Positions 1 to 64,000 of a stretch of 64,000 nt of DNA are shown one piece after another; position 1 is the stretch's first letter, and every line of letters begins with the position of its first letter. The notes beneath the pieces are model-generated. The model was not told the origin of the DNA and ran no database searches. It saw only the letters and a program-made list of their open reading frames with translations. The stretch comes from Streptomyces showdoensis (GTDB lineage Bacteria; Actinomycetota; Actinomycetes; Streptomycetales; Streptomycetaceae), in NCBI RefSeq assembly GCF_039535475.1, contig NZ_BAAAXG010000026.1, forward strand, positions 3,591,501-3,655,500, in the 5' to 3' direction. Both the position numbers and the translations under genes were made by a program.

Positions 1-841
1 GATCGGTGTGGTCACCCGCCCGTTCACGTTCGAGGGCCGTCGTCGCGCCAACCAGGCGGAGGACGGCATCGCCGAGCTCCGCGAAGAGGTCGACACCCTC
101 ATCGTCATCCCGAACGACCGGCTGCTCTCGATCTCGGACCGCCAGGTCTCCGTGCTCGACGCCTTCAAGTCGGCCGACCAGGTGCTGCTGAGCGGCGTCC
201 AGGGCATCACGGACCTCATCACCACCCCGGGTCTGATCAACCTCGACTTCGCCGACGTCAAGTCGGTCATGTCCGAGGCCGGGTCCGCCCTGATGGGCAT
301 CGGCTCCGCCCGCGGCGACGACCGCGCGGTGGCCGCCGCCGAGATGGCGATCTCCTCGCCGCTCCTGGAGGCGTCCATCGACGGCGCCCGCGGCGTGCTG
401 CTCTCCATCTCCGGCGGCAGCGACCTCGGTCTCTTCGAGATCAACGAGGCCGCCCAGCTGGTGAGCGAGGCCGCCCACCCCGAGGCGAACATCATCTTCG
501 GCGCCGTCATCGACGACGCCCTCGGCGACGAGGTGCGGGTCACCGTCATCGCCGCCGGCTTCGACGGCGGTCAGCCGCCGGCCCGTCGCGACAACATCAT
601 CGGCTCGGTCTCCGCCAAGCGCGAGGAGCCGGCCCCGGCACCCCGCGCCGCCGAGACCTCCCGCCCGCTGGGCGGTCTGGGCACGGTGACCCCGCGCGAG
701 GAGCCCGTGGCCCCGGTCGAGCCGGCGCCGGTCGTCAGCGAGACCCCGCTGCCGCCCGTCTCCTCGCCGGTGGTCCCGCCGGCCCGCCCGTACCCGGACA
801 CCCAGGCCGAAGAGCTGGATGTCCCGGACTTCTTGAAGTGA
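1..841 (+). CDS. ftsZ: Cell division protein FtsZ, C-terminal part (5' end outside window)
   Basis: Tubulin-like GTPase that polymerises into the Z ring for sporulation septa and vegetative cross-walls. The reading frame is open from base 2 and the start lies outside the window, so about 279 C-terminal codons are present. Visible are the end of the GTPase fold and the C-terminal domain ([20 protein letters not shown], then [20 protein letters not shown]), a Pro/Ala/Glu-rich linker, and the conserved C-terminal peptide DVPDFLK that partner proteins such as SepF bind. The next gene starts inside its stop codon, and sepF and divIVA lie just downstream, as expected at the end of an actinobacterial dcw cluster. 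The identity is clear. Confidence 0.97.
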
Positions 842-1578
842 TAGGGCAGCGACACGACAGGAACGGCGCCCACTTCGCCTTCACCGACCGGTGGGGCGGG
901 GTGAGCGCCGTTCCGTACGAGGAGCTCAACCTCGGCGGAGCCGTCGGCGACGAGCCCGCGGCCGTCCTGGCCAACCGGGAGCGGGCCGCGGCCGGACTCG
1001 GCCTCGACCCGGCCCGGGTGGTCTGGATGAACCAGGTGCACGGCGCCGACGTCGCCGTGGTGGACGGCCCGTGGGGGACTGATCCCGTCCCCTCCGTGGA
1101 CGCCCTCGTCACCGACCGGCCCGGACTCGCCCTCGCGGTGCTCACCGCGGACTGCGTGCCGGTCCTGCTCGCCGACCCCGTCGCCGGCGTCGTCGCCGCC
1201 GCCCACGCCGGGCGGCCGGGGATGGTCGCCGGGGTGGTCCCGGCCGCGGTGGCCCGGATGACCGAACTCGGCGCCCGCCCCGAGCGGATCGTCGCCCGCA
1301 CCGGCCCGGCCGTCTGCGGGCGCTGCTACGAGGTGCCGGAGGCGATGCGGGCCGAGGTCGCCGCGGTCGAGCCGGCCGCGCACGCCGAGACCTCCTGGGG
1401 GACCCCCGCCGTCGACGTCACCGCGGGCGTGCTGGACCAGCTCGCCCGACTGGGCGTCACCGACGCGGTGGCGAGCGGGGTCTGCACCCTGGAGTCCCCG
1501 GACCACTACTCGTACCGCCGCGACCGCACCACCGGGCGACTCGCGGGATATGTCTGGCTGAACCGGGATGGGACATGA
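838..1578 (+). CDS. pgeF: PgeF/YfiH family (LACC1-type, 'peptidoglycan editing factor')
   Basis: Member of the YfiH/DUF152 multicopper-oxidase-like family. Homologues act as purine-nucleoside phosphorylase/adenosine deaminase-type enzymes, and in E. coli PgeF limits misincorporation of L-Ser into peptidoglycan. The 246-aa protein keeps the metal-site residues: His68 in NQVHGAD, Cys106 in TADCVPV and His123 in AAHAG. The family usually reads HAGWRG after that His; here it is HAGRPG. The GTG start overlaps the ftsZ stop by 4 nt, so translation is probably coupled. The family call is firm; the substrate in this organism is inferred. Confidence 0.9.
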
Positions 1579-2294
1579 CGGACCGCACGGCGGAACTCGC
1601 CGCGAACCTGGCACGGGTGGAGGAGCGCATCGCGGCCGCCTGCGCCGCCGCCGGTCGAGCGCGGGAGGAGGTGACCCTCATCGTGGTCACCAAGACCTAC
1701 CCCGCGAGCGACGTGAGGATCCTGCACGGACTCGGGGTGCGGCACGTCGCCGAGAACCGTGACCAGGACGCCGCCCCCAAGGCGGCGGCCTGCGCGGACC
1801 TCGACCTGAACTGGCACTTCGTGGGCCAGCTGCAGACCAACAAGGTCCGTTCCGTGGTGGGTTATGCCGATGTGGTGCAGTCCGTCGACCGCTTGAAGCT
1901 CGTTTCCTCTCTCTCCGCGGCCGCGGAGAGAGGGGAGCGGGAGCTCGGCTGTCTCCTCCAGGTCGCGCTCGACGCCGAGTCCGGCGCCCGGGGCGACCGG
2001 GGCGGGGTGGCGCCCGACGGGATCGAGGAGTTGGCGGCCGCGGTGGACGCGGCGCCGGGACTGCGGCTCGACGGACTGATGACCGTCGCCCCGCTCGCCG
2101 GTCCCTACGCGGGTCGGCAACGGGCCGCCTTCGACCGGCTGATGGATTTGTCGACTGCCCTGCGCGCGACCCGTCCGGCTGCGAACATGGTGTCAGCAGG
2201 GATGAGTGCGGACCTCGAGGAGGCCGTGGCGGCCGGAGCGACACACGTGCGCATCGGTACGGCGGTACTCGGAGTCCGCCCGAAGCTCGGGTAA
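1575..2294 (+). CDS. yggS: YggS-family pyridoxal-phosphate homeostasis protein
   Basis: Cytosolic fold-type III PLP-binding protein without known catalytic activity, which buffers PLP and keeps amino-acid and keto-acid pools in balance. The 239-aa length is usual. Lys40 in the strand IVVTKTYP is the expected Schiff-base lysine, followed by VAENRDQDAAPK (the family GENRxQE region) and WHFVGQLQTNKV. The C-terminal SAGMSADLEEAVAAGATHVR and RIGTAVLG form the phosphate-binding end. The ATG overlaps the pgeF stop (ATGA). Its position between ftsZ and sepF is conserved in Gram-positive bacteria. Confidence 0.94.
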   Translation: MTDRTAELAANLARVEERIAAACAAAGRAREEVTLIVVTKTYPASDVRILHGLGVRHVAENRDQDAAPKAAACADLDLNWHFVGQLQTNKVRSVVGYADVVQSVDRLKLVSSLSAAAERGERELGCLLQVALDAESGARGDRGGVAPDGIEELAAAVDAAPGLRLDGLMTVAPLAGPYAGRQRAAFDRLMDLSTALRATRPAANMVSAGMSADLEEAVAAGATHVRIGTAVLGVRPKLG

Positions 2295-2433
2295 CGTCGC
2301 GAAGCAAGTCGGACCACAGCAGAAAATATGGTCATTCCGCCAGGGAGGCGGGGGGACCTCGTGGATCGCGGGCACTTGGTGACACTGCGACATTCGGTAA
2401 GGGCGATCCACCACAGAGCGGAGGATTCAGAGA

Positions 2434-3057
2434 ATGGCCGGCGCGATGCGCAAGATGGCGGTCTACCTCGGCCTCGTGGAGGACGATGGCTACGACGGCC
2501 GGGGCTTCGACCCCGACGACGACTTCGAACCCGAGCTGGAGCCGGAGCCCGAGCGCGACCGGCGCCATCACCAGCCCCCGCGCCAGGTGGAGCGGGAGGA
2601 ACCGGTGCGCGTGGTCGCGCCCCCCGCACCCCGTGAGCCGGTGTCCCATTCTGTCCCGGTACTCGCCGAGAGTGGGCGTCCGGCCCGAATTGCCCCCGTG
2701 GCATCCATCACACCCGAACGTCCCAGCCTGGAGAAGAACGCACCGGTGATCATGCCCAAGGTCGTGTCCGAGCGGGAGCCCTACCGCATCACCACGCTGC
2801 ACCCGCGGACCTACAACGAGGCCCGTACCATCGGGGAACACTTCCGTGAGGGCACTCCGGTGATCATGAACCTCACGGAGATGGACGACACCGACGCGAA
2901 GCGACTTGTCGACTTTGCCGCCGGTCTCGTCTTCGGGCTCCATGGCAGCATTGAGCGCGTGACGCAGAAGGTGTTCCTGTTGTCGCCTGCTAACGTCGAT
3001 GTCACGGCGGAGGACAAGGCCCGCATCGCAGAGGGCGGATTCTTCAACCAGAGCTGA
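2434..3057 (+). CDS. sepF: Cell division protein SepF
   Basis: Membrane-binding Z-ring anchor; in actinobacteria, which lack FtsA and ZipA, SepF is the main protein linking FtsZ to the membrane. The 207-aa protein has an N-terminal amphipathic-helix region ([18 protein letters not shown]), an acidic/proline-rich linker to about residue 110, and the SepF core from [20 protein letters not shown] through [20 protein letters not shown]. The ATG is preceded by GGAGG with a 9-nt gap. A 139-nt spacer separates it from yggS, so it may have its own promoter. The protein should bind the FtsZ tail encoded upstream. Confidence 0.95.
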
Positions 3058-3127
3058 GAACACGAGACCGAGAACGACCCGGCCGCGAGGCCGGACAAGC
3101 GAGAGCCAGGGGAGAGGGAAGCGCGGG

Positions 3128-3418
3128 ATGGGCGTCGCACTACAGGTGGTCTACATCGCGCTGATGTGCTTCCTTGTCCTCCTGATCTTCCGGCTGGTCA
3201 TGGACTACGTCTTCCAGTTCGCCCGTTCATGGCAACCCGGTAAGGCGATGGTGGTCGTTCTGGAGGCCACCTACACTGTCACCGATCCACCGCTCAAGCT
3301 CCTGCGGCGGCTCATCCCGCCGCTGCGTCTCGGGGGCGTGGCACTCGACCTGTCCTTCTTCGTTCTGATGATCATCGTCTACATCCTGATCTCCATCGTG
3401 AGCGGCTTCGCGAGGTGA
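3128..3418 (+). CDS. YggT-family small integral membrane protein
   Basis: A 96-aa protein with two hydrophobic segments, about residues 1-25 ([21 protein letters not shown]) and 70-95, joined by a basic loop containing the family sequence [19 protein letters not shown]. YggT proteins sit next to sepF and divIVA in most Gram-positives and are thought to take part in division or membrane organisation; the exact role is unknown. The frame is open further upstream, but ATG at 3128 follows GGGGAGAGG and begins with the family-like MGVALQ, so the longer forms are unlikely. Confidence 0.9.
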
Positions 3419-3485
3419 TGGTGGAGGGAAATGTGGACGATACGGTCTTGCCGACTGCCGACGACTACGTAGAGGTGAAGAAGAG

Positions 3486-4586
3486 ATGCCGCTGACCCCC
3501 GAGGACGTGCGGAACAAGCAGTTCACGACCGTCCGCCTTCGAGAAGGCTATGACGAGGACGAGGTCGATGCCTTCCTCGACGAGGTCGAAGCCGAACTGA
3601 CGCGACTGCTCCGCGAGAACGAGGACCTGCGCGCCAAGCTGGCCGCCGCGACCCGTGCCGCCGCGCAGAACCAGCAGCAGCAGAGCATGCGCAAGCCCCC
3701 GGAGCAGCAGGACCGTCCCGTCGGTCCCGGCGCCCCGGTGCCCGCCGCCATATCCGGACCGCCGGCCCAGCAGCAGCCCCCGCAGATGGGCCCGCCGCAG
3801 CTGCCGTCCGGTGCCCCCGCGCTTCCGGCCGGTCCCATGCAGGGCGGCCCGATGCAGGGTGGCCCCATGCAGGGCGGTCCGATGGGCCCCGGCCCGATGC
3901 AGGGCGGCCCGATGGGTCCCGGCCCGATGCAGGGCGGTCCCATGCAGGGCGGCCCCATGGGTCACCCGCAGCAGCAGATGCAGCCCATGCAGCCGGCCCA
4001 GGGCCCGGGTGGCGACAGCGCCGCGCGTGTCCTCTCGCTGGCCCAGCAGACCGCCGACCAGGCGATCGCGGAGGCCCGTTCCGAGGCCAACAAGATCGTC
4101 GGCGAGGCGCGCTCGCGCGCCGAGGGCCTGGAGCGGGACGCCCGCGCCAAGGCCGACGCCCTGGAGCGGGACGCGCAGGAGAAGCACCGCGTCGCGATGG
4201 GCTCCCTGGAGTCCGCCCGCGCGACCCTCGAGCGCAAGGTCGAGGACCTGCGGGGCTTCGAGCGGGAGTACCGGACCCGCCTGAAGTCGTACCTGGAGTC
4301 GCAGCTGCGTCAGCTGGAGACCCAGGCCGACGACTCGCTGGCCCCGGCGCGTACGCCCGCGACCGCGTCCCTGCCGCCGTCCCCCTCGATGGCCTCGGCG
4401 GGTGCCCCCGCCCCGTCCTTCGGCGGCAACGGCCCGATGGGCGGCGCCCCGTCCTACGGCGGTCAGCAGCAGATGTCCCCGGCGATGACCCAGCCGATGG
4501 CTCCGGTCCGCCCGCAGGCCCCGCAGCCGATGCAGCAGGCACCGGCGCCGATGCGCGGTTTCCTGATCGACGAGGACGACAACTGA
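3486..4586 (+). CDS. divIVA: DivIVA polar-growth protein (Wag31 family)
   Basis: Coiled-coil protein that marks hyphal tips and directs apical growth and branching in Streptomyces. The 366-aa protein has the N-terminal lipid-binding domain ([32 protein letters not shown]), a first coiled coil to about residue 60, a Gln/Pro/Gly/Met-rich insert at about residues 65-175 with tandem [10 protein letters not shown] units, and a second long coiled coil at about 180-285 ([20 protein letters not shown]). A Met/Pro/Gln-rich tail ends in the acidic FLIDEDDN. The start has GAGGTGAAGAAG upstream. The length and internal insert are typical of Streptomyces and much longer than Bacillus DivIVA. Two strong hairpins follow. 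Confidence 0.96.
3831..3960 (+). repeat. In-frame [10 protein letters not shown] tandem repeats in divIVA
   Basis: A run of near-identical 12- and 15-bp units (ATGCAGGGCGGC-CC, ATGGG-CCCGGC) encodes alternating MQGGP and MGPGP motifs within the central linker of DivIVA. The units differ mostly at third positions. Such repeats can vary in copy number between strains by slippage without breaking the frame. Confidence 0.85.
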
Positions 4587-4634
4587 CGGCGCCGTCGTCC
4601 GCGCGCTGAGCGCGTAGCCGTCGGCGGCAGTCTC

Positions 4635-4675
4635 AAGGGCCGGGCCCTGGGTGAAGACCCCAGGGCCCGGCCCTT
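4635..4675 (+). terminator. Intrinsic terminator after divIVA
   Basis: Perfect 17-bp stem (4635-4651 with 4659-4675), 7-nt loop, then TT in a short T run (4674-4677). It lies 48 nt after the divIVA stop. Confidence 0.85.
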
Positions 4676-4705
4676 TTGCGTGCCCGCCACGCGGAGGGGC
4701 ATGCG

Positions 4706-4742
4706 GAAGGGCCCGGCACCGGATTCCGGTGCCGGGCCCTTC
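4706..4742. terminator. Hairpin terminator between divIVA and ileS (convergent genes)
   Basis: Perfect 17-bp stem (4706-4722 with 4726-4742) with a 3-nt loop, 10 nt beyond the ileS stop codon on the minus strand. It can act in both directions; there is no clear T run on the minus strand, which is common for Streptomyces terminators. Confidence 0.75.
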
Positions 4743-4752
4743 GCCGTGCGGG

Positions 4753-7700
4753 TTACGCCTTGCGGAGGCGGAAGGTGAGGGCCAGGCCCTCGTCCTCGAA
4801 CGGGGTGCCGTACGAGTCGTCCGCCGGGCCCTCCGCGTGGTCCGTGGCCAGGACCTCGTCGGCGATCAGGCCGGCGTGGGCCGCCAGGGCCTCCGCCGTC
4901 TCCGGCGAGGTGGAGGTCCAGCGCAGCGCGATCCGGTCCGCCACGTCCAGGCCGCTGTTCTTGCGGGCCTCCTGGATCAGGCGGATCGCGTCACGGGCCA
5001 GGCCCGCCTTGCGCAGCTCCGGGGTGATCTCCAGGTCGAGGGCGACCGTGGCGCCGGAGTCGGAGGCCACCGACCAGCCCTCGCGCGGGGTCTCCGTGAT
5101 GATGACCTCCTCGGGCGTCAGGGTCACCTCCTCGCCGTTCACCGTGACGACCGCCTCGCCGCCGCGCAGCGCCAGCGACAGGGCCGCCGCGTCGGCCGCG
5201 GCCACCGCCTTCGCCACGTCCTGGACGCCCTTGCCGAAGCGCTTGCCGAGCGCACGGAAGTTCGCCTTGGCCGTGGTGTCGACCAGGCTGCCGCCGACCT
5301 CGGAGAGGGAGGCGAGCGAGGAGACGTTCAGCTCCTCGGTGATCTGGGCCTGCAGCTCGGGGGAGAGGGCCGCGAAGCCGTTCGCCGCCACCAGCGCGCG
5401 GGACAGCGGCTGACGGGTCTTCACGCCCGACTCGGCGCGCGTGGCGCGGCCCAGCTCGACCAGGCGGCGGACCAGCAGCATCTGCTCGGACAGCACCTCG
5501 TCGACCAGGGCGGCGTCCGCCTCCGGCCAGGTGGAGAGGTGGACGGACTCCGGGGCGTCCGGGGTGACCGGGACGACCAGGTCCTGCCAGACCCGCTCCG
5601 TGATGAAGGGGGTCAGCGGGGCCATCAGGCGGGTGACCGTCTCGACGACCTCGTGCAGGGTGCGCAGCGCGGCCTTGTCGCCCTGCCAGAAGCGGCGGCG
5701 GGAGCGGCGCACGTACCAGTTGGACAGGTCGTCGACGAAGGCCGACAGGAGCTTGCCGGCCCGCTGGGTGTCGTACGCCTCCATCGCCTCGGTGACCGCG
5801 GCGACCAGCGTGTTCAGCTCGGAGAGCAGCCACTTGTCGAGCACGGTGCGGTCGGCCGGCGCCGGGTCCGCGGCCGAGGGGGCCCAGCCCGAGGTGCGGG
5901 CGTACAGGGCCTGGAAGGCGACCGTGTTCCAGTAGGTCAGGAGGGTCTTGCGGACGACCTCCTGGATCGTGCCGTGGCCGACCCGGCGGGCCGCCCACGG
6001 CGAGCCGCCGGCCGCCATGAACCAGCGCACCGCGTCGGCGCCGTGCTGGTCCATCAGCGGGATGGGCTGCAGGATGTTGCCCAGGTGCTTGGACATCTTG
6101 CGGCCGTCCTCGGCGAGGATGTGGCCCAGGCAGACCACGTTCTCGTACGAGGACTTGTCGAAGACCAGGGTGCCGACGGCCATCAGCGTGTAGAACCAGC
6201 CGCGGGTCTGGTCGATCGCCTCGGAGATGAACTGCGCCGGGTAGCGGCTCTCGAACAGCTCCTTGTTCCGGTACGGGTAGCCGTACTGCGCGAACGGCAT
6301 CGAACCCGAGTCGTACCAGGCGTCGATGACCTCGGGCACGCGCACGGCTTCGAGGGAGCAGCCCTCGGTCGGGCAGGTGAAGGTCACCGCGTCGATGTAC
6401 GGGCGGTGCGGGTCGAGCTCCGACTGGTCGGTGCCGGTCAGCTCGGTGAGCTCCGCGCGCGAGCCCACGCAGGTGAGGTGGTTCTCCTCGCAGCGCCAGA
6501 TCGGCAGCGGGGTGCCCCAGTAGCGGTTGCGGGAGAGCGCCCAGTCGATGTTGTTGTTGAGCCAGTCGCCGAAGCGCCCGTGCTTGACCGAGTCCGGGAA
6601 CCAGTTGGTCTTCTCGTTCTCCTGGAGGAGACGGTCCTTGACGGCGGTCGTACGGATGTACCAGGACGGCTGCGCGTAGTAGAGCAGCGCCGTGTGGCAG
6701 CGCCAGCAGTGCGGGTAGCTGTGCTCGTACGGGATGTGCCGGTAGAGCAGGCCGCGGGCGTCCAGGTCGGCGGTCAGCTGCTCGTCGGCCTTCTTGAAGA
6801 AGACGCCGCCGACCAGCGGCACGTCCTCCTCGAAGGTGCCGTCGGGGCGGACCGGGTTCACGACCGGCAGGCCGTAGGCGCGGCAGACCTTGAGGTCGTC
6901 CTCACCGAAGGCGGGGGACTGGTGGACCAGACCCGTGCCGTCCTCGGTCGTCACGTACTCGGCGTTGACCACGTAGTGGGCCTCGGCCGGGAAGTCGACC
7001 AGCTCGAAGGGGCGCTGGTAGGTCCAGCGCTCCATCTCGGCGCCGGTGAAGGACTCGCCGGTGGTCACCCAGCCCTCGCCGAGCGCCTTCTCCAGCAGCG
7101 GCTCGGCGACGACCAGCCGCTCGTCACCGTCCGTGGCGACCACGTAGGTCACCTCGGGGTGGGCGGCGACGGCCGTGTTGGAGACCAGGGTCCACGGGGT
7201 GGTCGTCCAGACCACCAGCGCGGCCTTGCCGGCGAGCGGGCCGGAGGTCAGCGGGAAGCGCACGTAGACCGAGGGGTCGACGACCGTCTCGTAGCCCTGG
7301 GCCAGCTCGTGGTCGGAGAGGCCGGTGCCGCAGCGGGGGCACCAGGGGGCGACGCGGTGGTCCTGGACCAGCAGGTCCTTGTCGAAGATCTGCTTCAGCG
7401 ACCACCAGACCGACTCGATGTACGAGGGGTCCATGGTGCGGTACGCGTCGTCGAGGTCGACCCAGTAGCCCATGCGGGTGGTGAGCTCGGCGAAGGCGTC
7501 GGTGTGCCGGGTCACGGACTCGCGGCACTTGTCGTTGAACTCGGCGATGCCGTACGCCTCGATGTCCTTCTTGCCGGAGAAGCCGAGCTCCTTCTCGACG
7601 GCGAGCTCGACCGGCAGGCCGTGGCAGTCCCAGCCGGCCTTGCGGGCCACGTGGTAGCCGCGCATGGTGCGGAAGCGGGGGAAGACGTCCTTGAAGACGC

Positions 7701-7896
7701 GGGCCTCGATGTGGTGGGCGCCGGGCATGCCGTTGGCGGTGGGCGGACCCTCGTAGAACACCCACTCGGGGCGTCCCTCGGACTGCTCCAGGGTCTTGGC
7801 GAAGACCTTGTTGTCCTGCCAGAAGTCGAGCACCCCGTGCTCGAGCGCGGGCAGGTCGACCTGGGCGGGCACCTGGCGGTATTGCGGCGGCGTCAT
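4753..7896 (-). CDS. ileS: Isoleucyl-tRNA synthetase, type 2 (eukaryote-like) with GXHH signature
   Basis: Class I synthetase charging tRNA-Ile in the cytosol. The 1047-aa length and sequence (FYEGPPTANGMPG, YYAQPSWYIRTTAVKD, NRYWGTPLPIW, YDSGSMPFAQYGYP) fit the long type-2 IleRS of actinobacteria. The ATP-binding HIGH motif, normally H-x-G-H, reads G59-A-H61-H62, while the second motif is K600-M-S-K-H. CP1 editing-domain sequence is present at about residues 190-400. I chose ATG at 7896 because GGAGGAG lies 9 nt upstream and the protein begins MTPPQYRQVPAQVDLPALE; a frame extension to 7968 runs into the T-box leader. Expression should respond to uncharged tRNA-Ile through the leader at 7897-8172. 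Confidence 0.97.
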   Translation of the reverse strand: MTPPQYRQVPAQVDLPALEHGVLDFWQDNKVFAKTLEQSEGRPEWVFYEGPPTANGMPGAHHIEARVFKDVFPRFRTMRGYHVARKAGWDCHGLPVELAVEKELGFSGKKDIEAYGIAEFNDKCRESVTRHTDAFAELTTRMGYWVDLDDAYRTMDPSYIESVWWSLKQIFDKDLLVQDHRVAPWCPRCGTGLSDHELAQGYETVVDPSVYVRFPLTSGPLAGKAALVVWTTTPWTLVSNTAVAAHPEVTYVVATDGDERLVVAEPLLEKALGEGWVTTGESFTGAEMERWTYQRPFELVDFPAEAHYVVNAEYVTTEDGTGLVHQSPAFGEDDLKVCRAYGLPVVNPVRPDGTFEEDVPLVGGVFFKKADEQLTADLDARGLLYRHIPYEHSYPHCWRCHTALLYYAQPSWYIRTTAVKDRLLQENEKTNWFPDSVKHGRFGDWLNNNIDWALSRNRYWGTPLPIWRCEENHLTCVGSRAELTELTGTDQSELDPHRPYIDAVTFTCPTEGCSLEAVRVPEVIDAWYDSGSMPFAQYGYPYRNKELFESRYPAQFISEAIDQTRGWFYTLMAVGTLVFDKSSYENVVCLGHILAEDGRKMSKHLGNILQPIPLMDQHGADAVRWFMAAGGSPWAARRVGHGTIQEVVRKTLLTYWNTVAFQALYARTSGWAPSAADPAPADRTVLDKWLLSELNTLVAAVTEAMEAYDTQRAGKLLSAFVDDLSNWYVRRSRRRFWQGDKAALRTLHEVVETVTRLMAPLTPFITERVWQDLVVPVTPDAPESVHLSTWPEADAALVDEVLSEQMLLVRRLVELGRATRAESGVKTRQPLSRALVAANGFAALSPELQAQITEELNVSSLASLSEVGGSLVDTTAKANFRALGKRFGKGVQDVAKAVAAADAAALSLALRGGEAVVTVNGEEVTLTPEEVIITETPREGWSVASDSGATVALDLEITPELRKAGLARDAIRLIQEARKNSGLDVADRIALRWTSTSPETAEALAAHAGLIADEVLATDHAEGPADDSYGTPFEDEGLALTFRLRKA

Positions 7897-8172
7897 GCTT
7901 GCGAGCTCCTCCGGCGGACTGTTGCGCTTCCGTCCGGAGGGACGAGAGCAGTGCTCCCGCGGTACCACCCTCCTTGGCCCCGGGCGGCCGCTGCCGTCCT
8001 GAGCCCCCTCATTGGGGTCGCGACACCGGGTCTACTCGCCGCGGCCGACCGCGGCTTTCTTCCGGCAGCTCCGGGGTGATGCTTCACATCGGGCTCGCCC
8101 CCGGGCTCTCACCGTCCCCGGGTCGCTCATGGCTGCTTGCGACGCTACTCGTCCCCATCCAAGCCTTTCGCT
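7897..8172 (-). promoter_or_regulatory. T-box riboswitch leader of ileS, probably translational
   Basis: The minus strand carries the T-box consensus AGGGTGGTACCGCGG at 7957-7971. Its TGGT can pair with the ACCA 3' end of uncharged tRNA-Ile. Further upstream lie the Stem I-like GGGGACGAGTAGC and, at 8078-8080, an ATC in GAAGCATCACCCCGG that could be the Ile specifier. After the T-box there is no terminator T run. Instead CCTCCGG (7934-7940) is complementary to CCGGAGG (7908-7914), which contains the ileS ribosome-binding site, so it could sequester it. This matches the known translational T-boxes of actinobacterial ileS. The specifier assignment and 5' end are inferred. Confidence 0.88.
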
Positions 8173-8178
8173 GAGCCC

Positions 8179-8184
8179 AGTGTA
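8179..8184 (-). promoter_or_regulatory. Candidate -10 element for the ileS T-box transcript
   Basis: TACACT on the minus strand fits the TANNNT -10 pattern and would start RNA near 8172, just before the Stem I-like sequence. No convincing -35 is visible. The rest of 8185-8457 holds no gene I can support. Confidence 0.4.
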
Positions 8185-8457
8185 CGGGGCCGGGGCGGGC
8201 CCGGCCGACCGGATTTCGGGTGTTTCCCGGTGACCCGAATGGGCACACCGGCCCCCGCGGAGTCGTACTTCGGCCAAGTGGGGGACGGCCGGGACGGATA
8301 ACCCGCCGGGGAGCTGGGCACAACGGAGGCATGCTCGTCCCGCAGGGCGCCGGGGCGGGCGTGCAGGGCGGCGTGCCCCGTTGCCGCGGGCCCTGGGCCG
8401 ATTTATCGTCCCAGCACGATTCGCGAGCAAGATCACAAAATGTGAAGGGGCCGCGAC

Positions 8458-9252
8458 ATGGTGGCGAAGAAGACCGCCGCGAAGAAGACGACGGCGGCGA
8501 AGAAGACGCCGGCCGTCAAGAAGTCCGCGCCCGCGAAGAAGACCGCGCCCGCGAGCGAGGCGCCCGCCGGAAGGGCCGCCGCGAAGAAGGCGACGGCCAC
8601 CAAGAGGGCGGCGTCCGCGACGGCGGCGCCGGCCGACCCCGCGGCCCCCGCGAAGAAGGCGGCACCCGCGAAGAAGTCCGCCGCGAAGAAGACGACGACG
8701 GCGAAGAAGACCGCGAAGACCGCGAAGACCGCGAAGACCGCGAAGGCGGCGAAGGCCGCGACCGAGAAGACAGGAGCCAGGACGGTGGCAGCGAAGAAGA
8801 CCGCGGGTGGCGTCAGGACGGCCCCGGGCGAGGCCGCGGTGCCTCACTCCCGGCCGGGCGAGCTCGCCGTACGCCCGGGGGAGGAGCCGTGGACCCCCGA
8901 GGAGGTCGCCGAGGCCCGCAGCGGCCTCCAGGCGGAGGTGCTGCGGCTGCGGAGCGAGCTGGTCCACTCGCAGGAGGAGCTGACCGGGCTGATGCGCGAC
9001 TCCGGCGACGGGGCGGGCGACGACCAGGCCGACACCGGTACGAAGAACATCACGCGCGAGCACGAGCTCGCCCTGGCGGCCAACGCGCGCGAGATGCTGG
9101 AACAGTCCGAGCACGCCCTGGAGCGGCTCGACGCCGGCACGTACGGCCTGTGCGAGGTCTGCGGCAAGCCCATCGGCAAGGCCAGGATGCAGGCCTTCCC
9201 CCGGGCCACGCTGTGCGTGGAGGACAAGCAGAAGCAGGAGCGCCGCGGCTGA
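8458..9252 (+). CDS. DksA/TraR-family zinc-finger protein with histone H1-like Lys/Ala N-terminus
   Basis: 264 aa in two parts. Residues 1 to about 125 are almost wholly Lys, Ala, Thr and Pro in AAKK/KKTAAK repeats, like histone H1 tails or mycobacterial HupB. Residues from about 150 to 264 form a DksA/TraR-like coiled coil ([40 protein letters not shown]) ending in a zinc-finger region. That finger has Cys232, Cys235 and Cys253, but the usual fourth Cys position holds Asp256 (LCVED). DksA proteins bind RNA polymerase; the basic tail should bind nucleic acid. ATG at 8458 follows GAAGGGG. The family call is good; the function is inferred. Confidence 0.85.
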
Positions 9253-9286
9253 CGTGGCCGGAGGAGTGTGCCGTACCCTCGTGCAC

Positions 9287-9868
9287 ATGGCAGAGGCGGA
9301 GAGCGTCATCGGTACGCCGGATTCAGGTACGCCGGATTCAGCAGGGGCCGACGAGACGGCCGTCCCCGAGGAGCGGCCCAAGGGGAGGCGACGGATCGTC
9401 GCCCTCCTCGTGGTGGCCGTCCTCGCCTACCTCCTCGACCTGGGCAGCAAGATGCTCGTGGTCGAGAAGCTGGAGGGGCACGCCCCGATCAAGGTCATCG
9501 GCGATCTGCTGCGCTTCGAGGCCATCCGGAACCCGGGTGCGGCCTTCGGCATGGGCGAGGCGTTCACGATCATCTTCACCGGGATCGCGGCCGTGGTGAT
9601 CGTCGTGATCATCCGGCTCGCGCGCAAGCTCTACAGCCTGCCCTGGGCGATCGCGCTGGGCCTGCTGCTCGGCGGCGCGCTGGGCAACCTCACCGACCGG
9701 ATCTTCCGCTCGCCGGGCGTCTTCGAAGGGGCGGTCGTCGACTTCATCGCGCCCGCCCACTTCGCCGTCTTCAACCTCGCCGACTCGGCGATCGTCTGCG
9801 GTGGCATCCTGATCGTCATCCTGTCCTTCCGGGGCCTGGACCCGGACGGGACCATCCACAAGGACTGA
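9287..9868 (+). CDS. lspA: Lipoprotein signal peptidase II (LspA)
   Basis: Integral membrane aspartyl protease that removes the signal peptide from diacylglyceryl-prolipoproteins made by Lgt (lgt is also in this window). 193 aa with a hydrophilic N-terminal tail of about 35 residues and four membrane segments. Catalytic aspartates are Asp137 in GNLTDR and Asp166 in FNLADS, and RNPGAAFG is the conserved loop. The frame is open from a GTG at 9254, but a TACCCT -10 at 9274-9279 places a transcript start at about the ATG at 9287, which suggests a leaderless mRNA. Two copies of a GGTACGCCGGATTCA-type repeat encode [10 protein letters not shown] in the tail. Confidence 0.93.
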
Positions 9869-9921
9869 GCCCGGAGCCGGTCTCAGGACAGAGTGTCTCC
9901 CGCACAAGGCATACTCGACGG

Positions 9922-10863
9922 GTGAGCACGAGTCCCGAAATCCGCACGCTGCCCGTTCCCGACGGCCTGGAGGGCGAGCGCGTCGACGCCGCCATCGCCC
10001 GTATGTTCGGGTTCTCCCGTACGAAGGCGGCCGAGCTGGCCGCCGCAGGCAAGGTCCAGGTCGACGGCGCCGTCGTCGGCAAGTCCGAGCGGGTCAGCGG
10101 CGGCGCGTGGCTCGAGGTCGAGATGCCCGGCGCGGCCGCCCCGGTGCAGATCGTGGCCGAGCCCGTGGAGGGCATGGAGATCGTCCACGACGACGACGAC
10201 ATCGTCGTGATCATGAAGCCGGTGGGCGTCGCCGCCCACCCCAGCCCCGGCTGGACCGGCACCACCGTGATCGGCGGCCTCGCCGCCGCCGGCTACCGGA
10301 TCTCCACCTCCGGCGCCGCCGAGCGCCAGGGCATCGTGCACCGCCTCGACGTCGGCACCTCCGGCCTGATGGTGGTGGCGAAGTCGGAGTACGCCTACAC
10401 CTCGCTGAAGCGCCAGTTCAAGGAGCGCGTGGTCGACAAGCGCTACCACGCCCTGGTGCAGGGCCACCCGGACCCGATGAGCGGCACCGTCGACGCGCCC
10501 ATCGGCCGGCACCCGAACCACGACTACAAGTGGGCCGTGACCGCCGAGGGCAAGCCCTCCGTCACCCACTACGACCTCATCGAGGCGTACCGCGCGGCCT
10601 CGCTGCTCGACATCAAGCTGGAGACGGGCCGCACCCACCAGATCCGGGTGCACATGTCCACCCTGCGCCACCCCTGCGTCGGCGACCTGACCTACGGCGC
10701 CGACCCGACGATGGCCAAGCGCCTGGGCCTCACCCGCCAGTGGCTGCACGCGGTGCGGCTCGGCTTCGAGCACCCCGGCGACGGGCAGTGGGTCGAGTTC
10801 GCCAGCACCTACCCGGCGGACCTGCAGACCGCGCTCGACCGGATCGCCTCGGAGAGCCGGTGA
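9922..10863 (+). CDS. rluD: RluA/RluD-family pseudouridine synthase
   Basis: Isomerises uridine to pseudouridine in RNA, by analogy U1911/1915/1917 of 23S rRNA for RluD. The 313-aa protein has an N-terminal S4 RNA-binding domain (about residues 18-75, [19 protein letters not shown]) and the catalytic domain with [16 protein letters not shown], in which Asp143 is the catalytic residue, then KRYHALVQG and [12 protein letters not shown]. The start is GTG at 9922, preceded by CATACT at 9910-9915 with a 6-nt gap and no Shine-Dalgarno, so a leaderless mRNA is likely. The site specificity is inferred from similarity only. Confidence 0.92.
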
Positions 10864-11330
10864 CCGCCCCCGCGTACACCGTCCGCGAGGCGGTGGCCCC
10901 CGAGGACCGCGAGGCGTGCTTCGCGGTGCGCCGCGAGGTCTTCGTGGAGGAGCAGGGCGTTCCGCAGGAGCTGGAGTACGACCCGTACGACGCCACCGCC
11001 GTGCACGTGCTCGCCGTCCGCGCGGACGGGGTGCCGCTGGGCACCGGGCGGCTGCTGTCCGGGGCGGACGCGACCGGCAAGACCGGCGCCGACGCCTCGG
11101 TGGGCTCCCTGGGGCGGCTCGCGGTGAACAAGGCCGCCCGCGGCCTCGGCGTGGGCGCCGCGCTGGTCCGGGCCATCGAGGACGCCGCCCGCGGGCGCGG
11201 CCTCGCCGCCGTCGACCTGCACGCCCAGACGCACGCGCTCGGCTTCTACGAGCGGCTGGGCTACGAGGCGTACGGCCCCGAGTTCCCGGACGCCGGGATG
11301 CCGCACCGGGCCATGCGCCGCGCACTCTGA
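10860..11330 (+). CDS. GNAT-family N-acetyltransferase
   Basis: 156-aa acetyl-CoA-dependent N-acyltransferase of the GNAT fold, similar in layout to ElaA/YjcF proteins: [20 protein letters not shown] near the N-terminus, [20 protein letters not shown] as the acetyl-CoA pyrophosphate-binding motif, and [15 protein letters not shown] at the end. The GTG start overlaps the rluD stop by 4 nt, so the two are co-translated. The substrate cannot be told from the sequence. Confidence 0.88.
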
Positions 11331-11332
11331 TC

Positions 11333-11348
11333 CCCCCACCGGTGGGGG
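11333..11348. terminator. Perfect 16-bp palindrome after the GNAT gene
   Basis: CCCCCACCGGTGGGGG begins 3 nt after the GNAT stop codon. As RNA it can form a short tight hairpin; no T run follows. It is either a weak terminator or a processing site. Confidence 0.4.
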
Positions 11349-11388
11349 CGAACGCGGCCAAACCGGACGTACGTGACAAGGTGGGGCC

Positions 11389-12975
11389 GTGGATCAACTG
11401 GCCCTGCTGTTCGTGCTGCTGCTCGGCGCCGTCCTGACCGTGCCCCTCGGGGACCGGCTCGGGCTGCCCGCGCCGGTCCTGATGACCCTCGTCGGGATCG
11501 CGCTGGCCTTCACGCCCTTCGTGCCCAACGTCGACATCCCGCCCGAGTACATCCTCCCGCTGGTGCTGCCGCCGCTGCTGTACGCCTCCGTGCAGCGCAC
11601 CTCCTGGCGCCAGTTCGCGGCCAACAGGCGCCCGATCTTCCTGCTCGCGGTGGCCCTGGTCTTCGTCACCACGGCCGCCGTCGGCGCGGTCGCGGACGCG
11701 CTCGTGCCGGGGATCCCGCTGGCCGCCGCGCTGGCGCTCGGCGCGCTGGTGGCCCCGCCCGACCCGGTCGCGGCCACCGCCGTCGCCGGGTCGCTGGGGC
11801 TGCCCCGGCGGCTGGTGTCGATCCTGGAGGGCGAGGGGCTCTTCAACGACGTCACCGCGATCGTGCTCTACAACGTGGCGATCACCGCCGTCGTGAGCGG
11901 CTCCTTCTCCTGGCCCGAGGCGCTCGGCGAGCTCGTCCTGTCGGCCGTCGTGGCCGTCGCCGTGGGGCTCGCCCTCGGCTGGGCCGCCAACAGGCTGATG
12001 GGCCTGCTCGGCGACTCCACGCTCCAGACCGGGCTCACCCTCCTCGTGCCCTTCGTCTCGTACGTGCTCGCCGAGGAGCTGCACGGCTCCGGCGTCCTCG
12101 CGGTGCTGGTCACCGCGCTCTTCCTCGCCGAGTACGCGACCGACGCCGACGACGTGATGGGCCGGCTCGCCGGGCAGACCTTCTGGGAGGTCGTCGACAC
12201 CCTGGTCACCGGCATCGCCTTCGGGCTCATCGGCCTCGAACTGGTCAACGTCTTCGGGGTCGTGGAGGACCACGGCCGGGAGGTGCTCGGCTGGGGCGCG
12301 GCCGTGGTGGGCGTGGTGGTCGGGGTGCGGCTGCTGTGGCTGCTGCCGGCGACCTGGCTGGCGAAACGGCTGCACACCGGCCGCGACTACGCCGAGGAGA
12401 TCCCGATGAGCTGGCGGGAGACCGTGGTCATGTGGTGGTCCGGGATGCGCGGGGTGGCCTCGGTGGCGCTGGCCCTCGCCATCCCGCTGCGCACCGACGA
12501 CGGGTCGCCCTTCCCCGGCCGGGACGAGATCGTCTTCATCGCCTTCTGCGTGATCATCGCCACCCTGGTCGTCCAGGGGCTCACCCTGCCCTGGCTGGTC
12601 AGGCGGCTCGGCGTGAAGGCCGACGCGGACGCCGAGCGGGCCTTCGAGCGGGAGCTGGCCATCCGCGCCGCGAAGGCCGCCAAGCGCCGCCTGAAGGAGA
12701 TCGAGGAGGTCGAGGAGCTGCCCGAGGAGGTCTCCGAGCGGCTGCTGCGCGGGGCCTTCGACATCGGGGCGCGGATCAGCCCGGACATGGTCGACGACGA
12801 GCGGCGGGCGGCGTTCACCGAGCGGGTGGAGCGGGTGAAGAAGGTCCAGCGGATCCAGAAGGAGCTGATGTCGGCGGCCCGCCACGAGGTGCTCGCGGCC
12901 CGCAGCGAGCCCGGCTCCGACCCGGAGGTGGTGGACCGGGTGCTGCGCCAGCTCGACGTGCGCAGCATGCGCTAG
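11389..12975 (+). CDS. Na+/H+ antiporter, CPA1 (NhaP/NHE) family
   Basis: Integral membrane cation/proton exchanger of 528 aa. About 12 membrane segments fill residues 1-400, with the typical ALVAPPDPVAATAVAGSLGL and EGEGLFNDVTAIVLYNVAI stretches that include the acidic ion-binding residues, and WSGMRGVASVALALAIPLR late in the fold. A hydrophilic, charged tail of about 120 residues (KRRLKEIEEVEELPEEVSER) probably forms a regulatory cytoplasmic helix. The start is GTG at 11389. Ion specificity (Na+ or K+) and role (pH or salt homeostasis) are family inferences. Confidence 0.9.
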   Translation: MDQLALLFVLLLGAVLTVPLGDRLGLPAPVLMTLVGIALAFTPFVPNVDIPPEYILPLVLPPLLYASVQRTSWRQFAANRRPIFLLAVALVFVTTAAVGAVADALVPGIPLAAALALGALVAPPDPVAATAVAGSLGLPRRLVSILEGEGLFNDVTAIVLYNVAITAVVSGSFSWPEALGELVLSAVVAVAVGLALGWAANRLMGLLGDSTLQTGLTLLVPFVSYVLAEELHGSGVLAVLVTALFLAEYATDADDVMGRLAGQTFWEVVDTLVTGIAFGLIGLELVNVFGVVEDHGREVLGWGAAVVGVVVGVRLLWLLPATWLAKRLHTGRDYAEEIPMSWRETVVMWWSGMRGVASVALALAIPLRTDDGSPFPGRDEIVFIAFCVIIATLVVQGLTLPWLVRRLGVKADADAERAFERELAIRAAKAAKRRLKEIEEVEELPEEVSERLLRGAFDIGARISPDMVDDERRAAFTERVERVKKVQRIQKELMSAARHEVLAARSEPGSDPEVVDRVLRQLDVRSMR

Positions 12976-13065
12976 GTCCTGTCCGGAAAGCGGCACCGTC
13001 TGCCCGCGAGCCGGGCGGGACGTTCCGGACGCGACCCAGGTCCGGCGGATGGCAGGATTGACCGC

Positions 13066-13635
13066 ATGGACATCATGCTTTTCCACTCGGTCTACGGGAT
13101 GCGCCCCGCGGTGGAGGCCGCGGCCGAGCGGCTGCGCGCCGCCGGGCACCAGGTCTGGACGCCGGACCTCTTCGAGGGCCGCACCGCCGGCACGGTCGAG
13201 GAGGGCGTGGCGCTCAGGGACGGGATCGGGAAGGACGAGCTGCTCCGCCGGGCGGTCCTGGCGGCCGCGCCGTACTCGGAGCGCGGTCTGGTCTACATGG
13301 GCCTCTCGTTCGGGGCCTCGGTGGCGCAGACGCTGGCGCTCGGGGACGAGAAGGCGCGCGGGCTGCTGCTGTTCCACGGCACCTCGGACATCGCCGAGTC
13401 GGCCGCGGTGGACGAGCTGCCGGTGCAGCTGCACGTGGCCGAGCCCGACCCGTTCGAGACGGACGACTGGCTGTCGTCCTGGTACCTGCAGATGCGCAGG
13501 GCCGGGGCGGACGTGGAGGTCTACCGCTACCGGGGCGCCGGACACCTGTACACCGACCCCGAGCTGCCGGACTGGGACGAGGAGGCGGCGGAGCGGACCT
13601 GGTCGGTCGCGCTGTCCTTCCTGGACGGCCTGTAG
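13066..13635 (+). CDS. Dienelactone hydrolase-family protein
   Basis: 189-aa alpha/beta hydrolase. It shows VYGMRPAVEAAAERLRAAGH, the DLH-type VWTPDLFEGRTA, and the nucleophile elbow MGLSFGAS, where Ser replaces the Cys of classical dienelactone hydrolases. Asp in VAEPDPFE and His in GAGHLYTD complete a plausible triad. The ATG has only a weak AGGA but a CAGGAT element 7 nt upstream (13053-13058), so it may be leaderless. A strong bidirectional terminator follows. The substrate is unknown. Confidence 0.85.
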   Translation: MDIMLFHSVYGMRPAVEAAAERLRAAGHQVWTPDLFEGRTAGTVEEGVALRDGIGKDELLRRAVLAAAPYSERGLVYMGLSFGASVAQTLALGDEKARGLLLFHGTSDIAESAAVDELPVQLHVAEPDPFETDDWLSSWYLQMRRAGADVEVYRYRGAGHLYTDPELPDWDEEAAERTWSVALSFLDGL

Positions 13636-13649
13636 GTCCGCGGGGCGAA

Positions 13650-13691
13650 GGGGTGTGGCCCCCGGGGGAACTCCCCCGGGGGCCACACCCC
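13650..13691. terminator. Bidirectional terminator between convergent genes
   Basis: Perfect 19-bp stem (13650-13668 with 13673-13691) with an AACT loop, placed 14 nt after the hydrolase stop and 17 nt from the stop of the minus-strand metalloprotease. Confidence 0.85.
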
Positions 13692-13708
13692 TGTGCGCGG
13701 ACGGCGCG

Positions 13709-14707
13709 TCAGGCGCGGTACGCGGTCCAGGAGTCGTTCATCCGGGTCACCTGGCCCGAGGTGAACTGGTACATGCAGGAGTCGTACGTGTAGTCCATGA
13801 AGTTGTGGATCGGGTCCACGCCTGCCTTGGAGGCGCAGCTGTCACGGCCGGTCGGGCACTCGAAGGCGGCGCTCTTCTCGGCCGGGGTGTCGCTGACGTA
13901 GTCGCCGCTGCCGTTGCAGCCGCCCTGGAAGGTGTGGTAGAGGCCCATCCAGTGGCCGACCTCGTGGGTGGCGGTGTCGCCCTCGTTGTAGTTGGCCGCG
14001 GAGCCGCCGGGCAGCGAGGCGTCGAGGATGACGACGCCGTCCATCTTCGGGCTGCTCTTGTACGAGGACGGGAAGGTCGCCCAGCCGAGCAGGCCGCCGC
14101 CGAGGTTGGCGGTGTAGACGTTCAGCGCGTTGGCGCCGCCCTTGCGGAGGGCGTTCTTCATGTCCTTCTCGGCCTGGGTGCCGTCGGACACGTTGTACCA
14201 GGTGGCGTTGTCCGTGTAGTCCGTGCCGGCCAGCGAGAACTGGAAGTTGCTGTTCACGTTGCCGGTGCCCTGGCCGCTGTAGGCGGCGTTGAGGACGGCC
14301 ATCTGGTTGTTGATGGCGGTGGCGCTGAGCTTGCCCGTCGTGCCGCTGTGGATGACGTGGAAGTAGACGGGGATCGTCACCGCGGCGGCGGCGTTCGCGC
14401 CGGCGGCCAGGGAGGCGCGGCCGGACAGGCGGGCCTCGCCGACCTTCTTCTTCAGGTCGGCGTCCATGGCCTGGGCCTGGGCGGCGGTGACCTCGTTGGG
14501 CTCGGCCTCGGTGGCGTGGCCCTTCGCCTTGCGGGCGCCGGACAGCGTGGCGGAGCCGTCGGCGCACTTCTCGGCGGACGCCAGCGTGGTGGTGGCGGGG
14601 GTCGCCGCGGGGGCGGAGAGGGGGGCCAGGGCCAGGGTTCCGGCCATGACGGCGGTGCCGAGCATACGACGTGACATACGCGGCGATATACGGACAAGAG
14701 CACGCAC
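13709..14707 (-). CDS. Secreted zinc metalloprotease, M43 (pappalysin/cytophagalysin-like)
   Basis: 332-aa exported protease. A signal peptide (basic [16 protein letters not shown], then a hydrophobic stretch ending near APAATPA) precedes a prosegment and the catalytic domain. The zinc site is H248-E249-V-G-H252-W-M-G-L-Y-H258, the extended HExxHxxGxxH of metzincins, and the Met-turn is in [15 protein letters not shown]. Cysteines in [15 protein letters not shown] and DSCM suggest disulphides outside the cell. GTG at 14707 was chosen because GAGGAG lies upstream and the signal peptide then starts properly; a longer frame to 14806 would bury it. Confidence 0.9.
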
Positions 14708-15024
14708 GGTGACTCCTCGCGGGGGGTGGTGGAGAGGTACTTCCTCGCCACTGGCCGGGAGATTACGCGTCCATGTCAGACATCGTTGAGGATTGATCAA
14801 GCCCAATCATTCGTGCGGCAATTCGGGGCATCGGGAAGAAAAACTTCTGTCGCTTCCGGAGTTTGAGACGTAGGCGTAACAGAAGTGACGACGAAGGCGG
14901 GTGGTGTGTCCGGTTTCGATCGACCGAACTCGCCACCCGCCGTGACCGTGTGATCTCCCGTTAACAGAGAAGATCATGGCCGAAAAGCATCGCTACGATG
15001 CCGCCGCGTCTCCGTGCCGACGCG
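14708..15024. other. Intergenic region upstream of the metalloprotease, with an inverted repeat
   Basis: No gene seen. Relatively A+T-rich for this genome. ACTTCTGT at 14843-14850 is repeated in inverse as ACAGAAGT at 14879-14886 (28-nt spacer). As this lies upstream of the minus-strand metalloprotease and downstream of phoD, it may be an operator or a weak hairpin. No confident promoter hexamers. Confidence 0.35.
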
Positions 15025-16674
15025 TCAGCGCACCGGCTGGTACACGCGCTCGACGCGCTGCGTTCCGCTGAGCGTGCGGTACGAGCGGGCCCAGGACGCC
15101 GTCGCGTGCACGTCCGCCCGGTCGGAGACCGTGTAGTAGTCCATCTGCGAGCGCTCGGCCGTCACGTCGAGCACGCCGTAGCCGTGGTGGTCCATGTCCA
15201 CCCACTTCACGTGCCGGTTGGCGGCCTTGACCGCGCCCGCCGCCACCGCCGAGAGCGTGCCCGGCGCCACGTGCAGCAGGTCGTCCAGGTTGTCCGAGGT
15301 CACCGAGGTCACCACGAACTCCGTCGCGGCCGAGGCCGACAGCGGGTACGTCGCCGCCGTCACCGGCACGTCGTTGGCCCAGGCCATGTGGATGTCGCCG
15401 GTGAGGAAGACCGTGTTCCGGATGCCCCGGTCCGTCAGGTGCCGCAGCAGCTCCTTGCGGTCGTCCGTGTAGCCGTCCCACTGGTCGACGTTGACGGCGA
15501 TGCCCTCCTTGGGCAGCCCGAGCAGCCCGGCGAGCGGTTCGAGGAGATGGGCCGGGAGCGCGCCGAAGGCCACCGGTGAGATCATCACCGAGGTGCCGAC
15601 CAGCTGCCAGGCCGCGTCCGAGCCCGAGAGCCCCGACTTCAGCCAGTCCAGCTGCGCCCGGCCGGTGATGGACCGCTCCGGGTCGTCCACCTTGCCGCTG
15701 CCCGTGCCCGCCTGCTGGGAGCGGAAGGAGCGCAGGTCCAGCAGGTGCAGATCGGCCAGCTTGCCGAAGCGCAGCCGGCGGAAGACCGTGCCCTCGGTCG
15801 AGGTGCGCACCGGCATCCACTCGAAGTAGGCCTGCTTGGCGGCCGCCACCCGGGCCGCCCAGTCGCCCTCGGCGCCCGGCGTGTGGTTCTCGGCCCCGCC
15901 CGACCAGGCGTCGTTGGCGAACTCGTGGTCGTCCCAGATCGCCACGATCGGGTGCGCCGCGTGCAGCGCCTGGAGGTCGGCGTCCGTCTTGTACTTCCCG
16001 TGCCGGGTGCGGTAGTCGGCGAGCGAGACGATCTCGTGGGCCGGCTCGTGCTTCCGGACGGTGTACTTCGCCTCCGGGTAGGAGCCGGTGCCGTACTCGT
16101 AGATGTAGTCGCCGAGGTGGAGGACCGCGTCCAGGTCGGCACGGGCGGCGAGGTGGCGGTACGGGGAGAAGTAGCCGGCCTCCCAGTTGGCGCAGGAGAC
16201 CACGCCGAAGCGGATGCCGGGGGCGGCCGAGTCGGCGGCGGGGGCGGTGCGGGTGCGGCCGGTGGGGGAGACGACCCCGCCGGCGGTGAAGCGGAACCAG
16301 TAGGCGGTGGCCGGGCGCAGGCCCCGGACGTCCGCCTTCACGGTGTGGTCGGAGGCCGCGGTGGCCTGGGCGGTGCCGTTCGCCACGGTCCGGGCGAAGG
16401 CGCGGTCCTCGGCGAGCTCCCAGGTCACGGTGACATCGGGGCCCGCGCCGGAGCCGGGTGCGGCGTCGGGGGTGGGGGTGACGCGCGTCCAGAGCAGGAC
16501 GCCGTCGGGCAGCGGGTCGCCGGAGGCGACGCCGTGCAGGAACGCGGGCGCCGCGGGATCGGCGAGCGCGGGCGAGGCGGCGGCCACCAGAGCCGGGGTC
16601 ACGACGGCCGACACGGCGGCGGCCTTCACGACGGTGCGGCGGCTGGGGGCGGATATGAGGTTACGACTGGTCAC
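15025..16674 (-). CDS. phoD: PhoD-family alkaline phosphatase/phosphodiesterase, Tat-exported
   Basis: Secreted metallophosphoesterase that releases phosphate from mono- and diesters. The 549-aa protein begins with a twin-arginine signal ([14 protein letters not shown], Arg12-Arg13) and an Ala-rich h-region ending near SPALADPA. A PhoD N-terminal domain ([16 protein letters not shown]) is followed by the metallophosphatase domain with [23 protein letters not shown] and [10 protein letters not shown] as metal ligands. The GTG at 16674 has no clear Shine-Dalgarno. I see no GTTCACC-type PHO box directly upstream, but a 14-bp palindrome lies 12 nt ahead of the start. Confidence 0.93.
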
Positions 16675-16685
16675 GGGCCGTCAGA

Positions 16686-16699
16686 TTACCGGCCGGTAA
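16686..16699. promoter_or_regulatory. Perfect palindrome upstream of phoD
   Basis: TTACCGGCCGGTAA, centred 18 nt upstream of the phoD GTG. The size and position suit a dimeric repressor site, or the transcript start region; no binding protein can be named. Confidence 0.4.
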
Positions 16700-16895
16700 G
16701 GCGAAGTGGCAGAGTCGCGCGCAATGTTCGCCGACTCTTCGGCGGGACGTCGCCGAGGCCCCGTGCGCGCCGAGGCCCCCGGACCTCCGCGCGGTGGCGG
16801 TGGCCGGGGGCCGGGGGCGGTGCCGAGGAGTTGTCCGACGGACTGCCGGGGGGGGCGGTCCGAGGGGTGGTCCGCGTGGCCGTCCTGAGGGGCGA

Positions 16896-17711
16896 TCAGC
16901 CCTTCATGACCTTGGCGAGCGCCGCGTTGAACTGGTCCACCGTCAGCGGCGGGTTCTCGCTGCCCTCGGCGGTCAGGGTCTTGCCGTCCATCTTCAGCGT
17001 CGGGGTGCCCTTGACCCCGCTCTCGTCGAAGGCCTTCGACATCTTCATCGCCCAGGCGTCGAAGGTGCCGTCCTCGACGTTCTTCTTGAACTCGGCGTTG
17101 CCCTTCAGGGCCGGCACCGAGTCCGCGATCTCCAGGAGGTAGGAGTCCTTGGCGAACTTGTCCTGGCTCTCCTCCGGGTGGAACTCGGTCGAGTACAGCG
17201 CCTCCTTGTACTTCAGGAAGGCGTCCCCGCTCACGTTCAGCGCGGCGCCCAGCGCCGACAGGGCGTTCTTCGAGCCCTCGCCCTGGTCGGAGTTGTCGAT
17301 GAAGGTGGCGCCGATGTACTTGATCTTGTACTTGCCGTCGGCGACGTCCTTCGCCACGGTCGCGCCGACGCCCTGCTCGAAGGTCGCGCAGACCGGGCAG
17401 CGGGAGTCCTCGTACAGCTCCAGGGTCTTCTTGGCCTCGGGCTTGCCGACGACGACCGTGGTGCCGTCCGTGCCCTCGGTGTTCTTCGGGGCCGTGACGT
17501 TCTTCGCGTCCGCGGCCGCCTCCCACGCGGAGGGCTTGTTGGACTGGACGATGGCGAAGCTGATGCCGCCGACCACCGCGAGGGCGGCGACCGCCGACAC
17601 CGCGACGACGACCTGGCGGCGCGCCTTGTCCTTCTTGGCCTGGCGCTCGCGCTCCTCGCGCAGCCGCTCGCGGGCTGCCGCCTTGTTGGCCTGGCTGTTG
17701 CGCTTGCTCAT
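16896..17711 (-). CDS. Membrane-anchored DsbA-like thioredoxin-fold protein (CPVC)
   Basis: Predicted extracytoplasmic thiol-disulphide oxidoreductase, 271 aa. Residues 1-32 are charged and helical (KAAARERLREERERQAKKDK), 33-55 form one membrane anchor (VVVAVSAVAALAVVGGISFA), and the rest is a thioredoxin_4/DsbA-type domain with the redox motif C105-P-V-C108 and a GTPTL cis-Pro loop. ATG at 17711 follows GGAG. A close paralogue with CPAC lies at 48117-48947. The upstream membrane-protein gene ends 58 nt before it, probably in the same transcript. Confidence 0.88.
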   Translation of the reverse strand: MSKRNSQANKAAARERLREERERQAKKDKARRQVVVAVSAVAALAVVGGISFAIVQSNKPSAWEAAADAKNVTAPKNTEGTDGTTVVVGKPEAKKTLELYEDSRCPVCATFEQGVGATVAKDVADGKYKIKYIGATFIDNSDQGEGSKNALSALGAALNVSGDAFLKYKEALYSTEFHPEESQDKFAKDSYLLEIADSVPALKGNAEFKKNVEDGTFDAWAMKMSKAFDESGVKGTPTLKMDGKTLTAEGSENPPLTVDQFNAALAKVMKG

Positions 17712-17769
17712 GATCGTGATCTCCGTGACGTGCAGAAGGGAAGAAAGGGCGAAAGGACCGCGTGCTGGC

Positions 17770-18483
17770 TCAGACGAGGGCGAGCGCCGGCGCCGAGGCG
17801 CGCCGGGAGCCCGCGGAGCACGGCGGTCCACGCCGTCCCACGGAGTGCACGAGCAGCCGGGCCCGCGACCGGCGGAGCCGGTCCACGGGACGCCCGGCGC
17901 GCCGCGGGGCCGTCCCCACGACGCGGAAGAAGGCCGCCACGAGCAGCAGCGGCCGGAAGGCGAGGGCCACGGCCGCCCGCAGCAGCCGGGCGAGCGCCCG
18001 CTCCCCGCCGCGCAGCCAGGAGGCCGCCGAGAGCCCGACCGCCACATGGGCGGCGAGCAGCAGCCAGGGCACCGCCGGATCGGGGGAGCTCAGCAGCGCC
18101 GCCGCGGTCCCGCTCCCCGGGGCCGCCACGCCGGGCAGCGGGGAGCCGAGGGCGCCGCCGCACAGCGCGTCGAAGCCCACCGCCCGCAGCGAGCCGGTGA
18201 CGGGGCCGCCGGCGGCCCCGTAACAGGCGGCCTGACCGCTGGTGAACAGCGTGTCGGCGGCCAGCTCCAGCGGGACGAGCAGCCCGGCGATCGGGCCGAA
18301 GCCGCGCTCCCGCCCGGCCAGGGCGTAGGCCACGGCGAAGACGCCGGCCGCGACCGGGACGACCGTCCCGAGCGGCAGCGGCACCCCGGACAGGAGCACG
18401 TGCGAGGCCACGGACAGCGCCACGACCAGGGTCGTGAAGATCGCCGCCCGTAGGGCTCTCAGCTGAGTGCTTGCCATGTCCAT
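17770..18483 (-). CDS. Integral membrane protein of unknown function
   Basis: 237 aa with roughly four or five hydrophobic segments (AAIFTTLVVALSVASHVLLS, VVPVAAGVFAVAYALA, a segment around VPWLLLAAHVAVGLSAASWL, and LARLLRAAVALAFRPLLLVA) and a basic Arg-rich C-terminal tail. It contains isolated cysteines in QAACYG, DALCGG and PPCSAG but no CxxC, so it is not a VKOR-type partner by sequence. The neighbouring DsbA-like gene suggests, without proof, an envelope redox role. The start could be either of two ATGs, 18483 or 18477; neither has a clear Shine-Dalgarno. Confidence 0.72.
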   Translation of the reverse strand: MDMASTQLRALRAAIFTTLVVALSVASHVLLSGVPLPLGTVVPVAAGVFAVAYALAGRERGFGPIAGLLVPLELAADTLFTSGQAACYGAAGGPVTGSLRAVGFDALCGGALGSPLPGVAAPGSGTAAALLSSPDPAVPWLLLAAHVAVGLSAASWLRGGERALARLLRAAVALAFRPLLLVAAFFRVVGTAPRRAGRPVDRLRRSRARLLVHSVGRRGPPCSAGSRRASAPALALV

Positions 18484-18565
18484 CGCCGTGGAAGTGTGTC
18501 ATGCCCGGCCGTAAGACGTCCCTAAGGCCGAGCTGTGAAAACCCGCCGGACGGCCCCGCCCGCCC

Positions 18566-19915
18566 CTACAGCCCCGGGATGCGCCCGTTGCGGAAGAGGT
18601 CCACGAAGATCTGGTGGTCGGCCCGCGCCCGCGCGCCGTACGCGTGCGCGAAGTCCACCAGGAGCGCCCCGAAGCCCTCCTCGTCGGCCGCGATGGCCGC
18701 GTCGATGGCCCGCTCCGTGGAGAAGGGCACCAGCGACTGGCCGCTGGAGTCGTCCGCCGCCGCGTGCATGGCCGCCGTGGCCCGCCCGAGGTCGGCCACG
18801 GTCGCCGCGATCTCCTCCGGGTCGTCGATGTCCGACCAGTCCAGGTCCACCGCGTACGGCGAGACCTCGGCGACCAGCTGCCCCGCGCCGTCCAGCTCCG
18901 TCCAGCCGAGCCAGGGGTCGGCGTGCGCCTGGAGGGCCCGCTGGGAGATCACCGTGCGGTGGCCCTCGTGCCGGAAGTACTCCCGTACCGCCGCGTCCGT
19001 CACGTGGCGCGACACCGCCGGCGTCTGCGCCTGCTTCATGTAGATGACGACGTCGTTCTCCAGGGCGTCGCTGTTGCCCTCCAGGAGGATGTTGTACGAG
19101 GGGAGGCCGGCCGAGCCGATGCCGATGCCGCGGCGGCCGACGACGTCCTTCACCCGGTACGAGTCCGGGCGGGCCAGGCTCGACTCCGGCAGGGTCTCCA
19201 GGTAGCCGTCGAAGGCGGCCAGGACCTTGTAGCGGGTGGCGGCGTCCAGCTCGATCGCACCGCCGCCGGAGGCGAAACGGCGTTCGAAGTCGCGGATCTC
19301 CGTCATCGAGTCCAGCAGGCCGAAACGCGTCATCCCGCGCGCGTCCCGCAGGGCGTCGAGGAGCGGGCCGCCGGCCGTGTCCAGCGTGAAGGGCGGGATC
19401 TCGTCGTCCTTGGCGCCGGTCGCGAGCGCGTGGATGCGTTCCCGGTAGGCGGCCGCGTAGATCTGCACCAGCTCGGTGATCTGCGCGTCGCTGAGCGCCT
19501 TGGTGTAGCCCAGCAGCGCCAGGGAGGCGGCGAGCCGCTTGAGGTCCCAGGTGAAGGGGCCGACGTAGGCCTCGTCGAAGTCGTTGACGTTGAAGATCAG
19601 GCGCCCGTTGGCGTCCATGTACGTGCCGAAGTTCTCGGCGTGCAGGTCGCCGTGGATCCACACCCGGCCGGTCCGCTCGTCGAGGTACGGGCCGGCAGGC
19701 ATGCTCCCGCCCACCCGCCCGGCGCTCTCGTGCTCCAGGTCCTTGTAGAACAGGCAGGCCGTGCCCCGGTAGAAGGCGAAGGCGGAGCCGGCCATCTTGC
19801 GGAACTTGACCTTGAAGGCGGCGGGGTCGGCGGCGAGCAGCTCGCCGAAGGCGGTGTCGAAGACGGCGAGGATCTGCTCACCGCGCTCGGTCGCGGTGGG
19901 CTGGGGAACCGACAT
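18566..19915 (-). CDS. DUF2252-family protein (kinase-like fold)
   Basis: 449 aa. It contains WIHGDLHAENFGTYMDANG and FNVNDFDEAYVGPFTWDLKR, which resemble the HGDxHxxN catalytic loop and the DFD metal motif of aminoglycoside-phosphotransferase-like kinases. DUF2252 proteins are widespread in actinobacteria without an assigned substrate. ATG at 19915 was chosen because AGGAGG lies just upstream; the frame extends further but the extra residues look random. It is divergent from dnaE across a 182-nt spacer. Phosphotransfer activity is inferred from the motifs. Confidence 0.85.
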   Translation of the reverse strand: MSVPQPTATERGEQILAVFDTAFGELLAADPAAFKVKFRKMAGSAFAFYRGTACLFYKDLEHESAGRVGGSMPAGPYLDERTGRVWIHGDLHAENFGTYMDANGRLIFNVNDFDEAYVGPFTWDLKRLAASLALLGYTKALSDAQITELVQIYAAAYRERIHALATGAKDDEIPPFTLDTAGGPLLDALRDARGMTRFGLLDSMTEIRDFERRFASGGGAIELDAATRYKVLAAFDGYLETLPESSLARPDSYRVKDVVGRRGIGIGSAGLPSYNILLEGNSDALENDVVIYMKQAQTPAVSRHVTDAAVREYFRHEGHRTVISQRALQAHADPWLGWTELDGAGQLVAEVSPYAVDLDWSDIDDPEEIAATVADLGRATAAMHAAADDSSGQSLVPFSTERAIDAAIAADEEGFGALLVDFAHAYGARARADHQIFVDLFRNGRIPGL

Positions 19916-20050
19916 CGAAGGTGCCTCCTGGTGGGCGATCCGGCACGAAGAGTGGCCGAAAGTGGTGCGTGACAAATGGGGACAGGTGTTCCCTGTCTCC
20001 CAACGCGCGACGGTACCGCCGAGTGCCCCGGTGTTGTCGGTCGGGCGTCG

Positions 20051-20056
20051 TAGACT
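20051..20056 (+). promoter_or_regulatory. Candidate -10 element of dnaE
   Basis: TAGACT fits the Streptomyces vegetative -10 consensus (TAGRRT-like), 41 nt before the dnaE GTG. The -35 is not clear. Confidence 0.35.
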
Positions 20057-20097
20057 TCCACGCTGTCCCCCCAGAAATTCATCGGAGGCATCCCACC

Positions 20098-23000
20098 GTG
20101 ACCCGGCCGCCCTTCACGCACCTCCACGTCCACACCCAGTACTCCCTGCTGGACGGTGCCGCGCGGCTGAAGGACATGTTCAACGCGTGCAACGAGATGG
20201 GCATGACCCATATCGCCATGTCCGACCACGGCAACCTGCACGGGGCCTACGACTTCTTCCACAGCGCCAAGAAGGCCGGCGTGACGCCGATCATCGGCAT
20301 CGAGGCCTACGTGGCCCCGGAGTCCCGGCGCAACAAGCGGAAGATCCAGTGGGGCCAGCCGCACCAGAAGCGGGACGACGTCTCCGGTTCCGGCGGTTAC
20401 ACCCACAAGACCATCTGGGCGGCGAACGCCACCGGACTGCACAACCTCTTCCGGCTCTCCTCCGACGCGTACGCCGAGGGCTGGCTGCAGAAGTGGCCGC
20501 GGATGGACAAGGAGACCATCGCGCAGTGGTCGGAGGGCCTGATCGCCTCCACCGGCTGCCCCTCCGGCGAGCTGCAGACCCGGCTGCGCCTCGGCCAGTT
20601 CGACGAGGCCCTGAAGGCCGCCTCCGACTACCAGGACATCTTCGGCAAGGACCGGTACTTCCTGGAGCTGATGGACCACGGCATCGAGATCGAGCGCCGG
20701 GTCCGCGACGGGCTCCTGGAGATCGGCAAGAAGCTCGGCATCCCGCCGCTGGTCACCAACGACTCGCACTACACCTACGCGCACGAGGCCACCGCCCACG
20801 ACGCCCTGCTGTGCATCCAGACCGGCAAGAACCTCTCGGACCCGGACCGCTTCAAGTTCGACGGCACCGGCTACTACCTGAAGTCCACCGACGAGATGTA
20901 CGCGGTCGACTCCTCGGACGCCTGGCAGGAGGGGTGCCGCAACACCCTCCTGGTCGCCGAGCAGGTCGACACCGCCGGCATGTTCGAGGCCAAGAACCTC
21001 ATGCCGAAGTTCGACATCCCGGAGGGCTACACCGAGGTCACCTGGTTCCGCGCGGAGACCATGAGGGGCATGCACCGCCGCTTCCCCGGCGGCATCCCCG
21101 AGGACCGCATGAAGCAGGTCGAGTACGAGATGGACACCATCATCTCGATGGGCTTCCCGGGCTACTTCCTCGTCGTCGCCGACTTCATCATGTGGGCCAA
21201 GAGCCAGGGCATCGCCGTGGGCCCCGGCCGAGGCTCCGCGGCGGGCTCGATCGTCGCGTACGCCATGGGCATCACCGACCTCGACCCCATCCCGCACGGA
21301 CTGATCTTCGAGCGCTTCCTCAACCCCGAGCGCATCTCGATGCCCGATGTCGACATCGACTTCGACGAGCGTCGGCGCGTCGAGGTGATCCGGTACGTGA
21401 CCGAGAAGTACGGCGCCGACAAGGTCGCCATGATCGGCACCTACGGCAAGATCAAGGCCAAGAACGCGATCAAGGACTCCGCCCGCGTCCTCGGCTACCC
21501 CTACGCGATGGGCGACCGGCTCACCAAGGCCATGCCCGCCGACGTCCTCGGCAAGGGCATCGACCTCGACGGCATCACCAACCCCAGCCACCCGCGCTAC
21601 AGCGAGGCCGGCGAGATCCGGGGGATGTACGAGAACGAGCCGGACGTCAAGAAGGTCATCGACACCGCCAAGGGCGTCGAGGGCCTGGTCCGGCAGATGG
21701 GCGTGCACGCCGCCGGCGTGATCATGTCCAGCGAGCCCATCGTCGACCACGCCCCGATCTGGGTGCGGCACACCGACGGCGTCACCATCACGCAGTGGGA
21801 CTACCCGCAGTGCGAGTCGCTCGGCCTGCTGAAGATGGACTTCCTCGGCCTGCGCAACCTCACGATCATGGACGACGCCGTCAAGATGGTGAAGGCCAAC
21901 AAGGGGATCGAGCTCGACCTCCTGGCCCTGCCGCTCGACGACCCCAAGACCTTCGAGCTGCTCCAGCGCGGCGACACCCTCGGCGTCTTCCAGTTCGACG
22001 GCGGGCCCATGCGGTCCCTGCTGCGCCTGATGAAGCCCGACAACTTCGAAGACATCTCCGCCGTGTCCGCGCTCTACCGCCCGGGCCCGATGGGCATGAA
22101 CTCGCACACGAACTACGCCCTGCGCAAGAACAAGCAGCAGGAGATCACCCCGATCCACCCCGAGCTGGAGCAGCCGCTCGAAGAGGTGCTCGCGGTCACC
22201 TACGGCCTGATCGTCTACCAGGAGCAGGTGCAGAAGGCCGCCCAGATCATCGCCGGCTACTCGCTCGGCGAGGCCGACATCCTCCGCCGCGTCATGGGCA
22301 AGAAGAAGCCCGACGAGCTGGCGAAGAACTTCACCATCTTCCAGGCCGGCGCCCAGAAGAACGGCTACAGCGACGAGGCCATCCAGGCCCTGTGGGACGT
22401 GCTGGTCCCCTTCGCCGGCTACGCCTTCAACAAGGCGCACTCCGCCGCGTACGGACTGGTCTCCTACTGGACCGCCTACCTCAAGGCGAACTACCCGGCC
22501 GAGTACATGGCGGGCCTGCTCACCTCGGTCAAGGACGACAAGGACAAGTCCGCCGTCTACCTGAACGAGTGCCGTCGCATGGGCATCAAGGTGCTCCCGC
22601 CGAACGTCAACGAGTCCGAGTCGAACTTCGCCGCCCAGGGCGACGACGTGATCCTCTTCGGCCTCACCGCCGTCCGCAACGTCGGCTCCAACGTCGTCGA
22701 GTCGATCATCAAGACGCGGAAGAGCAAGGGGAAGTACTCCTCGTTCCCCGACTTCCTCGACAAGGTCGAGGCCGTGGTCTGCAACAAGCGGACCATCGAG
22801 TCGCTGATCAAGGCCGGCGCCTTCGACACCATGGGCCACACCCGCAAGGGCCTCGTCGCCCAGCACGAGCCCATGATCGACACCGTGGTCGCCGTCAAGC
22901 GCAAGGAGGCCGAGGGGCAGTTCGACCTCTTCGGCGGCATGGGCGAGGAGGACAGCGACGAGCCCGGCTTCGGCCTCGACGTCGAGTTCTCCGACGTCGA

Positions 23001-23637
23001 GTGGGAGAAGGCCTACCTGCTCGCCCAGGAGCGCGAGATGCTCGGCCTGTACGTCTCCGACCACCCGCTCTTCGGTCTCGAGCACGTGCTGTCGGACAAG
23101 ACCGACGCCGGCATCTCCCAGCTCACCGGCGGCGAGCACGCCGACGGCGCCGTGGTCACCATCGGCGGCATCATCTCCGGCCTCCAGCGCAAGATGACCA
23201 AGCAGGGCAACGCCTGGGCCATCGCCACCGTCGAGGACCTGGCCGGCTCCATCGAGTGCATGTTCTTCCCGGCCACCTACCAGCTGGTCTCCACCCAGCT
23301 CGTCGAGGACACGGTGGTCTTCGTCAAGGGCCGGCTCGACAAGCGCGAGGACATCCCCCGTCTGGTCGCCATGGAGCTGATGGTCCCCGACCTCTCCAAC
23401 GCCGGGACCAACGCGCCGGTGATCCTCACCATCCCCACGGTCAAGGTCACCCCGCCGATGGTCAGCCGCCTCGGCGAGATCCTCAAGCACCACCGCGGCA
23501 ACACCGAGGTCCGCATCAGGCTCCAGGGGCCGCGCTCCACCACCGTGCTCCGGCTCGACCGGCACCGGGTCCAGCCCGACCCGGCGCTCTTCGGCGACCT
23601 GAAGGTGCTGCTCGGACCCTCCTGCCTGGCCGGCTAG
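20098..23637 (+). CDS. dnaE: DNA polymerase III alpha subunit (DnaE1)
   Basis: Replicative C-family polymerase, 1179 aa. Domains in order are the PHP domain (FTHLHVHTQYSLLDG, HIAMSDHGNLHG), the palm with GPGRGSAAGSIVAYAMGITD and catalytic aspartates in PDVDIDFDE (Asp419 and Asp421), the fingers (KMDFLGLRNLTIMDDAV, FQFDGGPMRSLLRLM), the helix-hairpin-helix region (YSSFPDFLDKVEAVVCNKRT), a beta-clamp-binding region (GQFDLFGG) and a C-terminal OB fold (VTIGGIISGLQRKMTKQGNA). The GTG has CGGAGG 9 nt upstream. Full-length with no disruption. Confidence 0.97.
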   Translation: MTRPPFTHLHVHTQYSLLDGAARLKDMFNACNEMGMTHIAMSDHGNLHGAYDFFHSAKKAGVTPIIGIEAYVAPESRRNKRKIQWGQPHQKRDDVSGSGGYTHKTIWAANATGLHNLFRLSSDAYAEGWLQKWPRMDKETIAQWSEGLIASTGCPSGELQTRLRLGQFDEALKAASDYQDIFGKDRYFLELMDHGIEIERRVRDGLLEIGKKLGIPPLVTNDSHYTYAHEATAHDALLCIQTGKNLSDPDRFKFDGTGYYLKSTDEMYAVDSSDAWQEGCRNTLLVAEQVDTAGMFEAKNLMPKFDIPEGYTEVTWFRAETMRGMHRRFPGGIPEDRMKQVEYEMDTIISMGFPGYFLVVADFIMWAKSQGIAVGPGRGSAAGSIVAYAMGITDLDPIPHGLIFERFLNPERISMPDVDIDFDERRRVEVIRYVTEKYGADKVAMIGTYGKIKAKNAIKDSARVLGYPYAMGDRLTKAMPADVLGKGIDLDGITNPSHPRYSEAGEIRGMYENEPDVKKVIDTAKGVEGLVRQMGVHAAGVIMSSEPIVDHAPIWVRHTDGVTITQWDYPQCESLGLLKMDFLGLRNLTIMDDAVKMVKANKGIELDLLALPLDDPKTFELLQRGDTLGVFQFDGGPMRSLLRLMKPDNFEDISAVSALYRPGPMGMNSHTNYALRKNKQQEITPIHPELEQPLEEVLAVTYGLIVYQEQVQKAAQIIAGYSLGEADILRRVMGKKKPDELAKNFTIFQAGAQKNGYSDEAIQALWDVLVPFAGYAFNKAHSAAYGLVSYWTAYLKANYPAEYMAGLLTSVKDDKDKSAVYLNECRRMGIKVLPPNVNESESNFAAQGDDVILFGLTAVRNVGSNVVESIIKTRKSKGKYSSFPDFLDKVEAVVCNKRTIESLIKAGAFDTMGHTRKGLVAQHEPMIDTVVAVKRKEAEGQFDLFGGMGEEDSDEPGFGLDVEFSDVEWEKAYLLAQEREMLGLYVSDHPLFGLEHVLSDKTDAGISQLTGGEHADGAVVTIGGIISGLQRKMTKQGNAWAIATVEDLAGSIECMFFPATYQLVSTQLVEDTVVFVKGRLDKREDIPRLVAMELMVPDLSNAGTNAPVILTIPTVKVTPPMVSRLGEILKHHRGNTEVRIRLQGPRSTTVLRLDRHRVQPDPALFGDLKVLLGPSCLAG

Positions 23638-23665
23638 GCGCCTGCCGCACAGGCCGCACACGCGC

Positions 23666-23699
23666 AAGGGGCGCGCCCGTCGTCACGGGCGCGCCCCTT
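23666..23699. terminator. Terminator after dnaE
   Basis: Perfect 15-bp stem (23666-23680 with 23685-23699), CGTC loop and a TTT end. The minus-strand small gene converges on it, so it may serve both. Confidence 0.85.
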
Positions 23700-23712
23700 T
23701 GCCGTGGATCCG

Positions 23713-23886
23713 TCAGTTGTGCCCGAAGCGCTTCTGACGGCCCTTGCGTGCCATGTCACCAGGCGTGACCTGGGTGGCGCGCTGCTCGGCCTGGGATTCC
23801 ATCGCGGTCGCCTGCGCCTGCTGCTGGCCGCGCTCGGCCTGCGAGCCACGCTGCTGACTGCGGTCCTGCTTTCGGTTCTTGGCCAT
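23713..23886 (-). CDS. 57-aa Gln/Arg-rich small protein
   Basis: Very short gene coding for a hydrophilic, disordered-looking protein: it starts MAKNRKQDRSQQRGSQAERG, has a Gln/Ala-rich middle (QQQAQATAMESQAEQRATQV) and ends KGRQKRFGHN. A strong GAGGAGG lies 11 nt before the ATG, and it sits between the dnaE terminator and a divergent NYN gene. I recall similar KRFGHN-ending proteins as common in Streptomyces, with no function assigned. The high positive charge would allow nucleic-acid binding, but that is only inference. Confidence 0.8.
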   Translation of the reverse strand: MAKNRKQDRSQQRGSQAERGQQQAQATAMESQAEQRATQVTPGDMARKGRQKRFGHN

Positions 23887-24112
23887 GGGGATGATGCCTC
23901 CTCAAGGGGGTCTGGGGGCCAGGGCCGCTGTCAGACTCACATACGCCAGGAACCGCCGCATTTTGGATCATTACGGACGGTAATCGGGGTCTCCGAGTGA
24001 GATCCGCCACGCCGATGATCCAGTTCCGGACCTCTACGCCAGCGCCGTCGGGCAGACTCGGAGCAACCTTGAGCACTTCCGATCCCGAGGTTCCCGAAAG
24101 AGGGTGGAACAC

Positions 24113-25453
24113 GTGGACCGCTGCGTCGTCCTGGTGGACGCCGGCTATCTGCTGGGCGCCGCCGCCAGCCTCCTCGCCGGGGAGCCGGCCCGCTCACGGA
24201 TCACGGTCGACCACGCCGCGCTCATCCGGCAGCTGCGCGACCGCGCCGAGGCCGACACCGAGCAGCCGCTGCTGCGGATCTACTGGTTCGACGGCGCGCC
24301 CGACCGGGTGCCCCAGCCCGAGCACCGCAGACTGCGCGTCATGCCCCGGGTCACCGTCCGGCTCGGCGCCCTGACCCGCAGCGACGGGCGCTGGGCGCAG
24401 AAGGGCGTCGACGCGGCCATGCACACCGAGCTCACCGAACTCGCCAGGAACCGCGCCTGTTCCGACATCGTCCTCGTCACCGGCGACGGCGACCTGCTGC
24501 CCGGACTGATGTCCGCCAAGGAACACGGGGTCGCCGTCCACCTCTGGGCCGTCCAGGCCGCCGACGGCGACTACAACCAGTCGGAGGACCTCGTCGCCGA
24601 GGCCGACGAACGCCGGGTCCTCGACCGGGCCTGGATCACCCGGGCCGTCCGCGCCAAGGACCTCAGCGGCCTCTGCGCCCCGCCTCCCGTGCCCCGCCCC
24701 GAGATCGCCGCCATCCTCTCCGCCCCGCTGCCCGAGTCCGCGCTCGCCGCCTCCGCCGAACGCGCCGCCGCCGAACGGGCCTCCGTCGAACGCGCGGCCG
24801 CGGCCGCGCACAACGGGGCCGCGCACAACGGGGCCGCGCACGAGGGGGCCGCCCACGGCGGGGCCGCGCGTGCCGAGGCCGGCGCCGCCGCGGACACCGA
24901 GGCCGTCAACGGCGCCGCCATCCCCGCGCCCGCCTCCGCCAAGGCCGTCCCCACCCCCAAGGACCTCGCCGCCCTGCGCGGGCCGGCCGCCCCCACCGCC
25001 CCGCACCCGGCCGCCACCCTGCGCTGGTCCTCCGACAGGGGATGGATCGACCGGCCCGCCGCCCCCCTCGGCGAACCCGCCGAGACCGCCTCCCTGCCCA
25101 CCCTCGCCCAGCTCACCAGCGCCGAGCAGCGCTGGGCCGACCGCGAGGAGGACATCACCACCGTCGGCGGCGACCCCTACGAGGTCGGCCAGGTCTTCGC
25201 CCGCCGCTGGCTCGACCGGCTCCCCGAATCCGGCCACGTCCAGAAGCTCGCCGCCATGTACCCGCGCATCCCGCACCGCATCGACGGCGAACTCCTCCGC
25301 TACGCCGCCCGCTTCGGCCTCCTCGCCCACAAGGACGACCAGATCGACGAGCACGACCGCTACGCGATCCGGGCCGGCTTCTGGCGCGAGATCGACGTCC
25401 ACGCCGCCGCACAACACGCCCCCGCGCCCGAGGAGAGCCGGGGGACCCCGTAG
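24113..25453 (+). CDS. NYN (PIN-like) domain protein, putative RNase
   Basis: 446 aa from this start. The N-terminal 170 residues form a NYN/LabA-like domain of the PIN nuclease superfamily, with acidic residues in CVVLVDAGYLL, QKGVDAAMHTEL and SDIVLVTGDGDLLPG that would bind the catalytic metal. A low-complexity Ala-rich middle (about 225-310) includes four 5-residue repeats, and a C-terminal domain of about 100 residues (SAEQRWADREEDITTVGGDP, RRWLDRLPESGHVQKL) may be a nucleic-acid-binding module. GTG at 24113 is preferred because AGAGGGTGG stands 7 nt upstream; GTG at 24104 overlaps that site. Confidence 0.85.
   Translation: MDRCVVLVDAGYLLGAAASLLAGEPARSRITVDHAALIRQLRDRAEADTEQPLLRIYWFDGAPDRVPQPEHRRLRVMPRVTVRLGALTRSDGRWAQKGVDAAMHTELTELARNRACSDIVLVTGDGDLLPGLMSAKEHGVAVHLWAVQAADGDYNQSEDLVAEADERRVLDRAWITRAVRAKDLSGLCAPPPVPRPEIAAILSAPLPESALAASAERAAAERASVERAAAAAHNGAAHNGAAHEGAAHGGAARAEAGAAADTEAVNGAAIPAPASAKAVPTPKDLAALRGPAAPTAPHPAATLRWSSDRGWIDRPAAPLGEPAETASLPTLAQLTSAEQRWADREEDITTVGGDPYEVGQVFARRWLDRLPESGHVQKLAAMYPRIPHRIDGELLRYAARFGLLAHKDDQIDEHDRYAIRAGFWREIDVHAAAQHAPAPEESRGTP
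24806..24865 (+). repeat. Four 15-bp tandem repeats inside the NYN gene
   Basis: GCGCACAACGGGGCC occurs twice exactly (24806-24820, 24821-24835), then twice with changes (24836-24850, 24851-24865), encoding A-H-N/E/G-G-A units in the Ala-rich linker. Confidence 0.8.
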
Positions 25454-25464
25454 GCTCATCCCTC

Positions 25465-26445
<981 letters not shown>

Positions 26446-26551
26446 AGCGTTCGTCGCATACCGTGGCGCGTCCGCCGGCACTCGATTCCTCGCCGTCGGT
26501 CGTGTGCCTGTTCGCGGTCGTGTACCTGTCGTCCGTCAGGAGCTGTACGAG

Positions 26552-27385
26552 TTGAGCACCCTGCCCGCGGAGGCCCTGCCCGCCGCCGCCCTCGGCGACC
26601 GCCCGGCCGGGGACGTGGACGACCACGTCGCCGCCCCCCTCGCCCCCCGCGCCCGACTGCTGCCCTCGCTCGCCGCCGTCTACCGCGCGCAGCTCTCGCG
26701 CGCCCGGGTCTCCCGGATCCCGCTGCTCTTCGTCGCGACCTTCCAGTCGATCGGGATCATGGTCCTGATGCGGGGGGTCGTGGACGGCGGCTCGGAGGCG
26801 CGGGCCGTGGTGGCCGGCTCCGCCGTCCTCGTCGTGGCCTTCGTCGCGCTCAACCTGCTCGCCCAGTACTTCGGGCAGCTGCGGGCCGGCGGCGGGCTCG
26901 ACCACTACGCGACCCTGCCCGTGCCGCCCGCCGCCGTGGTGCTCGGCGCGGCCGGCGCCTATGCCTCCTTCACCGTGCCCGGGACCGTCGTGACCGCCGT
27001 GGCCGGTTCCCTGCTGTTCGGGCTGCCCCTCGGGCACCTGTGGATCCTGGTCGCCGTCGTGCCGCTCTCCGGCGCCGCCCTCGCCGGGCTCGGCGCCGCG
27101 CTGGGGCTGCTCGCGCCCCGGCCGGAACTGGCCACCCTGCTCGGTCAGCTGGGCATGTCGGCGGCCCTGCTGCTCGGCGTGCTGCCGCCCGAGCGGCTGC
27201 CCGGGCCCATCGGCTGGGCGCGGGACCTGCTGCCCTCCACGTACGGGGTGGAGGCCCTGGCCCGCACCTTCGACGCGCGGCCGGACTGGGCCGCCGTCTG
27301 TCTCGACCTCGCGGTCTGCGGGGCCGTCGGTCTCGTCTCGCTCGCCGTCGCCACCTGGGCGTACCGTCGGGCGGCGGTCCGCTGA
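26552..27385 (+). CDS. ABC-2-type transporter permease
   Basis: 277-aa membrane protein with six hydrophobic segments between about residue 60 and the C-terminus ([116 protein letters not shown]), the layout of ABC-2 permeases. The frame is open from 26504, but the TTG at 26552 (ttg agc acc) has AGGAG 9 nt upstream and is the best start; this is uncertain. It should form the exporter with the ATPase encoded just upstream. Confidence 0.82.
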   Translation: MSTLPAEALPAAALGDRPAGDVDDHVAAPLAPRARLLPSLAAVYRAQLSRARVSRIPLLFVATFQSIGIMVLMRGVVDGGSEARAVVAGSAVLVVAFVALNLLAQYFGQLRAGGGLDHYATLPVPPAAVVLGAAGAYASFTVPGTVVTAVAGSLLFGLPLGHLWILVAVVPLSGAALAGLGAALGLLAPRPELATLLGQLGMSAALLLGVLPPERLPGPIGWARDLLPSTYGVEALARTFDARPDWAAVCLDLAVCGAVGLVSLAVATWAYRRAAVR

Positions 27386-27419
27386 GGCGGCGCACAGCCG
27401 CACCTGGCACGATGGCGTC

Positions 27420-28043
27420 GTGACCGCACCTCTGACTCCGCCCCACCAGCCGCCGAACGACTCCCACTGGCCCTCGCCCTATCCCGCGCAGGCCGAACCG
27501 GACGGCGCCCCGAGCACCGGCACCGAGCTGCGGCAGGCCGCCGTGGTGGCCGCCGGCTCCGGGGTCGCGGGGGTCCTGCTCGGACTGCTCTGGCTGTGGC
27601 TCGCGCCGCGGGTCACCCTGATCTCCGACGGCAAGGCGGTCTTCCTGCGCAACAGCGAGGGGGAGGCGGCCATCGGCATGGACGGGACGTTCGTCCTGCT
27701 CGCGCTCGGGTTCGGCGCCGTCGCCGCCGGGATCGTCTTTCTCGTTCACCGGTACGGGGGGATCGCGCTCGTGCTCGGGCTCGCCCTCGGCGGCGTGCTC
27801 GGGTCGCTGCTCGCCTGGGGCGTGGGGGTCTGGCTCGGGCCCGAGCGCGATGTCGTCGCCCACGCCAAGGCGGTCGGACCCAACGTCGACTTCCAGGCGC
27901 CGCTCGAACTCAACATGGCGGCCGCGGCCATGCTGGCCTGGCCCATCGCCGCGATGATCGTGCACCTCGCGCTGACCGCGCTCTTCGGGCCTCGTGATCC
28001 CGAGCCCGAGGACGAGGCCTGGCCGCCGTTGCCCACGGCCTGA
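27420..28043 (+). CDS. Four-TM membrane protein, possibly DUF2567
   Basis: 207 aa: a Pro-rich cytoplasmic N-terminus (about 35 residues), then four membrane spans, with a loop RVTLISDGKAVFLRNSEGEA between the first two, GPERDVVAHAKAVGPNVDFQ before the last and an acidic Pro-rich end. I think it belongs to DUF2567 of actinobacteria, but that name is from memory. The GTG at 27420 lies 6 nt after CACGAT (27408-27413) and has no Shine-Dalgarno. It converges with the minus-strand deacylase gene. Confidence 0.75.
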   Translation: MTAPLTPPHQPPNDSHWPSPYPAQAEPDGAPSTGTELRQAAVVAAGSGVAGVLLGLLWLWLAPRVTLISDGKAVFLRNSEGEAAIGMDGTFVLLALGFGAVAAGIVFLVHRYGGIALVLGLALGGVLGSLLAWGVGVWLGPERDVVAHAKAVGPNVDFQAPLELNMAAAAMLAWPIAAMIVHLALTALFGPRDPEPEDEAWPPLPTA

Positions 28044-28103
28044 GGCCGGCCTTTCCGTGCCGTGTGCGCCCTCCTCGGCGCCCGCTCCCGTCTCTGTTCG
28101 GCC

Positions 28104-28604
28104 TCAGGCTCTGCCGATGGGGGCCAGGACCGCGTTCGTGAGGGTCGCCAGGTCCTGGGGGGACAGCTCCACCTCCAGGCCCCTGCGGCCCGCCGAGACG
28201 CAGATCGTGGTGTGCTCCTCGGCCGAGCTGTCCAGGACCGTGCGCAGGCGCTTGCGCTGGCCCAGCGGGGAGATGCCGCCGCGGACGTAGCCGGTCGTGC
28301 GCTCGGCCGCCGCCGGGTCCGCCATCGTCGCCCGCTTGCCGCCCACCGCCGAGGCCAGCGCCTTCAGGTCCAGCTGGCCCGCCACGGGGACCACCGCCAC
28401 CGTCAGCTCGCCGTCCACGTCCGCGACCAGGGTCTTGAAGACCCGGGTGGGCGAGACGCCCATCGCGTTCGCCGCCTCCTCGCCGTACGACGGGGTCGCC
28501 GGGTCGTGCTCGTAGGAGTGGAGGGTGTGGGGGGTGTTCGCGGCCGTCAGGGCCACCGTGGCCGGGGTGCCGCCGGTGTTCTTCTTCTGCTGCTTCTTCG
28601 CCAC
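28104..28604 (-). CDS. ybaK: Cys-tRNA(Pro)/aminoacyl-tRNA deacylase, YbaK/EbsC family
   Basis: 166-aa trans-editing enzyme that hydrolyses mischarged tRNAs, by family Cys-tRNA-Pro. Seen are GVSPTRVFKTLVADVDGEL with the conserved lysine, VVPVAGQLDLKALASAVGGK, and GYVRGGISPLGQRKRLRTVL, the glycine-rich substrate loop of YbaK proteins. A short Lys-rich leader (AKKQQKKNTGG) starts at the GTG at 28604, preceded by GGGAG. It follows the LON-domain gene by 11 nt, so the two form an operon. Confidence 0.9.
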   Translation of the reverse strand: MAKKQQKKNTGGTPATVALTAANTPHTLHSYEHDPATPSYGEEAANAMGVSPTRVFKTLVADVDGELTVAVVPVAGQLDLKALASAVGGKRATMADPAAAERTTGYVRGGISPLGQRKRLRTVLDSSAEEHTTICVSAGRRGLEVELSPQDLATLTNAVLAPIGRA

Positions 28605-28615
28605 GGGGGCTCCCG

Positions 28616-29353
28616 TCAGTTCGGGCTGGTAGGCGTGCGGGTCAGCTCCACCGCGGGCAGGGACGGCAGGTGGCGCAGGACCGCCGTCTCGGCGCGCAGC
28701 AACGACAGCTCCTCGCGCAGCCGCGTCGCCGTGTCCGGGGCCTGCAGCAGCCGCTGCTTCGCCGGGGTGTCCAGCACCGCTGCCGCCGCCACCAGGTAGG
28801 AGACGACGGAGGGGTCGTCGGGCAGTTCGCTCGTCGTCAGGGAGCGCTCGCGGGCCCCGGCCAGCCGCTTCTGGTAGTTCCTGAAGGCGCGCAGGACGCC
28901 CTCGGCCAGGGTGCCCGCCTCGTCGCCCTGCTCCTCCGGGATCTCCTCCAGCTCGGCCGTCAGGAACGGGCCGCTGGCGTCGACCGACAGCAGCTTCACC
29001 CGGGTCGTGCCGGTGGCCATCACCTCGAAGCCGCCGTCCGGGCGCTCCCGGATCTGGGCCGCGTCGGCGATGCAGCCGACCCGGTGGAAGGCCTGGATCG
29101 GGTCCGGGCCGAATCCGGCCGTCGGGCCCTTCTCCGGCAGCGCCGTCTGGTCCGGCAGGCCCGGCGCCGTCGGCGCGACCTCCCGGCCGTCCCGGATCGC
29201 CACGACCGCGAAGCGCCGCGGCTCGGAGTCGTCGGTCTTGAGCAGCTCGCGCATCATGGCGCGATAACGCTGCTCGAAGACGTTCAGGGGCAACACGAGG
29301 CCCGGGAACAGCACCGCGTTGAGCGGGAAGAGGGGCAGGCGAGCGGTGGTCAC
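28616..29353 (-). CDS. LON N-terminal-domain (PUA-like) protein
   Basis: 245-aa stand-alone Lon substrate-binding domain protein without the ATPase or protease parts. It begins TTARLPLFPLNAVLFPGLVL with PLNVFEQRYRAMM, then IADAAQIRERPDGGFEVMAT and a helical C-terminal half. Such proteins are common in bacteria, with no proven role; they may bind unfolded proteins or RNA. GTG at 29353 is preferred over TTG at 29362 because TACGCT (29362-29367, minus strand) would give a leaderless mRNA starting about there. Confidence 0.88.
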   Translation of the reverse strand: MTTARLPLFPLNAVLFPGLVLPLNVFEQRYRAMMRELLKTDDSEPRRFAVVAIRDGREVAPTAPGLPDQTALPEKGPTAGFGPDPIQAFHRVGCIADAAQIRERPDGGFEVMATGTTRVKLLSVDASGPFLTAELEEIPEEQGDEAGTLAEGVLRAFRNYQKRLAGARERSLTTSELPDDPSVVSYLVAAAAVLDTPAKQRLLQAPDTATRLREELSLLRAETAVLRHLPSLPAVELTRTPTSPN

Positions 29354-29358
29354 AGCGG

Positions 29359-30414
29359 TCAAGCGTAGTGGCCGGGCGAGCCTTCACCGTCGGCCCGGTC
29401 GGGTTTCCCCTCCGCGGACGCCCGCCCGGGGCGCCCCGCGCGCAGCCGGGTGCGCCGGGCCACCTCGCGGACCGTGGTCGTCCGGGCCTCCAGGAAGGCG
29501 TTCAGCGGGTCCTCCGCCAGGAGGGTCCAGGGGAAGGAGGTGGCGTGGGTCCCGATCCGGGTGAACTCCGCCAGGGCGTCGTGCGGGCGGGACCGCCCGA
29601 CGAGGACGTGTACGAGGAGGTTGCGCACCTCCGCCGGCCACGGGTCGCCCGCCGGGAACTCCGCCGACAGGGCCAGCGCCCGGTCGGCCGCCGCGTCGAC
29701 GCGGTCGGCGGCCACTCCGTGGCCCGGGCCCGCGAGCAGCTGGGCGAAGGCCGCCCGCACCGGCAGGGCCTGGACCAGCGAGCCGGGCAGCGCGTCCTCC
29801 GCGGCCTGCTCGGCGAAGTCGAAGCACTCGGGGTGCGAGCCGTACCACTGCGCCGACAGGTACTTGAGGGCGGCCACGTGGCAGCCGTAGTGGTGCGGGG
29901 CGCGGCGCACCGCCTGCTCCCACAGGGCCTCGAACTCCGTGTGCCGGGCGTGCGTGCCGCGCGCGTGGTCCAGGGCGAGCCGCCACGGCACCGGGTCGCG
30001 CGGGGCGGCCTCGGTCGCCGCCTCGATCAGCGGCCCGAGCTCGCGCAGCCGCTCCGCCCTGGCCGGCGACTCCCAGGCCCGGCGTACGGCGAGTTGTGCC
30101 GTGACGAGGAGGGCGTCCGGGTCGTGCGGGGCGGCCGCGAGCCAGTGCCGCAGCCACCCGTCCCTGCTGTACGCGAAGGTGCTCAGCCGCCTGACGTAGC
30201 GGTCCCGGTCCTCCCAGTCGGCGGCGTCCCGGGTGGTGGCGAGGAGTTTGGCGGCCGGTTCCGGGTCGGCGAGGGCGGCGGCGACGAGGGCCGGCGCCAG
30301 CCTCGCGTCCGGCGCGTCGAGCAGCACGTCGTCGTCCGGCGGGAGCCCGGCGGCCAGGCGCGGGGTGTGCCGGACGCGGCGGGCGGTGCCGATCAGGGCG
30401 CGGAGCAGTGACAT
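29359..30414 (-). CDS. Hypothetical protein with TPR-like helical repeats
   Basis: 351 aa, largely alpha-helical, rich in Ala, Leu and Arg, with paired-helix segments such as DPDALLVTAQLAVRRAWESP, APRDPVPWRLALDHARGTHA and HHYGCHVAALKYLSAQWYGS that resemble tetratricopeptide units. No catalytic motif, signal peptide or membrane span is seen. An ATG at 30426 would add four residues (MFRT). Its stop lies about 6 nt from the LON-gene start, so the genes are probably co-transcribed. The function is unknown. Confidence 0.72.
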   Translation of the reverse strand: MSLLRALIGTARRVRHTPRLAAGLPPDDDVLLDAPDARLAPALVAAALADPEPAAKLLATTRDAADWEDRDRYVRRLSTFAYSRDGWLRHWLAAAPHDPDALLVTAQLAVRRAWESPARAERLRELGPLIEAATEAAPRDPVPWRLALDHARGTHARHTEFEALWEQAVRRAPHHYGCHVAALKYLSAQWYGSHPECFDFAEQAAEDALPGSLVQALPVRAAFAQLLAGPGHGVAADRVDAAADRALALSAEFPAGDPWPAEVRNLLVHVLVGRSRPHDALAEFTRIGTHATSFPWTLLAEDPLNAFLEARTTTVREVARRTRLRAGRPGRASAEGKPDRADGEGSPGHYA

Positions 30415-30573
30415 CGTGCGAAACATTCAAAACCGCAGGTGAGGGCCGCGCCAGTGGGGGACTGTGAAGACTTGGTGGCGGCCGGAAGGTTGTTCTGAAG
30501 GGGGTCAAGACAGCGTAAAGAAAGGGGGTGGGTGGTGACTCTCCGGCCTCGTGGGCCCCGGCCCTTCCGGCTG

Positions 30574-32175
30574 TCAGCCGCGTCTCAGGAGGCGCGAGGC
30601 TCCCGTCGCCACCGTCGTCGCCAGCACCCAGCCGAGCAGGATCAGCACCGTCGACGCCCACTGCCAGAAGCCCTCCATCCGCCAGTAGCCTGCCTGGCCG
30701 AGGTCGATCACCGGGAGCAGCACGTCGAGCGCGTAGAGGGTGGCGCTCCACTTCGGCGCCTCGCCCGGTTTCAGCGCCACCGGGTCGTAGTGCGAGAAGG
30801 CGTACGCCCCGGCCGCCCACAGGACGGCCATCCACAGGGCTGCGCGCCCCGGGCGGTAGCCGTAGGCCACCGCCAGGTCCTGGACGTAGCCCCAGAGCTT
30901 TCCGGCCACCGGCAGGGTCTCCCGGCGCCGCCGCTGCTTGGCGAGCAGCACCTCGCGCGCGTCGGCGTCCTCCCCGCTGTTGCGCAGCACCGTCGCCAGG
31001 CGCTCGTACGGCTCCGGCGCGTACTCCGGGGTCGCCGCCGCGACCCACTCCAGGCGCCGGCTGAGCGGGAAGTGCCCGTACGGCACGAGGGTCTCGTAGA
31101 CGAAGCCGCTCAGCGCGAGGCCGCCCGGGCCCGGCCAGCTCGTGGAGAGGTCGATCAGGGTCACCACCTTCGCCCCGTTGAGGACGACCCTGCCCTCCTC
31201 GGGGCGCTCGCCGTTGAAGCGGAGCTCGGGCGTGACGATGCGGCGCAGCGACAGCTCCTCGCGCCGCGAGCCGTCCAGCAGGAAGCGGGCGTAGTGCAGG
31301 TCCACCGAGTCCCCGAAGCGCCCGTCGTCGAGCCGGACCCCGCCGTGGCACTCGACGGGCTTGCGCCGGGCGCCCTGGGCCGGGGTCACCCCGTACGGCG
31401 GGGTGGCCGTGGAGTTGCCCGAGGCGTCGTACACCCAGGCCGCGTTCAGATAGAGCGTGCGCTCGACCGTCAGCTGCGGCGCGTTCAGCGCGCGGCGCTG
31501 CTGGGCGCCGCGCAGCACGCTGCCCCGCAGGCTCAGCGACACGCCGACCTTGGCCCCGCGCAGGCTCAGTTCCCCGTACGTCTCGATCAGCTCGGCCTGG
31601 AGGTCCTGGGCGACCACCAGGCCGTCCGCCGTGATCGCCCGGCCGCGCCGGTCCGGCCACACCCGGATCTGGTTGATCAGCAGGTCCGTGCCGATCTGGG
31701 CGTCCGTCAGGCGGATGCCCCGCTCCACCCGGCAGCGCGGCAGGTGCAGGTCGCCCGCCGTGTGCAGGCGCGCCGCCTCCAGCCGGGGTATCGCGCACTC
31801 GATGATCCGCAGCGTCCCGAAGTGGGCCTCGGGCAGCACCACCTCGCCGTCGAAGCGGCAGCCGTTCAGCTCCACGTACGGCCCTATCGTGCCGCCCGCC
31901 AGATTGAGCACCCCCGTGATCCGCGCCCCGCGCAGCTTCAGGGCCGCGACGCGCCCGGACCGGGCGGGCGGTCCGTCGAGCAGCAGCTGCGCGACCACCT
32001 CGGCCCGCACGCTGCGCTCCTCGCCCCACACCACCTGCCGGTCGAACGGATCGTCCCGCTCCGCCATCCCCTCCCTGAGATCACACGCCTTGCCGATCCT
32101 GAACGCCCTCCACATGAACCGCTCCGGGCCGGTCAGGCCCTCCGGCACTCCGTCGTCCACGCGCGGCTCGGTCAC
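30574..32175 (-). CDS. Pentapeptide-repeat-like protein with C-terminal membrane anchor
   Basis: 533 aa. Residues about 65-330 are a chain of short beta-strand-like units (LKLRGARITGVLNLAGGTIG, LHTAGDLHLPRCRVERGIRL, ELSLRGAKVGVSLSLRGSVL) suggesting a right-handed beta-helix related to pentapeptide repeats. About residues 390-440 are helical (PEPYERLATVLRNSGEDADA), and the end has two or three membrane spans (GRAALWMAVLWAAGAYAFS, ASTVLILLGWVLATTVATGA). Similar Streptomyces genes are often labelled membrane-associated oxidoreductase, for which I see no motif. The GTG at 32175 follows GAGGGGG and was chosen over the frame opening at 32196. Divergent from hisD. Confidence 0.75.
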   Translation of the reverse strand: MTEPRVDDGVPEGLTGPERFMWRAFRIGKACDLREGMAERDDPFDRQVVWGEERSVRAEVVAQLLLDGPPARSGRVAALKLRGARITGVLNLAGGTIGPYVELNGCRFDGEVVLPEAHFGTLRIIECAIPRLEAARLHTAGDLHLPRCRVERGIRLTDAQIGTDLLINQIRVWPDRRGRAITADGLVVAQDLQAELIETYGELSLRGAKVGVSLSLRGSVLRGAQQRRALNAPQLTVERTLYLNAAWVYDASGNSTATPPYGVTPAQGARRKPVECHGGVRLDDGRFGDSVDLHYARFLLDGSRREELSLRRIVTPELRFNGERPEEGRVVLNGAKVVTLIDLSTSWPGPGGLALSGFVYETLVPYGHFPLSRRLEWVAAATPEYAPEPYERLATVLRNSGEDADAREVLLAKQRRRRETLPVAGKLWGYVQDLAVAYGYRPGRAALWMAVLWAAGAYAFSHYDPVALKPGEAPKWSATLYALDVLLPVIDLGQAGYWRMEGFWQWASTVLILLGWVLATTVATGASRLLRRG

Positions 32176-32288
32176 TGCCGCCCCCTCGCTTCCCACGATT
32201 CCGCATCCCCGGATTCGTACAGCCGTTCTTCCCGCTGAGTGACGGACTGAACGCTAACGGTCAGGAGTGGCGACAAGACGCCAGAGTG

Positions 32289-32313
32289 GCCCGTATCAGC
32301 CAGTGATACGGGC
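32289..32313. promoter_or_regulatory. Inverted repeat upstream of hisD (candidate operator)
   Basis: Perfect 10-bp arms GCCCGTATCA (32289-32298) and TGATACGGGC (32304-32313) around a 5-nt GCCAG spacer. If hisD is leaderless and starts at 32349, the repeat covers -60 to -36, where an activator or repressor would act. It also lies in the divergent spacer to the minus-strand gene at 32175. Confidence 0.6.
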
Positions 32314-32336
32314 GTCCGGGGCTGTGGGGCGTCTGC

Positions 32337-32342
32337 GAGAAT
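32337..32342 (+). promoter_or_regulatory. Candidate -10 of hisD, giving a leaderless mRNA
   Basis: GAGAAT followed by 6 nt and the GTG start at 32349; no Shine-Dalgarno is present. The -35 region (near 32314-32319, GTCCGG) is unlike consensus. Confidence 0.45.
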
Positions 32343-32348
32343 TGACCC

Positions 32349-33692
32349 GTGATCTCTCGAATCGATCTGCGCGGCGCGGCCCTCCCCGAGGGTGCCGCCC
32401 TGCGTGACCTGCTGCCCCGTGCCGAGTTCGACGTGGAAGCCGCCCTGGAGAAGGTGCGGCCGATCTGCGAGGACGTCCGGCATCATGGCGCCGCAGCGGT
32501 GATCGACTACGGGGAGAAGTTCGACGGCGTCCGCGTCGAGAGCCTGCGCGTGCCCGCCGAGGAGCTCACCCGCGCCCTCGACGAGCTCGACCCGGCCGTC
32601 CGCGCCGCCCTCGAGGAGTCCATCCGCCGCGCCCGCCTCGTCCACCGCGAGCAGCGCCGCACCACCCACACCACCCAGGTCGTGCCCGGCGGCACGGTCA
32701 CCGAGAAGTGGATCCCCGTCGAGCGCGTCGGCCTCTACGTGCCGGGCGGGCGTTCGGTCTACCCCTCGTCCGTCGTGATGAACGTGGTCCCGGCCCAGGA
32801 GGCCGGGGTCGAGGGCATCGCCGTGTCCTCGCCCCCGCAGAAGGAGTTCGGCGGCCTGCCGCACCCGACCATCCTCGCCGCCTGCGCCCTGCTCGGCGTC
32901 GACGAGGTCTACGCGGCCGGCGGCGCCCAGGCCGTCGCCATGTTCGCGTACGGCACCGACGGCGGCTCCGACACGCCCGGCTGCGCGCCCGTCAACCTGG
33001 TCACCGGGCCCGGCAACATCTACGTCGCCGCCGCCAAGCGCCTCCTCAAGGGCCGCATCGGCATCGACGCCGAGGCCGGCCCCACCGAGATCGCGGTCCT
33101 CGCGGACTCCACCGCCGACCCGGTGCACGTCGCCGCCGACCTGATCAGCCAGGCCGAGCACGACCCGATGGCCGCCTCCGTGCTCGTCACCGCGTCCCCG
33201 GAGCTCGCCGAGGCCGTCGAGGCCGAGCTCAAGACCCAGGTCGCCGCCTCCAAGCACGTCGACGACCGGATCGTCCCGGCGCTCGCCGGCCGCCAGTCCG
33301 CGATCGTCCTGGTCGACGGCCTGGACGAGGGCCTGCGGGTCGTCGACGCCTACGGCGCCGAGCACCTGGAGATCCAGACCGCCGACGCCGCCGCGGTCGC
33401 CGACCGGGTCCGCAACGCGGGCGCGATCTTCGTCGGCCCCTGGGCCCCGGTCTCCCTCGGCGACTACTGCGCCGGCTCCAACCACGTGCTGCCCACCGGC
33501 GGCTGCGCCTGCCACTCCTCGGGCCTGTCCGTGCAGTCCTTCCTGCGCGGCGTGCACATCGTGGACTACACGCGCGACGCGCTCGCCGAGGTCGCCCACC
33601 ACGTGGTGACCCTCGCCGAGGCCGAGGACCTGCCCGCGCACGGCGCCGCCATCAAGGCCCGCTTCGGATGGAAGGTGCCCGAGAGCAAGTGA
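32349..33692 (+). CDS. hisD: Histidinol dehydrogenase
   Basis: NAD-dependent zinc enzyme that oxidises L-histidinol to L-histidine in two steps, the last reactions of the pathway. The 447-aa length is normal. It contains [60 protein letters not shown] and [15 protein letters not shown], the family signature, and near the end [20 protein letters not shown] with Zn/substrate residues. First gene of a his operon in which each gene overlaps or nearly abuts the next. hisG and hisE are not in this window. Confidence 0.96.
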
Positions 33693-34822
33693 GCGACACG
33701 AACGACACCCTCGGGATCGACGACCTTCCGATCCGCGACGAGCTGAAGGGCAAGTCCCCCTACGGCGCGCCCCAGCTCGACGTGCCCGTCCAGCTGAACA
33801 CCAACGAGAACCCCTACCCGCTGCCCGAGCCCCTGGTGGCCCGGATCGCGGAGCGGGTCGCCGAGGCCGCCCGCGGCCTCAACCGCTACCCCGACCGGGA
33901 CGCGGTCGAGCTGCGCACCGAGCTCGCCCGCTACCTCACCCGCACCGGCAAGCACCCGGTCGCCATGGCCAACGTGTGGGCCGCCAACGGCTCCAACGAG
34001 GTCCTCCAGCAGCTGCTGCAGACCTTCGGCGGACCCGGCCGCACCGCGATCGGCTTCGAGCCCTCGTACTCGATGCACGCCCTGATCGCCCGCGGCACCG
34101 GCACCGGCTGGATCTCCGGCCCCCGCAACGAGGACTTCACCATCGACCTCGAGGCGGCCCGCCAGGCCATCGCCGAGAACGCGCCGGACGTCGTCTTCGT
34201 CACCTCGCCCAACAACCCCACGGGGACGGCGGTCGAGGCGGAGACGGTGCTCGCGCTGTACGAGGCCGCCCAGGCCGCCAAGCCCTCGCTGGTGGTCGTC
34301 GACGAGGCCTACGTGGAGTTCAGCCACCGCGACTCGCTGCTGCCCCTCATCGAGGGCCGCCCGAACCTGGTGGTCTCCCGGACCATGTCCAAGGCCTTCG
34401 GCGCGGCCGGGCTGCGCCTGGGCTACCTGGCCGCCCACCCGGCCGTGGTCGACGCCGTCCAGCTGGTGCGCCTGCCGTACCACCTGTCCGCCGTCACCCA
34501 GGCCACCGCGCTCGCCGCCCTGGAGCACACCGACACCCTCCTCGGGTACGTCGAGCAGCTCAAGGCCGAGCGCGACCGCCTCGTCGGCGAGCTGAGGGCC
34601 ATCGGCTACGAGGTCACCGAGTCCGACGCCAACTTCGTCCAGTTCGGCCGCTTCGACGGAGCGGAGGGCTCCCACGCGGCCTGGCGGAAGATCCTCGACC
34701 GGGGCGTCCTGGTCCGGGACAACGGCGTACCGGGCTGGCTGCGGGTCACCGCGGGCACCCCCGAAGAGAACGACGCGTTCCTCGACGCGGTTCGTGAGTT
34801 GAAGAAGGAGCAGGACGCATGA
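33689..34822 (+). CDS. hisC: Histidinol-phosphate aminotransferase
   Basis: Fold-type I PLP aminotransferase making histidinol phosphate from imidazole-acetol phosphate with glutamate. 377 aa. [13 protein letters not shown] begins the core; the PLP lysine is Lys235 in [23 protein letters not shown] and [10 protein letters not shown] hold the cofactor contacts. The GTG start overlaps the hisD stop by 4 nt; the frame is open far upstream but only this start gives the family N-terminus. Confidence 0.95.
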
Positions 34823-35412
34823 GCCGCGTAGGCCGCGTTGAGCGCACCACCAAGGAGACGTCCGTCGTCGTCGAGATCGACCTCGACGGCACCGGAAAGG
34901 TCGACGTGTCGACCGGGGTCGGCTTCTACGACCACATGCTCGACCAGCTCGGTCGGCACGGTCTGTTCGACCTGACCGTGAAGACCGACGGCGACCTCCA
35001 CATCGACTCGCACCACACCATCGAGGACACCGCCCTCGCCCTCGGCGCCGCCTTCAAGCAGGCGCTCGGCGACAAGGTCGGCATCTACCGCTTCGGCAAC
35101 TGCACCGTCCCGCTGGACGAGTCGCTCGCCCAGGTCACCGTCGACCTCTCCGGCCGCCCCTACCTGGTGCACACCGAGCCCGAGAACATGGCGCCGATGA
35201 TCGGCTCCTACGACACGACGATGACCCGGCACATCATGGAGTCCTTCGTCGCCCAGGCGCAGATCGCCCTGCACGTCCACGTGCCGTACGGGCGCAACGC
35301 CCACCACATCGTCGAGTGCCAGTTCAAGGCGCTCGCCCGGGCCCTGCGCTACGCCTCCGAGCGTGACCCGCGCGCCGCCGGAATCCTCCCCTCCACGAAG
35401 GGCGCGCTGTAA
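34819..35412 (+). CDS. hisB: Imidazoleglycerol-phosphate dehydratase
   Basis: Manganese enzyme converting imidazoleglycerol phosphate to imidazole-acetol phosphate. 197 aa, single-function form without the histidinol-phosphatase domain found in enterics. Metal-binding motifs are [28 protein letters not shown] and [15 protein letters not shown] with the terminal STKG(A). The ATG overlaps the hisC stop by 4 nt. Confidence 0.96.
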
Positions 35413-35414
35413 CC

Positions 35415-35579
35415 GTGAACGGCCTCTCCACCATCCTGATCGTCGTCGGCCTCTTCCTGCTCGGCGGCATCTACTCCTTCGTCAAGCAGAAGATGCCCAA
35501 GGGCCTCATCGTGCTGCTCTCCTTCGGCGCGGTCATGTGCCTCGCCGCCGGTCTGCTCCGGCTGGACGTGTGGGCATGA
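35415..35579 (+). CDS. 54-aa membrane protein inside the his operon
   Basis: Starts at GTG 2 nt after the hisB stop, and its stop overlaps the hisH ATG (ATGA). The protein has two hydrophobic segments, [20 protein letters not shown] and [20 protein letters not shown], joined by a short basic turn KQKMPK. The exact coupling on both sides argues it is a real gene co-translated with hisB and hisH. I recognise it as a common actinobacterial feature but know of no function; no histidine-pathway step requires a membrane protein. Confidence 0.85.
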
Positions 35580-36223
35580 GCGTCGGCGGTCCCAAGAAGG
35601 TCGTCGTCTTCGACTACGGCTTCGGCAACGTCCGCTCCGCCGAGCGCGCCCTCGCCCGGGTCGGCGCCGACGTGGAGATCACCCGCGACTACGAGCGGGC
35701 CATGAACGCCGACGGGCTGCTGGTCCCCGGCGTCGGTGCCTTCTCCGCCTGCATGGAGGGCCTCAAGGAGGCCCGCGGCGACTGGATCATCGGGCGCCGG
35801 CTCTCCGGCGGCCGGCCGGTCATGGGCATCTGCGTGGGCATGCAGATCCTCTTCGCCCGCGGCATCGAGCACGGCGTGGAGACCGAGGGGCTCGACGAGT
35901 GGCCCGGCTCGGTCGAGCCGCTGAAGGCCCCGGTCGTGCCCCACATGGGCTGGAACACGGTCGACGCGCCGGAGGGCAGCGAGCTCTTCGCCGGCCTCGA
36001 CGCCGACACCCGCTACTACTTCGTGCACTCCTACGGGGTGCGCCAGTGGGAGCTGGAGATCGGCAACCCCCACATCCGTGCCCCCAAGGTGACCTGGTCC
36101 ACCCACGGCGAGCCGTTCGTCTCCGCGGTGGAGAACGGCGCCCTGTGGGCGACCCAGTTCCACCCCGAGAAGTCCGGCGACGCCGGCGCCCAGCTCCTCA
36201 CCAACTGGATCGGAACCCTGTGA
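35576..36223 (+). CDS. hisH: Imidazole glycerol phosphate synthase, glutaminase subunit
   Basis: Class I glutamine amidotransferase that feeds ammonia to HisF. 215 aa with the nucleophile Cys86 in [14 protein letters not shown] and the His/Glu pair in [29 protein letters not shown] at the N-terminus and [10 protein letters not shown] in the middle are typical. The ATG at 35576 overlaps the stop of the 54-aa membrane-protein gene. Its partner hisF is three genes downstream. Confidence 0.96.
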
Positions 36224-36948
36224 CCAGCGCGCTCGAACTCCTCCCCGCCGTCGACGTCCGCGACGGCCAGGCCGTCCGCCTCGTGCACGGCGAGTCCGGC
36301 ACCGAGACCTCCTACGGCTCGCCCCTGGAGGCCGCCCTCGCGTGGCAGCGCTCCGGCGCCGAGTGGCTGCACCTCGTCGACCTGGACGCCGCCTTCGGCA
36401 CGGGCGACAACCGGCAGCTGGTCCGCGAGGTCACCGAGGCCATGGACATCAAGGTCGAGCTCTCCGGCGGCATCCGCGACGACGCCTCGCTCGCCGCGGC
36501 CCTCGCCACCGGCTGCACCCGCGTCAACCTGGGTACGGCCGCCCTGGAGACGCCCGAGTGGGTCGCCAAGGTCATCGCCGAGCACGGCGACAAGATCGCC
36601 GTCGGCCTGGACGTGCGCGGCACGACCCTGCGCGGCCGGGGCTGGACCCGCGACGGCGGCGACCTGTACGAGACGCTGGCCCGCCTCGACTCCGAGGGCT
36701 GCGCCCGTTACGTGGTGACCGACATCGCCAAGGACGGCACCCTGGAGGGCCCCAACCTGGAGCTCCTGAGGAACGTCTGCGCGGCCACCGACAAGCCCGT
36801 CGTCGCCTCCGGCGGCGTCTCCTCCCTGGACGACCTGCGGGCCCTGTCGGGCCTGGTCCCGCTGGGCGTCGAGGGCGCCATCGTCGGCAAGGCGCTGTAC
36901 GCGAAGGCCTTCACCCTGGAAGAGGCGCTCCAGGCGGTGGCCGGATGA
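36220..36948 (+). CDS. priA: Bifunctional ProFAR/PRA isomerase PriA (HisA and TrpF)
   Basis: 242-aa (beta-alpha)8 barrel. In Streptomyces and Mycobacterium this protein does both the HisA step (ProFAR to PRFAR) and the TrpF step (PRA to CdRP), and trpF is absent; no trpF is seen in this trp cluster either. The general base and acid are Asp12 in [11 protein letters not shown] and Asp172 in [12 protein letters not shown], and [10 protein letters not shown] and [13 protein letters not shown] are the phosphate loops. The GTG overlaps the hisH stop by 4 nt. The dual role is inferred from the lineage. Confidence 0.92.
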
Positions 36949-37358
36949 GCGGGTCCGTGCGCAAGGTCGTGACCGGCGCCCCCTGGGAGGAGCAGTTCGG
37001 CTACTCCCGCGCGGTGGAGCTGCCGAACGGGACCGTCCTGGTGGCCGGCTGCACCTCCGTGGTGGGCGGGGCGATCTCCGACGGCGGTCCGTACGAGCAG
37101 ACCGTCAACTCCTTCAACGTGGCCTTCGACGCCCTGAAGCAGCTGGGCCTGGGCGCCGAGCACGTCGTCCGCACCCGGATGTACATCACCCACGCGCGGG
37201 ACGTGGACGAGGTCGGCCGCGCCCACAAGGAGCTCTTCGACGCCGTCCGTCCCGCCGCCTCCATGATCATCGTCTCCGGGTTCGTGGACCCGCGGCTGGT
37301 CGTCGAGGTCGAGGTGGAGGCCTACCGCCCGGACACCGCCGAGGGGGACACCGCATGA
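36945..37358 (+). CDS. RidA/YjgF-family protein
   Basis: 137-aa member of the RidA (YER057c/UK114) family, trimeric proteins that hydrolyse reactive enamine/imine intermediates. It has [40 protein letters not shown] and [19 protein letters not shown]. The conserved Arg of true RidA (normally in RTTVF-like ...) aligns near VVRTRMYIT, but catalytic use is uncertain. It overlaps priA by 4 nt and hisF by 4 nt, so it is embedded in the his operon. Confidence 0.9.
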
Positions 37359-38110
37359 GCCTCGCCGTACGCGTGATCCCCTGCCTGGACGTGGACAACG
37401 GCCGGGTCGTCAAGGGCGTCAACTTCCAGAACCTGCGGGACGCGGGCGACCCGGTCGAGATGGCCAAGCTGTACGACGCCGAGGGTGCCGACGAGCTGAC
37501 CTTCCTCGACATCACCGCCTCCTCCGGCAACCGGGAGACCACCTACGACGTGGTCCGCCGCACCGCCGAGCAGGTCTTCATCCCGCTGACCGTCGGCGGC
37601 GGGGTCCGCTCCGCCGAGGACGTCGACAAGCTGCTGCGGGCCGGCGCGGACAAGGTGGGCGTCAACACGGCCGCCATCGCCCGCCCGGAGCTGATCCGCG
37701 AGATCGCCGAGCGCTTCGGCCGCCAGGTCCTGGTGCTCTCGGTCGACGCGCGCCGCACCGAGTCGGGCTCGTTCGAGGTCACCACCCACGGCGGCCGCCG
37801 GGGCACCGGCATCGACGCCGTCGAGTGGGCGCACCGGGCCGCCGAGCTGGGCGCGGGCGAGATCCTGCTCAACTCGATGGACGCGGACGGCACGAAGGAC
37901 GGCTACGACACCGAGATGATCGCGGCCGTGCGCAAGCACGTGACCGTGCCGGTGATCGCCTCCGGCGGCGCCGGCAAGCTCGCCGACTTCCCGCCGGCCA
38001 TCGCGGCGGGCGCGGACGCGGTGCTCGCGGCCTCGGTCTTCCACTTCGGCGATCTGCGGATCGGCGAGGTCAAGCAGGCGCTGAAGGAAGCCGGCCACCA
38101 GGTGCGCTGA
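37355..38110 (+). CDS. hisF: Imidazole glycerol phosphate synthase, cyclase subunit
   Basis: (Beta-alpha)8-barrel enzyme that closes the imidazole ring with ammonia from HisH, giving IGP and AICAR. 251 aa, begins [19 protein letters not shown] with Asp12 and has [39 protein letters not shown] (second catalytic Asp) and [14 protein letters not shown]. It is the last gene of the operon, followed by a strong terminator. A homologous barrel is PriA two genes upstream. Confidence 0.96.
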
Positions 38111-38125
38111 GCCGGATTCCGTTCG

Positions 38126-38158
38126 AGGAAGGGCCCCCGGATCCCGGGGGCCCTTCCT
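38126..38158 (+). terminator. Terminator of the his operon
   Basis: Perfect 15-bp stem (38126-38140 with 38144-38158), 3-nt loop, then TTT, 15 nt after the hisF stop. Confidence 0.88.
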
Positions 38159-38180
38159 TTCGGGAGATGTGCAGGATTAT

Positions 38181-38202
38181 TTGTGCAACTTCTGTTGCGC
38201 AA
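38181..38202. promoter_or_regulatory. Candidate operator of the ArsR-type regulator gene
   Basis: TTGTGCAAC-TTCT-GTTGCGCAA: 9-bp arms with one mismatch, 28 nt upstream of the regulator ATG, in an A+T-rich stretch. Shape and place suit autoregulation by a dimeric winged-helix repressor. Confidence 0.55.
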
Positions 38203-38230
38203 GTTTTCTTTCCTATCTAGGGTTCTTGGC

Positions 38231-38818
38231 ATGACCTCGTCGGAGAACCGCCGGATCACCGATCTCGGCACCCTCAAAGCCATCTCCCACCCGCTGCGGA
38301 TGCGCCTCTACCGCGCCCTCTTCGTGGCCCGCACCGCCACGGCCTCCCAGCTCGCCGGCCAGGTCGACGAGGCCGTCTCCCTCGTCAGCTACCACCTGCG
38401 CAAGCTGGCCGACCACGGCCTCGTCGAGGAGGCCGAGGCCCAGTCCGCCGACGGTCGCGAGCGCTGGTGGCAGCCCAGCTCCTACGGGTTCAGCATCCAC
38501 GAGGAGGACGTCCGCGACGCGCCCGAACTCGCCGCCGCGACCGTCGCCTTCGGCCGTACCGTCAACGCCCAGCGCACCGAGATGCACGGTCGCTTCCTCG
38601 ACGAGCGGCACACCTGGCCCGAGGCCTGGCGGAGCGCCGCCATGAGCTCGGAGTGGCTGCCCCGGCTCACCGCCGCCGAACTCGCCGAGCTCGGCGCGGA
38701 GCTCGACGCGGTCGTCCGGAAGTACGACGAGCGGGCCCGCGCCGCCGAGGCCGCCGGCGAGACCGAGGGCCGCGAGAACGTCGCCGTCCACCTCTTCGGC
38801 TTCCCGTACCGGGGCTGA
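38231..38818 (+). CDS. ArsR-type winged-helix transcriptional regulator
   Basis: 195-aa repressor-like protein with an N-terminal HTH_20/ArsR-type domain at about residues 10-85 (LGTLKAISHPLRMRLYRALF, LAGQVDEAVSLVSYHLRKLA, HGLVEEAEAQSADGRERWW), and a C-terminal helical region ending AVHLFGFPYRG. No metal-binding Cys motif, so the signal is probably not a metal. ATG at 38231 is preferred over the frame opening at 38183, which would translate the candidate operator. It precedes an MFS transporter gene by 4 nt; the pair looks like a self-regulated efflux unit. Confidence 0.88.
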   Translation: MTSSENRRITDLGTLKAISHPLRMRLYRALFVARTATASQLAGQVDEAVSLVSYHLRKLADHGLVEEAEAQSADGRERWWQPSSYGFSIHEEDVRDAPELAAATVAFGRTVNAQRTEMHGRFLDERHTWPEAWRSAAMSSEWLPRLTAAELAELGAELDAVVRKYDERARAAEAAGETEGRENVAVHLFGFPYRG

Positions 38819-38822
38819 CCCG

Positions 38823-40082
38823 GTGACCCCGACGACCCCGACGGTCCCCGCGGCCGTCGCCGCCGCCGCGCCCGCGCGCCCCGCCCACCGCGACCCCGAC
38901 GTGCTGCGCTGGGTCGGCGCCTACACCGCCTCCACGCTCGGCGACAGCATCTACCACCTCGCCCTGTCCTGGACCGTCGTCAGCACCGGCAGCCCCGCCC
39001 AGGCCGGACTCGTCCTCGCCGTCGCCGCCGTGCCCCGCGCGCTGCTCATGCTCGGCGGGGGAGTGCTCGCCGACCGGTTCGGGCCGCGGCGGGTCGTCAT
39101 CGGCTCCGACGCCGTCCGCAGCCTCGTCGTCCTCGGCCTCGCCGCGGCGCTCTTCCTCACCTCGCCCGGCCTGTGGGTGCTCGCCGCGGTCGCCCTCGTC
39201 TTCGGCACCGTCGACGCCCTGTTCCTGCCCGCCGTCGGCGCCCTGCCGCCACGGATCGCCCCGCACGACCAGCTGGCCCGGCTCCAGGGCCTGCGCGGCC
39301 TCGCGTACCGCTGCGGAGCCGTCCTCGGCGGCCCGCTCGGCGGACTCGCGGTCGCCGTCGGCGGCCCGGCCACCGCCTTCGGGGCCGCCGGAGTGCTCTT
39401 CGCCCTCTCGGTCCCCCTGCTGTGCGCGCTCCGGCTCCGCCCGCTCCCCGCCGCCGACGCGGCCCGCGGCGGCACCGCCCTCGGCGAGCTCGCCGACGGG
39501 CTGCGGTACCTGCGCGGACACCGGGTCCTCGGCCCGCTGATGATCATCGTGCTGCTCAGCGACCTCGGCTTCGCCGGCCCCCTCAACATCGGCCTCGCCG
39601 TCCTGGCCGAACAGCGCGACTGGGGCGCCTCCGGCATCGGCTGGATCCTCGCCGGCTTCGGTACGGGCGCGGGCGCCGCCTCGCTGCTCCTGACCGTACG
39701 GGGACACGTGCCGCGCGCCGGGGCCGTCAGCGGCTGGACCATGACCCTCGGGGCCGTCGCGATCGGCGCCCTCGCCTTCACGACGCTGCTGCCCGTGGCG
39801 GCCGCCGTCGCCCTCGCCATCGGCCTGTTCGCCGGGCTCTCCGGGGCGCTGTGCAACGCCCTCCTGCAGACCCACTGCGACCCCGGCTACCTCGGCCGCG
39901 TCACCGCCGTGGCCGGCCTCTGCTCGCTCGGCCTCGCCCCGCTCAGCTACCCGCTCACGGGCGCGGCGATCGGCCTGTGGGGCCTCGGCCCGGTGTACGT
40001 CGTCAGCGCGTCCGTCTGCGCCCTCTCGGGCGTCTACGGCCTCCTCGTCCCGGCCGTCCGCAGGGCGGAGCTGTCGGCATAG
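38823..40082 (+). CDS. MFS transporter (DHA3/enterobactin-exporter-like)
   Basis: 419-aa major-facilitator protein with about 12 membrane spans. The N-terminal half carries GDSIYHLALSWTVVSTGSPA and GVLADRFGPRRVVIGSDAVR (the A-loop motif DRxGRR); the middle has a charged loop (LRPLPAADAARGG) and LADGLRYLRGHRVLGPLMII, typical of the DHA3 or MFS_3 exporters. It begins at GTG 38823, 4 nt after the ArsR-type gene, implying co-transcription and control by it. The substrate is unknown. Confidence 0.9.
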   Translation: MTPTTPTVPAAVAAAAPARPAHRDPDVLRWVGAYTASTLGDSIYHLALSWTVVSTGSPAQAGLVLAVAAVPRALLMLGGGVLADRFGPRRVVIGSDAVRSLVVLGLAAALFLTSPGLWVLAAVALVFGTVDALFLPAVGALPPRIAPHDQLARLQGLRGLAYRCGAVLGGPLGGLAVAVGGPATAFGAAGVLFALSVPLLCALRLRPLPAADAARGGTALGELADGLRYLRGHRVLGPLMIIVLLSDLGFAGPLNIGLAVLAEQRDWGASGIGWILAGFGTGAGAASLLLTVRGHVPRAGAVSGWTMTLGAVAIGALAFTTLLPVAAAVALAIGLFAGLSGALCNALLQTHCDPGYLGRVTAVAGLCSLGLAPLSYPLTGAAIGLWGLGPVYVVSASVCALSGVYGLLVPAVRRAELSA

Positions 40083-40163
40083 GCGGAACTGTCGGCAGGG
40101 GCGGAGCCGTCGGCATGGACAGCGCCGCTGTCCGGAGAGGGAGCGCCGCTCGCCGCACGGATA

Positions 40164-40211
40164 GCGCCGCTCCCTGAACGCGCCGCTCCCTGAACAGGCC
40201 GGTGCCTGAAC
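40164..40211. repeat. 16-bp tandem repeats downstream of the MFS gene
   Basis: GCGCCGCTCCCTGAAC occurs twice head to tail (40164-40179, 40180-40195) and a diverged copy AGGCCGGTGCCTGAAC follows (40196-40211). The spacer 40083-40222 contains other G/C-rich partial copies and no gene. Confidence 0.75.
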
Positions 40212-40222
40212 GGGCCGGTCGC

Positions 40223-40858
40223 TCAGATTCCCAGCTGCTTCGTCTCGTGCAGCCGGTCCACGGCCTCCTGCTCGCCGTCCAGGGACACCTTCGCCGAGTC
40301 CTGGCGACCGAACAGGAACATCGTCAGCTCGCCCGGCTCGCCGGAGACCGTCACCACCGGGGTGCCCTTGTGCGCCACCGTCGTCTGGCCGTTCGGGCGG
40401 CGCAGCACCAGGCCCACCGGGGCCTTGCGGCCCAGCAGCCGGGCGGACCTCTCCAGACGCGACCAGAGCGCGTCGGAGAAGACCGGGTCGAGTTCGCGCG
40501 CCGACCAGTCCGGCTGCGCCCGGCGCACGTCCTCGGCGTGGACGTAGAACTCCACCACGTTCGCGCCCTCGTCCACCTGCTTGATCGTGAACGGCGAGAG
40601 CTTCGGCGGTCCCGTACGGAGGAGCTGGATCAGCTCCTCGTACGGCTTCTCGGCGAACTCCGCCTGCACCCGCTCCAGCCTGGCCTTCAGTGCGGGGACC
40701 ACCGAACCGGCCGCCGCGTCCGGGCGGCGCTCGCGCACCACCACGTGGGCCGCCAGGTCCCGGGTCCGCCAGCCCTCGCACAGCGTGGGGGCGTCCGGGC
40801 CGGCCGCCTCCAACAGGTCGGCGAGCAGAAGGCGTTCACGCTTGGCATGGGTCGACAT
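40223..40858 (-). CDS. TIGR03085-type (DinB/maleylpyruvate isomerase-like) metal-binding protein
   Basis: 211 aa. N-terminal MDMPI/DinB-like four-helix bundle ([40 protein letters not shown] with a metal-binding His), then [18 protein letters not shown] with a second His, and a C-terminal sterol-carrier-like beta region ([20 protein letters not shown]). In mycothiol-producing actinobacteria such proteins are candidate thiol-dependent enzymes. The ATG lies 7 nt after TACCCT (40866-40871, minus strand), suggesting a leaderless mRNA. The reaction is unknown. Confidence 0.85.
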
Positions 40859-40942
40859 GCTCGCCAGGGTACGGCGGCGCCCACCGGTCCGCCCAGTGGA
40901 CGCTCCGCCGGACCTGTCCGCCGGGCGCGGCAGAATGGCGCC

Positions 40943-41311
40943 ATGAGCAGCACGCCCCGCACCCCCAGCGACCTCGACCCGGCCATCGCCGCCCGCCTCA
41001 AGCGGAGCGAGGACGGCCTGGTCCCCGCCATCGCCCAGCAGTACGACACCGGCGAGGTGCTCATGCTCGGCTGGATGGACGACGAGGCCCTGCACCGCAC
41101 CCTCACCACCGGCCGCTGCACCTACTGGTCCCGCAGCCGCCGCGAGTACTGGGTCAAGGGCGACACCTCCGGCCACGTCCAGCACGTCAAGTCCGTCGCG
41201 CTCGACTGCGACGCCGACACGCTGCTGGTCAAGGTCGACCAGGTGGGCGCCGCCTGCCACACCGGCGCCCGCACCTGCTTCGACGCCGACGTCCTCCTCG
41301 CGGCCGAGTAG
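40943..41311 (+). CDS. hisI: Phosphoribosyl-AMP cyclohydrolase
   Basis: Zinc enzyme opening the purine ring of phosphoribosyl-AMP, the third histidine step. 122 aa, single-domain (no HisE fusion). It contains [50 protein letters not shown] and [13 protein letters not shown], whose Cys and Asp residues bind Zn and Mg. Separated from the main his operon by three genes and directly ahead of trpE. The ATG at 40943 lies 6 nt after CAGAAT (40931-40936), so it is probably leaderless. Confidence 0.95.
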
Positions 41312-41314
41312 GGT
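41309..41314 (+). promoter_or_regulatory. Candidate -10 of trpE, overlapping the hisI stop
   Basis: TAGGGT matches the Streptomyces -10 consensus and its first three bases are the hisI stop codon. The trpE ATG follows after 8 nt without a Shine-Dalgarno, which suggests a leaderless start; read-through from hisI is also possible. Confidence 0.5.
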
Positions 41315-41322
41315 CTGGCGCC

Positions 41323-42816
41323 ATGGATCTCGAGCACTTCCGCAAGCTGGCGGCCGACCGCCGCGTCATCCCCGTCAGCCGCAGGCTCCTCGCCGACGGC
41401 GACACCCCGGTCGGGCTCTACCGCAAGCTCGCCGCCGAACGCCCCGGCACCTTTCTCCTCGAATCCGCTGAGAACGGGCGCAGCTGGTCCCGCTACTCCT
41501 TCATCGGGGTCCGCAGCGACGCCACCCTCACCGTCGAGGACGGCGAGGCCCACTGGCTCGGCACCCCGCCGGTCGGCGTCCCGGTCGACGGCGACCCGCT
41601 CGCCGCCCTCAAGGCGACCGTCGAGACCCTCCACACGCCCCGCGACCTCGCGGGCGGGATGCCCCCGTTCACCGGCGGCATGGTCGGCTACCTCGGCTAC
41701 GACATCGTGCGCCGCCTGGAGCGCATCGGCGAGCACGGCGGCGACGACCTGAAGCTGCCCGAGCTCACCATGCTGCTCACCAGCGACCTCGCCGTCCTGG
41801 ACCACTGGGACGGCACGGTCCTGCTGATCGCCAACGCGATCAACCACAACGACCTGGAGACCGGTGTCGACGAGGCGTACGCGGACGCCGTCGCCCGCCT
41901 CGACGCGATGGAGGCCGACCTGGCCCGCCCGGTCGCCACCGTCCCCGCCGCCCTGCCCGCCTCGGAGCTCCCCGAGTTCTCCGCCCTGTGGGGCGGCCCG
42001 GCCTACCAGGACGCCGTCGAGGACATCAAGGAGCGCATCCGGGCCGGCGAGGCCTTCCAGGTGGTGCCCTCGCAGCGCTTCGAGACCCCGTGCGCCGCCA
42101 CCGCCCTGGACGTGTACCGGGTCCTGCGGGCCACCAACCCCTCCCCGTACATGTACCTCTTCCGCTTCGAGAACGGCTTCGACGTGGTCGGCTCCTCGCC
42201 CGAGGCGCTGGTCAAGGTCGAGGACGGGCGCGCGATGGTCCACCCCATCGCCGGCACCCGGCACCGCGGCGCCACCCCGCAGGAGGACCACGAACTCGCC
42301 GAGGAGCTGCTCGCCGACCCCAAGGAGCGCGCCGAGCACCTCATGCTCGTCGACCTCGGCCGCAACGACCTCGGCCGGGTCTGCGAGCCGGGCTCCGTCG
42401 AGGTCGTGGACTTCATGTCGATCGAGCGGTACTCGCACGTCATGCACATCGTCTCCACCGTGACCGGCAGGGTCGCCGAGGGACGGACGGCCTTCGACGT
42501 GCTCACCGCCTGCTTCCCGGCCGGCACCCTCTCCGGCGCGCCCAAGCCCCGCGCGATGCAGATCATCGAGGAGCTCGAACCCACCCGGCGCGGCCTCTAC
42601 GGCGGATGTGTCGGGTATCTCGATTTCGCCGGGGACTCGGACACGGCGATCGCGATCCGCACCGCGCTGCTGCGCGACGGCACCGCGTACGTGCAGGCCG
42701 GCGCCGGTGTCGTGGCCGACTCCGACCCGGTCGCGGAGGACAACGAGTGCCGCAACAAGGCCGCGGCGGTGCTCCGTGCCGTCCACACCGCCAACCGGAT
42801 GACCACGACCGGATGA
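41323..42816 (+). CDS. trpE: Anthranilate synthase component I
   Basis: Converts chorismate and ammonia to anthranilate; needs a TrpG partner not seen in this window. 497 aa. The N-terminal feedback region has [18 protein letters not shown], the LLES element of tryptophan-sensitive enzymes. The chorismate-binding domain has [58 protein letters not shown] and [23 protein letters not shown] at 41323; the frame is open upstream but the TAGGGT element and the family N-terminus support this start. Confidence 0.96.
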
Positions 42817-42850
42817 ACGCGGACTGAGCCGGTAGGGGATAGTGGGGTAC

Positions 42851-43501
42851 GTGAGTGCCGTACCCGTACCCCAGCCCCGAGCCGCCCGCGCGGGCGGCGC
42901 CGCCTCCTCCTCGGGCGCCCGACGCAGCCTGGCCGCGGCCCTCCTGCTCGGCGCCCTCGGAGCCACCGTCGTGCTGCTCTCCGCGGGCCAGATCTGGGCC
43001 GAGGGGACCGCCGCCGTCGGCGGCGGCGCCGTGCCCGTCGAGGCCGACGGAGGCGCCGTCACCGGTGTGCCGACCGCCCTCGCGATCGTCGGCCTCGCCG
43101 CGCTCGTCGCCGTCTTCGCCGTCCGCCGCACCGGCCGCACCCTGGTCGCCGCCCTGCTCGCCCTCAGCGGCGCGGGAGCGGCCCTCGCTGCCGTCCTCGG
43201 CGCCTCCGACAGCACCGCGCTCGACGCCGAGGCAGCCCGCATCAGCGGCAACACCGCCGCCGTCGTCGACGGCCTCAGCCACACCGTCTGGCCGTACGTC
43301 ACCGCCGCCGGCGCCGTGCTCATCCTGGCCGCCGGGCTCTTCGCCCTCCGCTACGGCAAGGCCTGGCCCGCCATGGGCGGACGCTACGAGCGCTCCGGCG
43401 CCCCCCGCGCGGCGCGCCGTCCCGCGACCGCCGATCCGGACCGGCCCGAGGAGCTGTGGAAGGCCCTCGACCGGGGCGAGGACCCCACCCGCGGCGACTG
43501 A
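42851..43501 (+). CDS. TIGR02234-type Trp-associated membrane protein
   Basis: 216 aa with four membrane spans (LAAALLLGALGATVVLLSAG, ALAIVGLAALVAVFAV, LVAALLALSGAGAALAAVLG, YVTAAGAVLILAAGLFALRY) and an Arg-rich C-terminal tail ending EELWKALDRGEDPT. The family is found in actinobacterial trp clusters between trpE and trpC, with unknown role. GTG at 42851 lies 7 nt after GATAGT (42838-42843), which suggests a leaderless mRNA, and is preferred to GTG at 42842. Confidence 0.85.
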   Translation: MSAVPVPQPRAARAGGAASSSGARRSLAAALLLGALGATVVLLSAGQIWAEGTAAVGGGAVPVEADGGAVTGVPTALAIVGLAALVAVFAVRRTGRTLVAALLALSGAGAALAAVLGASDSTALDAEAARISGNTAAVVDGLSHTVWPYVTAAGAVLILAAGLFALRYGKAWPAMGGRYERSGAPRAARRPATADPDRPEELWKALDRGEDPTRGD

Positions 43502-43616
43502 GCGGCCGGACCGCGAGCGCGACGCGTGATCGTTCGGGCACCCCGATTCATCTCCGCGCCCCCGTGTGCGGAAGAATGAGACGTCACCACCGAGCAACAT
43601 CAACGAGGAGCAACTC

Positions 43617-43871
43617 ATGGCGGGCAGCGCCCACGGACACACCCCGGCCGCCTGGACCGGTGTCATCATCTCCTTCATCGGCTTCTGCATCGCCGGAGTC
43701 TTCATGGTGGCCGCCAACGTGCCCGCGTTCTGGGGCGGCGTCGGCGTCATCGTCCTCGGCGGTGTCGTCGGCGGCGCGATGAAGATCGCGGGCCTCGGCA
43801 TGCCGAAGCAGTCGGCCGCCGTCGTCGCCGCCCGTGAGGCCGCCACCGCGAGCGTCAAGGCGCGCGCCTGA
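43617..43871 (+). CDS. HGxxPAAW-family small membrane protein
   Basis: 84 aa with the diagnostic HGHTPAAW at residues 7-14, followed by two membrane spans ([20 protein letters not shown] and [20 protein letters not shown]) and a short charged tail. ATG at 43617 follows GAGGAG with a 6-nt gap; an upstream in-frame ATG at 43566 lacks a good site. It accompanies the other two small membrane proteins between trpE and trpC. The function is unknown. Confidence 0.88.
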
Positions 43872-43887
43872 CGCCCAGCGCTCACTC

Positions 43888-43924
43888 CGAAGGCGCAGTC
43901 CCGCGACGCGGGGCTGCGCCTTCG
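43888..43924. terminator. Hairpin after the HGxxPAAW gene
   Basis: Stem of about 15 bp (43888-43902 with 43910-43924, one G-T pair), 17 nt after the stop codon and without a T run. It separates this gene from the DUF2752 gene, which has its own -10-like element. Confidence 0.65.
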
Positions 43925-43948
43925 CGCGTCAGCGGCGAGAATCACCGG

Positions 43949-44440
43949 GTGGACGTGAAGCCGACGGCGGGAGCCGACACCGAACCCGTGCCCGGCCCCT
44001 GGGGGGCCGTGCCACCCGCCCCGTACGGCCCGCCGGAGCCCAGGCCCCTCGCCCGGCGGCTGCTCGCCCCGCTCGGCACCCTCGCCGGGGTCGCCGCCGC
44101 CTTCGCGTACGTCGGGACGGTCGACCCCAACGAGCCCGGCCACTATCCCGTCTGCCCGCTGCTGCGCTTCACCGGCGTCTACTGCCCCGGCTGCGGCGGC
44201 CTGCGCAGCGCCCACGCCTTCGTCCACGGCGACCTCGGCGCCGCCCTCGGCGCGAACGCCCTGGCCGTGGTCGGCTACGGCGTCTTCGTCGTCGTCGTGA
44301 CCGTCTGGCTGATTCGAGCCGTCAAGGGGGTCCCCATGCGGCTCTCGGTCTCCCCGGTCCTGTGGTGGGGGATCGGGGCCGTTCTGGCCGTTTTCACCCT
44401 GGTGCGGAACCTCCCGTTCGGCTCGGCGCTGGCCCCCTGA
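43949..44440 (+). CDS. DUF2752 membrane protein
   Basis: 163 aa. Pro-rich N-terminus, then three membrane spans. Carries the DUF2752 signature [20 protein letters not shown], where the Cys trio could bind metal or form a disulphide. GTG at 43949 lies 6 nt after GAGAAT (43937-43942) with no Shine-Dalgarno, so it is probably leaderless. Part of the conserved small-membrane-protein block between trpE and trpC; the function is unknown. Confidence 0.85.
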
Positions 44441-44512
44441 AGTCCCAGCAGATGGGACGCGTCCCCCACCGATGCGGGTCCGGGGCCCACCTGCGGATAC
44501 CATCGACATGGC

Positions 44513-44535
44513 TGAACACTGTTCCTCGGTGTTCA
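44513..44535. promoter_or_regulatory. Inverted repeat in the trpC upstream region
   Basis: TGAACAC (44513-44519) and GTGTTCA (44529-44535) around a 9-nt loop. TACCAT at 44498-44503 could be a -10 with a start near 44510, which would put the hairpin at the very 5' end of the trpC mRNA. Could be an operator or an mRNA-stabilising hairpin. Confidence 0.4.
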
Positions 44536-44571
44536 TCGACACCGTCACCGTCCCGGAAGGGGGCCTCTCGC

Positions 44572-45381
44572 GTGAGTGTGCTCGACGAGATCATCGAAGG
44601 CGTGCGCGCCGACCTCGCAGAGCGGCAGGCGCGGGTCTCCCTCGACGAGCTCAAGGAGCGCGCCGCCAAGGCGCCGCAGGCCAAGGACGGCGTCGCCGCA
44701 CTGCGCGGCGAGGGCGTCAAGGTGATCTGCGAGGTCAAGCGCTCCAGCCCGTCCAAGGGCGCCCTCGCCGCCATCGCCGACCCGGCCGCCCTGGCCGCGG
44801 ACTACGAGGCCGGCGGCGCAGCCGTCATCTCCGTCCTCACGGAGCAGCGCCGCTTCGGCGGCTCCCTCGCCGACCTGGAGGCCGTCCGGGCCCGGGTCGA
44901 CATCCCCGTGCTGCGCAAGGACTTCATCGTCACCGCGTACCAGCTCTGGGAAGCGCGGGCGTACGGAGCGGATCTCGCGCTCCTCATCGTCGCCGCCCTG
45001 GAGCAGGAGGCCCTGGTCTCCCTCATCGAGCGGGCCGAGTCCATCGGCCTGACCCCGCTGGTCGAGGTCCACGACGAGGACGAGGTCGAGCGGGCCGTCG
45101 AGGCGGGCGCCCGGATCATCGGCGTCAACGCGCGCAACCTCAAGACCCTCAAGGTCGACCGCTCCACCTTCGAGCGCGTCGGTCCCGAGATCCCGGACCA
45201 CATCGTCAAGGTCGCCGAGTCCGGTGTCCGCGGCCCGCACGACCTCATCGCGTACGCCAACGCCGGCGCCGACGCGGTCCTGGTCGGCGAGTCCCTGGTC
45301 ACCGGCCGCGACCCGAAGGCCGCCGTCGCCGACCTGGTCGCCGCCGGCGCCCACCCGGCGCTGCGCCACGGCCGGAGCTGA
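44572..45381 (+). CDS. trpC: Indole-3-glycerol-phosphate synthase
   Basis: (Beta-alpha)8-barrel enzyme that closes the indole ring from CdRP, the product PriA makes from PRA. 269 aa, stand-alone (no TrpF fusion). Conserved parts are [13 protein letters not shown] (catalytic Lys), [40 protein letters not shown] (catalytic Lys), [34 protein letters not shown] and [11 protein letters not shown]. The GTG at 44572 follows GGAAGGGGG. trpM starts 6 nt after its stop. Confidence 0.96.
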
Positions 45382-45387
45382 CCTGAC

Positions 45388-45642
45388 ATGACCGTCCGCC
45401 GCGCCGCCTCGCCGACCTCGCCAGAGGTCCCGTCGGCGCGCCGTACGCGACTCCGCACCGCCGCCGCACCGGCCCACGCCCCGCTGGCCCGGGGCTGCCG
45501 GCCGCGCGGCTGCCGCGCACCCGCCCGCCGTGTCCACGGCCGCCGGGTCCGGTACGTGATCGGTTCCGAGCCGGGCCAGGTCAACGGCATGCGATGGCGC
45601 CCGCGCCCCGCGCGCACCTCCACGTACACCACGACCGCCTGA
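45388..45642 (+). CDS. trpM: TrpM-like small protein between trpC and trpB
   Basis: 84-aa, strongly basic protein (pI clearly high from its Arg content) with a Pro/Ala/Arg-rich first half and the C-terminal sequence RYVIGSEPGQVNGMRWRPRP. In S. coelicolor the equivalent position holds trpM, whose small product modulates tryptophan synthesis and differentiation; position and the GxxxGQVNG tail support the call. GGAG lies 10 nt upstream of the ATG. The N-terminal 25 residues look less conserved-like, so an internal start is possible. Confidence 0.75.
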   Translation: MTVRRAASPTSPEVPSARRTRLRTAAAPAHAPLARGCRPRGCRAPARRVHGRRVRYVIGSEPGQVNGMRWRPRPARTSTYTTTA

Positions 45643-45989
45643 ACCGGTTTCCCCGCCAGGCGTCCTTCCGGTCCGCCCACCACGCCGTGGGCAATCGTCC
45701 CGCAGGCCGGGACGGGTGGGCACACGGGACGGCGCCCCTGCGGCGCCTCCGCTCCCAGGGCCTTGGCCCGCACCACACGCGCGCCGCACCCGGGGCGCGG
45801 GTACGGGCGCGGAAGCCTGGGCCCGGCAAGGTGCGCCGTCCGTTGTGTCCACTTGTTCCGCCCCAGCGGAACGATTGCCCACAACGGCGCGGCGCGGCGG
45901 CTGTTCGGAGTACGTGAGAGGCACGCGCGCATACGGTGACCACCATCAGCACGCGTACCCGGGGCACCCGCCCCGCGAGGAGCAACCGC
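45643..45989 (+). promoter_or_regulatory. 347-nt spacer ahead of trpB with alternative RNA hairpins
   Basis: No gene seen and no run of Trp codons. GTGGGCAATCGTCCCGC (45687-45703) is inverted at 45866-45882 as GCGGAACGATTGCCCAC (16 of 17 positions pair). The GTGGGC of the left arm can instead pair with GCCCAC at 45675-45680, a 6-nt-loop hairpin; a further GTGGGC stands at 45716-45721. Such mutually exclusive pairings suit attenuation or mRNA processing. CATACG at 45930-45935 may be a -10 for a trpBA promoter. Confidence 0.5.
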
Positions 45990-47228
45990 ATGTCCAGCGA
46001 GTTCTTCATTCCAGACCCGGAGGGTCAGGTCCCGTCCCCCGAGGGCTACTTCGGCGCCTACGGCGGCAAGTTCATCCCGGAGGCCCTCGTCGCCGCCGTC
46101 GACGAGGTCGCCGTCGAGTACGACAAGGCCAAGGCCGACCCCGAGTTCGCCCGCGAGCTCAACGACCTGATGGTCAACTACACCGGTCGCCCCAGCGCCC
46201 TCACCGAGGTCCCGCGCTTCGCCGAGCACGCCGGCGGCGCCCGGGTCTTCCTCAAGCGCGAGGACCTCAACCACACCGGCTCGCACAAGATCAACAACGT
46301 GCTCGGCCAGGCCCTGCTCACCAAGCGCATGGGCAAGACCCGCGTGATCGCGGAGACCGGCGCCGGCCAGCACGGCGTCGCCACCGCCACCGCCTGCGCC
46401 CTCTTCGGTCTCGACTGCACCATCTACATGGGCGAGATCGACACCCAGCGCCAGGCCCTCAACGTGGCCCGCATGCGCATCCTCGGCGCCGAGGTCATCG
46501 CCGTGAAGTCCGGCAGCCGCACCCTCAAGGACGCCATCAACGAGGCGTTCCGCGACTGGGTCGCCAACGTGGACAACACCCACTACCTCTTCGGCACGGT
46601 CGCCGGACCGCACCCCTTCCCCGCCATGGTCCGCGACTTCCACCGCGTCATCGGCGTCGAGGCCCGCCGCCAGATCCTGGAGCGCGCCGGCCGCCTGCCC
46701 GACGCCGCCGTCGCCTGCGTCGGCGGCGGATCCAACGCCATCGGCCTCTTCCACGCCTTCGTCCCGGACGCCTCCGTCCGGCTGATCGGCTGCGAGCCGG
46801 CCGGCCACGGCGTCGAGACCGGTGAGCACGCGGCCACCCTGACCGCGGGCGAGCCCGGCATCCTGCACGGCTCCCGCTCCTACGTCCTCCAGGACGAGGA
46901 GGGCCAGATCACCGAGCCGTACTCGATCTCCGCCGGACTCGACTACCCCGGCATCGGCCCGGAGCACGCCTACCTCAAGGACAGCGGCCGGGGCGAGTAC
47001 CGCGCCGTCACCGACGACGCCGCCATGCAGGCCCTGCGCCTGCTCTCCCGTACCGAGGGCATCATCCCGGCCATCGAGTCCGCGCACGCCCTGGCGGGGG
47101 CCCTGGAGATCGGCAAGGAGCTCGGCCCGGAGGGCCTGCTCCTCGTCAACCTCTCCGGGCGCGGCGACAAGGACATGGACACCGCGGCCCGCTACTTCGG
47201 CCTGTACGACGGGGAGGGCTCCCAGTGA
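45990..47228 (+). CDS. trpB: Tryptophan synthase beta chain
   Basis: PLP enzyme condensing indole with serine. 412 aa. PLP lysine is Lys100 in [14 protein letters not shown]; further motifs are [44 protein letters not shown] (phosphate loop) and [14 protein letters not shown] at 45990 has GAGGAG 7 nt upstream; an in-frame GTG at 45936 would add 18 residues without support. Its stop overlaps trpA. Confidence 0.96.
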
Positions 47229-48052
47229 CGACCGGCACCGGCACCATCCAGCTGCTCAGCGACACCCTGGCCAAGGCCAAGGCCGAGGACCGCGCCGCGC
47301 TCATCGCGTACCTCCCGGCCGGGTTCCCGACCGTGGACGGCGGCATCGCCGCGATCAAGGCCGTCTTCGACGGCGGCGCCGACGTCGTGGAGGTCGGCCT
47401 GCCGCACAGCGACCCGGTCCTCGACGGCCCGGTCATCCAGACCGCCGACGACATCGCCCTGCGCGGCGGCGTCAAGATCGCCGACGTCATGCGCACGGTG
47501 CGGGAGGCCCACGCGGCCACCGGCAAGCCGGTCCTCGTCATGACGTACTGGAACCCCATCGACCGCTACGGCGTCGAGCGCTTCACCGAGGAGCTCGCCG
47601 CGGCCGGCGGCGCGGGCTGCATCCTGCCCGACCTGCCGGTCCAGGAGTCCGCGCTCTGGCGGGAGCACGCCGACAAGCACGGTCTCGCCACCGTCTTCGT
47701 CGTCGCCCCCAGCAGCAAGGACGAGCGGCTCGCCACCATCACCGCGGCCGGCTCCGGCTTCGTCTACGCCGCCTCCCTGATGGGCGTCACCGGCACCCGC
47801 GCCTCGGTCGGCGAGCAGGCCTCCGATCTCGTCCGCCGTACCCGGGCCACCTCCGACCTGCCCGTCTGCGTCGGACTCGGCGTCTCGAACGCGGAGCAGG
47901 CGAAGGAGGTCGCCGGCTTCGCCGACGGCGTCATCGTCGGCTCCGCCTTCGTGCAGCGGATCCTCGACGCCGACGGCGACGAGGCCGCCGCGCTCGGCGC
48001 CGTAAGGGAACTGGCGGCCGAACTCGCCGAGGGCGTGCGCCGCACCCCGTAA
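47225..48052 (+). CDS. trpA: Tryptophan synthase alpha chain
   Basis: Cleaves indole-3-glycerol phosphate to indole, which is channelled to TrpB. 275 aa with catalytic Glu56 and Asp67 in [16 protein letters not shown], then [54 protein letters not shown] and [13 protein letters not shown]. The GTG overlaps the trpB stop by 4 nt. A terminator follows 20 nt after the stop. Confidence 0.96.
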
Positions 48053-48072
48053 CCCATACGGGTGGATTCCGG

Positions 48073-48102
48073 ACCGGGGAGGCACGGTGGTGCCTCCCCG
48101 GT
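48073..48102 (+). terminator. Hairpin after trpA
   Basis: Perfect 13-bp stem (48073-48085 with 48090-48102), GGTG loop, 20 nt after the trpA stop and only 14 nt before the next GTG. No T run. It could end trpBA or be the 5' hairpin of the next gene. Confidence 0.7.
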
Positions 48103-48116
48103 TCGTTGCTGTGGGC

Positions 48117-48947
48117 GTGAGCGAGAAGAACAGTGGCGGTACCCAGAGCGCGCGGGAGCGCCTCCAGCAGCAGCGTCAGCGTGACAAGGCCCGCGAGAAG
48201 CAGCGGCGCGTCCTCATCGTGTCGGCCGCGGTCGTCGGCGTCCTCGGTCTGGCCGCGGTCGTCGGGGTGATCGCCGCCAACAGCGGCGGCAAGGACAGCT
48301 CCGACAAGGCCGGCCCCGTGGTCGCCCCCACCGGGGCCATCGGCGGCGACAAGCCCGCCATCCCCCAGGGCAGGCCGGACGCCCCGTCCACGCTCGCGAT
48401 CTGGGAGGACTTCCGCTGCCCCGCCTGCGCCCAGTTCGAGAACTTCTTCCGGGACACCATCCACGAGCTGGAGGCCTCGGGCGCCGTCAAGGCCGAGTAC
48501 CACCTCGCCACCCTGATCGACGGCAACATGGGCGGCAGCGGCTCCCTGCGCGCCGCCAACGCGGCGGCCTGCGCCCAGGACGCCGGGAAGTTCACGCAGT
48601 ACCACGACGTGCTCTACATCAACCAGCCGCAGGAGACCGACGACGCCTACGCGAAGAACGACAAGCTGATCGAGCTCGCGGCGAAGGTCCCCGGGCTCGA
48701 CACCCCCGCCTTCCGCACCTGTGTCGAGGACGGCACGCACGACGCCTGGGTGAAGAAGTCGAACGACGCCTTCAAGGCCAGCGAGTTCACCGGCACCCCC
48801 TCCGTCCTGCTCAACGGCGAATCGATCTTCCCGTCGAAGGGGAACGAGCAGATCTCCGTGGAGAACCTGAAGAAGTGGGTCGCCGAGGCCAACAAGGGCA
48901 AGAAGGCCGGCACGGCCTCCCCGGCCGCCGGATCCGCAGCCCGCTGA
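48117..48947 (+). CDS. Membrane-anchored DsbA-like thioredoxin-fold protein (CPAC)
   Basis: 276 aa, same build as the protein at 16896-17711: charged helical N-terminus (SARERLQQQRQRDKAREKQR), one membrane span at about 32-54 (VLIVSAAVVGVLGLAAVVGV), and an external DsbA/thioredoxin_4 domain with C101-P-A-C104 and the cis-Pro loop GTPSVLL. A second Cys pair (AAACAQDAG, FRTCVED) may form a structural disulphide. GTG at 48117 (SEKNSGGTQ) is chosen over the frame opening at 48087, which lies in the trpA hairpin. lgt follows. Confidence 0.88.
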   Translation: MSEKNSGGTQSARERLQQQRQRDKAREKQRRVLIVSAAVVGVLGLAAVVGVIAANSGGKDSSDKAGPVVAPTGAIGGDKPAIPQGRPDAPSTLAIWEDFRCPACAQFENFFRDTIHELEASGAVKAEYHLATLIDGNMGGSGSLRAANAAACAQDAGKFTQYHDVLYINQPQETDDAYAKNDKLIELAAKVPGLDTPAFRTCVEDGTHDAWVKKSNDAFKASEFTGTPSVLLNGESIFPSKGNEQISVENLKKWVAEANKGKKAGTASPAAGSAAR

Positions 48948-49064
48948 CCCCTCCCGGCGGGGTCCGCACGGCCTCCCGCGGACCTCGTCCGTCACGGTAG
49001 TTACGGAGAAGTTGCCGGGCTGGCTGCCGCGGGGCCCGCCCGGCAAGGTAGCGTCGGACCTGCC

Positions 49065-50087
49065 ATGGACCTTGCCTACATTCCCAGCCCGTCGACCGGC
49101 GTGATCAACCTCGGACCGATCCCGCTGCGCGGCTATGCCTTCTGCATCATCATCGGTGTCTTCGTCGCCGTCTGGCTCGGCAACAAGCGCTGGATCGCCC
49201 GGGGCGGCACCGCCGGCACCGTGGCCGACATCGCCGTCTGGGCCGTGCCCTTCGGCCTCGTCGGCGGCCGGCTCTACCACGTGATCACCGACTACCAGCT
49301 GTACTTCAGCGAGGGTGAGAACTGGGTCGACGCCTTCAAGATCTGGGAGGGCGGCCTCGGTATCTGGGGCGCCATCGCGCTCGGCGCCGTCGGCGCCTGG
49401 ATCGGCTGCCGCCGTCGCGGCATCCCGCTCCCGGCGTACGCGGACGCCATCGCGCCCGGCATCGCCCTCGCCCAGGCCATCGGCCGCTGGGGCAACTGGT
49501 TCAACCAGGAGCTCTACGGCAAGCCGACCGACCTGCCCTGGGCGCTGAAGATCACCGCGGGTGCCAACCGCGAGGCCGGCCTCTACCACCCGACCTTCCT
49601 CTACGAGTCGCTCTGGTGCGTCGGCGTCGCGCTCCTGGTCATCTGGGCGGACCGCCGCTTCAAGCTGGGCCACGGCCGCGCCTTCGCGCTGTACGTCGCC
49701 GCGTACTGCGCCGGCCGCGGCTGGATCGAGTACATGCGCGTCGACGAGGCGCACCACATCCTCGGCCTGCGGCTGAACGTGTGGACGGCGATCGTCGTCT
49801 TCGTCCTCGCGGTCGCCTACATCGTGATCTCGGCGAAGGTCCGCCCGGGCCGCGAGGAGATCGTCGAGCCGAGGTCGGAGAAGTCCGACAAGGCTGACGA
49901 GGACGGCAAGGACGGCAAGGACGGCAAGGCGGAGACGGGCGACACGGCGGGCGACGAGGCCGCCGACGAGAAGAAGGACGCCGACGCCGACGCCGACGCC
50001 GACGGCGACAAGGCCGACGCCGCCCCGGCCGAGGGCGCCCCCTCCAAGGACGGCGCGGACAACGGCGCAGGCGCCGGCGGGCGCTGA
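49065..50087 (+). CDS. lgt: Prolipoprotein diacylglyceryl transferase
   Basis: Integral membrane enzyme adding diacylglycerol to the lipobox Cys, the step before LspA. 340 aa with seven predicted spans. Signature motifs are LVGGRLYHVITDY, WEGGLGIWGAI, and GRWGNWFNQELYGKPTDLPW (the Lgt signature with the essential Arg), then HPTFLYESLW and GRGWIEYMRVDEAH. A cytoplasmic C-terminal tail of about 70 residues is highly acidic, with Asp-Ala repeats encoded by five GACGCC units near 49978-50010. ATG at 49065, 10 nt after TAGCGT (49049-49054). Confidence 0.95.
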   Translation: MDLAYIPSPSTGVINLGPIPLRGYAFCIIIGVFVAVWLGNKRWIARGGTAGTVADIAVWAVPFGLVGGRLYHVITDYQLYFSEGENWVDAFKIWEGGLGIWGAIALGAVGAWIGCRRRGIPLPAYADAIAPGIALAQAIGRWGNWFNQELYGKPTDLPWALKITAGANREAGLYHPTFLYESLWCVGVALLVIWADRRFKLGHGRAFALYVAAYCAGRGWIEYMRVDEAHHILGLRLNVWTAIVVFVLAVAYIVISAKVRPGREEIVEPRSEKSDKADEDGKDGKDGKAETGDTAGDEAADEKKDADADADADGDKADAAPAEGAPSKDGADNGAGAGGR

Positions 50088-50107
50088 CACCGGCGACGGA
50101 CACGGCC

Positions 50108-50143
50108 AAGGGCCGTCGGGACCATCGGGTCCCGGCGGCCCTT
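50108..50143. terminator. Bidirectional terminator between lgt and the minus-strand operon
   Basis: 16-bp stem (50108-50123 with 50128-50143, one G-T pair), ATCG loop, 20 nt after the lgt stop and 34 nt beyond the end of the last minus-strand gene. Confidence 0.85.
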
Positions 50144-50177
50144 CGCGTTTCCGGCCGGCTCGGCCCGCTCAGCCCGC

Positions 50178-50984
50178 TCAGGCCGTACGGGCCGCGAGGG
50201 CCAGGACGCGGCGGGCGCCCTCGACGACGGCGGCGTCCACGAAGCGGCCGTCGGGGAGGGCGAGCGCCCCCTCCTCGGCCTCCGCCGCCTTGACGACCTC
50301 CTCGGCCGCGGCGATCTCGTCGGGCGTGGGGCGGTAGGCGCGGGCGATGACCGGGAGCTGGCGCGGGTGGATCGCGGCCCGGCCGAGGAAGCCCATGGCC
50401 CGGCCCCGCGCGCACCCGGCGGCGAGCGCGTCCAGGTCGCGGACGTCGGGGTGGACCGACTGGACCGGGGGCGGGAGCGCGGCGGCGCGGGCGGCGACCA
50501 CGACCCGGCTGCGCGGCCAGTCGAGGCCGCTGTCCTCCTGTACGCCCAGGTCGGCGGCGAGGTCGGCCTCGCCGAGGGCGATGCCGTGGACCGAGGGGTG
50601 GGCGGCGGCGATGGCGTACGCGTGCTCGACGGCCAGGGCGTTCTCCAGGAGCGGGTAGAGCGGGAGGCCCTGGGCGAGCTCGACGATCCGGTGGATGTCA
50701 GTGGGGTGTGTCACCTTGGGAACACGGAGAGCGACGATCCCGGGGAGGGGTGCGAGTGCGCGGATGTCACGGGGCGTGTGGATGCGGACGTGGATCGGTA
50801 CGGGGTGGGGTTCGGCGAGCAGTTCGGCGGTCGCGGCCAAGGCGTAGGCCTTGCGGTCCGGGGCCACCGAGTCCTCCAGGTCGACGATGACGACGTCGGC
50901 TCCGGAGGCCAGGGCCTTGCGGACCACGGACGGGCGGTCGCCGGGGGCGTAGAGCCAGGTGAGGGGGGTCGCGGCCCGGGTCAT
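50178..50984 (-). CDS. HpcH/HpaI-type aldolase, CitE-like CoA-ester lyase
   Basis: 268-aa (beta-alpha)8 lyase of the CitE family, which cleaves or forms acyl-CoA hydroxy acids (malyl-, citramalyl-, citryl-CoA types). It begins TWLYAPGDRPSVVRKALASG and has ADVVIVDLEDSVAPDRKAYA (metal-binding Asp/Glu), VALRVPKVTHP, LYPLLENALAVEHAYAIAAA and HGIALGEADLAADLG (metal ligand Glu). It ends the seven-gene operon and overlaps the CoA-transferase gene by 4 nt, suggesting that the two act in sequence on a CoA ester. The substrate is unknown. Confidence 0.87.
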   Translation of the reverse strand: MTRAATPLTWLYAPGDRPSVVRKALASGADVVIVDLEDSVAPDRKAYALAATAELLAEPHPVPIHVRIHTPRDIRALAPLPGIVALRVPKVTHPTDIHRIVELAQGLPLYPLLENALAVEHAYAIAAAHPSVHGIALGEADLAADLGVQEDSGLDWPRSRVVVAARAAALPPPVQSVHPDVRDLDALAAGCARGRAMGFLGRAAIHPRQLPVIARAYRPTPDEIAAAEEVVKAAEAEEGALALPDGRFVDAAVVEGARRVLALAARTA

Positions 50985-52195
50985 ACGGCGCCCTCCTCGC
51001 GCAGGGCGGCGATCTCGGCGCCGGTGAGGCCCAGCTCGGTGAGGAGCTCGGTGGTGTCGGCGCCGTGCGGCCGGCCGGCCCAGCGGATGCGGCCGGGGGT
51101 CTCGGAGAGCCGGAAGAGGACGTTCTGCATGCGGATCGGGCCGAGTTCGGGGTCCGGGACCTCGGTGACGGTGTCGAGGGCCTGGAACTGGGGGTCGGCG
51201 AGCACGTCCCGGACGTCGTAGACCGGGGCGATCGCGGCCTCCGCCTTCTCGAACGCGGCCAGGGCCTCCTCGCGGGTGTGGCGGGCGATCCAGGAGCCGA
51301 CCGCCTCGTCGAGGAGCTCCGCGTGCGCGGCCCGGCCGGTGCCGTCCGCGAACCAGGGCTCGTCGATCAGCTCCGGGCGGCCGACCAGGCGCAGCACGCG
51401 TTCGGCGATGGACTGGGCGGAGGTGGAGACGGCGACCCAGGATCCGTCGGAGGTCCGGTAGGTGTTGCGCGGGGCGTTGTTGCGGGAGCGGTTGCCGGTG
51501 CGGGGCTGGACGTAGCCGAGCTGGTCGTACCAGAGGGGGTGGGGTCCGATGACGGAGAGCATCGGTTCGATGATGGCCATGTCGACGACCTGGCCGCGGC
51601 CGGTGGTGTTCCTGGCGGTGAGCGCGGTCATCACCGCGTACGCGGTGGCGAGGGCGGCGATGGAGTCGGCGAGGCCGAAGGGCGGCAGGGTCGGCGGTCC
51701 GTCGGGTTCGCCGGTGATGGCGGCGAAGCCGCTCATGGCCTCGGCGAGGGTGCCGAAGCCGGGCCGGTGGGCGTACGGGCCGAACTGGCCGAAGCCGGTG
51801 ACCCGGGCGAGCACCAGCCGCGGGTTGACGGCGGACAGCTCGTCCCAGCCGAGGTCCCAGCGCTCCAGGGTGCCGGGCCGGAAGTTCTCCACGATCACGT
51901 CGGCGTCGGCGGCCAGCCGCAGCAGGGTGTCGCGGCCGCCGGGGGCGGACAGGTCCAGGGTCATCGTCCGCTTGTTGCGGCCGAGGACCTTCCACCACAG
52001 GCCGACCCCGTCCTTCGCCGGGCCGTGGCCGCGGGACGGGTCGGGCCGGCGGGGGTGCTCGATCTTGACGACCTCGGCACCGAAGTCGCCGAGCATCATC
52101 GCCGCGAGCGGACCGGCGAAGAGGGTGGCGAGGTCGAGGACGCGCAGTCCGCGGAGGGGCGGGGCGGGCGCGGCGGACGGGTCGGCGGCGGTCAT
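50981..52195 (-). CDS. CaiB/BaiF family (class III) CoA-transferase
   Basis: 404 aa. Class III transferases move CoA between carboxylic acids through an aspartyl intermediate. Visible are LRVLDLATLFAGPLAAMMLG with FGAEVVKIEHP, RNKRTMTLDL, ADVIVENFRPGTLERWDLGW, and RVTGFGQFGPYAHRPGFGTL followed by SGFAAITGEPDGPP. The catalytic Asp should be in PPFGLADSIAALATAYAVM. It overlaps the ribokinase gene upstream and the CitE-like lyase gene downstream by 4 nt each. The acid substrate cannot be told. Confidence 0.9.
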   Translation of the reverse strand: MTAADPSAAPAPPLRGLRVLDLATLFAGPLAAMMLGDFGAEVVKIEHPRRPDPSRGHGPAKDGVGLWWKVLGRNKRTMTLDLSAPGGRDTLLRLAADADVIVENFRPGTLERWDLGWDELSAVNPRLVLARVTGFGQFGPYAHRPGFGTLAEAMSGFAAITGEPDGPPTLPPFGLADSIAALATAYAVMTALTARNTTGRGQVVDMAIIEPMLSVIGPHPLWYDQLGYVQPRTGNRSRNNAPRNTYRTSDGSWVAVSTSAQSIAERVLRLVGRPELIDEPWFADGTGRAAHAELLDEAVGSWIARHTREEALAAFEKAEAAIAPVYDVRDVLADPQFQALDTVTEVPDPELGPIRMQNVLFRLSETPGRIRWAGRPHGADTTELLTELGLTGAEIAALREEGAV

Positions 52196-53103
52196 GCGGG
52201 CTCCGCCTCCGGCTCTCCGGCCGCCGCCTCGATCTCGGAGCGGTACGGCATCGAGGTGGACGCGCCGGCGCGCTGGACCGAGAGCGCGGCGGCGGCCGAG
52301 GCCCAGGCGAGCGCCCCCGGCACGGGACGGCCCTCCGCCAGGGCGACGGCCAGGGCGCCGACGAAGGTGTCGCCCGCGGCGGTGGTGTCCACGGCCCGGA
52401 CGCGGGGCGCGGGCACGGTGACGGGTTCGGCGCCGCGCGTGGCGTACAGGCAGCCGGAGGCGCCGAGGGTGATCACCACCTCGGGGACGAACCGCAGCAG
52501 GGCCTGCGCGGCGGCGTGTGGTTCGGCATGGCCGGTGAGGGCGGCGGCCTCGTGCTCGTTGGGGACCAACAGGTCGGTGGCGGCGAGGAGTTCCGGTGGC
52601 AGGGCACGGGCGGGGGCGGGGGTGAGGACGGTGCGCACGCCGAGGCCGCGGGCGGTGCGGGCGCCCTCGACGACGACGGAGAGGGGGAGTTCGAGCTGGA
52701 GGAGCAGGGCGTCGGCGGTGCCGATCAGGGCCTCGTCGCCGTGGGTGAGGGAGGTGACGGTGCCGTTGGCGCCGGGGACGACGACGATCGCGTTGCCGCC
52801 CTCGTCGTCGACGACGATGTGCGCCGTGCCGGAGGGGCCCTCGACGGTGCGCAGCAGGTCGGTGTCGACGCCGCTGTGTTCGAGGGCGGACCGGAGCCGG
52901 GCGCCGAACTCGTCGGCGCCGACCGCGCCGATCAGCGACACCTCCGCTCCGGCCCGGGCGGCGGCGACGGCCTGGTTGGCGCCCTTGCCGCCGGGGACGG
53001 TGCGGAACTCGCGGCCGGTCACGGTCTCGCCGCGGGCGGGGGCCCTGGGCACATAGGCCACGAGGTCCATGTTCGTGCTGCCGAGCACGACGATGCTGGT
53101 CAT
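52192..53103 (-). CDS. rbsK: PfkB-family carbohydrate kinase, ribokinase type
   Basis: 303 aa, closest in layout to ribokinase: IVVLGSTNMDLVAYVPRAPA at the start, RTVPGGKGANQAVAAARAGA (ribose-binding GGKGANQ), PSGTAHIVVDDEGGNAIVVV, LVPNEHEAAALTG, and AVDTTAAGDTFVGALAVALA with the catalytic Asp in the anion hole (usually DTTGAGD, here DTTAAGD). It would phosphorylate ribose or a related pentose or nucleoside. Its place directly after four ADP-ribosylglycohydrolase genes suggests that it acts on a released ribosyl product. It overlaps both neighbours by 4 nt. Confidence 0.88.
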   Translation of the reverse strand: MTSIVVLGSTNMDLVAYVPRAPARGETVTGREFRTVPGGKGANQAVAAARAGAEVSLIGAVGADEFGARLRSALEHSGVDTDLLRTVEGPSGTAHIVVDDEGGNAIVVVPGANGTVTSLTHGDEALIGTADALLLQLELPLSVVVEGARTARGLGVRTVLTPAPARALPPELLAATDLLVPNEHEAAALTGHAEPHAAAQALLRFVPEVVITLGASGCLYATRGAEPVTVPAPRVRAVDTTAAGDTFVGALAVALAEGRPVPGALAWASAAAALSVQRAGASTSMPYRSEIEAAAGEPEAEPA

Positions 53104-54566
53104 GGGCGTACGGCCTCCGAGTGGGTCAGTGCGGCCAGGGTGTCGAAACCGATGCCGTCGAAGGACGGCACCGAGGTGGCGAGACGGTTCTTGAGGGGGG
53201 AGGTCCAGCGTGCGGGCAGCCGGTCCGGGTGACCGGCGAGCAGTCCGGCGACGGAGCCGGCCGTGGCGCCGTTGGAGTCGGTGTCCCAGCCGCCCGAGAC
53301 GGCGGCGCAGACCGAGCGGGTGAAGTCGCCGTCGGCGTGGGTGAGGGCGGCGGCGAGGAGGGCGGCGTTGGGGACGGCATGGACCCAGTGATACCCGCCG
53401 AACCGGGCGTGGAGCCGGTCCACGACCGGGTCGAAGTCCCGGGGCGCGCGGGTGTCGCGGGCGAGGGCGATGCCGTACCGCACGGCCTCGGCCAGCCGTG
53501 ACTCCGGTGGGACGACGGCGAGTCCGGCGGCCAGGGCCCGGTGGACGTCGGCGCTGCCGCCGGCGGCCGCCGCGAGGGTGGCGGCGACGAACATGGCGCC
53601 GTACACGCCGTTGCCGGTGTGGGTGAGCACCGCGTCCCGGTGTGCCTGCCGGGCGGCGGCGGCCGGGTCGCCGGGACGGGTCCAGCCGTGCACGTCGGCG
53701 CGGATCTGGGCGCCGATCCACTCCCGGAACGGGTTGCGGCGGGAGGCGGTGAGCGGGGGTTCGACGCCGTCGAGGAGGTTGCGGTAGGCGATCCGCTCGG
53801 CGGTGAAGGTGCGGCCGGCGGGCAGTTCGTCGAGCCAGATCCGGGCGACGTCGGCGGTGCTGAAGCCGCGGCCGTGGCGGCGGAGCAGGAGCAGGCCGAG
53901 GAGGGGGTAGTTGAGGTCGTCGTCCTCGGGCATGCCGTCGATGTTCTCGGCGAGGGAGGTGGCGGCGGAGCGCCGGTTCCAGGGGTGCGCGGCGAGCAGG
54001 GCGGGGGGTACGCCGCGGGCCGTGAACCAGTCGGCGAGCGGCCAGTTGCCGGTGGCGCGGGCGAGGGCGCGGAGGGCGTCCAGGGGCAGCTTCTCGACCG
54101 GCTTGCCGAGCAGGCAGCCGACGGCCCGGCCCAGCCAGGCGGCGTGCAGGCGGGGGAGGAGGCCGGGGAAGGGGTCCGGGAGGAGGCCGGGTGCCGGGTG
54201 CCGTCGTCGGTCGTCCGGCCAGTCGGGGCAGGCGGCGACGATGGCCGCGAGGTCGGTGGGTTCGCGGGAGGACAGGGGGGAGGGGAGGGCGGCCAGGGCG
54301 TCCAGGAGTTCTTCGGCCAGCGGCCGCAGCGCGGGGTGGGCGGTGGGGGAGGCGCCGGCGGTGGCCGGGGCCGGGGGGCCGCCGGCCGCCTGCCAGCGGG
54401 CGGCGAGTGCGCCGGCGTCGCGGCCGTCCTCCGCCGCCTGGCGCAGCTCGTGTCCGACCAGGTCCTCGGGCTGGACCCAGGTCAGCCGCAGCGGGGCGCC
54501 GGCCGCGCCCGACGGGCCCGGGGCCGGTCCTGCGGGCGTCCGGGTCCCGGCTTCGGCGGTCGTCAT
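53100..54566 (-). CDS. ADP-ribosylglycohydrolase-family protein D, with extra N-terminal region
   Basis: 488 aa. The first 110 residues or so, containing LRLTWVQPEDLVGHELRQAA, are not part of the DraG fold. The DraG/ARH domain follows: RLHAAWLGRAVGCLLGKPVE, then MPEDDDLNYPLLGLLLL in place of the usual TDDT metal motif, AERIAYRNLLDGVEPPLTAS, HTGNGVYGAMFVAATLAAAA, and AVSGGWDTDSNGATAGSVAG with the second metal motif GWDTDS intact. It probably still binds at least part of the dinuclear Mg site. The 4-nt overlaps on both sides show tight coupling. Confidence 0.85.
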   Translation of the reverse strand: MTTAEAGTRTPAGPAPGPSGAAGAPLRLTWVQPEDLVGHELRQAAEDGRDAGALAARWQAAGGPPAPATAGASPTAHPALRPLAEELLDALAALPSPLSSREPTDLAAIVAACPDWPDDRRRHPAPGLLPDPFPGLLPRLHAAWLGRAVGCLLGKPVEKLPLDALRALARATGNWPLADWFTARGVPPALLAAHPWNRRSAATSLAENIDGMPEDDDLNYPLLGLLLLRRHGRGFSTADVARIWLDELPAGRTFTAERIAYRNLLDGVEPPLTASRRNPFREWIGAQIRADVHGWTRPGDPAAAARQAHRDAVLTHTGNGVYGAMFVAATLAAAAGGSADVHRALAAGLAVVPPESRLAEAVRYGIALARDTRAPRDFDPVVDRLHARFGGYHWVHAVPNAALLAAALTHADGDFTRSVCAAVSGGWDTDSNGATAGSVAGLLAGHPDRLPARWTSPLKNRLATSVPSFDGIGFDTLAALTHSEAVRP

Positions 54567-55714
54567 CGGGCCGTGCCGGTCAGGGCCGCGTAGGCGGACT
54601 CGTGGGCGCGGCGACGGGCGGTGTCGCGGGCGTGGACCTCGCGGGCGACCGCGGCGAGGGCGGTCGCCGGGGCGTGCAGGTCGAGGCGGCTGGCCTCGGC
54701 CACCCGCTTCGCCCACTCCGCGGGGATCACCGACTCGCCGCCCAGCGCCCCGGCGATCGCGCCCGCCATCGTGGCGATCGAGTCGCAGTCCCGGCCGTAG
54801 TTGACCGCGCCCAGGACCGTGCGGCGGTAGTCGCCCGCGCCGACGAGCAGCATGCCGAGGGCGATGGGCAGTTCCTCGATCGCGTGGACGCGGGAGGGGC
54901 GGCGGGCGTCGAGGGAGGGGGCCCGGTAGTCGGGGCCGACGGAGTCGTACGGGGCGACCGCGCGGCGCAGCGGGTCGAGCGCGGACTCGAAGTCGCGGTG
55001 GGACGCGGCGACTTCGGTGACGGCCCGGATCGCGGCGCGGGTGCCGTCCTTGGCGAGCGCCAGCGCCGTGTCGACGACCGAGCGCGGGGTGGCGCCCGGG
55101 ACGCAGGCCGCGGCGACCGCCGCCGCGAAGACGCCGGCCGCTTCCCGGCCGTAGGAGGACTGGTGGGCGCCCGCGAGGTCGAGCGCCTCGGCGTAGGCGC
55201 CCGCCGGGTTCGCCGCGTTCACCAGGCCGACCGGGGCCATGTACATCGCGGCCCCGCAGTTGACGATGTTCCCGGTGCCGGCCTCGCGGGGGTCGGCGTG
55301 GCCGTAGTGGAGCCGGGCCACGATCCACTTCTCGGCCAGGAACACCCGCTGGAGGGGGAGCGCCTCCGCCTCCAGTTCGGGGATCCACACGGGGCGGCCC
55401 ATGAGTTCGGGGACCAGGTGCTCGGCGACGGCGTACGCGTCGAGGTGGTCGCGGACCTCCTCGTACACCCTGATCAGGGCGTGCGTCATCAAGGTGTCGT
55501 CGGTGACGTGCCCGTCGCCCTTGTGGTACGGCGCGATGGGGCGCGCGGTGCGCCAGGCCCCGCCGTTCCAGGGGCCGACGATGCCGGTGACGCGGCCGCC
55601 GTGGCGTTCCAGGATCTGGGCGGGCGTGTAGCCCTCGACGGGGCCGCCGAGGGCGTCGCCGACGGCGGCGCCGATGAGGCTGCCGGTGATCCGGTCATCC
55701 AGAGTGGGTGTCAT
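54563..55714 (-). CDS. ADP-ribosylglycohydrolase-family protein C
   Basis: 383 aa, complete DraG/ARH fold. It begins LDDRITGSLIGAAVGDALGG, has the first metal motif in HVTDDTLMTHALIRVY and the second in VNYGRDCDSIATMAGAIAGA, so both metal centres are predicted. Proteins of this family remove ADP-ribose from proteins or small molecules, or hydrolyse related N-glycosides. ATG at 55714 (MTPTLDD) is preferred; an in-frame GTG at 55729 is possible. It overlaps the upstream gene by 20 nt. Confidence 0.88.
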   Translation of the reverse strand: MTPTLDDRITGSLIGAAVGDALGGPVEGYTPAQILERHGGRVTGIVGPWNGGAWRTARPIAPYHKGDGHVTDDTLMTHALIRVYEEVRDHLDAYAVAEHLVPELMGRPVWIPELEAEALPLQRVFLAEKWIVARLHYGHADPREAGTGNIVNCGAAMYMAPVGLVNAANPAGAYAEALDLAGAHQSSYGREAAGVFAAAVAAACVPGATPRSVVDTALALAKDGTRAAIRAVTEVAASHRDFESALDPLRRAVAPYDSVGPDYRAPSLDARRPSRVHAIEELPIALGMLLVGAGDYRRTVLGAVNYGRDCDSIATMAGAIAGALGGESVIPAEWAKRVAEASRLDLHAPATALAAVAREVHARDTARRRAHESAYAALTGTAR

Positions 55715-57035
55715 GTCTGAATTGTCCACCCGGTCCTGCCGGTTCCGTGGCTCCGAGGAGACCGGCGAGTTCCACCAGGTCCGTGCCCGCGAGCCGGGGC
55801 AGCGCGCAGCCCGCGAGCGTCCGGCAGGCCTCCCGCCAGGTCGCCGGAACCGAACCGCCGCCGCCCAGCGCGCCGGTGAGCGCGCCCACCAGCGCCGGGG
55901 CCGAGTCGGCGACCCGTGACAGACAGGCCGCGGCCGGCAGCGCGGCGGCGATCTCGCCGCGCGCGGCGGTGGTCAGGGCGAGGGCGACGGGCACGGTCTC
56001 GGCGGCGGCGATGCCGTAGCTGTAGACGTGGTCGACGATCCGGTGTTCCAGGAGCGGGACCAGCTCGAAGGCGGAGGCGGCGGTGCGGGCCAGCTCGACG
56101 GCGTACCGGCCGTTGCGGCCGATCTCGGTGGCGGGCGGCAGTTGCGCCAGCGCCGCCTCCACGGCCTCGTCGGGCCCGGCCCCGCCGATGGCGGCGGCGG
56201 TGGCCGCCGCCATCGCCCGCGCGCCGTGCACGCCGTCGCCGTCCTGGGTGTAGCGGGCGTCGAACTCGGCGAGTTCGGCCGCGGCGGCCGGGTCGCCGGG
56301 GTGCACCAGGGCGAGCACGGCGGCCCGGACGCAGGCGGCGTCGTCGAAGTAGTGCGGGTTGTCGTGGCCGGTGGCGGGCGGGCGCAGCCCGGCGGCGAGG
56401 TTGCCGAGACCGGCCCGGACCGAGATCCGGGCGCGGAGGGGCAGGACGGCGGACTCGACCTCGGGGGCGCGCTCGGCCGCGGCGGCGACCTGGCTGGCGA
56501 GGGAGTTCCAGGCCAGGTCGACGGCGGCGCGCAGCCGGCGTTCCGGGGGCAGGGCGTCGAAGAGCGGGCCCGCGGAGGCGAGCAGGGCCTCGGCGGTGAA
56601 CACCGCCCACTCGGCGTCGTCGGAGGGGCCGAGGCGCAGCGGCTCGGGGGGCTGGTTGAGGGCGATGGGGACGGGGAGGGTGGTCGTCGCGTTCTGCTCG
56701 GCGAAGGTGTCGAGTTCGCGGGTGAGGCGGCGGGTCCACTCGGGCATGCGGGCGGCGCGGTGCCTCGCCGCGGGCCAGCCGGCGGCGTCGCCCGCGGCGA
56801 GGCCGAGGAGGAGGCCCTCGATCGTGTCGCGGCTCGCCCTCGCGGGGGCGGCGGCCCTGCGGGTGCCCAGGACGGGGGCGCGGCGGGCGACCCGTACCGG
56901 GGGCGGGTTCCGGTGGGCGGGGTCCAGGGGGACCGTGTCGGCCGTCGCGGGCCGTGCCCACTCCGGCCGCCCTCCTCCGGTGGAACGCTCGTCCACGCCC
57001 GGTGCGGCGGGTGCCACCGTCGTCTCTCCGCTCAT
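55695..57035 (-). CDS. ADP-ribosylglycohydrolase-family protein B, metal site degenerate
   Basis: 446 aa with a long, low-complexity N-terminal region of about 95 residues before TIEGLLLGLAAGDAAGWPAA. The first metal motif is altered to SDDAEWAVFTAEALLA. At the place of the second motif (GxDxDT/S) the sequence reads CLSRVADSAPALVGALTGA, so the two ligand aspartates are not conserved (codons near 55886-55930). This copy may be inactive or act as a partner or sensor for the other copies. The ATG overlaps the upstream stop by 1 nt. Confidence 0.82.
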   Translation of the reverse strand: MSGETTVAPAAPGVDERSTGGGRPEWARPATADTVPLDPAHRNPPPVRVARRAPVLGTRRAAAPARASRDTIEGLLLGLAAGDAAGWPAARHRAARMPEWTRRLTRELDTFAEQNATTTLPVPIALNQPPEPLRLGPSDDAEWAVFTAEALLASAGPLFDALPPERRLRAAVDLAWNSLASQVAAAAERAPEVESAVLPLRARISVRAGLGNLAAGLRPPATGHDNPHYFDDAACVRAAVLALVHPGDPAAAAELAEFDARYTQDGDGVHGARAMAAATAAAIGGAGPDEAVEAALAQLPPATEIGRNGRYAVELARTAASAFELVPLLEHRIVDHVYSYGIAAAETVPVALALTTAARGEIAAALPAAACLSRVADSAPALVGALTGALGGGGSVPATWREACRTLAGCALPRLAGTDLVELAGLLGATEPAGPGGQFRHDTHSG

Positions 57036-58030
57036 CAGATCTCCCCCTCCGGGGTCAGCAGGTCCGCGATGTCCAGCACGTGGTAGCCCCGCATCGACGG
57101 CAGGCAGCTGCCGGTGACCGGGCCGATGGCGGTGGACCACTCCTCCGGGATGGCGGCGAGGCCGCCCGAGGCGCCTGCCAGGGCGCCCGCCACCGCCGCC
57201 GTCGTGTCGGCGTCGCGGCCCATGTTCACGGCGGTCAGGACCGCCGTGCGGAAGTCGCCGCGGGCCGCGGCGAAGGCGCCGAAGGCGAGGGCGACGGCCT
57301 CGGGGGCCAGGTCCGTCCAGGGGTAGCCGCCGATGACGACCGCCGAGCGGACCGTGCGCTCGCGGGTCGGCGGGTCGGGCTGGACGCGCTGCGCGGCGAC
57401 CACCGCGCGGCGCATCGAGCGGGCCGTCCAGGAGTCCATCGGGACCACCGAGAGGGCCGCCGCGATGACCGAGGTGACCGAGGCGCCGGCCATCGCCGCG
57501 GCGACGCCAGCCGCGACGGCCTGGCCGCCGTAGATGCCCTCGCCCTCGTGGCTGACGCTCCCGTCGACGGCCACCAGCCGGGCGGCCTCGGCGGGGCGGC
57601 CCGCGGCGAAGACCCCGAAGGGCGCGGCCCGCATGGCGAGACCGTCGCTCCAGGCGTGCCGGTGCTGGGCGGAGATGGGGGCGGCCAGCCCGCGCCGCAG
57701 GTTCTCCAGGGTGCCGCGCTCGGAGAAGCCGGCGCCGCGGAACGGGCCTTCGTCGAGGTCGGCGATCCAGTGGTGCCAGGCCCGTTCGACGTGGGCCACG
57801 GTCAGCGCCGAGCCGTGCCGGGCGAGCAGCAGGCCGGAGAAGATGGCGTACTCGGTGTCGTCCGTGCCCGCCGGACGGTCCGTCACGAAGCCCTCGATCC
57901 GGCCCCATCGGCGGCGGATCTCCGAAGGGCGCAGGTTCTCGGCGGGCGCGCCGAGCGCGTCGCCGACCGCGAGCCCGAGCAGCGCGCCCCTCGCGCGCTC
58001 GCGCACGTCACACATCGTCGTGCCGATCAT
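57035..58030 (-). CDS. ADP-ribosylglycohydrolase-family protein A
   Basis: 331 aa, first gene of the operon. Complete fold: ERARGALLGLAVGDALGAPA, first metal motif T56-D57-D58-T59 in AGTDDTEYAIFSGLLLA, and second metal motif in VNMGRDADTTAAVAGALAGA, both canonical. Expected to hydrolyse an ADP-ribosyl or related N-glycosidic bond with Mg2+. ATG at 58030 follows AAAGGGGAG; upstream codons to 58090 in the same frame look non-coding. The operon promoter should lie in 58031-58260. Confidence 0.88.
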   Translation of the reverse strand: MIGTTMCDVRERARGALLGLAVGDALGAPAENLRPSEIRRRWGRIEGFVTDRPAGTDDTEYAIFSGLLLARHGSALTVAHVERAWHHWIADLDEGPFRGAGFSERGTLENLRRGLAAPISAQHRHAWSDGLAMRAAPFGVFAAGRPAEAARLVAVDGSVSHEGEGIYGGQAVAAGVAAAMAGASVTSVIAAALSVVPMDSWTARSMRRAVVAAQRVQPDPPTRERTVRSAVVIGGYPWTDLAPEAVALAFGAFAAARGDFRTAVLTAVNMGRDADTTAAVAGALAGASGGLAAIPEEWSTAIGPVTGSCLPSMRGYHVLDIADLLTPEGEI

Positions 58031-58100
58031 GTGCACTCCCCTTTCACGCTCACCCGGATGCCTGCCACGCGAAGGGGCCGGACCCTCCACCGAAACGTTT

Positions 58101-58118
58101 CTGTCACCCGGGTGACAG
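58101..58118. promoter_or_regulatory. Perfect 18-bp palindrome in the divergent promoter region
   Basis: CTGTCACCCGGGTGACAG lies 71 nt upstream of the first ADP-ribosylglycohydrolase gene (minus) and 142 nt upstream of the VIT-family gene (plus). The size suits a homodimeric regulator of one or both units. Confidence 0.6.
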
Positions 58119-58260
58119 CAGGTCAGGAAGGCCTGCCTCAGTAATGCGAGCCTTAGTAAGTACGGCCTGCCTTGCTGGCGCGCCCCTTACATCGGGCGTA
58201 TTTTCGAGGGTGTCGAAGGGGGCGGGCGTGCCGAACCCGCTGGAAAGACAGGGGAGAAGC

Positions 58261-58989
58261 ATGTCCATCATCGAAGCCGTCGCACCGCTCCACGAGGCCC
58301 ACCGCGACAACCACACCCACCGGGACGTCAACGGCGGCTGGCTGCGCCCCGCGGTCTTCGGTGCGATGGACGGACTCGTCTCCAACCTCGCCCTCATGAC
58401 CGGTGTCGTCGGCGGTGCGGTCTCCACGCAGACCGTCGTGATCACCGGCCTCGCCGGGCTCGCGGCCGGCGCCTTCTCCATGGCCGCCGGCGAGTACACC
58501 TCGGTCGCCTCGCAGCGCGAGCTCGTCCAGGCCGAACTGGACGTCGAGCGTCGCCAGTTGCGCAAGCACCCGGTCGACGAGATGGAGGAGCTGGCCGCGC
58601 TCTACGTCTCCCGCGGCGTCGAGCCCGCGCTCGCCCGCGAGGTCGCCATGCAGCTGTCCCGGGACCCGGAGCAGGCGCTGGAGATCCACGCCCGCGAGGA
58701 GCTGGGCATCGACCCCGACGACCTGCCGTCGCCGACGGTCGCCGCGGTGTCCTCGTTCGGCTCGTTCGCGCTCGGCGCCCTGCTGCCCGTCCTGCCGTTC
58801 CTGCTCGGCGCGACCGCGCTGTGGCCGGCCGTGCTGCTCGCGCTCCTCGGGCTCTTCGGCTGCGGTGCCCTGGTTGCCCGGGTCACCGCCCGCAGCTGGT
58901 GGTTCAGCGGGATGCGCCAGCTCGTCCTCGGCGGTGCCGCCGCCGCCGTCACGTACGGGCTCGGCATGCTCTTCGGAGCGGCCCTGTAG
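58261..58989 (+). CDS. VIT1/CCC1-family iron/manganese transporter
   Basis: 242-aa membrane protein. It begins with a cytoplasmic HEAHRDNHTHRDVNGGWLRP, then the first span VFGAMDGLVSNLALMTGVVG with the family Asp/Asn, and AAGAFSMAAGEYTSVASQRE with conserved Met and Glu metal ligands. A charged cytoplasmic helical region (ERRQLRKHPVDEMEELAALY) carries the expected Glu residues for metal capture, followed by three spans to the end. It exports or stores Fe2+/Mn2+. ATG at 58261 has GGGGAGAAG directly upstream. Divergent from the ADP-ribosylglycohydrolase operon. Confidence 0.92.
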   Translation: MSIIEAVAPLHEAHRDNHTHRDVNGGWLRPAVFGAMDGLVSNLALMTGVVGGAVSTQTVVITGLAGLAAGAFSMAAGEYTSVASQRELVQAELDVERRQLRKHPVDEMEELAALYVSRGVEPALAREVAMQLSRDPEQALEIHAREELGIDPDDLPSPTVAAVSSFGSFALGALLPVLPFLLGATALWPAVLLALLGLFGCGALVARVTARSWWFSGMRQLVLGGAAAAVTYGLGMLFGAAL

Positions 58990-59025
58990 CCGCCCCCGAA
59001 CGCGGCCGCACCTCGCGCGCCGTCC

Positions 59026-59055
59026 AAGGCCCCCGGTCCACGCCCCGGGGGCCTT
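59026..59055 (+). terminator. Terminator after the VIT-family gene
   Basis: Perfect 11-bp stem (59026-59036 with 59045-59055), 8-nt loop and a TTT end, 36 nt after the stop. Confidence 0.8.
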
Positions 59056-59492
59056 TCGCATGTCCGAAGACACGACGGAGGGCCCCTGTCTCTGTGACGT
59101 ATATCCCGGAGCGGATCCAGCGTTCCGGTGAGACACTATGCGCAGCGCCACATAACTAGCCGGTTACCCGGCGGTTTCGAAACCCTGACCACCGGGCATG
59201 AGGCGTAAGCGCCGCGGGCAATGAGGCCCGCTTCTGCGACGGGTCACCGGAGACCCCCGGAAACCTTGATCCGTCCCCCCCATGGGAACCATGGGAGCCC
59301 TTTCCGTTCCCGTGCAGTACCCGTGTCCCACAGCTGGATCATTGCCACCGTCCGTACCGGCGGTGTCCGCATGCTGGAATGAGCTATCCACTTTCCGAGA
59401 AGCCAGCCATCATGTAACCTGCACGAAATTTCGCGGAGGGCCAACGTCGTCCCTCGGCTGCTGCATATGCCACGACGACGACGGGAGAGCCG
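59056..59492 (+). other. Upstream region of gltB
   Basis: No gene supported. It contains the palindrome GGTTTCGAAACC at 59173-59184, a doubled CATGGGA (near 59281-59295), a GlnR-like site at 59414-59429 and the gltB Shine-Dalgarno GGGAG at 59483-59487. A promoter is expected here but no hexamer pair is convincing. Confidence 0.5.
59414..59429 (+). promoter_or_regulatory. GlnR-like binding site upstream of gltB
   Basis: GTAAC-(6 nt)-GAAAT follows the actinobacterial GlnR pattern gTnAc-n6-GaAAc with one change, 64 nt before the gltB ATG. The right half sits in a CGAAATTTCG palindrome. GlnR control of gltBD would fit nitrogen regulation. Confidence 0.5.

Positions 59493-64000
<4,508 letters not shown>

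Follow-up and report, generated by a model that had tools for sequence, protein, structure and literature searches.

A Streptomyces operon with four ADP-ribosylglycohydrolase homologues as a candidate core for the breakdown of an imported ribosyl conjugate

Several described gene groups invite comparison with the locus reported here. The yegTUV genes of Escherichia coli specify a putative nucleoside symporter, the ADP-ribosylglycohydrolase (ARH)-family protein YegU and the PfkB kinase YegV, have YegW/GgaR as their regulator and have been tied to ADP-glucose and glycogen (PMC10819704). The draT-draG system is responsible for the reversible ADP-ribosylation of dinitrogenase reductase; clusters of the RipA-RipB-RipC type are responsible for itaconate degradation; and sugar ABC operons of the CUT1 type are accompanied by a LacI-family regulator. 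Each resembles in some respect a group of genes from Streptomyces showdoensis that lies within a stretch of 64,000 nucleotides (hereafter the window) and that includes four ARH homologues (Table 1).

Table 1. Features of the operon and its upstream region, in window coordinates
Feature	Position	Strand	Description
ARH1	57035..58030	-	ADP-ribosylglycohydrolase family, 331 aa, complete metal-ligand set; PF03747 203 bits
ARH2	55695..57035	-	ARH family, 446 aa, degenerate metal site; PF03747 123 bits
ARH3	54563..55714	-	ARH family, 383 aa; PF03747 178 bits; orthologue in rhizobial operons
ARH4	53100..54566	-	ARH family, 488 aa, N-terminal extension; PF03747 164 bits, residues 142-446
Ribokinase	52192..53103	-	303 aa; PF00294; TIGR02152 319.9 bits
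Class III (CaiB/BaiF) CoA-transferase	50981..52195	-	404 aa; PF02515 416 bits
CitE-like CoA-ester lyase	50178..50984	-	268 aa; PF03328 81.7 bits
GAAACGTTTC palindrome	58092..58101		upstream of ARH1

The operon runs from 58030 to 50178 on the minus strand, flanked by lgt and a VIT1-family gene, and its position and its content of seven genes are exactly those of the original prediction. The prediction had also given overlaps of 1-20 nt, and we measured 1, 20, 4, 4, 4 and 4 nt along the seven genes, which suggests that they may be translated as a single unit. The second of these values takes the ATG at 55714 as the start of ARH3; an alternative GTG start at 55729 would lengthen the ARH2/ARH3 overlap to 35 nt. 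Among relatives, whose genes were called with a simple codon-score script that places starts only approximately, an overlap is kept between ARH4 and the ribokinase gene in 62 of 71 cases, between the CoA-transferase and lyase genes in 77 of 98, and between ARH1 and ARH2 in only 29 of 78.

The four ARH proteins all exceed the curated cut-off of PF03747 (26.2 bits), and they account for four of the ten PF03747 genes in the genome. The metal-ligand set, which from ARH/DraG structures we take to be Glu, Thr-Asp-Asp and Asp-x-Asp, is full in ARH1 and ARH3: residues E31, T56, D57, D58, D273, D275 and T276 of ARH1 reach at least 97% conservation across 95 sequences, and the ligands of ARH3 are conserved to the same degree in 103. 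In ARH4 the Thr of the TDD triad is replaced by Asp (all ten aligned ARH4-clade rows), and ARH2 has lost the Glu together with the first DxD Asp. Both of these positions are missing from the list of conserved ARH2 residues (85 sequences), and in the aligned ARH2-clade rows the Asp is replaced in eight of eight and the Glu in six of eight. Four homologues are present as predicted, but ARH2 may not be an active hydrolase; the loss of these ligands makes it probable that ARH2 is a pseudoenzyme or a partner subunit of ARH1. A protein database search with ARH3 returned 6502 matches, of which the best 120 are all at least 86% identical and come from Streptomyces where the organism is named; identity to the ARH3 of Ensifer is 43%.

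What the operon shares with draT-draG is the ARH fold and, in ARH1 and ARH3, the metal-ligand pattern. The original prediction had called the proteins DraG/ARH-like, yet they are not close to DraG: identity is 23-29%, and they form four old clades separate from it. The cut-off of 337 for the DraG equivalog TIGR02662 was not reached (ARH1, 76.6 bits; ARH2, no match; ARH3, 60.3; ARH4, 19.3). Unlike draG, moreover, the ARH genes have no recognised transferase neighbour, a family search having found no ADP-ribosyltransferase among the seven genes and six flanking genes. A draT-draG system is rejected as the main reading. Nor did Pfam reveal a transferase of this kind, or a transporter, among the seven genes, in agreement with what had been predicted. 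The likeness to yegTUV lies in the joining of a transporter, an ARH-family enzyme and a sugar kinase in one operon; unlike the window operon, however, yegTUV has only one ARH (19-24% identical), a single MFS-type transporter and no CoA enzymes.

The kinase exceeds the cut-off of the NCBIfam ribokinase model TIGR02152 (299.65 bits), as does that of locus L126, and several other operon-linked kinases fall just under it. No NCBIfam cut-off was reached by any ARH, the CoA-transferase or the lyase. The CoA-transferase matches PF02515 over its full length (profile positions 1-366 of 366), and all seven of its NCBIfam matches are below cut-off, the best being succinate-glutarate CoA-transferase (233 bits; cut-off 750). 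Relatives of this enzyme are also encoded beside CitE and a TRAP transporter (TRAP DctM and a GntR regulator in L171, L233, L236 and L239), which points to a dicarboxylate as substrate. As in itaconate degradation, a class III CoA-transferase adjoins a CitE/RipC-like lyase. Unlike a Bradyrhizobium cluster, which has a MaoC-type hydratase, the window operon has no MaoC-type enoyl-CoA hydratase among its seven genes by Pfam, and its lyase is far below the cut-off of the RipC itaconate C-C lyase model (NF038242, its best NCBIfam match; 129.1 bits against 375). An itaconate operon is rejected as the main reading.

The co-conservation that the original prediction had put up for checking holds across Streptomyces and other actinobacteria, with the exception that the ribokinase gene is often missing in Streptomyces. 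Presence in Streptomyces was counted by tblastn, because the gene calls of our script undercount ARH1 and ARH2. ARH1, ARH3, ARH4, the CoA-transferase and the lyase were found in 70 of 70 loci, ARH2 in 69 and the ribokinase in 45 (missing in 25); these loci, of at least 18 kb, were drawn from the 80 best ARH4 matches and are biased to presence. Among 121 Streptomyces genomes, ARH4 and the lyase are both present in 89 and both absent in 27, with five discordant (two and three). The gene order of the block is kept in Streptomyces, where adjacency is partly plain synteny. Among 246 genomes of the class, a CoA-transferase match at E <=1e-120 occurs in 43 of the 43 with an ARH4 orthologue (one of them, G131, scored positive from fragments) versus 18 of the 203 without. 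In another phylum, 12 of 13 rhizobial plasmid loci have a LacI-family regulator, a sugar-type importer and ARH3, and of these 12, 11 have an ARH4-like gene and seven a CoA-transferase; CitE likewise occurs in rhizobial ARH operons. Because order is kept in Streptomyces and the same partners recur in other families and another phylum, the block is not a chance assembly. In ARH operons, the rhizobial and actinobacterial CoA-transferases are not sister groups, and the CoA-transferase-CitE pair perhaps joined ARH operons twice, in two phyla.

The original prediction had left the source of the substrate open. The relatives' operons, which carry an ABC importer and a LacI regulator, favour uptake over protein modification or NAD turnover. 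Of 19 loci from other actinobacterial families (18 of 25 class-sample genomes with an ARH4 orthologue, plus Nonomuraea from a plasmid collection), 18 have LacI, two permeases and a binding protein within the cluster. A sugar-type ABC importer is also attached in eight Streptomyces loci (L104, L115 of S. hoynatensis and L188-L193), seven of them with LacI; the eighth, L192, ends at a contig edge. In L193 the importer stands at the VIT1-lgt site itself, that is, at the chromosomal position of the window operon. The permeases and binding protein are absent from the window operon, and a diverged transporter copy, whose binding protein shares 49% identity (E 5.6e-124), lies on another contig of the same genome; this copy and the operon-linked Streptomyces transporters form one clade with support of 1.0. 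Association of the detached transporter with the block is loose: it is absent from 25 of 91 Streptomyces with ARH4 and present in 14 of 30 without (p=0.014, ignoring phylogeny). The site has lost its LacI and transporter genes in most of the Streptomyces loci seen, and many genomes retain a diverged copy, as this one does. The window operon looks like a shortened form of a larger operon for the import and breakdown of a compound of ribose and an organic acid. The complete form in relatives has the layout of a CUT1-type sugar ABC operon with LacI, from which it differs in having ARH-family proteins in place of glycosidases and an added CoA-transferase and lyase, and, in the window's genome, in the detachment of the transporter.

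We lean, by a little, toward the view that these genes form the central part of a catabolic operon whose substrate is a small imported glycoside, most likely a carboxylic acid conjugated to a ribofuranosyl group. The gene content, its conservation, the relatives' transporter and the ligand patterns are observed; the substrate, every reaction and any role of the detached transporter we infer as follows. Where the operon is complete, the compound would enter through a CUT1-like ABC transporter controlled by a LacI-family regulator, and the ARH-fold metalloenzymes would cut the ribosyl bond, with ARH1 pairing with the degenerate ARH2, and ARH3 with ARH4, possibly for two linkages or two steps. 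The ribokinase would convert ribose to ribose-5-phosphate. The acid set free would receive CoA through the CoA-transferase, with succinyl-CoA or a similar compound as donor, and retro-Claisen cleavage of the resulting acyl-CoA by the lyase would yield acetyl-CoA and a keto acid. To judge from weak family similarity, a dicarboxylate of the malate type, for example citramalate or 3-hydroxy-3-methylglutarate (HMG), would fit best as the acid; the substrates considered were cobamide-derived alpha-ribosides, nicotinate riboside, and conjugates of HMG or citramalate. The data fit the predicted sequence of cleavage of an N- or O-ribosyl compound, phosphorylation of the pentose, and activation with CoA and cleavage of the acid, and lend no support to an ADP-ribosylated substrate. 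A bolder proposal, which we advance tentatively and with some doubt, is that actinobacteria and rhizobia share a pathway new to description, in which the four ARH clades would be small-molecule ribofuranosidases (ARH1-ARH2 an active/pseudoenzyme pair, ARH3-ARH4 another pair) acting on an imported ribofuranosyl-dicarboxylate, a natural compound that has so far escaped notice as a nutrient in soil; the pathway is absent from the titles in the literature searched.

The acid and sugar steps might instead be separate pathways, as is suggested by the location of the CoA-transferase-CitE genes away from the ARH block in Nonomuraea, G121 and G131. One promoter would then serve a module for riboside or nucleoside use (transporter, ARHs and ribokinase) and an independent dicarboxylate module. 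The CoA-transferase-CitE pair does occur in loci that lack ARHs, either beside TRAP transporters or in cyclase-MmgE/PrpD clusters, and some rhizobial operons (L168) have ARHs and ribokinase without it. Genes were assigned as cyclase, MmgE/PrpD, racemase, amidohydrolase or FAD proteins by Pfam for L231 and partly for L243, and by eye for the other such loci. We consider this division unlikely in view of the unfailing presence of the CoA-transferase orthologue with ARH4 in the class, the joint loss of ARH4 and CitE in Streptomyces, and the attachment of the pair to ARH operons in two phyla. Quite improbable, in our judgement, is a sugar other than ribose, for example an arabinofuranoside or apiose, with a PfkB enzyme of altered specificity. 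Sphingopyxis has a gene of the GH127 beta-L-arabinofuranosidase type with a ribokinase, a GH-like protein and a CoA-transferase, the kinases just under the ribokinase cut-off would be in keeping with such a change, and the listed relatives of the binding protein bind sugars, oligosaccharides being the usual ligands of the binding proteins of such transporters. Against this, the window and L126 kinases exceed that cut-off, and ribosyl bonds are the target of ARHs with known activity.

Were the block instead a system for reversible ADP-ribosylation, its four ARHs would strip ADP-ribose from nucleic acids or proteins, breakdown products would be cleared by the kinase and the CoA enzymes, and the relatives' transporter would be incidental. 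The ARH domain of all four proteins is consistent with such a system, and in two reports SCO2028-SCO2030 (PMC5087735) and SCO2028-SCO2031 (PMC9411070) of S. coelicolor are counted among uncharacterised DraG/ARH homologues, the former report also suggesting a lively ADP-ribosylation metabolism. The LacI regulator and sugar-type importer in relatives, the block's want of a recognised ADP-ribosyltransferase gene, unlike draT-draG, and the distance from DraG nonetheless lead us to reject protein ADP-ribosylation as the main reading and to regard it as very unlikely. SCO2028 and SCO2030 were, in addition, inactive on the single substrate U-alpha-ADPr (PMC13036486).

The catabolic reading suggests that ARH-type enzymes, commonly regarded as reversing protein ADP-ribosylation, can have a nutritional role as well. 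Streptomyces ARH-family genes have been counted as putative de-ADP-ribosylating enzymes (PMC5087735, PMC9411070); if four of this genome's ten work instead as catabolic glycosidases, such a count is a misleading guide in the search for bacterial ADP-ribosylation, and many ARH homologues need a different annotation. If the reading is correct, soil or the surroundings of roots would contain a ribose-acid compound that has yet to be named, and the binding protein encoded in complete operons offers a direct route to finding it.

Finally, we note the palindrome GAAACGTTTC upstream of ARH1. Genome-wide there are five such sites versus one in a reversed control, with no clear regulon, and permA of the detached transporter has no AAACGTTT palindrome upstream, so control of that transporter through such a site is unsupported. 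The core AAACGTTT is present in only two of 63 other LacI-less Streptomyces loci. It does recur upstream of LacI, in 10 of the 16 relatives examined, a weak hint that GAAACGTTTC is possibly a relic of a LacI-type operator.

The seven genes that the original prediction had described as one operon were confirmed together with their coordinates (see the table). They occupy the minus strand between lgt and a VIT1-family gene and overlap by 1, 20, 4, 4, 4, and 4 nt, in a Streptomyces-type chromosome region with trpB, trpA, and lgt to one side and, to the other, glutamate synthase and the VIT1 gene. Pfam recognized PF03747 (ADP-ribosylglycohydrolase) in four of the products (ARH1–ARH4), as well as a PfkB kinase, a class III CoA-transferase (CoAT), and an HpcH/HpaI-type lyase (CitE). 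The kinase scored above the NCBIfam cut-off for ribokinase (RK), and none of the other six proteins scored above the cut-off of an NCBIfam model. The whole genome contains ten PF03747 genes.

Coordinates of the features discussed
Feature	Location	Strand
Seven-gene block (ARH1, ARH2, ARH3, ARH4, RK, CoAT, CitE)	window, 58030-50178	minus
Palindrome CTGTCACCCGGGTGACAG	window, 58101-58118	
640-aa SUMF1-domain protein	L126:6187-8109	
996-aa SUMF1-domain/ribokinase frame	L134:2648-5638	
Further PF03747 protein (L004)	G000:C26:2248155-2249066	

In relatives the block comes with a transporter. A search of the class found an ARH4 orthologue in 43 genomes, 25 of them non-Streptomyces, and we fetched 19 non-Streptomyces loci, representing 18 of the 25 genomes plus Nonomuraea (L121–L135, L147, L154, L155, and L170). 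All except L134, which begins at a contig end, carried a LacI gene, two ABC permease genes, and a binding-protein gene within the cluster, usually immediately ahead of ARH1 (for L126, the domains of LacI, the binding protein, and one permease were checked with Pfam; CUT1 is our own label for the class). CoAT and CitE were not attached in L135, L147, and L170. The transporter was also attached in eight Streptomyces loci (L104 from S. gossypii, L115 from S. hoynatensis, and L188–L193), seven of them with LacI (L192 is cut off by a contig edge). A short Streptomyces contig, L203, carries part of it. The transporter-bearing operon of L193 sits between VIT1 and lgt, and that of L104 adjoins lgt. 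Taken together with the other relatives, these loci make it most likely that the window operon has been shortened from a larger one. A further Streptomyces genome (L202) has lost the ARH block and retains only permease and binding-protein genes between VIT1 and lgt.

A related transporter is encoded elsewhere in the window's genome. The L126 binding protein had one strong match there (49% identity, E 5.6e-124; next match, E 2.6e-20), beside which, on contig C28, lie two relatives of the operon permeases. A tree built from concatenated alignments of permeases and binding protein grouped the Streptomyces transporters, whether detached or linked to the operon, in one clade (23 tips, support 1.0); 12 of the 13 detached ones made up a subclade (support 1.0), L204 grouping with the linked ones, and one genome, G302, carries both copies. 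This topology fits a duplication within the lineage. The association of the detached transporter with the ARH block is loose: a binding-protein orthologue was present in 66 of 91 Streptomyces genomes with ARH4 and in 14 of 30 without it (Fisher p=0.014, kinship ignored). Streptomyces lacking the orthologue must rely on a different importer or obtain the substrate in some other way.

Conservation of the block within Streptomyces held for every member except the kinase. In a set of 70 loci 18 kb or longer, kept from the best 80 ARH4 matches and hence biased to presence, ARH1, ARH3, ARH4, CoAT, and CitE were each found in all 70 and ARH2 in 69, with lgt flanking 69 and VIT1 flanking 68; RK was found in 45 and is the dispensable member. 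Across 121 Streptomyces genomes, orthologues of ARH4 and CitE, hand-picked from listed matches to exclude ARH4 paralogues of 44–51% identity and CitE matches of 48% or less, occurred together in 89 and were both missing from 27 (ARH4 only, two; CitE only, three). By our own approximate gene caller, neighbors overlapped in relatives for ARH4–RK in 62 of 71 cases, for CoAT–CitE in 77 of 98, and for ARH1–ARH2 in no more than 29 of 78, so the seven genes are not tightly coupled throughout as a general rule.

The partners recur outside the actinobacteria. A plasmid collection held 24 records with an ARH3 match, and 12 of 13 Rhizobiales plasmid loci examined, some closely related to one another, had an ARH3 orthologue with genes for LacI, two permeases, and a binding protein ahead of it. 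Eleven of these 12 had an ARH4-like gene (L209 was the exception); among the 13, CoAT occurred in seven, CitE in six, and ribokinase in two, plus one fragment. Window proteins were 43% (ARH3), 45% (CoAT), and 35% (CitE) identical to those of Ensifer, and the ribokinase was 44% identical to that of Agrobacterium. The gene order is LacI-permease-permease-SBP-hypothetical-ARH-ribokinase-ARH in Deinococcus (SBP, binding protein) and LacI-ARH-SBP-permeases-ribokinase-UgpC in Mycolicibacterium. On an Enterobacter hormaechei plasmid (L161), consecutive genes encode LacI, an ARH-family protein of 711 aa, and an extracellular solute-binding protein.

What would explain all these partners most simply is the uptake and breakdown of a ribofuranosyl-carboxylate, which would be imported and hydrolyzed by the ARH-type enzymes; the freed ribose would be phosphorylated, and the acid would receive CoA and undergo C–C cleavage. 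What the analysis itself shows is gene content, conservation, and residue patterns. That the sugar would be ribose is supported by the ribokinase scores of the window and L126 kinases; linked kinases of L104, L140, L157, L158, and L168 scored 2 to 40 bits below the ribokinase cut-off, that of Mycolicibacterium 110 bits below, and YegV gave no match to the model at the limit used.

The class of the acid we infer from CoAT and CitE. Of 20 loci fetched for CoAT relatives outside ARH operons, two lacked CoAT by the gene caller and a few fitted neither of two types. One type is a GntR-CoAT-CitE-DctM unit (L171, L233, L236, and L239; DctM was Pfam-checked in L171 only). Because a dicarboxylate-type importer here adjoins only these two enzymes, CoAT and CitE together are suggested to degrade a hydroxy-dicarboxylate. 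In line with this, the closest NCBIfam models were succinate-glutarate CoA-transferase for CoAT and RipC for CitE, both below cut-off. Across 246 genomes of the class, a CoAT match (E<=1e-120) was present in 43 of 43 with an ARH4 orthologue and in 18 of 203 without. The CoAT–CitE unit lies apart from the ARH block in Nonomuraea and in genomes G121 and G131, which leaves room for two independent pathways rather than one. The other type combines CoAT with a cyclase, MmgE/PrpD, and a varying number of extras: a CitE-type lyase, an amidohydrolase, an Asp/Glu/hydantoin racemase, and an FAD oxidoreductase (e.g., L231). The CoAT, cyclase (PF04199), and MmgE/PrpD cluster recurs in actinobacteria (L231, L243, L229, L230, L234, L237, L240, L241, L244, and L246) and looks like a degradation pathway using the same type of CoA-transferase.

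As judged from their sequences, ARH1–ARH4 are not recent tandem copies. Identity among them is only 25–33%, and identity to YegU and a DraG from Rhodobacter is 19–29%. Each has a clade of its own (support 0.94 for ARH1 and 1.0 for ARH2, ARH3, and ARH4), shared with relatives encoded at other LacI-transporter loci. The ARH1–ARH2 pair recurs divergent from a LacI gene in L140, L145, and L146 (in L140 and L145 with sugar-type genes for permease and binding protein, identified by eye), which suggests that the pair works as a unit; in rhizobia the recurring pair is ARH3 with an ARH4-like gene. Compared against what we take to be the metal-ligand set of ARH/DraG structures, ARH1 and ARH3 are complete, the ARH4 clade has Asp at the usual Thr position (10 of 10 rows), and in the ARH2 clade the Asp-x-Asp motif no longer has its first Asp (8 of 8 rows). 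The operon's ARH2 has lost the Glu ligand as well. ARH2 probably serves as a partner subunit or is a pseudoenzyme. Elsewhere in the genome, the PF03747 protein of L004 lacks most metal ligands in the alignment and is a possible second pseudo-ARH.

We take lgt of S. coelicolor to be SCO2034; from this and their consecutive numbers, SCO2028–SCO2031 presumably correspond to ARH1–ARH4. SCO2028–SCO2030 (PMC5087735) and SCO2028–SCO2031 (PMC9411070) are named among the DraG/ARH homologues still uncharacterised; on alpha-U-ADPr, SCO2028 and SCO2030 were inactive (PMC13036486). A full-text literature search, with subscription journals mostly outside its coverage, did not find the operon described as a pathway.

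Finally, we note some further features. In 9 of the 19 non-Streptomyces loci, CoAT is preceded by a 640-aa protein in which Pfam recognizes a C-terminal SUMF1-type domain only; the N-terminal part matches nothing in Pfam and, by eye, reads like a glycosidase barrel. In L134 the SUMF1-domain protein and ribokinase form a single open frame, and a Sphingopyxis relative adjoins ribokinase, GH127, and CoA-transferase (L156 and L157 are listed with the protein). Between VIT1 and ARH1 the window has a perfect 18-bp palindrome, CTGTCACCCGGGTGACAG, whose inner 14 bp occur in 2 of 65 Streptomyces VIT1–ARH1 gaps compared, the window being one of the two. The words GCCAGCAA and CCAGCAAG, on either strand, were each found in 64 of the 65 gaps and are perhaps part of VIT1 control.
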